Part shown: piece after piece, positions 1-29,649 of the stretch
Position numbering within the stretch: the stretch's first letter is position 1
Layout of the letters: each line of letters starts with the position of its first letter
IMG/VR virus record: IMGVR_UViG_3300030104_001680
Coordinates: 1 to 29,649 of that record
Length of the DNA: 29,649 nucleotides
Direction: 5' to 3' (one strand)
Source: a virus
Made by a program: the position numbers and the translations under genes
The notes under the pieces: model-generated
Seen by the model: only the letters and a program-made list of their open reading frames with translations
Told to the model about the DNA's origin: nothing
Database searches by the model: none

Positions 1-240
1 GTAAGAAAAGATCATCCAACTGCTAAACCAGTAGAATTATGTGAAAGAGCAATCAGATATTCTTCAGAAAACGCTGATATAGTCTTAGATTTATTTGGTG
101 GTAGTGGTGCTACTCTTATTGCAGCTGAAAAATCAGCTAGAAAATGTTATATGATGGAATTAGACCCAATATATGTAGATGTTATTGTAAAAAGATGGGA
201 AGATTTTACTGGTAAAAAAGCAAAGTTAATTAATGGCTAA
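1..240 (+). CDS. DNA methyltransferase, N4/N6 beta class, C-terminal part only
   Basis: The frame is open from base 1 to a TAA at 238-240, giving 79 residues of the C-terminal end of an amino-methyltransferase. Visible are HPTAKPVEL (residues 5-13, the motif X region that in beta-class enzymes precedes the cofactor motif) and DLFGGSGATLIAAE (from residue 30), the FxGxG S-adenosylmethionine-binding motif I. A further acidic cofactor-contact segment follows (MMELDPIYVDV). The catalytic DPPY/NPPY motif should lie upstream, outside the window. The enzyme would methylate exocyclic amino groups of adenine or cytosine, probably to protect phage DNA or to change its recognition by host factors. The stop overlaps the start of the terminase small subunit by 8 bases, so the two are probably co-transcribed. 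Target sequence is unknown. Confidence 0.9.
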   Translation, partial: VRKDHPTAKPVELCERAIRYSSENADIVLDLFGGSGATLIAAEKSARKCYMMELDPIYVDVIVKRWEDFTGKKAKLING

Positions 241-769
241 AATACCAAACTATCCAATAGCTGTTATAGCTAAGTTGCTAGACCTATCTGATCGCCATGT
301 AAGAAGATTAGCAGCTGATAATATTTTAAAGAAGCCTGAAAAAAATAAGGGTTGGGAAATAACCAATGTTACTTTGTATATCAGATACCTTAGAGAAAGA
401 GCTTTTGGCAAAGATATAAGCACTACCGATTTGCATAATGAAAAGTTGCGTCTTACTAAGGCACAAGCAGATAAGGCAACACTAGAAGTCGAAGAGTTGG
501 AAGGTGAAATGATACCTGCAAAACTAATAGAGGATACTTGGATTAATTATACAAAAAATGTGCGAGCAAAATTACTTGCACTTCCAACAAAAATATCACA
601 CGAAATTGTAACTATAAACGAATATCAAGAAGCACTTGAGTTTTTAAAAAAGCAGATCAATGAAACACTTAAAGAACTAGGAGAAGATGGATTACCTAAA
701 AAATATAGAAAGCGTGCTACAAAAAGTTCGCCAGAGTTGGCAACCGCCAAAAAATCTAAAAATATCTGA
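233..769 (+). CDS. terminase small subunit, Nu1-like
   Basis: A 178-residue protein with an N-terminal helix-turn-helix (about residues 9-32, around LLDLSDRHVRRLAADN), as in lambda Nu1, whose winged helix binds the packaging site. The middle segment KLRLTKAQADKATLEVEELEG (about residues 65-85) is the hallmark of the Nu1 family, where this helix leads into the dimerisation and large-subunit-binding region. The position just before a GpA-type large subunit supports the call. The ATG at 233 overlaps the upstream methyltransferase stop. The 3' end overlaps the large subunit by 83 bases, which is unusually long. The basic C-terminal tail (KKYRKRATK, KKSK) probably contacts the large subunit or DNA. 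A GpA-type terminase implies packaging from a cos-like site. I cannot locate that site, and it may lie outside the window. Confidence 0.85.
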   Translation: MAKIPNYPIAVIAKLLDLSDRHVRRLAADNILKKPEKNKGWEITNVTLYIRYLRERAFGKDISTTDLHNEKLRLTKAQADKATLEVEELEGEMIPAKLIEDTWINYTKNVRAKLLALPTKISHEIVTINEYQEALEFLKKQINETLKELGEDGLPKKYRKRATKSSPELATAKKSKNI

Positions 770-2507
770 TTGGGCAGATAGCTATAGAAAGTTATCGCCT
801 GAATCTTCGGCAGAAGTAGGTCAGTGGCATACTAGCCGAGCAGCATATCAAAAAGAAATTATGGATATTTTTAATAATCCTGATATTGAAAAAATTGTGG
901 TAATGACTTCATCGCAGGTTGGTAAAACAGAAATTTTGCTAAATGCTATAGGGTATTATATTGATCAAGACCCAGCTCCAATGCTAGTTGTTCAACCAAC
1001 TTTGGCTATGGGTCAAACATTTAGCAAAGATAGATTGTCTGCAATGATAAGAGACAGCGAAAAATTACAGGGATGCGTTAAAGACCCAAGAAGTAGAGAT
1101 AGTGGTAATACTACTATGCACAAAAAGTTTGCAGGTGGTCATATTTCAATAGTAGGCTCTAACAGTAGTGCATCTTTAGCTAGTAGACCTATAAGAATTT
1201 TATTTATGGATGAAATAGATCGATTTGAATTAAGTGCAGGCAGTGAGGGATCACCAACTGCTTTGGCTATTGCAAGAACAAAGACTTTTTGGAATCGCAA
1301 GATTTTTATGTGTAGCACTCCAACTATCAAAGGCTTATCTGCAATTGAATCTGCTTTTGAAGAATCAGATCAACGCTACTACTATGTGCCTTGTCCTGAA
1401 TGTAATACAAAACAAGTTCTAAAATGGAAGAATGTCGTATGGGAAGAAAACAAACCTGAAACTGCTACTTATGCTTGCGATCATTGTGGATCAGTTATTG
1501 AAGAATCAAAGAAACAATGGATGCTAAAACATGGTGAGTGGCGTGCAACAAAAGAAACAGAAAATACAGCAGGCTTTCATATATCAGAACTTTATAGTGT
1601 TTGGTCTACTTGGGGTCAAATGGCAACTGCATTTTTAGAAGCTAAAAAGAATCCTGAAACACTTAAGACATTTATCAATACAAGTCTTGGAGAATCTTGG
1701 GAAGAGCAAGGAGATTCTGTGGAGTATGACACTTTACTTGAAAGAAGATTGAACTACGATCACACAACCATTCCAGAAGATGTGTTAGCAATAACTGTTG
1801 GCGTTGATACACAAAAAGATCGCTTAGAGTTGCAATGCGTAGGTTGGGGTAAAAACTACGAAGCTTGGGTTATTGATTATAAAATACTATGGGGTGATCC
1901 TAATGCTCTTGGATGTTGGAATGATCTTGATGCATATTTGAAGAAAAGATTTAAAACTGAATCAGGAAGATACATACCTATCTCTTGCACCTGTATTGAT
2001 TCTGGTGGATTACATACTAATCAGGTTTATGCCTTTACTAAGCCAAGACAAGCAAGGCGAGTGTTTGCTATTAAAGGTGCTAGTGTGCAAGGTAAACCAA
2101 TAGTGAATAGACCAAGTTATGTAGGTAAAAACAAAGCTGTTCTTTATACACTTGGAGTTGATACGGCAAAAGAAGCAATCTTTAATAGACTTGCTGCTGA
2201 ACCTGAAGATTCTACTTTGCATTTTTGTTTAGATTTAGATGAAGAATATTTCAAACAGCTTACAAGTGAAAAGCGTATAACCAAATGGGTAAGAGGTAAA
2301 AAACAGTTAGTCTGGAAGCAAGTAGGAAAAAGGAATGAAGCACTTGATACTTTAGTTTATAGTTTTGGTGCTATCTATATATTAAATCCAAATTTTGATG
2401 TTATAGAGCAAAAGATACTTGATGTGGGTACAGAAAAACCTAGAAAAACCAAAAATCCAAACAAAATCAATATAAAAAGAGGTAATTTTGCTACTAATTG
2501 GAAGTAG
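687..2507 (+). CDS. terminase large subunit, lambda GpA-type packaging ATPase/nuclease
   Basis: The 606-residue motor that cuts concatemeric DNA and pumps it through the portal. The ATPase domain has a deviant Walker A, TSSQVGKTE (residues 74-82, Lys80), and Walker B ILFMDE (171-176), followed by IDRF as in GpA proteins. A four-cysteine zinc-ribbon insert (CPEC ... CDHC, about residues 236-266) is typical of the GpA family. The C-terminal nuclease half includes VGVDTQKDRLEL, CIDSGG and RNEALDTLVYS. Length is close to lambda gpA (about 640). AGGAG at 679-683 lies only 3 bases before the ATG at 687. An alternative in-frame GTG at 714 has no better ribosome site. The gene is embedded in the end of the small-subunit gene, so coupled translation is likely. 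Confidence 0.95.
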   Translation: MDYLKNIESVLQKVRQSWQPPKNLKISDWADSYRKLSPESSAEVGQWHTSRAAYQKEIMDIFNNPDIEKIVVMTSSQVGKTEILLNAIGYYIDQDPAPMLVVQPTLAMGQTFSKDRLSAMIRDSEKLQGCVKDPRSRDSGNTTMHKKFAGGHISIVGSNSSASLASRPIRILFMDEIDRFELSAGSEGSPTALAIARTKTFWNRKIFMCSTPTIKGLSAIESAFEESDQRYYYVPCPECNTKQVLKWKNVVWEENKPETATYACDHCGSVIEESKKQWMLKHGEWRATKETENTAGFHISELYSVWSTWGQMATAFLEAKKNPETLKTFINTSLGESWEEQGDSVEYDTLLERRLNYDHTTIPEDVLAITVGVDTQKDRLELQCVGWGKNYEAWVIDYKILWGDPNALGCWNDLDAYLKKRFKTESGRYIPISCTCIDSGGLHTNQVYAFTKPRQARRVFAIKGASVQGKPIVNRPSYVGKNKAVLYTLGVDTAKEAIFNRLAAEPEDSTLHFCLDLDEEYFKQLTSEKRITKWVRGKKQLVWKQVGKRNEALDTLVYSFGAIYILNPNFDVIEQKILDVGTEKPRKTKNPNKINIKRGNFATNWK

Positions 2508-2533
2508 ATATTGACAAAAACAAAATGGTTCAT

Positions 2534-2563
2534 AGTGTTATAAGTAGGTGTATCTATAACATT
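2534..2563 (+). promoter_or_regulatory. inverted repeat with extended -10 promoter candidate
   Basis: The 70-base gap after the terminase gene holds an exact TTGACA at 2511-2516 and an extended -10-like TGTTATAAG at 2536-2544. Their spacing (22 bases) is too long for a normal pair, so if this is a promoter the extended -10 must suffice. The -10 overlaps an inverted repeat, AGTGTTATA (2534-2542) against TATAACATT (2555-2563), with one G-T pair and a 12-base loop. A ribosome site (GAGG, 2567-2570) follows directly. It could be an operator or a leader hairpin. No U tract follows, so it is not a standard terminator. Confidence 0.3.
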
Positions 2564-2577
2564 TATGAGGATTATTG

Positions 2578-3204
2578 TTGACTAACAGATTCGATAGAAC
2601 AAATTATCCAACTGCTGAACCCGCAAAACTAGTTGCAGGCGACAGATTTACATGGAAAAGAGACGATTTAGCAAATGATTACCCTACTGGTACTTTTGCT
2701 TTAACGTATGAGTTCCATGAAGATAGCGGTGGTGGTGGTAATAAGAAGTTTACTATTACTGCAACCGAAGCAGACAGCACCTATTACATAGAGGTTGGTT
2801 CATCAACTACAGCAAGTTATGAAACAGGTGATTATATTTGGGAAGCCTACATAACGAGGAGTGCTGATTCTGAGAGAATCATGGTTGATTCAGGAAGAAC
2901 TGAAATCACAACCAATCTTGCTAATACAAATGCAGATTTGAGAAGCCACGCTAAAAAGGTGCTTGATGCAATTGAAGCTGTTATGGAAAACAGAGCTTCA
3001 ATGGATCAAAGCTCAATGTCGATTGCAGGAAGATCACTTTCAAGAACGCCATTGCCTGATTTGATGGAGTTAAGAGATAGATACAAAGCAGAATATTTAA
3101 AAGAAATAAAACTAGCTAGAATCAGAAACAAACAAGGATCAGGCAATACTATCAAAGTAAAGTTTGGTTCAACTTCAACTATTAACCCAACAGAATACAC
3201 ATAA
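2578..3204 (+). CDS. gpW-like head-tail joining protein with an extra N-terminal beta domain
   Basis: About 208 residues. The C-terminal third (from about residue 120), with DAIEAVMENRAS, SIAGRSLSRTPLPDLMELRDRY, resembles the small lambda gpW fold, which plugs the portal after packaging. The first ~110 residues are rich in Thr, Gly and beta-prone segments and look like an immunoglobulin-like domain, so this is larger than lambda gpW (68 residues). The position between terminase and portal is exactly that of W in lambda. No ATG exists near the 5' end, and a stop at 2566-2568 blocks extension. TTG at 2578 is 7 bases after GAGG (2567-2570) and is preferred over TTG 2575. The stop overlaps the portal ATG (TAATG). 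Confidence 0.65.
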   Translation: MTNRFDRTNYPTAEPAKLVAGDRFTWKRDDLANDYPTGTFALTYEFHEDSGGGGNKKFTITATEADSTYYIEVGSSTTASYETGDYIWEAYITRSADSERIMVDSGRTEITTNLANTNADLRSHAKKVLDAIEAVMENRASMDQSSMSIAGRSLSRTPLPDLMELRDRYKAEYLKEIKLARIRNKQGSGNTIKVKFGSTSTINPTEYT

Positions 3205-4694
3205 TGGCTTGGTACGATAATTTATTAGGCAATAACAAAAAGAAAGTTAAGAAAAGAACTTTCAAAAGAAGTTATCAAGGTGCAAACACAGGAAGATTGT
3301 TTGCAGACTTTTTAACCACCTCAACAAGTGCCGATGCAGAAGTCAAAGACAACCTTAGAATCCTTAGAGATCGAGGTCGAGAGTTAGCTCGCAACGATGC
3401 ATATATCTCAAGATACCTTAACCTGATGGTATCGAATGTCATTGGCAAGCAAGGCGTAAGAGTAAGCTCCAAGTCTTACAATGATGATAGATCATTGGAC
3501 TTAGGAGCTAACCTGCTGATTGAAAGAGCATGGAAAGAATGGACACAACTAGGTAACTGTACTGCAAATGGAAGATTATCATTTTTAGATTGTCAAAAAA
3601 TATTCATTGAAACCTTGCTAAGAGATGGTGAAGTTTTAATAAGAAAAATAAAAACAACAGATTCAGACTTTGGTTTTCAAATACAGTTCTTAGAAGCAGA
3701 TCATTTAGACGAGCAAAAGAATGATAGCTCACTACCAAATGGAAGAAGTATTAAGATGGGTGTTGAGGTTGATAGAAACGATAAACCAATTGCCTATCAT
3801 TTATTTAAAAAACATCCTTATGGAAACACCTATCCAAAACCTGCTCAAGAACATATTAGAGTACCTGCTGAAGAAATAATACACGCATACTTACCAAACA
3901 GAGCAGAACAAACAAGAGGTGTATCTTTTATTGCACCTGTTATGGCTAATGTAAAGCAGCTCAATGCATATCTTGAAGCAGAGATAGTAGCTGCAAGAGT
4001 TGGTGCATCTAAACAAGGATTTTTTATTAGTCCAGACGGAGATGGCTATGTGGGTGATGGTGATTATGAGGATACTTTTAATCCTACTATGACTGCTCAA
4101 GCAGGTGTATTTGAACAGTTGCCTGCAGGTATGGACTTTAAAGCTTTTGATCCATCTCATCCAAATTCTGCTTTTGATTCTTTTACAACTAGCGTGTTAA
4201 GAAGTATCGCAAGTGGTCTTAATATTTCATATCATTCATTATCAAACGATCTGAGTTCAGTTAATTACTCTTCAATCCGTCAAGGTGCATTAGAGGACAG
4301 AAGTGCATATCAACTAATGCAACAGTTTATCATTGAGCATTTTATTGACCCCGTTTTTAAATCTTGGCTAGAAATGGCAATGTCAACAGGTTATATCAAT
4401 CTACCGATGGGTAAGTTTGATAAGTTTGCTAGAGGTATAACTTATATACCAAGATCATTCTCACACATTGATCCATTGAAAGAGATGCAAGCAAACGTCA
4501 TAGGGTTACAAAACGGAACAACAACTTATAGCGATATATCTTCTGCTTTTGGAAGAGATGTAGAAGAATTGTTTGAACAACATCAAAAAGAAATAGCACT
4601 AGCAGAACAATATGGAATTGAAATAGCTTATCAACCTTTTGGTCAGAAGATGCCAGTTGAAGCTAACATACAAGGTGGCGATGATGGCGACTGA
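3204..4694 (+). CDS. portal protein, lambda gpB family
   Basis: A 496-residue protein of the lambda-type portal family: the dodecameric ring at the unique capsid vertex through which DNA enters and to which connectors attach. The conserved N-terminal segment is visible (NLRILRDRGRELARNDAYISRYLN, in two adjacent parts around residues 49-72), then the LMVSNVIGKQG stretch that characterises the family. The core LRDGEVLIRK, FLEADHLD and IIHAYLPNRAEQTRGVS follows, and near the end the SSVNYSSIRQGALEDRSAYQ region. Size matches gpB (533). The start overlaps the upstream stop as TAATG and the end overlaps the fused head gene by 14 bases. Lambda portals are cleaved during maturation. Whether the fused protease does so here is unknown. 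Confidence 0.95.
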   Translation: MAWYDNLLGNNKKKVKKRTFKRSYQGANTGRLFADFLTTSTSADAEVKDNLRILRDRGRELARNDAYISRYLNLMVSNVIGKQGVRVSSKSYNDDRSLDLGANLLIERAWKEWTQLGNCTANGRLSFLDCQKIFIETLLRDGEVLIRKIKTTDSDFGFQIQFLEADHLDEQKNDSSLPNGRSIKMGVEVDRNDKPIAYHLFKKHPYGNTYPKPAQEHIRVPAEEIIHAYLPNRAEQTRGVSFIAPVMANVKQLNAYLEAEIVAARVGASKQGFFISPDGDGYVGDGDYEDTFNPTMTAQAGVFEQLPAGMDFKAFDPSHPNSAFDSFTTSVLRSIASGLNISYHSLSNDLSSVNYSSIRQGALEDRSAYQLMQQFIIEHFIDPVFKSWLEMAMSTGYINLPMGKFDKFARGITYIPRSFSHIDPLKEMQANVIGLQNGTTTYSDISSAFGRDVEELFEQHQKEIALAEQYGIEIAYQPFGQKMPVEANIQGGDDGD

Positions 4695-7600
4695 TTTTCC
4701 AACTAAAGGTGATGATAAAAAAGTTTCACTAAGGAACTCAAACTATCCACAATTTGATTATGATTTTATTGCAGGTGTAAAAGAAAACGATAATGATATT
4801 TATAAAGCAGGTGGAAACATTAGAGGTAATGAAGCTTTTAATCTATGGACAAAAGCAAGAGCAGGCGAAGAAACCGATGGTGTTATTAAATGGATTAAAG
4901 AGAGAGAAGCTTGGGTAGCAAGACATTTTGAAGATGGATCACAGTTTAAATCAGGTGACAAAGCAGGTAGACCATCAAACATTGCAGGGGTAATAGCTCA
5001 AATGAAGTGGGGTGTTATAGGAACATTAGGCGAACAAAAAATGAAAGATGTTGTGTTAGAAGCTATCAAATATACAGAACAAAAAGAATCAGGATCAGCT
5101 AGTCAAGCACAACAGGATAGAGAAATGGAAACAAGACAAGAAACAATTGAATATAAAGTAATTATCAAAGAGGGTGAAAATAAGTATGGTGAGGGTAACA
5201 AGTTTTATTTAGATGGCGAACTCTCACCAAGACTTATCATGCTTCAAGGAAATACATATAGTTTTGATCTCAGCGATGCTTCAAACAAAACACACGCATT
5301 AAGATTTTCAACAACAGAAGATGGTACTCATAGAGAAGGTAGTGCGTACACAAAAGGCGTAAGTGTTGAAGGTAAAGCAGGTGAAGATGGAGCATCAATT
5401 AGTATAGAGATTATGGAAGATACTCCTGATTTATATTATTACTGTGTCAACCATGCAGGTATGGGTAATAAGATTGAAGTCAGAGAATTAGATGAAGAAA
5501 GACAAGTATCCGATGCTGTTGAAAAAGGTCTTAAAGAAAAAGTAGAAAAACACAATGAAGAAGTCGGAAACACAGCTTCTAAAAGAACAACTTACAGAAC
5601 ACTACTTGCAGTCTTTGAAAGAGGTATTGGTGCATATAATACCAACCCTGCTTCAGTAAGACCTAATGTAAGCTCACCTGAACAATGGGCGTACGCAAGA
5701 GTTAATAGCTTCTTATTTGCATTACGCAATGGGAGGTTTCAAGGTGGGAAGCATGATACTGATTTGCTTCCTGAATCACATCCTTTATCAAGCAAAGAGG
5801 AGAAATCTATGGAAGATAAACAGGATAGGCATATCCTCAATGTAAGCGAAACCGATGATAAAGTTGTTGTTGAGTTTGCGAAGCATCAAGAGGATGAAAA
5901 AGAAGGCGAAGAAATGGAAATGACTGAAGAAGCACGTCCATATCATTATGACGATGAAGATGAAGATAAAGAAAGAAAAGTAGTTGATCTCAAGGTCAAT
6001 TACAGAACTATTGATTTATCAAGATCAGAATTTGTCGATGAAGAAAACAGACGTGTCAGAATTGGCGTTTCTAGTGAAGAGCCTGTTGAAAGAAGTTTTG
6101 GGATGGAAGTTCTAGGACATTCTGCTGAAGATATAAACATGGAGTTTATGGAATCAGGAAGAGCACCACTTTTGTTAGATCACGATATGACTAAACAAAT
6201 TGGTGTTATTGAAGAATTTAAACTTGATCAGACTGCTAATAGGACAATAGCAGTAGTTAGATTTGGTCGATCTGCTCTAGCTGAAGAAGTATTTAGAGAT
6301 GTGCTTGATGGTATACGCATGAATATAAGCGTGGGCTATCGAGTGGATAAATTAACCAGAATGAAAGAAAAAGATGAGAACTACTATAGAGCTAGTTGGA
6401 CACCACTTGAGGTTTCTAGTGTAAGCGTACCTGCTGATCAAAGTAGACTTGTTGGAGTCGGACGTTCTAAAAATATTGCTGAAAAAGCAAAGGTACAAAT
6501 TATGTCAAACGAAAAACAAGAAATTAATCTTGATGAAGTTAGATCAGAGAGTGCTGAAGCTGCTAAAAAAGAATTTGCAAGAAACTCAAAAGAGATTCTT
6601 GATTTAGCTGTTAAGCACAATAAAAGAGATTTAGCACATCAAGCTATTTCTGAAGGCAAATCTGTTGAAGAATTTAGAGGTGTATTATTAGACAACATAT
6701 CTAACGATACTCCTTTAGAAACTCCAAAAGATATTGGTCTTTCAGAAAAAGAAACAAAAAGATTTAGCTTATTAAGAGCTATCAATGCGATGGCAAATCC
6801 AACTGATAGAAGAGCACAAGAAGCTGCTAAATTTGAATTTGAAGCTTCTGAAGCTGCACAAAGATCATATGGGCAAACTGCTCAAGGTATTATGCTTCCA
6901 GATGAAGTTTTAAGAAATTGGAATCAAAGAGATTTATCAGCAGGCTCAGATGGCGACCTAATTGGTCAAGATTACAGAGCAGGCGACTTTATCGATGTTC
7001 TAAGAAATAACTCTGCTGTTATGCCATTAGCAACTATGCTTAATGGTCTATCAGGCGATGTTAAGATTCCTAGAAAAACTGCTGCTGCTTCTGCTGCTTT
7101 CATTAGCTCAGAGGGTGGTGCTGCAGGTGAATCTGAATTAACAGTAGGAAATGTCAGTATGTCTCCTAAGTCATTAGGTGCATTTACAGACATTACAAGA
7201 CAACTTATGATTCAATCATCAATCGATGTTGAAAATCTAGTTAGAAACGATCTAGCACAATCTATGGCTTTAGCTATTGATGATGCTGCATTAGAAGGTT
7301 CAGGAAGTTCAGGTAATCCAACAGGTATTACTAACACTTCAGGGATAAATTCAGTATCACTTTCAAGTGCTGCTGCTCCTACTTTTGCTGAGTTAGTTTC
7401 TATGGAAACTGCTGTTAGAGTTGATAATGCATTACTAGGCGACTTAGCTTATATAGTGCATCCATCTAACTATGGAACATTGAAAACTACTGAAAAAGCA
7501 ACCAACACAGCACAATTTGTAGCTGCTAACAATGAGATCAATGGTTATAACGCTGTTGTATCTCCACAGTTAACTGCAAACAATTACGTGTTTGGTAACT

Positions 7601-7749
7601 TTAACGACCTACTTATTGGAATGTTTGGAGGGCTCGATGTGGTCGTGGATCCTTTCAGTCAGTCAAGTACAGGTACAGTTAGAATTGTTGCTTTACAATC
7701 AGTTGATGTAGCTGTTAGACACGCTGTGTCTTTCTGTGCTGCTTCATAA
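4681..7749 (+). CDS. fused head protein: marine-phage modules + cupredoxin-like domain + prohead protease + HK97 major capsid
   Basis: One uninterrupted 1022-residue frame. (1) Residues ~10-140 hold a module of unknown function (KWIKEREAWVARHF ... NIAGVIAQMKWGV). (2) ~157-268 is a cupredoxin-like beta domain with a possible type-1 copper set His205, Cys255, His258, Met261. (3) ~280-375 is another module of unknown function (LLAVFERGIGAYNTNP ... GKHDTDLLPESHP). (4) ~430-590 is an HK97-type prohead protease with candidate catalytic His501 (LLLDHD) and Ser550 (MNISVGY). (5) ~608-715 is a charged helical segment like a scaffold or delta domain. (6) ~720-1022 is an HK97-fold capsid (SPKSLGAFTDITRQL, IDDAALEGSG). 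Two in-frame internal ATGs with Shine-Dalgarno sites (5809 and 6502) could yield separate protease and capsid products. The start at 4681 or 4684 follows AAGGTGG and excludes a longer frame inside the portal gene. Confidence 0.85.
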   Translation: MMATDFPTKGDDKKVSLRNSNYPQFDYDFIAGVKENDNDIYKAGGNIRGNEAFNLWTKARAGEETDGVIKWIKEREAWVARHFEDGSQFKSGDKAGRPSNIAGVIAQMKWGVIGTLGEQKMKDVVLEAIKYTEQKESGSASQAQQDREMETRQETIEYKVIIKEGENKYGEGNKFYLDGELSPRLIMLQGNTYSFDLSDASNKTHALRFSTTEDGTHREGSAYTKGVSVEGKAGEDGASISIEIMEDTPDLYYYCVNHAGMGNKIEVRELDEERQVSDAVEKGLKEKVEKHNEEVGNTASKRTTYRTLLAVFERGIGAYNTNPASVRPNVSSPEQWAYARVNSFLFALRNGRFQGGKHDTDLLPESHPLSSKEEKSMEDKQDRHILNVSETDDKVVVEFAKHQEDEKEGEEMEMTEEARPYHYDDEDEDKERKVVDLKVNYRTIDLSRSEFVDEENRRVRIGVSSEEPVERSFGMEVLGHSAEDINMEFMESGRAPLLLDHDMTKQIGVIEEFKLDQTANRTIAVVRFGRSALAEEVFRDVLDGIRMNISVGYRVDKLTRMKEKDENYYRASWTPLEVSSVSVPADQSRLVGVGRSKNIAEKAKVQIMSNEKQEINLDEVRSESAEAAKKEFARNSKEILDLAVKHNKRDLAHQAISEGKSVEEFRGVLLDNISNDTPLETPKDIGLSEKETKRFSLLRAINAMANPTDRRAQEAAKFEFEASEAAQRSYGQTAQGIMLPDEVLRNWNQRDLSAGSDGDLIGQDYRAGDFIDVLRNNSAVMPLATMLNGLSGDVKIPRKTAAASAAFISSEGGAAGESELTVGNVSMSPKSLGAFTDITRQLMIQSSIDVENLVRNDLAQSMALAIDDAALEGSGSSGNPTGITNTSGINSVSLSSAAAPTFAELVSMETAVRVDNALLGDLAYIVHPSNYGTLKTTEKATNTAQFVAANNEINGYNAVVSPQLTANNYVFGNFNDLLIGMFGGLDVVVDPFSQSSTGTVRIVALQSVDVAVRHAVSFCAAS
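5798..5811 (+). promoter_or_regulatory. internal ribosome-binding site and in-frame start for the protease part
   Basis: AGGAG at 5798-5802, within AAAGAGGAG, lies 6 bases before an ATG at 5809-5811 that is in the frame of the fused head gene (residue 377). Initiation here would give a 646-residue protein starting MEDKQDRH and carrying only the acidic linker, protease, scaffold-like region and capsid, without the cupredoxin and marine-phage modules. The site falls at the boundary after the DLLPESHP module. The motif and frame are directly visible. Use in vivo is inference. Confidence 0.5.
6489..6504 (+). promoter_or_regulatory. internal ribosome-binding site and in-frame start for the capsid part
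   Basis: AAAGG at 6489-6493 lies 8 bases before an in-frame ATG at 6502-6504 (residue 608 of the fused protein). It sits just after the conserved end of the protease domain (EVSSVSVPADQ). Initiation would give a 415-residue protein starting MSNEKQEINLDE: a scaffold-like helical region plus the capsid domain, about the size of an ordinary HK97-type capsid precursor. The ribosome site is weaker than the one at 5798. Confidence 0.45.
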
Positions 7750-7775
7750 TTGAGTGGTTTTAACGACTAACAAAA

Positions 7776-7797
7776 TGGGTGGCTTAATTGCCACCCA
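7776..7797 (+). other. GC-rich hairpin directly after the capsid gene
   Basis: TGGGTGGC (7776-7783) and GCCACCCA (7790-7797) form a perfect 8-bp stem with a 6-base loop (TTAATT), 27 bases after the capsid stop. It is GC-rich in an AT-rich genome. No run of T follows, so it is not a standard intrinsic terminator. It may protect the 3' end of the capsid message, or pause or process transcription so that capsid is made in excess over downstream connectors. The function is inference. Confidence 0.45.
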
Positions 7798-7816
7798 ACT
7801 TAGAAAAGGTGGGTAT

Positions 7817-8026
7817 ATGAAATATTTAATACTAAGCGACACAGTTGCTAACAAAGAAAAAGTAAAAGCAGGTGATGTGGTTGAACTTCCTGTTGATGAA
7901 GGAAGATCATTGGTTGGTTATGGTAAAGCTGAAGAATACAAAGGCAAGCCAAAAAAAGAAACTAATAGAAGCGTAGGATTAGAAAAATCCGAAACTCCTA
8001 AACCTAAAAAAAGAAGTAAAAAATAA
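7817..8026 (+). CDS. small basic protein after the capsid gene
   Basis: A 69-residue protein with a compact N-terminal domain (MKYLILSDTV ... KAGDVVELPVDEGRSLVGYGKAE) and a Lys-rich tail (KPKKRSKK). The pattern 'x-G-D-V-V-E-L-...-L-x-x-x-G-x-A-E' is shared by many small phage proteins encoded just after head genes; DUF7210 is the family I recall, unchecked. The role is unknown; a head accessory or DNA-contacting protein is possible from the basic tail. The frame is open from 7754, but ATG 7817 follows AAGGTGG (7806-7812) and avoids the hairpin at 7776-7797, so it is preferred. The stop overlaps the next ATG (TAATG). Confidence 0.6.
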   Translation: MKYLILSDTVANKEKVKAGDVVELPVDEGRSLVGYGKAEEYKGKPKKETNRSVGLEKSETPKPKKRSKK

Positions 8027-8427
8027 TGCCATTAGAGAGTGCTGCTGATTTTTCAAGCTATGTAGAAACCACAACAGGTCATGGTGTTACAGGTACTTTT
8101 GTTGAAAAACAGCAGAACTTCTTTGATGATTTTCCATTGATAGATACTATGAGTTTTATTGATGATGGTGCTACTAAAATAATAAACTTAATTATTGATC
8201 AAGAATATTTTGGTATCGGTGGCGGTACTGTTGATGTAGATGGATTTGAACCAAGAGCAGTAGTAAAAGCTACAGACGTTCCATTTATATCACAAGATGA
8301 TGAATTAAGAGTAGATGCTATAACAACAGATCAGGGTAATACACTTGTTGCAGCAACTACATTTTTAGTAAAAACAGTTGAGCCTGATAATACAGGCTTG
8401 GTTTCATTGGTATTACAAAAACAATGA
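8026..8427 (+). CDS. head-tail connector, FII-like, copy 1
   Basis: A 133-residue protein. Its C-terminal half follows the pattern of lambda gpFII-type connectors: a stretch matching 'AVVKATDVPFISQDDELRV' then an extended beta segment ending TVEPDNTGLVSLVLQK. FII sits on the capsid connector and docks the tail. It is similar along most of its length to the next gene product (shared TGHGV or YGHGV start, x-x-x-DVP core, GNTL, TGxxSLxL end), so the two look like a tandem duplication. It overlaps the next gene as ATGA. Which copy is the true docking protein is not clear. Confidence 0.55.
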   Translation: MPLESAADFSSYVETTTGHGVTGTFVEKQQNFFDDFPLIDTMSFIDDGATKIINLIIDQEYFGIGGGTVDVDGFEPRAVVKATDVPFISQDDELRVDAITTDQGNTLVAATTFLVKTVEPDNTGLVSLVLQKQ

Positions 8428-8774
8428 GCCAATTTAGATTAGAAACAGAAGCAGATATGCTTAATTATTTAGATAAAGATTATGGTCATGGTGTAGGAGC
8501 AACCTATACAAGAAGCGGTACTGCTTCATCTATTAGTGTTATTTTGAACAATGAATTTATATTGCAAGACGAGGGTATTGGTTTAGAAGCGTTGAAACCG
8601 ACAGCACATGCTAGAAGTGTCGATGTACCAAATGCATCTTTTGGTGATTTATTAAATGTAGAAGCTATAAAAGATGTTGATGGTAATACATTAAAAGCTG
8701 CTCAAAATTATACTATTGTCAATGTGCAAAAAGATCGCACAGGTTTTTCATCTCTTATTCTTGAGGAAGTGTAA
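8424..8774 (+). CDS. head-tail connector, FII-like, copy 2
   Basis: A 116-residue protein (lambda gpFII is 117). Features are AHARSVDVPNASFGDLLNVEA, followed by YTIVNVQKDRTGFSSLILEE, the 'typical value plus recovery' beta pattern of FII-like proteins. It probably forms the ring between head and tail. It is a paralogue of the upstream gene product. It starts inside that gene (ATGA overlap) and ends TAATG into the U-like gene, so all three are translationally coupled. Confidence 0.6.
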   Translation: MSQFRLETEADMLNYLDKDYGHGVGATYTRSGTASSISVILNNEFILQDEGIGLEALKPTAHARSVDVPNASFGDLLNVEAIKDVDGNTLKAAQNYTIVNVQKDRTGFSSLILEEV

Positions 8775-9214
8775 TGGCTAATCATGTAAGACAACAAATC
8801 AGAGAATACTTTGGAACTAACCTTAACAACCTAACAACTACAGGAACAAGAGTGCATGAATCTAGGGTTTATCCATTAGACACACTTCCTGCATTAGTAA
8901 TTTACACAAAATCAGAAACATCCGAACCATTAGTTATGCATACTGATAGAGTTATGCAAAGAGATTTAAGCGTAGTTGTTGAAGGCTATGCAAAAGGAAC
9001 TTCGAATTTTGATGATACTATTGATACAATATGCAAAGAAGTTGAAGAAGCTATTGCTGCTGATACTACATTAGGTGGTCTTGCAAAAGACACTTTTTTA
9101 GAATCAACAGAAATAGAGTTCAATGCGGAAGGCGAACAACCAATGGGTTTTGTTTCGCTTACATTTTTAACAAAATACTACGTTCAGGAAACCAATCCTG
9201 ATGTAGCAGTTTAA
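8774..9214 (+). CDS. tail terminator protein, lambda gpU-like
   Basis: A 146-residue protein (lambda gpU is 131). It has the U pattern: an N-terminal helix (HVRQQIREYFGTNL), the strand LPALVIYTKSE, a central RDLSVVVEGYAKG strand, the helix DDTIDTICKEVEEAIAAD, and a final FVSLTFLTKYYV strand. gpU caps the tail tube at its head-proximal end and ends tube growth. The position right before the tail tube gene matches lambda (U then V). In lambda, gpZ lies between FII and U. No Z-like gene is here; a candidate is at 28995. Confidence 0.75.
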   Translation: MANHVRQQIREYFGTNLNNLTTTGTRVHESRVYPLDTLPALVIYTKSETSEPLVMHTDRVMQRDLSVVVEGYAKGTSNFDDTIDTICKEVEEAIAADTTLGGLAKDTFLESTEIEFNAEGEQPMGFVSLTFLTKYYVQETNPDVAV

Positions 9215-9226
9215 AGAGGAAAAATT

Positions 9227-9373
9227 ATGAAATTAATTAGTCCAAATGGTAAAAGTTCTATAGATGCTCATCCTGATAGTGTTGAGTATTTAAAAGAAAA
9301 GGGTTGGAAGGAAGAAGCAATCCCATCGAAAGATAAAGTTAAATCTTCTTCTAAAACTAAAAACGAGGAATAA
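9227..9373 (+). CDS. small tail-region protein of unknown function
   Basis: A 48-residue protein, MKLISPNGKSSIDAHPDSVE and onward, with a Lys/Ser-rich end. AGAGGA (9215-9220) lies 6 bases before ATG 9227, a good ribosome site, and the gene exactly fills the gap between the U-like and tail tube genes. Small proteins starting with a 'P-x-G ... VHPDSVEYLKEKGW' pattern are common in marine phages, so I take it as real. The function is unknown. Confidence 0.7.
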   Translation: MKLISPNGKSSIDAHPDSVEYLKEKGWKEEAIPSKDKVKSSSKTKNEE

Positions 9374-9375
9374 CT

Positions 9376-9765
9376 ATGGCAACACATCTTGGAAAAGAAG
9401 GTACAGTACAAGTAGGCTCTAACGCTATTGCTGAAATTAGAAGTTTTAGTATTGATGAGACTATTGATGTGGTTGAAGATACATCAATGGGCGATTCTGC
9501 AAAGACGTACTTAGCTTCTATTAAAGATTTTAGTGGATCAGTTGATGTTTTATATGATGAAACTGATACCAATGGACAGACAGCTTTAGCAGTTGGTTCA
9601 TCTGTAACGCTAAACTTTGCACCAGAAGGATCAGATAGCGGTGATGTAAAGCTTACTGGTACAGCAATTGTTACAGGCAAATCTATCTCTTCATCTTTTG
9701 ATGGATTAGTAGAAGCTAGTATTACTGTTCAGGGTAATGGCGGTCTAACAACTACTACATATTAA
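9376..9765 (+). CDS. major tail tube protein
   Basis: A 129-residue protein, the likely subunit of the tail tube (gpV/TP901-1 type fold). The conserved opening 'GKEGTVQVGSNAIAEIRSFS' followed by DETIDVVEDTSMGDS and the FSGSVDVLYDETDTNGQ strand is characteristic of tube proteins of this size. It ends with an alternating beta segment (LTGTAIVTGKSIS, LVEASITVQGNGGL). It lies between U-like and G/GT genes, as lambda V does. GAGGAA at 9365-9370 precedes the ATG. There is no C-terminal Ig domain as in lambda gpV. Confidence 0.85.
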   Translation: MATHLGKEGTVQVGSNAIAEIRSFSIDETIDVVEDTSMGDSAKTYLASIKDFSGSVDVLYDETDTNGQTALAVGSSVTLNFAPEGSDSGDVKLTGTAIVTGKSISSSFDGLVEASITVQGNGGLTTTTY

Positions 9766-9767
9766 TT

Positions 9768-10103
9768 ATGTCAGTAATAGATAAAGCCAAGCAGCATTTT
9801 AGTGGTCAAGATATTACTAAAATTGCAGTTCCTGAATGGGGAGATGAAAATGAGCCTTTATATATTTACAGTAAGCCATTATCACTAGGAGAAACCTCTA
9901 AGCTATATAAACTTAGCAAAGAAGATGATCTTACGATGATGGCTTATGTTCTAATTTATAAAGCTCTTGATGCCGATGGCAATAAACTTTTTGACATTGG
10001 TAATAAGAATGATCTGCTTAACAATGTAGATAGAGAAGTATTGATGCGTGTAGCACAACAAATAATGGGACAAGAGCCTATTGAGGATGTCAAAAAAAAG
10101 TAA
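9768..10103 (+). CDS. tail assembly chaperone, G-like
   Basis: A 111-residue protein between the tail tube and tape measure genes, the place of lambda G. It includes the segment KIAVPEWGDENEPLYIYSKP, typical of tail assembly chaperones, then helical regions (TMMAYVLIYKALDADG, VDREVLMRVAQQIMG). It coats the tape measure during tail assembly and is absent from the mature tail. It ends with Lys codons in a run of eight A, where a -1 shift yields the longer GT-like product. Confidence 0.8.
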   Translation: MSVIDKAKQHFSGQDITKIAVPEWGDENEPLYIYSKPLSLGETSKLYKLSKEDDLTMMAYVLIYKALDADGNKLFDIGNKNDLLNNVDREVLMRVAQQIMGQEPIEDVKKK

Positions 10104-10246
10104 AAAAAGATACTAATTTATTTTTTCAATATGCACTAGCAGAAAAGCTAGGCAAGACATTACAAGAATTACAAAGTATTAGTATCGAAGAGTATCAAGG
10201 TTGGATTGCATACTTTGAATTAAAAGAAGAAGAGAGCAAAAGGTAA
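9768..10246 (+). CDS. tail assembly chaperone, GT-like fusion by -1 frameshift
   Basis: Read as 9768-10100 joined to 10100-10246: after AAA AAG (10095-10100) ribosomes slip back one base and continue through VKKDTNLFFQYALAEKLGKT to a TAA at 10244-10246, giving 159 residues. The extension has no start codon of its own. It fills exactly the space up to the tape measure gene and overlaps its ATG (TAATG). Its sequence (LQSISIEEYQGWIAYFELK) is that of the T part of lambda-type chaperones. In lambda the T part recruits tube subunits. Confidence 0.8.
10083..10100 (+). promoter_or_regulatory. -1 ribosomal frameshift site with upstream Shine-Dalgarno-like element
   Basis: The heptamer A AAA AAG (10094-10100), in the zero frame of the G-like gene, is among the most slippery -1 sites known in bacteria (as in dnaX). 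GAGGA at 10083-10087 lies 6 bases upstream and could act as a stimulator. The stop TAA follows directly at 10101. I see no strong downstream hairpin. A length error in the A-run is the main alternative. Confidence 0.75.
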
Positions 10247-11979
10247 TGGCAAAGAGACAAGTAAAATTTGAACTTTCAGCAGTAGATAGAACTAAAGCTG
10301 CTTTTAGTTCTGTAACCAAAGGATTAAAAGGCGTTGGTTCAGCTTCTGCTAGTGCTGCGAAAGGCGTTGTGGGTGTTGGTTTAGCTGCAACAGCTACAGC
10401 AGGTGCTTTAGCTTTAGTTGTAAACAAATCTTTTGAGTTTATAGATGCTATTGGTAAAACTGCAACTAGAACAGGTATTACCACTTCTGCTATTCAAGCT
10501 TTTCATTTAGCTGCTAGAGAATCTGGAACTAACATTGAAGGTGCTAACAAAGCACTTGAAAAATTTGCTAGATCAGTTGGTGATTCTCAACGTGGTCTAA
10601 AAACAATGACTGATATTTTTAAAGCTCTTGGCGTAGAGCTTGAAACTAATGATGGGCATTTTAAATCTACAGATACTTTGTTAGAAGAAGTAGCAATTGG
10701 AATTAGCAATCTTGGTAGTCAAACACAAAAAGCAACAGCACTAGCTAATCTATTTGGTCGACAAGGTATTTTACTTACCAATGCTCTTGAAGATTTAGCA
10801 GATAGAGGTATGGATGGTTTTATTGATAGAGCAGAAAGATTAGGATTGGTATTGTCTACAAAAACTGTTAGAAGGGTTGAAGCTTTTAATGATGCAGTTG
10901 GCGTTATAAAAATGCAAATAAGCTCTTTCGTAAATAATGTTTCTGCAAGCTTTTTACCTATCTTTGAAAAAATACAAGTAACAATTGCAGATAAGATACA
11001 AAAAATAATAGATGACTTTGGTGGTATGGATAGTATAGCCGTATTTATACAAAATTCTATTATAGAGTTTGCAAAAAACGCCATAATAGCTGTTGGTCAA
11101 TTTAGAGATAATTTTGCATCTTTTGTTAGAGATATAAAAATAAAAACTATTGAAATAGAAATTGCTTTTAGAGAAATGGCGATTAATATTTTAAAATCGC
11201 TTTCTAAATTTGGTGATTTTAGCGATGCAATAAATGATCTTGAATCGCCACTTAGAAGATTAAATGACAAAATATTTTTGCTAAATCACACAACAACACA
11301 ACATGGAGAAAGTGCAAAAAGAACTGCAAAAGGTTTAGATATATACAAAATAACACTTGAAGATTTACAAGATAGTCAAAATGGCTTTTTAAGTTCATTA
11401 GTAAAAGCTAACAATGAGCTTGACAGGGTAAATCCAATCAATGCATTTAAAGATTCATTAGCAGACGTTTCAAAAACACTTGACACTATTGCAGTTAATT
11501 CAATGAAAAAATTTGAAGATAGTATTGTTGAAGGATTAAGAACTGGTAAATTATCATTTAAAAGTTTTGCTGATTTTGTTGTTGAACAACTTGTTAGAGT
11601 TGCAATACAACAACTATTAGTTGCTAGTTTAATTGATCCATTTAGGAAAATGCTTTCAGGTGGCAAGTTGGGTGATCTTATGGAATACAATAGACTAACG
11701 GATGGCGACACTCTTTTTGATGCTGAAGGCGGAGGATATACAGGCATGGGTGCAAGAACAGGCGGAGTGGATGGGCGTGGTGGCTTCCCTGCAATACTAC
11801 ATCCTAACGAAACAGTTATAGATCACACAAAAGGACAAGGCATGGGTGCTACTGTAAACTTTAATATATCAACAGTAGATGCAGCAGGTTTTGATGAACT
11901 GCTTGCTACAAGAAAAAATATGATTATAAGTATGGTTAATCAAGCTTATAACTCAAGAGGTAAAATGGGAATAGCATAA
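10246..11979 (+). CDS. tail tape measure protein
   Basis: A 577-residue protein, long, helical and Ala/Lys-rich at the start (KGLKGVGSASASAAKG), with a hydrophobic stretch (about residues 42-62, GVVGVGLAATATAGALALVV). The segment IDAIGKTATRTGITTSAIQAF is typical of tape measures, and the C-terminal part matches the lambda gpH end: SFADFVVEQLVRVAIQQLL followed by the Gly-rich GGYTGMGARTGG ... HPNETVIDH. It sets tail length and may help DNA enter the cell. It is short for a tape measure (lambda gpH is 853), so the tail should be clearly shorter than lambda's. It overlaps its neighbours as TAATG at both ends. Confidence 0.9.
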   Translation: MAKRQVKFELSAVDRTKAAFSSVTKGLKGVGSASASAAKGVVGVGLAATATAGALALVVNKSFEFIDAIGKTATRTGITTSAIQAFHLAARESGTNIEGANKALEKFARSVGDSQRGLKTMTDIFKALGVELETNDGHFKSTDTLLEEVAIGISNLGSQTQKATALANLFGRQGILLTNALEDLADRGMDGFIDRAERLGLVLSTKTVRRVEAFNDAVGVIKMQISSFVNNVSASFLPIFEKIQVTIADKIQKIIDDFGGMDSIAVFIQNSIIEFAKNAIIAVGQFRDNFASFVRDIKIKTIEIEIAFREMAINILKSLSKFGDFSDAINDLESPLRRLNDKIFLLNHTTTQHGESAKRTAKGLDIYKITLEDLQDSQNGFLSSLVKANNELDRVNPINAFKDSLADVSKTLDTIAVNSMKKFEDSIVEGLRTGKLSFKSFADFVVEQLVRVAIQQLLVASLIDPFRKMLSGGKLGDLMEYNRLTDGDTLFDAEGGGYTGMGARTGGVDGRGGFPAILHPNETVIDHTKGQGMGATVNFNISTVDAAGFDELLATRKNMIISMVNQAYNSRGKMGIA

Positions 11980-12602
11980 TGTCAGGTACTTTTCCAACAA
12001 CCATAAAACCTAGCAGTCTATCATTGCAAGACAATAGACCTAATCTTATAAATCAATCTGTATCTGGTAAAAGAGTTACTAGAAAATATGGATCACAATT
12101 TTTTACTCTGGATATTACCTTACCACCTTTATCAAAAGATGATGCGATGGATGTTTTTGCTTTTCTTAAAAAACAGCAAAACTCTTTTGATAAATTTGAT
12201 TTTACATACCCAATAACAAACAGAGGTGCTAACAGAACACAAACAGATATAGTAGTTAATGGCTCTCATAGTGTTGGTGACAATACTATTGCACTATCAG
12301 GTTTTGATAATTCAACATCCAATGTTTTAAAAGCAGGTGATGTAATAAAGTTTGCTAATCACGATAAAGTTTATATGGTTACAAAAGATAATTCTAACCC
12401 ACCAGTAAACCCATCCTCAGACGGAAGTGGTAATGCTACAGTAACTATAGAGCCAAGTATAATATCATCACTTGCAAATAGCGAAGCAGTAACAGTAGAT
12501 CAACCAAATTTCAAAGTGTATTTAGATAGTGATATTTTGTATACAACAAATACTTCAGGTTTATTTTCAATAAGCTTTTCATTGAGAGAGTGCATTGAAT
12601 AA
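11979..12602 (+). CDS. distal tail protein (minor tail, M-like position)
   Basis: A 207-residue protein right after the tape measure. The N-terminal part (LNLIN-type RPNLINQSVSGKRVTRKYGS, LDITLPPLSKDDAMDVFAFLKKQQNSF) and the end (GLFSISFSLRECIE) look like one beta fold of the distal tail family. A Gly/Asn/Thr-rich segment (about residues 88-165) sits between them. By position it corresponds to lambda M/L, which link tube and tail tip. The family is inferred from position and overall pattern rather than from a decisive motif. Confidence 0.6.
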   Translation: MSGTFPTTIKPSSLSLQDNRPNLINQSVSGKRVTRKYGSQFFTLDITLPPLSKDDAMDVFAFLKKQQNSFDKFDFTYPITNRGANRTQTDIVVNGSHSVGDNTIALSGFDNSTSNVLKAGDVIKFANHDKVYMVTKDNSNPPVNPSSDGSGNATVTIEPSIISSLANSEAVTVDQPNFKVYLDSDILYTTNTSGLFSISFSLRECIE

Positions 12603-13150
12603 TGTCAAGGAATTTAAGCTCATCATTACTTACGCAACTTGCTAATCCGACTAATACATTTTGCTTCTTATTAGAGATAAACACATCAACAGTTTTTAGA
12701 TTAACTGATAATCAGTTTAATGTAACTTATGATTCAAATACTTATACATCTTCTGGTGAAATAATTGCAGTAAGCACAACACCAGAGACAGGAGAGCTTA
12801 AAGTAGAAGAAACATCTATTGAATTATCTAATATAAACTCAACACTAATATCTGTTTTTGATGATGAAAATTATATAGATAATGCTGTAAACATTTATCT
12901 TGGTTTTTTTGACAGTAACGAAACTTTTATTGATGCACTTACATACTTTTCAGGCAACATAAAAAATGTAGAAGTTGATGAAAGTAAAACAGACTCAAAA
13001 ATAACTGTAACTTGCTCTAATCATTGGTCAAATTGGAACTTAAAAAAGGGAAGGCATTTTACAGATGAATCACAGCAATTAGCCTTTACATCCGATAAAG
13101 GTCTTGAGTTTGCACACATAACAAAAGAAAACATAAGGTGGGGAAGTTAA
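12602..13150 (+). CDS. minor tail protein, DUF2163/gpL-like
   Basis: A 182-residue protein with features I associate with DUF2163-like tail proteins: an N-terminal helix (SLLTQLANPTNTFCFLLEI), beta segments around GELKVEETSIELSNIN, a SGNIKNVEVDES strand pair, and the end pattern RHFTDESQQLAFTSDKGLEF ... IRWGS, close to 'R-x-T-D-x-x-Q ... D-x-G-F-x-x-V ... I-x-W-G'. In related phages and gene transfer agents this protein sits between the distal tail protein and the hub, as here. It starts TAATG on the upstream stop. Confidence 0.7.
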   Translation: MSRNLSSSLLTQLANPTNTFCFLLEINTSTVFRLTDNQFNVTYDSNTYTSSGEIIAVSTTPETGELKVEETSIELSNINSTLISVFDDENYIDNAVNIYLGFFDSNETFIDALTYFSGNIKNVEVDESKTDSKITVTCSNHWSNWNLKKGRHFTDESQQLAFTSDKGLEFAHITKENIRWGS

Positions 13151-16042
13151 ATGGGTATTTTATCTTTTTTGCAAACTGTATTTACAATCTTAACAGTAAT
13201 TACTGGTGTTAAAAATTTTAGAACGGCACAAAAGCTCAAAGATAAAGGTCAAGATATTTTAGCTACAAAAATTGCCGATGGCGGTAAGATTCCTGTTATC
13301 TATGGAAGAAGAAGAGTTGGTGCAACCTTGCTTTACATGGACACAGATTCAGGTAACTCAAGAGAATTGTTTGTTGTGTATGGCTTGTGTTTAGGCGAGA
13401 TTGATTCAATTGAGCTTGATACTATAGAAATCAATGGAATACCTATTTCTGATACAAGTGTTTTTAGAGATGGGTATTACACAGGATCAGACAAAATTAG
13501 TAGTGGAGCAGGATCACTTAACACAGCAAGTCAAATAGGTAATGTTCAAGTTGGTGCTAATAATGGAAGAAGTGGTGAAGATCCTGCAAAAAGATATAGG
13601 ATGGTATTCAATGCACATCATGGAGCAGACGACCAAACTGCTGATCCTATGCTTGTAGCATCGCAAACTAAATGGACAAGCAATCATAGGCTTAGAGGTA
13701 TTGCATATATAGCTGCATCTTTCGAATATGACACTAAAGGAATGTTTACATCTACACCAGAACTTACAGTAGTTGTAAAAGGAAGAAAACTTTATGATCC
13801 TAGAAAAGATGGTTCTATTACTGGGGGATCAGGTTCACATAGAATTGATGATGCAACAACTTATGAATGGTCAAATAATGCTGTGTTGCCTTTACTTGAT
13901 TATATACATCAAGATCATGGTAAAGGTCTAGCAGCTTCTTTAATTGATTTACAATCATTTCAAACAGCAGCAAATACAGCAGATACAATTGTAAATGTTC
14001 CTGATTATGCAGGCTCTTATTCTGCTGCAACTTATACAGCGTTAAATGGTGATAATTTTATAGATGTTGATGAAACCACATGGGGAAAACTAAAGGGTAA
14101 TGAAAAAATATCTGTAAAAGATAGTGGTGGTACAACAATACTTAATAGGGCAAATATATTAGATGTGCAACGCAACACTCCTCATTCTGGTTCTACAAGT
14201 TATAGAATTTACATTGACGATACGCCAGACGAAAAAATTAGTAAAAGCGTAACATTTTCAGCAACAAATGGTGATGCAACGATTACTGCAACTTGTACTA
14301 GTCATGGAGCAAGTGTAAATGATAGGGTTCTGTTTGCAGGTGCAACAAGTTTGGGTGGCAATATTACAGATGTTGTTTTAAATAAACTATACACAATAAC
14401 AACAGTTGCCGATGCAAATACATTTACCTTTGAAGCAACAAACTTAGATGGCACAACTGCAACAGCAAACTCTTCTGATACAGGCAATGGTGGCGGTAGC
14501 GTTACTGCTAAATTTATGTATGAAGATGAAACAGGAACAGTTTTAGCAGAAGTTACTAGATTTGAGTGTAATGGTGTTGTAGATACCAATGAAACTGTTT
14601 TAGAAAACACAAGAGAATTGCTTTCAAATGTAAGAGGTTTTTTAAATTATGTAGATGGTAAATATTCTGTTCTCTTAGAAGATACAGGATCATCAAGCTT
14701 TAGTATCACAGAAGATCATATTATTGATGATGGTATAAAAATAAAATATGAGGATAAAGCAGAAAAACTAAACAAAGTTGTTGTTCAATTTTTTAATGCA
14801 CAAAAGAAATTTGAAGCTGATACCAAAACTGCTTTCAATAATGATAATGCAAGCACTTATAAAAATGACGATGGCGGAGAAGAATTAGAAACTACTTCAG
14901 AATTTTCATATATCACTAATCCATATATTGCTTTTAATATGGGTAAAACTATTCTAAATAGAAGCAGAAACCAAAAAACAATATCTTTTGTTGGCACTCC
15001 TAGATTGCTAAATCTTACAGCAGGAGATGTTGTTGATATTACTTATTCACCATATAACCTATCAAGTGCGTTATATAGAATTGAAGCTGTAAATCTATTG
15101 GAAAATGGATTGGTAAATATACAAATGCTTGAATATCTTGACATTTATTCTTGGGATGCAAGTCCACCAACAGAAAATGTAGGTGATGAAACAAGATTGC
15201 CAACAGGCACAGAAACATCAAAAGTTACATCTTTGGCGTTTACAGATACTAATGCAAGTTCAATAGGGAGACCATTTTTATCTTGGACAAATCCTACAGA
15301 TTATCCATCAAAAGAATTTAGAGTTTCAATAGTTGATTCAAGCGGTAATGAGGTGCATAACAGAATTGTAAGTGATAGCAAGGTTGATCTTAACTTTATT
15401 AAAACAGCATCAAACTATGTAGCTTCTGTTACTACAATAAATACAATAGGAGCAGAATCAGAATCAACTGATTTAACTTTTACTGTTTCAGACGAACCAA
15501 TAAAAGCAGGTGATATACAAGCAGGCACAATAACTGCTGATAGGTTAAATGTTACAGACTTAGCTCTTGATTTTACTGCTGCTACTGTTTCAGGTGCATC
15601 GATAGGATCATTTCAAAACAATACTATGCGACTTAAAAAAGTTGCAGATTTAGGTACAGCAGCAGGCATCTATCATATTTATTGTAGAGTTTTTGGTGGT
15701 AATGGTGAGGTAAAAACATTATCCATTGTTGCAGGTGATGGTACTTATGGCACAGGATCAAGCTTTGAACTAAGAGATGATTTTGCTTATAGTGATGGAT
15801 CAACGCCTACAATACCTACAGCAGATGAAGGCTCTGCTCAATATCACTCTGGACAAACACAGTTCTTTTCAGCAATTGATAGATTTGATAGCACTAACGA
15901 AATGGTGCAAAAAGATTTTATTGTCAGAAAAGCAAGCAATACAAGCAGAACACTAAGGTTATATGTTTTAGCTCAAGGCGATGGTAACAATAAGCAATTA
16001 AGTAATGTGCAATATGGTTTTTATAGATTTTCGGAGATTTGA
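13151..16042 (+). CDS. tail tip hub / host-specificity protein, J-like
   Basis: A 963-residue protein. The N-terminus has a hydrophobic helix (LQTVFTILTVITG) then the hub signature KIPVIYGRRRVGATLLY (about residues 49-65). The central hub continues to ~360 and resumes at ~453 (NTRELLSNVRGFLNYVDGKYSVLLED ... GTPRLLNLTAGDVVDITY). An Ig-like insert (about 363-453, SHGASVNDRVLFAGATSLGG) interrupts it. A fibronectin III-like domain (about 690-783) and a beta-rich C-terminal domain with GDIQAGTITADRLNV follow. It should close the tube and bind the receptor or carry the fibre. It is shorter than lambda gpJ (1132). The last bases overlap the next ATG (TGATG). Confidence 0.85.
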   Translation: MGILSFLQTVFTILTVITGVKNFRTAQKLKDKGQDILATKIADGGKIPVIYGRRRVGATLLYMDTDSGNSRELFVVYGLCLGEIDSIELDTIEINGIPISDTSVFRDGYYTGSDKISSGAGSLNTASQIGNVQVGANNGRSGEDPAKRYRMVFNAHHGADDQTADPMLVASQTKWTSNHRLRGIAYIAASFEYDTKGMFTSTPELTVVVKGRKLYDPRKDGSITGGSGSHRIDDATTYEWSNNAVLPLLDYIHQDHGKGLAASLIDLQSFQTAANTADTIVNVPDYAGSYSAATYTALNGDNFIDVDETTWGKLKGNEKISVKDSGGTTILNRANILDVQRNTPHSGSTSYRIYIDDTPDEKISKSVTFSATNGDATITATCTSHGASVNDRVLFAGATSLGGNITDVVLNKLYTITTVADANTFTFEATNLDGTTATANSSDTGNGGGSVTAKFMYEDETGTVLAEVTRFECNGVVDTNETVLENTRELLSNVRGFLNYVDGKYSVLLEDTGSSSFSITEDHIIDDGIKIKYEDKAEKLNKVVVQFFNAQKKFEADTKTAFNNDNASTYKNDDGGEELETTSEFSYITNPYIAFNMGKTILNRSRNQKTISFVGTPRLLNLTAGDVVDITYSPYNLSSALYRIEAVNLLENGLVNIQMLEYLDIYSWDASPPTENVGDETRLPTGTETSKVTSLAFTDTNASSIGRPFLSWTNPTDYPSKEFRVSIVDSSGNEVHNRIVSDSKVDLNFIKTASNYVASVTTINTIGAESESTDLTFTVSDEPIKAGDIQAGTITADRLNVTDLALDFTAATVSGASIGSFQNNTMRLKKVADLGTAAGIYHIYCRVFGGNGEVKTLSIVAGDGTYGTGSSFELRDDFAYSDGSTPTIPTADEGSAQYHSGQTQFFSAIDRFDSTNEMVQKDFIVRKASNTSRTLRLYVLAQGDGNNKQLSNVQYGFYRFSEI

Positions 16043-16377
16043 TGCCAATACATAATTTTGATTATAGCTATAAGTACAACAGCATGAAAACAATGCCAAA
16101 AAGTATTGACGATGATACACAAATAGTTAGAGAAGTTTGTGTTGAAGTAACAGGTGTTGATGTTGTAGATAGCGAAAAAACACACACTGAAAAAATGTAT
16201 TCACAATTAGAAGGTGTTTATAGCTTGCGAGATAATGATTTACCACCTGATTTTATATTAGTGAAAGACATTACAGAGCAACAAATAATAGATTGGTATA
16301 AAAAAACTGTAACCCTAGATGATCTAAATATTTACTTTACTTGGCAAATATTCGGTATTGATGAGGTTAATGCATGA
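16042..16377 (+). CDS. conserved small protein between hub and fibre genes
   Basis: A 111-residue protein of unknown function. It starts at ATG 16042 overlapping the hub stop (TGATG), with GGAG at 16033-16036. A TTG codon at 16039 is a poorer alternative. Features are a hydrophilic start (MPIHNFDYSYKYNSMKTMPK), mixed alpha/beta patterning, and an end ITEQQIIDWYKKTVTLDDLN. Its position suggests a tail accessory or fibre assembly role, but nothing in the sequence proves it. Confidence 0.6.
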   Translation: MPIHNFDYSYKYNSMKTMPKSIDDDTQIVREVCVEVTGVDVVDSEKTHTEKMYSQLEGVYSLRDNDLPPDFILVKDITEQQIIDWYKKTVTLDDLNIYFTWQIFGIDEVNA

Positions 16378-16408
16378 GTTTATATTTCAAACACTATAGA
16401 TATAAACT
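16358..16408 (+). promoter_or_regulatory. promoter candidate and inverted repeat before the tail fibre gene
   Basis: TTGATG (16358-16363), a 17-base spacer and TATATT (16381-16386) resemble a sigma-70 promoter. Overlapping it, AGTTTATAT (16377-16385) and ATATAAACT (16400-16408) form a perfect 9-bp inverted repeat with a 14-base loop. GAGG of the fibre ribosome site follows about a dozen bases later. The arrangement (repeat, then ATGAGGA, then start) resembles that at 2534-2578. It may give the fibre gene its own promoter or operator. Confidence 0.35.
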
Positions 16409-16430
16409 ACAATAGATATGAGGACAGAAT

Positions 16431-19400
16431 ATGGCAACACATGATTACAACATAGCTAACCAAATCGGAAGCGAATTTAGAGCAGACTTAAACAATGCTC
16501 TTTTAGCTATTGTTTCAAATAACAGCAATGCTACATCTCCAAGCACAACTTACGCTTATCAGCTTTGGGTTGATACAGCTAACAATGTTTTAAAACTAAG
16601 AAACTCTGCAAATAATGCTTGGATAACAACAGGTATTAGTATTACAGCTTCAAATAGTTTTACAGGTGATATCACAGGTAATAGTGCAACAGCAACAGCT
16701 TTAGCTACTGCAAGAACTATCAATGGCGTAAGCTTTGATGGTACAGCAAACATATCATTCAACACAGATTCCGTTGCAGAAGGATCAAGCAATAAATATT
16801 TTACCAACGAAAGAGTAGACGATCAGGTAAATTCTTTACTTACAGCAGGGAGTGGTATCAGTCTTACTTATGACGATGCAGCAGGTACATTAACAATTGC
16901 AAACACAAATTCTGCTGATATAACAAGCGTTGTTGCAGGCGATGGTCTAACAGGTGGCGGGACTTCAGGCGATGTAACATTAGCAGTGGGTGTTGATGAT
17001 TCTTCCATAGAAATAAATTCAGATGCATTAAGGGTAAAAGCAAGCGGTATCACAAATGCTATGCTTGGTGGCTCTATAGCAAATAGCAAACTTGCAAATT
17101 CAAGCGTAACCATAAACTCTCAAGCTATAGCTTTAGGCGGATCACACACTTTTGATAGTGATGATATTGGTGAGGGATCAAGCAATTTATATTTTACTAA
17201 CGCAAGGGCTAGAGGATCATTAAGTATAGGATCAGAAGGATCAGCAAGTGGTAATGGTGCTATTGCTTATAATAGCTCAACAGGTGTATTCACTTATACA
17301 CCACCAGTTATAAGTGGTTTAACAGGAGATACAGACGATCTATCAGAAGGATCATCTAATCTATATTACACCGATGCAAGAGCTAACTCAGCTATAGATG
17401 CAAGAGTTACAAACACATTTATTAATAATCTTTCAGGTGTTGTAGCTGATACTGCAACAGCGTTAGCTACTGCAAGATCAATAGCCTTGTCAGGCGATGT
17501 AACTGCTTCAGGTGTAAATTTTGATGGCACAGGCGATATAACCCTATCAACAACAATAGCTGCAAACAGCGTAGCTCTTGGAACAGATACTACAGGCAAT
17601 TATGTAGCTACAGTTGCAGGCACAACAAATGAAATTGAAGTTTCTGGTTCTGGAAGCGAAACAGCGGCAGTCACAATTGGGTTACCAGATAATGTCACAA
17701 TAGCAGGGAATCTTACAGTCAACGGAACAACAACCACAGTGAACACTGCAACATTGGAAGTTGAAGACCCTCTCATCAAACTTGCAAAGGCTAATAGTGG
17801 TGCTGATAGTGTTGATATAGGTTTCTATGGTTTGTATGACACTTCTGGATCACAGGATTTATATGCAGGATTATTTAGAGATGCTTCTGATAGTGGTAAG
17901 TTTAAGCTATTTAAAGATTTACAAGCAGAGCCAACAACCACAGTAAACACTTCTGGAACAGGATATGCAGTTGGCACTTTGGTTTCTAACTTAGAGGGCA
18001 ATGTTACAGGTAATGTTACAGGAAATGTTTCAGGAACAGCAGCTACAGTTACAGGTGCTGCACAAACAAACATCACAAGTTTAGGAACTCTTACAGGTCT
18101 AACAACTACAGGTAATATAAATTTAGGCGATGATGATAAAGTTATATTTGGAGCAGGTTCTGATTTACAAATTTATCATGATGGGAGTAATTCTTTTATA
18201 AATGATGCAGGTGATGGAAACCTTAATTTAGATACAAATAGTGCATCAATAAATCTTACCTTCAATAGTGGTGCTGAAAACATGATTACTGCTTCTGCAA
18301 ACGGATCTGTAGTTCTTTATCATGATAATGCATTCAAACTAGCCACAGATGCTGAAGGAGTGAATGTTTCAGGAGTGTTAGATGTAAGTTCAAAAATAGC
18401 AGTTGCAGGTGGTACAGAAGCTACTTCAAGTGATGGCTCTATTCGTACTGAAGGCGGTATATCAGCTGCTAAAAAAATAATTGGTGGAACAAGTATAACC
18501 GCAGGAAGTTTTATTGAAGCAGGAAGTAGTAGCTTTTTACGATTCATTGCAGGATCATCAACTACTCCATCTATTTTATTTGGTGATTCCTCTGGAACAG
18601 GTGGAACTTTATCATTTAAGAGAAATTCAGATTCAGCCGTTGCTATGTCTATTGATGCAACAGGAACAGTTACAGCAACTACACTAGCAGGAACTTTATC
18701 AACAGCAGCACAACCAAATATTACAAGTGTTGGAACACTTACAAGCTTTAGGTCAACAGGTATTGATGATAATGCAGATGCTTTAGCTATAACTATTGAT
18801 AGTTCAGGCAATGCAATATTTACTAAATCAGGTGGTGCATATTTACAATTAAAAGATGCTAGTGCTGTTAGAGGTGCGATTAATGTAGAAACATCTGATG
18901 GTCTAGTATTTACAACTGGCTCTTCATTTACAGAAAGAATGCGTATAGATTCCTCAGGAAATGTTGGGGTGGGAACTACAAGTCCTTCTTCTGTTCTTCA
19001 TGTCGTTGGTGGTTCTGCAACAATCCCAACATTAAGTAATTCGCATCCATTTACTATCTCAAATAACGGAAACTCAGGTATGTCAATCATATCTTCAGGA
19101 ACTACTAATGCAGCACAAGTTGTTTTTGGTGATGCAGATGATGCTGATATAGGAAGACTTAGATATGACCATAGTGACAATTCTATGCGATTTTTTACAA
19201 ATGTTTCAGAACGCATGCGTCTTGATTCTTCAGGCAACTTACTTATAGGTGTTACTTCTGCTCAAGACCCTTCATCAAGTACAACAGCAGGACACACTTT
19301 TTATGGTGGTTCGGTTGGTGTTGCTATCCATAGTAGAGCTAGTGCTAATGCTTTAGCTATTCAAAGAACAGGAAGTGATGGAGCAGCAGTAAATTTCTTT

Positions 19401-19748
19401 AAAACAAACTCAGTTGTAGGAAGTATATCTTTAACATCTTCAGCAACAGCTTACAATACATCATCAGATGCTAGATTAAAAAATATAACAGGGTCAGCAA
19501 GAGGATTAGATGTAATCAATAATCTTAACCCAGTTGCTTATAACTGGAAAGCTGATAACCATGCAGACGAAGGTTTAATAGCACAAGAGGTTGAAGAACT
19601 TGTACCAAATGCAGTAAACAAAGATGAAGATGGTTTCTATTCAATGGATTATAGTAAACTTGTTACGCATCTTGTAAAAGGTATGCAAGAGCAACAAGAA
19701 CAAATAGAATCACTTAAAAGTGAGATTGCAAATTTAAAGGAGAAATAA
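16431..19748 (+). CDS. tail fibre/spike with C-terminal S74 self-cleaving chaperone domain
   Basis: A 1105-residue protein. The N-terminal ~65 residues (NQIGSEFRADLNNALLAIV ... YQLWVDTANNVLKLR) match the virion-attachment start common in marine phage fibres. The long middle is Gly/Thr/Asn-rich beta repeat sequence, with EGSSN-x-Y-(F/Y)-T-(N/D) repeats at residues 117, 248 and 306 and the short NVTGNVTGNVSG repeat near 525. The C-terminal ~95 residues are an S74 intramolecular chaperone: SSDARLK (residues 1011-1017, Ser and Lys of the expected dyad), GLIAQEVEELVPNAV and a terminal coiled coil (EQQEQIESLKSEIANLKEK). Such domains trimerise the fibre and then cut themselves off near the SSD motif. 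It should bind host surface receptors. Confidence 0.9.
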   Translation: MATHDYNIANQIGSEFRADLNNALLAIVSNNSNATSPSTTYAYQLWVDTANNVLKLRNSANNAWITTGISITASNSFTGDITGNSATATALATARTINGVSFDGTANISFNTDSVAEGSSNKYFTNERVDDQVNSLLTAGSGISLTYDDAAGTLTIANTNSADITSVVAGDGLTGGGTSGDVTLAVGVDDSSIEINSDALRVKASGITNAMLGGSIANSKLANSSVTINSQAIALGGSHTFDSDDIGEGSSNLYFTNARARGSLSIGSEGSASGNGAIAYNSSTGVFTYTPPVISGLTGDTDDLSEGSSNLYYTDARANSAIDARVTNTFINNLSGVVADTATALATARSIALSGDVTASGVNFDGTGDITLSTTIAANSVALGTDTTGNYVATVAGTTNEIEVSGSGSETAAVTIGLPDNVTIAGNLTVNGTTTTVNTATLEVEDPLIKLAKANSGADSVDIGFYGLYDTSGSQDLYAGLFRDASDSGKFKLFKDLQAEPTTTVNTSGTGYAVGTLVSNLEGNVTGNVTGNVSGTAATVTGAAQTNITSLGTLTGLTTTGNINLGDDDKVIFGAGSDLQIYHDGSNSFINDAGDGNLNLDTNSASINLTFNSGAENMITASANGSVVLYHDNAFKLATDAEGVNVSGVLDVSSKIAVAGGTEATSSDGSIRTEGGISAAKKIIGGTSITAGSFIEAGSSSFLRFIAGSSTTPSILFGDSSGTGGTLSFKRNSDSAVAMSIDATGTVTATTLAGTLSTAAQPNITSVGTLTSFRSTGIDDNADALAITIDSSGNAIFTKSGGAYLQLKDASAVRGAINVETSDGLVFTTGSSFTERMRIDSSGNVGVGTTSPSSVLHVVGGSATIPTLSNSHPFTISNNGNSGMSIISSGTTNAAQVVFGDADDADIGRLRYDHSDNSMRFFTNVSERMRLDSSGNLLIGVTSAQDPSSSTTAGHTFYGGSVGVAIHSRASANALAIQRTGSDGAAVNFFKTNSVVGSISLTSSATAYNTSSDARLKNITGSARGLDVINNLNPVAYNWKADNHADEGLIAQEVEELVPNAVNKDEDGFYSMDYSKLVTHLVKGMQEQQEQIESLKSEIANLKEK

Positions 19749-19749
19749 C

Positions 19750-20064
19750 ATGGAATGGCATTGCAAAACAATAGATGTTTATACACACGAACATAATGGA
19801 CATGAGGGCGTAATCTGGAATGTGCATTGGCGAGTTTCTAAAGGTGAAGGAGATTTATCTGCATCATCTTATGGCACGCAATCTTTAAACACAGAAGAGC
19901 TTGAAAACTTTACACCACTAGCAGATGTTACAGAAGCTATAGTGCAAGGTTGGGTTGAAGCTGCTATGGGTGAAGATGCAGTTGCCGAATTAGAAAGCAA
20001 CTTGGATTCTCAAATAGAACAATTAGAAAATCCAACAACTGAAACCATTACTTTAGGAGAGTAA
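19750..20064 (+). CDS. small conserved protein after the fibre gene (DUF7936-like)
   Basis: A 104-residue protein starting MEWHCKTIDVYTHEHNG, with the pattern VIWNVHWRVS ... SASSYGTQSL ... FTPLADVTEAIVQGWVEAAMG and an acidic end. This pattern recurs in small proteins beside fibre genes of marine cyanophages and related phages; I recall it as DUF7936 but could not check. AAGGAG lies just before ATG 19750. The function is unknown. It is possibly a fibre accessory. Confidence 0.7.
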   Translation: MEWHCKTIDVYTHEHNGHEGVIWNVHWRVSKGEGDLSASSYGTQSLNTEELENFTPLADVTEAIVQGWVEAAMGEDAVAELESNLDSQIEQLENPTTETITLGE

Positions 20065-20066
20065 GT

Positions 20067-20315
20067 ATGAGTGAAGAAAACACCACAAATGAAAATCCTG
20101 TAATTATTAATTTTAATAACAGGGAATATACAGCAGAAGATTTATCACCAGAACAACTAGAACTAGCAGGTTTGCTGAATGTAGTTGGGCGTGAGATCGC
20201 AGGTCTGCAAGGTTATTATGATAAGTGGGTTACAACCAACGATCATAAAAAGCGATTAATAGAAGCCTTTAGTTCTACTCTTGAAACCGAAGAAGAGGAG
20301 CAAGAAGAAGAATAA
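20067..20315 (+). CDS. small acidic protein (DUF6447-like)
   Basis: An 82-residue protein with INFNNREYTAEDLSPEQLEL near the start, a helical middle (NVVGREIAGLQGYYDKW) and a terminal run of Glu. The 'I-N-x-(K/R)-E-Y-x-x-E-D-L-S-x-E' opening is common in small phage proteins between fibre and lysis genes, which I recall as DUF6447-like but have not verified. AGGAG (in GGAGAGTAAGT) precedes the start. The stop overlaps the next gene (TAATG). The function is unknown. Confidence 0.65.
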   Translation: MSEENTTNENPVIINFNNREYTAEDLSPEQLELAGLLNVVGREIAGLQGYYDKWVTTNDHKKRLIEAFSSTLETEEEEQEEE

Positions 20316-20512
20316 TGGCTAGAAAGACCGCTAATGATGTTGCTTCAGATTTACGAGTGCATGAAAAAATGTGCGAGGAAAGATGGAAAACTATTTACAA
20401 AAAGACCGATGCATTGCAGGGTTCGGTGGATCATGTAAAGATTTGGCTCATTGGTGGTCTTACAACTATAGTAGCTTCTTTAGTTACTTTAATAGTTAAA
20501 ACATCTATGTAA
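20315..20512 (+). CDS. small membrane protein of the lysis cassette
   Basis: A 65-residue protein: a charged, helical N-terminal part (residues 1-42, VASDLRVHEKMCEERWKTIY) and one C-terminal membrane segment (about residues 44-61, IWLIGGLTTIVASLVTLIV). The layout of an N-terminal coiled coil and a C-terminal anchor resembles XhlA-type lysis accessory proteins. It is encoded just before the three-segment holin, with stop and start two bases apart. It may be a holin partner, antiholin or spanin-like factor; the sequence does not say which. Confidence 0.6.
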   Translation: MARKTANDVASDLRVHEKMCEERWKTIYKKTDALQGSVDHVKIWLIGGLTTIVASLVTLIVKTSM

Positions 20513-20513
20513 T

Positions 20514-20912
20514 ATGATTGAAAAATTAATTGATCCGATAACAAATATATTGGATAAGTTTGTTGCTGATAAAGATTTAAAAGCAAAGCTGCAACATGAA
20601 TTAGACCAAGAACTGCATAAAGCCAATATGGCTCAAATAGAAGTAAACAAAGAGCAGGCTAAACATTCTTCTTTATTTGTATCAGGTGCAAGACCTGCGA
20701 TTATGTGGGTATGTTGTTTAGGTTTGTTTTGGTCATTCTTTTTAGCACCTTTTTTGTCTTGGTTAATTGTAGCTAGTGGATCAACAGCAACATTGCCTGT
20801 AATAGAAACAGAAGGTTTATTATCACTTACTTTAGCGTTACTTGGATTAGGTGGTTTTAGAAGTTTTGAGAAGTTTAAAGGCGTATCTAGAAATAGCTTA
20901 AAAGATGGATAA
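20514..20912 (+). CDS. holin, gene-transfer-agent three-segment type
   Basis: A 132-residue protein. The N-terminal amphipathic part (residues 1-50: IDPITNILDKFVADKDLKAKL, then QIEVNKEQAKH) and the following SGARPAIMWVCCLGLFWSFF match the family described for gene-transfer-agent release. Hydrophobic segments are at about 60-85 (possibly two adjacent) and 100-118 (LLSLTLALLGLGGF). The holin forms holes in the inner membrane so the endolysin can reach the wall. It overlaps the endolysin gene by 8 bases, which fits a lysis cassette. Confidence 0.75.
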   Translation: MIEKLIDPITNILDKFVADKDLKAKLQHELDQELHKANMAQIEVNKEQAKHSSLFVSGARPAIMWVCCLGLFWSFFLAPFLSWLIVASGSTATLPVIETEGLLSLTLALLGLGGFRSFEKFKGVSRNSLKDG

Positions 20913-21351
20913 ACAAATAATAAAAGATCGCTTGATAGATTTTGAAGCTATGGTGCTTCAACCTTATAAGTGTGCGAGTGGATTCCTAAGTTTGGGTGTA
21001 GGAAGAAATTTAGATGCCAATGGTATCAGCGAGGAAGAAGCACTATATCTTTTAAACAATGATATTGAGGCGGTGATAGATAAATTAGATAAGCATTGGA
21101 AAGTCTGGCGTAGCTTTCCAGTAGCAGCACAATATGTTTGCATTGATCTTGTATTTAACATGGGAATTAATGCATGGATGTCTTTTAGAAAGACGAGAGC
21201 ATACATGGAGCTAGGGCAATGGGAGGAAGCAAGTAAAGAATTGCTTAATTCGAAATACGCAAGTCAGGTGGGAAGAAGAGCATTATTTAATAGTGAGGAG
21301 CTTGCCAAATGTCAAAGTCAAGCGAACAGCACCAAAGCAATTCAAGACTAG
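20905..21351 (+). CDS. endolysin, T4-type lysozyme (GH24)
   Basis: A 148-residue muramidase that cleaves peptidoglycan glycan strands. Aligned to T4 lysozyme, Glu14 takes the place of catalytic Glu11, Cys23 the place of Asp20, and Ser29 the place of Thr26; the spacings (9 and 6) are identical. The motif around them is FEAMVLQPYKCASGFLSLGVGRNL. LVFNMG (about residues 78-83) and the SFRKTRAYMELGQWEEASKEL helices are also typical. There is no signal peptide or anchor, so it depends on the holin. Its end overlaps the next gene by 43 bases. The Asp-to-Cys change is discussed in the findings. Confidence 0.85.
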   Translation: MDKQIIKDRLIDFEAMVLQPYKCASGFLSLGVGRNLDANGISEEEALYLLNNDIEAVIDKLDKHWKVWRSFPVAAQYVCIDLVFNMGINAWMSFRKTRAYMELGQWEEASKELLNSKYASQVGRRALFNSEELAKCQSQANSTKAIQD

Positions 21352-21749
21352 GAGCTTTGGGAGAATCCCTAGTCCAAACATTTTTGCTTGAATATTGCGA
21401 TTGGTGCTATCCAACGCAAGACAAACATCCTGCTGATCTACTCGTTGAGTTAGGATCAGCTAAATACACAGTACAGGTTAAAACACGAAAGGAAACAAAA
21501 GAAGGAAAATATGTATTTGCACATGAACCATCAAGAGCAAAGTCTGAAGTATATCGGCACTATCATTGCGATATTTACGCTTTTGTATTCGTTGGTGCTA
21601 GAGGGAAGCGTATCAAGTTCCAACCAAATAACACTACGCAGAATTACTTTACCTTTACAAATAAACAGATAACCGACACCTTTGAAATAGATACCCTGCA
21701 AGAAACCTTAGAAGAATTAAGCTCAGTACCTAAAATAAATAAGTTATAA
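21309..21749 (+). CDS. PD-(D/E)XK nuclease-like protein (resolvase-type fold)
   Basis: A 146-residue protein with the resolvase-like layout: LGALGESLVQTFLL helix with Glu19, then HPADLLVELG with Asp43, then YTVQVKTRK with Gln56-Val-Lys58. This is the E ... D ... (E/Q)-x-K pattern of PD-(D/E)XK enzymes. It may resolve or cut branched or foreign DNA. GAGGAG 8 bases before ATG 21309 supports this start, although it lies inside the endolysin gene. It sits at the boundary between lysis and early genes, and the strong promoter candidate starts right after it. The function is inferred only from the fold motif. Confidence 0.65.
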   Translation: MSKSSEQHQSNSRLGALGESLVQTFLLEYCDWCYPTQDKHPADLLVELGSAKYTVQVKTRKETKEGKYVFAHEPSRAKSEVYRHYHCDIYAFVFVGARGKRIKFQPNNTTQNYFTFTNKQITDTFEIDTLQETLEELSSVPKINKL

Positions 21750-21758
21750 AATATATAC

Positions 21759-21783
21759 AAATATATAAAAATATGTGTATAAT
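21759..21783 (+). promoter_or_regulatory. promoter of the early gene block
   Basis: The 64-base gap 21750-21813 is very AT-rich and holds a perfect TATAAT at 21778-21783. A weak -35 (TATACA, 21754-21759, four of six bases) lies 18 bases upstream. Transcription would start near 21790, about 24 bases before the ATG at 21814. It separates the late gene block (morphogenesis, lysis) from the block of small early and recombination genes, which supports a real promoter. Confidence 0.6.
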
Positions 21784-21813
21784 ACTCTCATGTTAAACAA
21801 AAGGAGTAGTAAC

Positions 21814-22044
21814 ATGAAAGATAAAACAATAATAGTTGATACAGGATTTTATACAAAGACTGTAAACAAAGAACAGTTTATTAAAAGATGGTTAGAGCAT
21901 ACTGAAGAAGTAAAAAAAATTGTTGATTACACTAATGATGAACAAGTTAAAAAAATAGTGAGGTTTGGAATGTTTGTTGAAGAACTTGCAGAAAAATATT
22001 TTGAAAAAACTTATGCAAGACAAAATAAAAAGGAGGTGGCGTAA
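21814..22044 (+). CDS. small early protein, unknown
   Basis: A 76-residue, mostly helical, charged protein (MKDKTIIVDTGFYTKTVNKE ... KKIVDYTNDEQVKKIVRFGM). AAGGAG (21801-21806) with a 7-base spacer selects ATG 21814. The frame opens upstream to 21775, but that would place the start inside the promoter. No known motif is seen. As the first gene after the promoter candidate it may be a host-takeover or regulatory protein, but this is a guess from position. Confidence 0.65.
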   Translation: MKDKTIIVDTGFYTKTVNKEQFIKRWLEHTEEVKKIVDYTNDEQVKKIVRFGMFVEELAEKYFEKTYARQNKKEVA

Positions 22045-22266
22045 ATGGAAAATATTTATTCTAAATTTAAAGTGGTAGTCGAACTTGAAATGATACACGA
22101 TGGAAGCATAACTGCTTCCGAAGTTGATTGTATTTTAGGTGACGAGTATTTAGTTGAACAAGGTATGAGAGAAAACTGGATAAAGTTTAAAGTCTTGGAT
22201 GGTATGACCTTACAAGAGACAAGAACTAATGAAGAGTGTATTGATGATTTTAAGGAGGGTAAGTAA
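22045..22266 (+). CDS. small early protein, unknown
   Basis: A 73-residue acidic protein (MENIYSKFKVVVELEMIHDG, ending CIDDFKEGK) with alternating strands and helices. AGGAGG followed by a spacer of about 9 bases precedes ATG 22045, which directly follows the upstream stop. I do not recognise a family. The tight spacing puts it in one operon with its neighbours. Confidence 0.65.
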   Translation: MENIYSKFKVVVELEMIHDGSITASEVDCILGDEYLVEQGMRENWIKFKVLDGMTLQETRTNEECIDDFKEGK

Positions 22267-22458
22267 ATGGAAACTACATTTAACTATTGGATTATGCAAG
22301 AGCCTAAGAAAAATGCTCATAGGCAAGACTTCAAAATGATCGCTAGGTATAGAGATTATGATGAAGCAAAGATTAGAATGTTGCGTGAACTTGCAAAAGG
22401 TAAACGTAGCTACATTAAGTCTGTAAAGATTAGCGATGGTGGGTACTATGGTCGGTAA
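22267..22458 (+). CDS. small early protein, unknown
   Basis: A 63-residue basic protein (METTFNYWIMQEPKKNAHRQ ... DYDEAKIRMLRELAKGKRSY), with a central helix and a short final strand. A strong ribosome site (GGAGGG) precedes ATG 22267. The 3' end overlaps the exonuclease gene. The pattern of a short strand, then D-Y-D-E-A helix is common in small phage proteins but I cannot assign a function. Confidence 0.65.
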   Translation: METTFNYWIMQEPKKNAHRQDFKMIARYRDYDEAKIRMLRELAKGKRSYIKSVKISDGGYYGR

Positions 22459-23401
22459 ACTAACTAGAGACGATATAGCTACTGCATCTTTAGCACCTTA
22501 CTTATTTAATGAGTATAAGTATGGCTCAAGGAATGAATCACTTAAAAGGTGTATAGATGCAAAGCATGGTAAATCTACGAGGTACGAGCAGACTTTAATA
22601 CAAAGAATGGGAGATGTATTAGAAGCACCCTGTATTGAAGAAGCTTGCAATATACTTGGCTTGACCGATGTGCAAACAAATATAAGCGTTGTAGCTAAAC
22701 ATCCATATTTACTCTTTGAAGCATCGCTAGATGGTATGGCTCATGCAGATAATATAACAATCAAAGAGGATGAAAGCAGAGGTATCTATCTTCCAAATGC
22801 AACAGAGGTAAAGCTGAATGGTCAGGGTATAGTTGAGAATAAAATTACAAATTCATATCCTGAAAATCCTCCTGCTAATTGGCGTGGTGTATTACAACTG
22901 CAAGCACAAATGGAATGTGCAGAGGTTGACTGGGGTGTTTTATGTGTGTTGTACCAATCAACAACTTTTAGAATATTTGTCTATAAGCGTGATCCTGCTT
23001 TTGCAGCAAAACTTAGAACAGCAGTAGAAGATTGGAATAAAAGGGTAAAGGATGAAAATTACTTCCCTTTCGAAGTACTTGATGAAAAGCGGAATGATGG
23101 CGTGCTAGTGCATCCTGAAGCTACAGAAGATGAAGTGGTTGATCTTGACAAGCTGTATGAGGATCACGCAAGACAAATCATGTTATGCGATGAAACCATC
23201 AAGAACGCAAAAGCGAGTAAACAGAACGCAATGTCCAGGTTGATGGAAGCAATGGGTAATCACAGCAAGGCAAGGGTTGGTGAGTTTAGTATCAACTGGG
23301 GAATGACACATTACAAAGCTAAAGAGGAAAAGGTTATACCTGCTAAAGAAGCTTACAGCGTTAGAAGGAAAACTTTAAATATTAAGAGGGTATCAGAATA
23401 A
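22448..23401 (+). CDS. lambda-Exo/YqaJ-type recombination exonuclease
   Basis: A 317-residue PD-(D/E)XK nuclease. The opening LTRDDIATASLAPYLF and the motif around Asp95 (LLFEASLDGMA) plus Glu130-Asn-Lys132 (VENKITNS) match the catalytic D ... E-x-K of YqaJ/lambda-exonuclease proteins, although the spacing between them is longer than usual. ENPPANWRGVLQLQAQMECAE with Gln residues in a helix is the further conserved motif. These enzymes resect double-stranded ends to 3' tails for single-strand annealing or RecA-independent recombination. No Beta/Erf-type annealing protein is recognised nearby; the SSB-like protein at 24616 may share that job. ATG 22436 is also possible as start. It overlaps the previous gene. 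Confidence 0.8.
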   Translation: MVGKLTRDDIATASLAPYLFNEYKYGSRNESLKRCIDAKHGKSTRYEQTLIQRMGDVLEAPCIEEACNILGLTDVQTNISVVAKHPYLLFEASLDGMAHADNITIKEDESRGIYLPNATEVKLNGQGIVENKITNSYPENPPANWRGVLQLQAQMECAEVDWGVLCVLYQSTTFRIFVYKRDPAFAAKLRTAVEDWNKRVKDENYFPFEVLDEKRNDGVLVHPEATEDEVVDLDKLYEDHARQIMLCDETIKNAKASKQNAMSRLMEAMGNHSKARVGEFSINWGMTHYKAKEEKVIPAKEAYSVRRKTLNIKRVSE

Positions 23402-23445
23402 ATCAAATGGAGGAGTTGATGTTGGAGAGTTTTCTGATACCCAAC
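23388..23445 (+). promoter_or_regulatory. competing inverted repeats with a micro-ORF after the exonuclease gene
   Basis: GGGTATCAGAA (23388-23398) and TTCTGATACCC (23432-23442) are a perfect 11-bp inverted repeat spanning the exonuclease stop codon. A second pair, GTTGG (23421-23425) and CCAAC (23441-23445), shares bases with the right arm, so the two cannot form together. Between the arms, GGAGGAG and ATG (23419) open a 17-codon reading frame ending at 23472, which overlaps the next gene start (ATGA). It is built like an attenuator or translational control element. It lacks a U tract. The function is inferred. Confidence 0.4.
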
Positions 23446-23468
23446 CTTGATTATATAGGAAAAGCAAG

Positions 23469-23630
23469 ATGAAAGTAGAATATGAATTAATTTGGGGTAA
23501 CAAATATGAGCGTTGGTCAAGTATGTATTTTCATAACAAAAAAGATGCATTGTTGTTTCAACAAAAACATGGTGGTAAGCTCTTAACATGGAGAAGAAAA
23601 AATATTAGTTTTTGGGATTGTGAAAACTAA
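23469..23630 (+). CDS. small early protein, unknown
   Basis: A 53-residue protein (MKVEYELIWGNKYERWSSMY ... KKDALLFQQKHGGKLLTW ... SFWDCEN) rich in Trp and Tyr. AGGA (23457-23460) lies 8 bases before ATG 23469. The gene fits exactly after the repeat element and overlaps the micro-ORF stop (ATGA). I recognise no family. The 'helix, hydrophobic strand, W-R-x-x-x-I' layout is like small phage regulatory proteins, but no function is claimed. Confidence 0.6.
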   Translation: MKVEYELIWGNKYERWSSMYFHNKKDALLFQQKHGGKLLTWRRKNISFWDCEN

Positions 23631-23658
23631 CTTTACAGATTTTATTGACGAGGAAGCT

Positions 23659-23838
23659 ATGGAAAAAATAGGCAAGGAAGCAGTTTGGGTGTATAAGGAC
23701 GTACACAAAAAACTTAAGGTGCTATCAGCAGAAACAGGGAAACCAATGGGACAGCTTGCAGAATACTTTTTAAAAGTTGGTATAAATTCTGTAAAGCATG
23801 ATCTTGGTAATGTAGATTTTGATGTGGAGAACTTATGA
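23659..23838 (+). CDS. ribbon-helix-helix-like small protein
   Basis: A 59-residue protein. VYKDVHKKLKVLSAETGKPM then GQLAEYFLKVGINSV looks like a short strand and two helices, as in CopG/Arc-type DNA-binding proteins, which bind operators as dimers. The call is from pattern only. GAGG with a 5-base spacer supports ATG 23659. An in-frame GTG at 23620, which overlaps the previous gene, would add 13 residues but has a poor ribosome site. It may be an early regulator. The stop overlaps the next gene (ATGA). Confidence 0.5.
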   Translation: MEKIGKEAVWVYKDVHKKLKVLSAETGKPMGQLAEYFLKVGINSVKHDLGNVDFDVENL

Positions 23839-24023
23839 CACAGTTTAATGAACAAGTAGCAAAAGCTAGACTAAGGCTAGAAGAAGAGCAGAAGGCAAAA
23901 GAGGTTACAGCTATGGGTTGGTCAAGAGATTTAGAGGATAAAACTTTGGTGCATGAATTTACTAACTTTGCCAATGGCACTAGCGTTGTCAGAACAAGAA
24001 GGATTTTAGATGGTAAACGCTAG
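23835..24023 (+). CDS. small early protein, unknown
   Basis: A 62-residue protein: N-terminal charged helix (QVAKARLRLEEEQKAKE), then TAMGWSRDLEDKTLVHEFTN and a basic end (VRTRRILDGKR). It overlaps both neighbours (ATGA at the start, 14 bases at the end), so it is coupled to the RHH-like gene and the nuclease gene. No function is recognised. Confidence 0.6.
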   Translation: MTQFNEQVAKARLRLEEEQKAKEVTAMGWSRDLEDKTLVHEFTNFANGTSVVRTRRILDGKR

Positions 24024-24429
24024 AGCTAAAGGAGCAGCTTTTGAGAGAGAGTGTGCAAAGCAGATCAACGCTATGCTTGAAACTACACACATTGAAGATA
24101 GAGTTAGTAGAAACCTCAATCAGTATCAGGAAAAGAATCAACCAGATTTAAAATTACGCTACATTTATTTTGAATGTAAAAATTATGCTAGAAGTAGTAA
24201 TAATTGGTACAAAGACAAATGGTGGCGACAAGTTTGTGAAGCAGCAGGAGATGATAATACGCCTGTTCTAATTTTTAAGTTTAATCACTTACCGATTAGA
24301 GTGGCGTTCCCTTTAAGTATGATTAACTCAAATATAAGCGATAGTGAGTTTCATCATCCTGTTGCCTTCACTTCTTTTGAGGAGTTTTTACACATTCTTA
24401 AATATGAAGTTCAGTCATGGAAGAAATAA
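24010..24429 (+). CDS. PD-(D/E)XK endonuclease, possible Holliday junction resolvase
   Basis: A 139-residue protein. RAKGAAFERECAKQIN carries Glu12, PDLKL carries Asp46, and IYFECKNYARS carries Glu55-Cys-Lys57: the classic E ... D ... E-x-K arrangement of small PD-(D/E)XK enzymes such as archaeal-type Holliday junction resolvases. Its position among recombination and replication genes fits resolving branched DNA before packaging. AAGGA 6 bases before ATG 24010 supports the start. It overlaps both neighbours. It could instead be a restriction-like nuclease. Confidence 0.7.
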   Translation: MVNARAKGAAFERECAKQINAMLETTHIEDRVSRNLNQYQEKNQPDLKLRYIYFECKNYARSSNNWYKDKWWRQVCEAAGDDNTPVLIFKFNHLPIRVAFPLSMINSNISDSEFHHPVAFTSFEEFLHILKYEVQSWKK

Positions 24430-24602
24430 TTAATTATGATGCTGCTTTTGATAAATACTGTTGGGAAGAATATTGTAAGCTGAAGCGAGGTGCAGATTTT
24501 TTAGGCATAGTCATAGAAGATTTTGGGAGTTGGAAGGAAAGCAATACTGCTTACCTGATAGCTGAATATGAAATAGTAACTGCTAATAAAGTAGTACATT
24601 AA
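24417..24602 (+). CDS. small acidic protein, unknown
   Basis: A 61-residue acidic protein (MEEIINYDAAFDKYCWEEYC ... FGSWKESNTAYLIAEYEIV). It starts inside the nuclease gene with a weak ribosome site (GAAG) and probably relies on coupling. No family is recognised. It is retained because the frame is intact, it fills the space before the SSB-like gene, and codon use resembles its neighbours. Confidence 0.5.
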   Translation: MEEIINYDAAFDKYCWEEYCKLKRGADFLGIVIEDFGSWKESNTAYLIAEYEIVTANKVVH

Positions 24603-24615
24603 AAAGGAGAGAGGT

Positions 24616-25209
24616 ATGGAAATACTACAAGAATCAGATAATTCAATTTATCTAAAGTTTATCAGTAGGGATAAACAATTTAAGCTTGCAGATCAGGAAT
24701 GTAAGTTTAAATATATGCAACTTGATCTTGATACATTGCAAACAGGTTGGGGACGTTACGAGAGTGGCTATGAGTTTGTTTGGGATACTGTTGTTGGTGC
24801 TAAAACTGAAAGACCAGCAGGAGAAGGATGGACGAGAGCTTTTTCTATTTGGGTTATGGTTGATGGTGTTGAGGATAGACCTTTACTGTGGCAACGCAAC
24901 AGCGTAAATGAGTATCAAACAATGTTAGAGATACTTAGAGGATGCTACAACCAATGGAATGAGAAGAAGCCTGCTTTGCCTTGTTTTGCATTTACAGGCA
25001 CAGAAACTATAAAAGGTAAGATGAATGACTTTAATAGAGCTAATTTTTCTTTTGTAGATTGGAAACCGAGAAAAGATACATTTATTATTCCTACGTTTGA
25101 AGCACCTAACGATGATGATTATAAAAATCCAAATGCAGGTTTAAGTGATCTAGTAGATCAGCAAGTAGCCAAGAGTGGTGATCTCAATGAAGATGATCTT
25201 CCGTTCTAG
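24616..25209 (+). CDS. single-stranded DNA-binding-like protein with acidic DDLPF tail
   Basis: A 197-residue protein with a strong ribosome site (AAAGGAGAGAGG). The body is mixed alpha/beta with several aromatic residues (GWGRYESGYEFVWD, IWVMVDGVEDRPLLW, SFVDWKPRKD). The last ~40 residues are disordered and acidic, ending GDLNEDDLPF, very like the DDDIPF tip by which bacterial SSB binds replication and repair proteins. I cannot confirm an OB fold from sequence alone. Placement between nucleases and the TOPRIM-helicase supports a role in replication or recombination, coating single-stranded DNA and recruiting partners. Confidence 0.6.
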   Translation: MEILQESDNSIYLKFISRDKQFKLADQECKFKYMQLDLDTLQTGWGRYESGYEFVWDTVVGAKTERPAGEGWTRAFSIWVMVDGVEDRPLLWQRNSVNEYQTMLEILRGCYNQWNEKKPALPCFAFTGTETIKGKMNDFNRANFSFVDWKPRKDTFIIPTFEAPNDDDYKNPNAGLSDLVDQQVAKSGDLNEDDLPF

Positions 25210-25212
25210 ATC

Positions 25213-27081
25213 ATGCAAGATAAGTGGGTTAATGTAGCTCCACGAATTGCTTTAGAAGTATTAGGAGAACCGAAAACTAAAACAGATAAAGAATGGCGTT
25301 GGGGTAGTAAAGGTAGTTTTGTATTTAATATTGAAGCAGGTACTTTCTTTGATTTTGAGAATGATACTGGAGGAGGAGTTGCTTGGTTATTAGAAACAAA
25401 CAATATAGAGAAAGACATTTTGCAAAAGTTCGATCAAGGCTTTGCATCCAATGGCAACAACACGATTACCTCCGTAGAAACTGTTGCCAAAACTACTCCA
25501 AAAAAAATGGGTGCAAAGTCTTTCCTTAGAGATGCCATGTTAAAGCTTTGGTCGCAAGCTGAAGTTAAACTTAAATACAATGACAGCTTTTTAGTCTTAC
25601 GCTTCCCAGAAGGACATCCAATCAAACAAAAGTACGCACCTTTTACAAAGGTTGGTGATAGTTGGGTGATGCGTAGACCAGAGGGCAAGTTGCCTATATA
25701 TAGCGAGTGCAACCATCCCAATAAGCCTATCCTCATTAATGAGGGAGAGAAGGCGTGCATGGGAGCAGGCAAGGTATATGAGGGCGATGTTGCCTGTTGG
25801 CATGGAGGAGCTAGGTCTTGGGAGAAATCAGACTGGTCGCCTGTATTTAATAGAGATGTTTATATCTTCCCAGACAATGATGATGTAGGTAAAGAAGTTG
25901 CATGGGAGTTAGGAAAGTATCTGAAGAAGAATGGATGTAGTGTAAGGATAGCTTTACCGCCTAAAGACTTTGCAGATAAAGACGATCTTTGGGATGCCAA
26001 TGAAGCTAACTACTTTGATAATAGTTTTGCGTTAGAGCAATACATAAAAGGTAATCAAATGTTACCACCAAAAAGCGATATTTACTTTCAACGCATCGAT
26101 GAAGTTATGGCGGAAGTAAAAGAGCCTGATTGGTTGATAGAAGATATGTTTGAGAGAGAATCAGTTATGTCTATCTTTGGTGCTGCTAAATCAGGTAAAT
26201 CTTTTGTAGCTATAGCTATGGCGTGTGCTGTTGCGATGGGAGAGCAGTTTTATGGAAGTGCTACTAAACAGGCAACTACGCTTTATCTGTGTGGAGAGGG
26301 CAAGCGTGGAGTTGGCAGACGTATAAAAGCTTATGAACAATACTTTAACAAAGACTTATCAAAAGCACCATTGCTGCTATCAAATAGAGGTGCAAGGATT
26401 ACAGAGGATGATGAGTTTGATAAGTTGTTGACAACTTGCAGGGAGATAGAAGAACAATATGGAAGTATCGGTTTAATTATATTTGATACCTTTCAGCGTA
26501 ACTTCTCAGGTAATGAGAACTCTAGTGAAGATGTGGGATTATTTATACAGCGATTAGATAAGTTAGTTGCAGAGTTTGGTGCTACATGTTGTTTTGTGCA
26601 TCATACAGGACATGGATCAAACGCTAGAGCAAGAGGATCAAGTGTTATACAAGCAAGTTTAGATTATGAGTTTAAAGTTAGTAGAGATGATATTGTTGAT
26701 GAAATGTGGGTTGATTTTGAGCAAACACTTAACAAAGATGGAATGGGTATGGCTAAGATGAATTACAAGTTCCATGAGGTAAATCTGCTTGGCTTTGATA
26801 ATCTAACAAGTGGGGTGCTGATACCTGAAGATAAGCCAATAGATATTAAAGAATCTACAGTTAATGAAGAAACTATAAAGGCACTTATAACTGTAGCTGA
26901 ACAGCAATGCCCAGACGATCCTGTAAGTGTTTGGCTAAATGCAGCAGATATAGAGGGTATATTGAAAGTAAAACGCAAGACTGCTCAAGGAAGATTGAAG
27001 CAATTGAAGGGAAAAGGATTGGTGCATTACAAAGAAAATTATGGTTATCAGGCTAAAAAATGGGATGAAGGAGTGTTTTGA
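25213..27081 (+). CDS. TOPRIM primase-like / RepA-type helicase fusion
   Basis: A 622-residue protein. Residues ~1-60 (RWGSKGSFVFNIEAGTFFDF then GGGVAWLLE) hold the place of a primase N-terminal domain but lack zinc-binding cysteines. Residues ~170-260 form a TOPRIM domain: Glu177 (LINEGE) and Asp221-Asn-Asp223 (YIFPDNDD). Residues ~310-520 form a RecA-like ATPase with Walker A GAAKSGKS (323-330), Walker B LIIFD (Asp425) and FVHHTGH, as in RepA-type helicases. The last ~60 residues look like a winged helix (AADIEGILKVKRKTAQGRLKQ). It probably opens the origin and/or primes and unwinds DNA. No DNA polymerase is in this window. It starts 3 bases after the SSB-like stop without a clear ribosome site. 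Confidence 0.85.
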   Translation: MQDKWVNVAPRIALEVLGEPKTKTDKEWRWGSKGSFVFNIEAGTFFDFENDTGGGVAWLLETNNIEKDILQKFDQGFASNGNNTITSVETVAKTTPKKMGAKSFLRDAMLKLWSQAEVKLKYNDSFLVLRFPEGHPIKQKYAPFTKVGDSWVMRRPEGKLPIYSECNHPNKPILINEGEKACMGAGKVYEGDVACWHGGARSWEKSDWSPVFNRDVYIFPDNDDVGKEVAWELGKYLKKNGCSVRIALPPKDFADKDDLWDANEANYFDNSFALEQYIKGNQMLPPKSDIYFQRIDEVMAEVKEPDWLIEDMFERESVMSIFGAAKSGKSFVAIAMACAVAMGEQFYGSATKQATTLYLCGEGKRGVGRRIKAYEQYFNKDLSKAPLLLSNRGARITEDDEFDKLLTTCREIEEQYGSIGLIIFDTFQRNFSGNENSSEDVGLFIQRLDKLVAEFGATCCFVHHTGHGSNARARGSSVIQASLDYEFKVSRDDIVDEMWVDFEQTLNKDGMGMAKMNYKFHEVNLLGFDNLTSGVLIPEDKPIDIKESTVNEETIKALITVAEQQCPDDPVSVWLNAADIEGILKVKRKTAQGRLKQLKGKGLVHYKENYGYQAKKWDEGVF

Positions 27082-27617
27082 TGATACCTTTTCCAAATAA
27101 AAAATATAATACAATAGTTCTTGATCCTGCTTGGAATATAACAATGGCTACAGTTTCATCTAATAAAAGAAGACCAAATACAAAAACAAAATTAGATTAC
27201 CCAACAATGACTTTAGATGAAATAAAGGCATTACCAATAGGAGAAATAGCAAATTTAGGTTGTCATGTATATACATGGACTACCAATAAAATGCTTCCAT
27301 ATACATTTGATGTATTAAAGTCTTGGGATGTAAATTATCACTTAACTTTAGTTTGGACAAAACACAATGGTATGACACCAAACTTTGCTTATAAATTTGC
27401 TACTGAATTTTGTTTACTTGGGTTTTATAAAAAACCTATGCAAAAATTTAAAAGATGTGGAAAGTTAAATTGGATAAGCACTAACGCACCAAGAAAACAC
27501 TCAACAAAACCACAAGAATTTTTTGATTTAGTAGAAGAAATGTCGCCTAGCAATTATTTAGAGATGTTTGCTAGAAATAAAAGAGATGGTTGGGATGTTT
27601 GGGGTAATGAGGTTTAG
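27081..27617 (+). CDS. MT-A70 family DNA adenine methyltransferase
   Basis: A 178-residue protein with the MT-A70 catalytic motif as DPAW (residues 15-18; DPPW is usual), the DYPTMTLDEIKALPI segment, a W-T-T-N-K strand and the C-terminal signature EMFARNKRDGWDVWGNEV. It transfers a methyl group from S-adenosylmethionine to adenine N6. AAGGAG (27068-27073) with a 7-base spacer selects ATG 27081, which overlaps the helicase stop. Genes like it are frequent next to replication genes in phages and may protect DNA or mark the adjacent origin-like repeats. The Ala in DPAW may alter activity. Confidence 0.85.
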   Translation: MIPFPNKKYNTIVLDPAWNITMATVSSNKRRPNTKTKLDYPTMTLDEIKALPIGEIANLGCHVYTWTTNKMLPYTFDVLKSWDVNYHLTLVWTKHNGMTPNFAYKFATEFCLLGFYKKPMQKFKRCGKLNWISTNAPRKHSTKPQEFFDLVEEMSPSNYLEMFARNKRDGWDVWGNEV

Positions 27618-27622
27618 TCAGG

Positions 27623-27771
27623 GTGGATATAAAAGTGGATAGATGTGGATATAAAGTGGATATAAATTGGCTATTTTCTATCCGAAATCAACATATAGTG
27701 GATATACTGGATATATATATACCTTGTATATATCCATGTATCCATAATGATCCGAGTTTTTGATATATCCA
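27623..27771 (+). repeat. iteron-like repeat cluster, candidate replication origin or operator
   Basis: This gap after the helicase and methyltransferase genes has the repeat GTGGATATAAA. Full or near-full copies begin at 27623, 27645 and 27656, and a shorter one (GTGGATA) at 27635. The spacings are 12, 10 and 11 bases, about one helical turn. Two more direct copies follow at 27698 (GTGGATATA) and near 27707 (CTGGATATA). Inverted copies (TATATCCA or TATCCA) are at 27729, 27739 and 27764. The whole tract is very AT-rich, with alternating TA runs that would melt easily. This is the look of an iteron origin or a cooperative operator. The binding protein could be the upstream RepA-like protein. 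Confidence 0.65.
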
Positions 27772-28277
27772 TGAAACATATATATAAAGATAATGCTTTG
27801 TTGCAAATTAAGATACTAAGGAAGCTTGAATCACAAATCACTAAAAGATGGGGTGGCAAGCATAGACTATTAAAAATAATACCAAGTAATGTTGCATTAA
27901 AATTTGAGAGAGCAGAATGGATGTTTAGAGAATCATTAAAGAAACAAAATTATAAAAAGATATTCTCTATGTGCGAGATGATGCAAAGAGCTTACGATGC
28001 AATTATCGAAGCTGCTACAGATAGTGGATATGCAGAACTTGATCCGAATATATCTTGCTATAAATACAATAAAGATAAATATGCACTTATCGTTGGTAAT
28101 GACTATGAGTTAGAAAATGTTTATCATAAATACAAACAAGAAGAAGATTGCATCATTTTTAGCATTGAAGAATTGTTTAGATGTATTCCTGAACATTGCA
28201 TAGATGCTAAAGAACAATTAACACAGGGTAACTTTAACCCTACATTTACAAAAATTAACTATGCCAACAAAACTTAA
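27771..28277 (+). CDS. protein of unknown function next to the iteron cluster
   Basis: A 168-residue protein starting MKHIYKDNALLQIKILRKLE. It is basic and helical in the first 80 residues (ITKRWGGKHRLLKI, FERAEWMFRESLKKQNYKK), then mixed (CYKYNKDKYALIVGNDYELE). An in-frame ATG at 27747 would add 8 residues, but the last inverted repeat copy runs up to 27771, so the shorter start is preferred; neither has a good ribosome site. The position directly after the repeats suggests a replication or regulatory role, but no known fold is recognised. Confidence 0.65.
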   Translation: MKHIYKDNALLQIKILRKLESQITKRWGGKHRLLKIIPSNVALKFERAEWMFRESLKKQNYKKIFSMCEMMQRAYDAIIEAATDSGYAELDPNISCYKYNKDKYALIVGNDYELENVYHKYKQEEDCIIFSIEELFRCIPEHCIDAKEQLTQGNFNPTFTKINYANKT

Positions 28278-28455
28278 ACCAAGCGTAAAGCATTACGATA
28301 GAAAAACAGGTAAGACTACTGTTGAGCATTTTTATCTTAAGAATACTAAATTAGAAGAATTGTTAGATATAATTAATTCAGATAGAGCAAATCCTAAACT
28401 TAGGATTAAATGTAAACGAGAACTTGATAGGCGTGCAAATGTCAAAAGGAGATAA
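28261..28455 (+). CDS. conserved small phage protein, unknown function
   Basis: A 64-residue basic protein: KLKPSVKHYDRKTGKTTVEHFYLKN, then LEELLDIINSDRANPKLRIKCKRELDRR (given here in two parts). The pattern of 'LKPSV ... Y-L-K-N-T ... I-x-x-x-x-x-x-P-K-x-x-x-K-C-x-x-E-L-x-R-R' is common to small proteins of marine phages, in my memory without a known function. It overlaps both neighbours. Confidence 0.7.
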   Translation: MPTKLKPSVKHYDRKTGKTTVEHFYLKNTKLEELLDIINSDRANPKLRIKCKRELDRRANVKRR

Positions 28456-28549
28456 GAGGAGACCTGAAGATAAGAAAAAGATAGATGCTAACTGGCATAA
28501 GATATTTAAGAATGGGAAAGATAAGACAAATAATAAGCAAGATAATTGA
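28439..28549 (+). CDS. very small conserved basic protein
   Basis: A 36-residue frame: MSKGDKRRPEDKKKIDANWH then KIFKNGKDKTNNKQDN. The 'SKG-(D/S)-K-x-R-P-x-(D/N)-K-x-x-(F/I/Y)-D-x-N-W-x-x-I-F' pattern is a recurrent small phage protein, so I judge it real. It begins inside the previous gene (17 bases of overlap). The function is unknown. It is likely a nucleic acid-associated or host-directed peptide from its charge, but that is a guess. Confidence 0.6.
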   Translation: MSKGDKRRPEDKKKIDANWHKIFKNGKDKTNNKQDN

Positions 28550-28610
28550 TAGATATATTGAAAGATCATTGCAGAAACAAGCAAACAGATTACATGGGAG
28601 AACTAAATGA
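28512..28610 (+). CDS. possible very small basic protein overlapping two genes
   Basis: A 32-residue frame (MGKIRQIISKIIDRYIERSL then QKQANRLHGRTK), basic and amphipathic. It starts inside the previous small gene and ends at an ATGA overlap with the DUF3310-like gene, which is the coupling seen throughout this block. The ribosome site (AAGA) is weak. It could be a chance frame. Confidence 0.3.
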   Translation: MGKIRQIISKIIDRYIERSLQKQANRLHGRTK

Positions 28611-28837
28611 TTAAAGAGTTTGATTCAGTATTAAAGCCAAGACACTATTGCGAAGACAAAATAGAATCATTGGACTACATAAGACAACAATTAGGCAAGC
28701 AAGGATATATGGCTTATTGTGTAGGTAATATGCATAAATACTTGCATCGACATGAGAAAAAAGAAAATAATATAGAAGATTTAAAGAAGCTTATCTTCTA
28801 CGCTAATGAGAAGATAAAGGAGCTAGAAAGTTTATGA
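28607..28837 (+). CDS. DUF3310-like protein
   Basis: A 76-residue protein matching the DUF3310 pattern: IESLDYIRQQLGKQG, YCVGNMHKYLHRHEKK and NIEDLKKLIFYANEKIKEL. Members are widespread in phages, sometimes annotated as nucleotide kinase-like without firm evidence. GGGAG with a 7-base spacer supports ATG 28607. The stop overlaps the next start (ATGA). It probably acts early in infection; no biochemical role can be read here. Confidence 0.8.
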   Translation: MIKEFDSVLKPRHYCEDKIESLDYIRQQLGKQGYMAYCVGNMHKYLHRHEKKENNIEDLKKLIFYANEKIKELESL

Positions 28838-28998
28838 GCAAAGTAATTAATATTCAGATACTTAAAGAAAAGATTGACGATGGTGCATCAAGCTATGATT
28901 GTGCAAGAACTTTTGGTGTTAGTCAGTCAACAGTTATTAGAAGAGCAAAGCAACATGGTTTACAGTTTAAAGGTAAATCAGCATGGAGAAACTTATGA
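28834..28998 (+). CDS. small helix-turn-helix protein
   Basis: A 54-residue protein. The segment SYDCARTFGVSQSTVIRRAK (residues 20-39) is a resolvase/transposase-type helix-turn-helix (A-x-x-F-G-V-S-x-S-T-V), followed by KQHGLQFKGK. It is likely a DNA-binding regulator or part of a homing-type DNA contact. It overlaps both neighbours by the ATGA pattern, so it is expressed with the gpZ-like gene. Neither a catalytic domain nor a target can be named. Confidence 0.65.
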   Translation: MSKVINIQILKEKIDDGASSYDCARTFGVSQSTVIRRAKQHGLQFKGKSAWRNL

Positions 28999-29606
28999 AG
29001 ATAAGTGTTAAAAATAATATTAAAGAAGCTACACGAGGATTAAGTAAAATTCATAGAGAGCAAGTACCTTTTGCAACTTCTAATGCAATAAATATGACAC
29101 TATTTCAATTAAGAAAAGAAATGGGTAAGCAAACAACTAAACATCTTGATAGACCAACACCATTTACGCAAAAAGGTTTCTTGGTGGAAACAGCAAAGAA
29201 AACAACTTTGAAGGGTATGTTGTTTTTAAAAGAAGCTGTTGAAAAATATTTAAGATTTCAAATAGATGGTGGTACAAGAGTTACTGGCAAGCATATACCC
29301 ATACCCTACAAACCAAACGCTAGACTAAATAAGTTTGGTAACATAATTGGAAAGCGATCAGGTCTTGTAAAAAAATCAAATCAATTTATAGGAGAAGTCA
29401 ATGGTATATTGGGTGTATGGGAAAGAAGAAAAGTAAGTTCATCTACAACTGCTAAATCACCATTAAAACTTGTAATCGCATTTACAAAGTCAGTTGATTA
29501 TAAACCAAGATTTCCCTTCTACAAGATAAGTGAAATGTTTACAAAAAATAAGTTTGATAGAAACTTTACAAGAGCATTTAATAAAGCGGTCAGGAGTAGT
29601 CGCTAG
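28995..29606 (+). CDS. minor tail/tail completion protein, gpZ-like
   Basis: A 203-residue protein. The layout matches lambda gpZ (192 residues): an N-terminal helical part with 'L-S-K-I-H-R-E-Q-V-P-F-A-T-S-N-A-I-N', a basic central part (KRSGLVKKSNQF), and a C-terminal KPRFPFYKISEMFTKNKFDR helix. gpZ finishes the tail end so it can join the head. In lambda Z lies between FII and U, where nothing like it is found in this window. GGAG with a 6-base spacer selects ATG 28995; a longer frame from 28983 lacks a ribosome site. Confidence is moderate because it is far from the other tail genes. Confidence 0.6.
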   Translation: MKISVKNNIKEATRGLSKIHREQVPFATSNAINMTLFQLRKEMGKQTTKHLDRPTPFTQKGFLVETAKKTTLKGMLFLKEAVEKYLRFQIDGGTRVTGKHIPIPYKPNARLNKFGNIIGKRSGLVKKSNQFIGEVNGILGVWERRKVSSSTTAKSPLKLVIAFTKSVDYKPRFPFYKISEMFTKNKFDRNFTRAFNKAVRSSR

Positions 29607-29649
29607 TGCGTAGGTTCTTTCTAGCACTCTATCATGGGTTATTCGCGAC
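29606..29649 (+). CDS. start of a further gene cut by the window end
   Basis: GTG at 29606 overlaps the gpZ-like stop (TAGTG) and follows AGGAG at 29592-29596 with a 9-base spacer. The frame (VRRFFLALYHGLFA) is open to the last base. Only 14 residues are visible, so no product can be named. It is kept because the overlap and ribosome site match the rest of this block. Confidence 0.35.
   Translation, partial: MRRFFLALYHGLFA

Follow-up and report, generated by a model that had tools for sequence, protein, structure and literature searches.

A phased iteron tract behind a TOPRIM/RepA-like primase-helicase gene is a probable replication origin in marine phages

The C-terminal domains of SaPI Rep and SCCmec Cch2 bind iterons located 3' of the helicase gene, as reported in the sections of PMC7581432 covered here, which cite Ubeda 2007. 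In phage P4, the winged helix of the alpha protein acts on origin repeats, and RSF1010 splits iteron binding, helicase and priming among RepC, RepA and RepB' (PMC4234260). The locus described here lies in a window of 29,649 nt, the whole stretch of DNA analysed, which spans positions 1 to 29,649 of IMG/VR record IMGVR_UViG_3300030104_001680. As proposed for this locus, SaPI Rep/ori and SCCmec Cch2 pair an initiator helicase with short iterons directly after its own gene that are recognised by its C-terminal domain. The helicases of SaPI Rep, Cch and Cch2 are DUF927 or D5/Primase_Cterm types, whereas ours combines an AAA_25/RepA-like RecA fold with TOPRIM. P4 alpha likewise holds a TOPRIM primase, a helicase and a winged helix (the last predicted in our case) in one polypeptide. 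Its helicase belongs to SF3, in contrast to the SF4/RepA-like helicase here. No counterpart of the second P4 repeat region, crr, was seen as a second TGGATA cluster in the window, with the proviso that the record may miss a little sequence at its ends.

The oriV of RSF1010 (IncQ) shares with our locus a RepA-type hexameric helicase and iterons plus hairpins at the origin, which in our case is a proposed one. RSF1010 uses three separate proteins with RepB' as primase, whereas iteron binding, helicase and TOPRIM primase appear fused here, and neither a separate RepC nor a RepB'-type primase was seen among the 10 window proteins scanned. Lambda O resembles the proposed initiator in placing a winged helix on iterons; in lambda, however, the iterons are located within the O gene and O itself is no helicase, whereas our tract lies 3' of a helicase gene. 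Among cultured phages, the CRP-822-type roseophage family, as far as it is covered by the sections of PMC12629253 used here, has a gene order similar to that of the window phage, a gpA terminase about 48-50% identical, and a primase-helicase gene followed by an iteron tract, but its isolates carry iterons differing from those of the window. The genome-architecture section and searched passages of PMC12629253 describe no origin. By analogy, our best reading is that the locus would work like the SaPI Rep, P4 alpha and RSF1010 systems but within one RecA-fold (SF4) polypeptide.

The proposed initiator is a protein of 622 aa encoded on the plus strand at 25213-27081 (Pfam AAA_25, 2.3e-33). Matches to phage primase/helicase families support its assignment as a TOPRIM primase joined to a RepA-like helicase, the Toprim_3 match itself being weak. 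The closest solved helicase is RSF1010 RepA (PDB profile match 1.8e-10), and structure comparison gave a Z of 23.8 to 1g8y over residues 283-539, indicating a RepA/DnaB-like RecA fold. The C-terminus (aa 543-622; 26839-27078, plus strand) is predicted to be a winged helix and is the proposed iteron-binding domain. In the AlphaFold2 model, helices at 547-565, 577-584 and 588-600 are followed by strands at 604-607 and 611-614, which is winged-helix order. Single-sequence Pfam scans of the domain returned weak wHTH matches, the homologous domain of one distant relative (L065) has a match of 5.2e-6 to Phage_rep_O (the lambda O family), just under the curated cut-off, and a search of the PDB with a profile of the C-terminal domains gives weak matches to winged-helix regulators (best E 0.0022). 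A fold search with the full helicase model produced a match list filled by the RecA domain.

An MT-A70 adenine methyltransferase gene (27081-27617, plus strand; Pfam MT-A70, 2.1e-26), probably starting at the ATG at 27081, separates the helicase gene from the tract. The statement that the tract directly follows both genes needs qualifying: the methyltransferase is missing from most close relatives, where the tract comes directly after the helicase stop. One gene intervenes between helicase and iterons in the window, L016, L048 and L056, and none at most loci. DNA methyltransferase genes directly follow the helicase in several lineages, mostly between helicase and tract, and are of MT-A70 type in the window, L016, L048 and L049 and Dam-like, as judged by eye, in L056 and L090. 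Their recurrence suggests either that insertions favour this site or that methylation and the origin are connected.

The tract itself (27618-27770) is non-coding. Four direct iterons, GTGGATA(TAAA), occupy 27623-27666 on the plus strand. GTGGATA begins at 27623, 27635, 27645, 27656 and 27698, exactly where an earlier note made from the sequence had placed it, and the spacings of 12, 10 and 11 that the note gave for the first four copies are correct. A sixth direct copy, put near 27707, exists but is TGGATA at 27708. Of the inverted copies, that at 27739 was rightly located, while the starts given as 27729 and 27764 take in flanking AT, the TATCCA cores lying at 27731 and 27766. A degenerate inverted copy, CTATCCG (27678-27684), had been overlooked; it reads TATCCA in relatives L013 and L021. 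In the sequence and the alignment of 13 tracts, this copy shares the spacer (27667-27697) with a AAATCAAC element. The spacer sequence AAATCAA(C) (27684-27691 in the window) is common to GTGGATA-type tracts and to the AGGGAAG-type tracts of L028, L048, L055 and L056, whose iterons differ.

The repeats are real and non-random. GTGGATA occurs 8 times in the window against 2.65 expected, a count reached in 0 of 100 shuffles. Nine TGGATA/TATCCA cores fall within 27624-27771, inside a single 150-bp stretch; elsewhere in the window, 150 bp never contain more than one. The best 6-mer count in the tract is 8, compared with a shuffle mean of 3.05, and 0 of 500 dinucleotide shuffles reached it.

Downstream of the spacer, a palindrome at 27698-27744 carries in its arms the direct iterons at 27698 and 27708 and the inverted iterons at 27731 and 27739. 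Consensus folding of the 13 tracts yields a stable hairpin in which one pair is changed on both sides in three sequences; the window's own perfect stem is no longer than shuffles often give (P 0.14). The last inverted iteron core (TATCCA, 27766-27771, minus strand) shares one base with the next gene, namely the A of its start codon (ATG at 27771). This gene encodes 168 aa (27771-28277, plus strand) and has a homologue beside the tract in marine relatives. An alternative ORF start at 27747 is not conserved, being lost to a frameshift in L016 and lacking an ATG in L014, so we place the start of this gene at 27771. Its product gave no confident Pfam or PDB match, and its mostly helical AlphaFold2 model found no fold-search match with E < 0.1. 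In roseophages, inspection by eye alone pointed to a similar protein.

Close relatives of the same iteron type keep this arrangement. The repeats, including the four phased direct copies, are almost invariant across the 13 aligned tracts. Over the 10 genomes compared, mean pairwise identity is 91% for the tract, 97% for iteron columns and 88% for other tract columns, but 71% for four-fold sites in the neighbouring helicase gene. Spacings of 12/10/11/42/9 were identical in all five GTGGATA tracts measured. The earlier note had held that an origin here would be contradicted if related phages lacked conserved repeats; both repeats and phasing are kept under strong constraint. When the window region was used to search the phage collection at the DNA level, nothing matched, and a genome-contig scan found two relatives only. 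In the SAR86 single-cell assembly AG-390-L11 (contig CACEDS010000004.1; L091), a helicase relative 50% identical is followed by AGGGAAG-type iterons, a hint at the host range of the group. Contig IMGVR_UViG_3300050343_000089 (65.7 kb; L058 and L059) carries two copies of the helicase region ~33.9 kb apart and is possibly an assembled concatemer of two variants.

In distant relatives, with helicases about 40-50% identical, a tract occurs at the equivalent place, between the helicase gene, in some cases followed by one or two others, and the downstream ORF. The shared layout consists of direct copies about 10-12 bp apart, a spacer, and a hairpin flanked by inverted copies, built from about ten different repeat sequences across divergent phages, cultured roseophages included. 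The iterons are AGGGAAG in L028, L048, L055 and L056; GTGTGTA in L029, L057, L058, L061 and L064; TCTGCCA in L051; TGTCTAT in L053; GGTTCG in L065, L067 and L068; and, more weakly, GGTTT in L063. Among cultured phages they are GCTGGAA in CRP-406, GTATAAA in CRP-821/822/831, CTACAAA in CRP-811/823, GGTACA in Idiomarinaceae phage 1N2-2 and GGTTCA in Alteromonas phage PB15. The best repeat beats shuffles at P <= 0.03 in 22 of 23 tracts, the remaining one (L056) giving 0.09. Spacing of direct copies is often 10-12 bp (11/11/11 in L055, 10/11 in CRP-406, 11/11 in L065), and the hairpin sits towards the downstream side, its stem alone being significant in some tracts only. Hairpin tips are often CCTTTAGG, CCTATAGG or CCGTAGG across iteron types; the window tip, ACCTTGT, has no GG. 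By eye, the Manatee Spring RepA phage shows no such tract 3' of its helicase gene.

For 20 marine loci we compared the identity of four helicase parts and of the downstream ORF with iteron type. In the pairs L028/L029 and L055/L064, the iterons differ while the N-terminal primase part is 89 and 93% identical and the downstream ORF 85 and 94%; the helicase core is 51% identical in both pairs and the C-terminus 20 and 11%. The reverse case is provided by L028/L055 and L029/L064, which have the same iterons and 90% identity in the helicase core, with 55-56% in the N-terminal part and 44-45% in the downstream ORF. At the nucleotide level, identity rises again near the downstream ORF's start codon. 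These pairs make the downstream ORF and the N-terminal part unlikely determinants of iteron type, leaving the core and the C-terminus.

This comparison bears on the reading that the tract is an operator, its repeats binding a regulator of downstream genes (either the helicase-primase itself or the 27771 product) while replication starts elsewhere. The tract does lie just upstream of the 27771 gene, with its last iteron on the start codon, and initiators often regulate transcription too. A promoter scan of the tract, however, revealed no promoter-like site above chance, and the multi-copy layout, phased and inverted around a hairpin, suits origins better. Moreover, the downstream ORF falls to 58-63% identity within the window's clade with unchanged iterons, and is 85-94% identical in pairs with switched ones, which argues that its product is not the binder. 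We consider an operator without origin function improbable. Still less probable is an untranslated RNA element or a terminator, a reading to which the stable consensus hairpin lends some weight. The terminator scan gave no terminator-like site above chance, and entire iteron motifs differ from lineage to lineage, on both strands, with the spacing retained, a pattern that fits a protein site on double-stranded DNA.

The cultured roseophages separate the helicase core from the C-terminus. CRP-821 and CRP-823, which share host strain FZCC0197, have helicases 98% identical over residues 1-250, 94% over 250-390 and 99% over 390-640, but 60% over 640-690 and 73% from 690 to the end. Their downstream ORFs are 89% identical, and all 10-11 repeats are switched (GTATAAA vs CTACAAA). 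The iterons of CRP-811 and CRP-831 sort by C-terminal type, whereas their N-terminal parts do not. In these sequences, then, repeat type appears to change with the C-terminal winged-helix domain. TerS and TerL are identical over the aligned residues in CRP-821, CRP-823 and CRP-831, yet the three carry two iteron types. With host and terminase the same and the downstream gene 89% identical in CRP-821 and CRP-823, host factors, the terminase and the downstream gene are unlikely binders. The earlier note had offered both the helicase product and the 27771 product as candidates; the comparison points to the C-terminal domain of the former and away from the latter.

Two observations temper this assignment. 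In the distant set, iteron type is predicted a little better by identity in the helicase core (AUC 1.00) than by identity in the C-terminus (0.98), which evolves fast; and because the C-terminal coding region adjoins the tract, a single recombination event could carry both without functional coupling. Where a gene has been inserted (window, L016, L048, L056), however, helicase type and iteron type still agree, which weakens, but does not remove, an explanation by plain linkage.

The same pair of phages leaves little room for reading the repeats as sites for DnaA or some other host factor. A DnaA box differs by one mismatch from TGTGGATAT (27644-27652), and GTGGATA resembles most of TTATCCACA, but such matches are not conserved from tract to tract, an exact box occurring in the L056 tract only, and CRP-821 and CRP-823 carry different iterons in one host strain; we regard this reading as very improbable indeed. 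Scans with DnaA and IHF consensus sequences were inconsistent across tracts, and the AAATCAAC spacer element is only loosely IHF-core-like. A cosB-like packaging site bound by the terminase small subunit, conceivable given the gpA-type large terminase and the repeated sites of lambda cosB, is just as improbable, since phages with identical TerS and TerL have two iteron types and the tract lies beside the replication genes, away from terS.

We conclude, with a probability of about 0.82, that replication of the phage originates in the tract (or that its initiator is loaded there) and that the tract is bound by the C-terminal winged helix of the phage's own primase-helicase. The iteron-origin or initiator-operator interpretation in the earlier note is supported in that the repeats are constrained in relatives, and distant phages and isolates show the same layout built from other motifs. 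GC skew of the window and of three complete roseophages, all with nearly one-directional coding, showed no extremum that counts. From sequence and structure prediction we infer a series of steps from iteron binding to priming that would make up origin activity. The primase-helicase encoded just upstream would bind the iterons through its C-terminal winged helix, with protomers gathering along one side of the helix at the four direct iterons, which are spaced by about one turn. A second set of protomers, oppositely oriented, would be loaded by the pairs of direct and inverted iterons that surround the hairpin. Melting of this AT-rich region would follow, a RepA-type hexamer would assemble on the single strands, and the TOPRIM domain would prime.

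We also put forward, tentatively and at somewhat less than even odds, that these phages represent a replicon class of their own, widespread among marine siphophages. Such a replicon would rely on one TOPRIM/RepA-fold (SF4) polypeptide that finds its own origin by means of a C-terminal winged helix open to exchange. Lineages may repeatedly switch this domain and all the repeats as a single recombination cassette, and phages that infect one host would thereby retain distinct replication specificities.

The locus offers a testable pair of origin and initiator for marine phages that form a large group, mostly uncultured, and for which the parts of the literature covered here describe no start of replication. 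The same-host roseophages, with near-identical helicases, a different C-terminal domain and every repeat switched, amount to a natural experiment on the co-evolution of initiator and origin.
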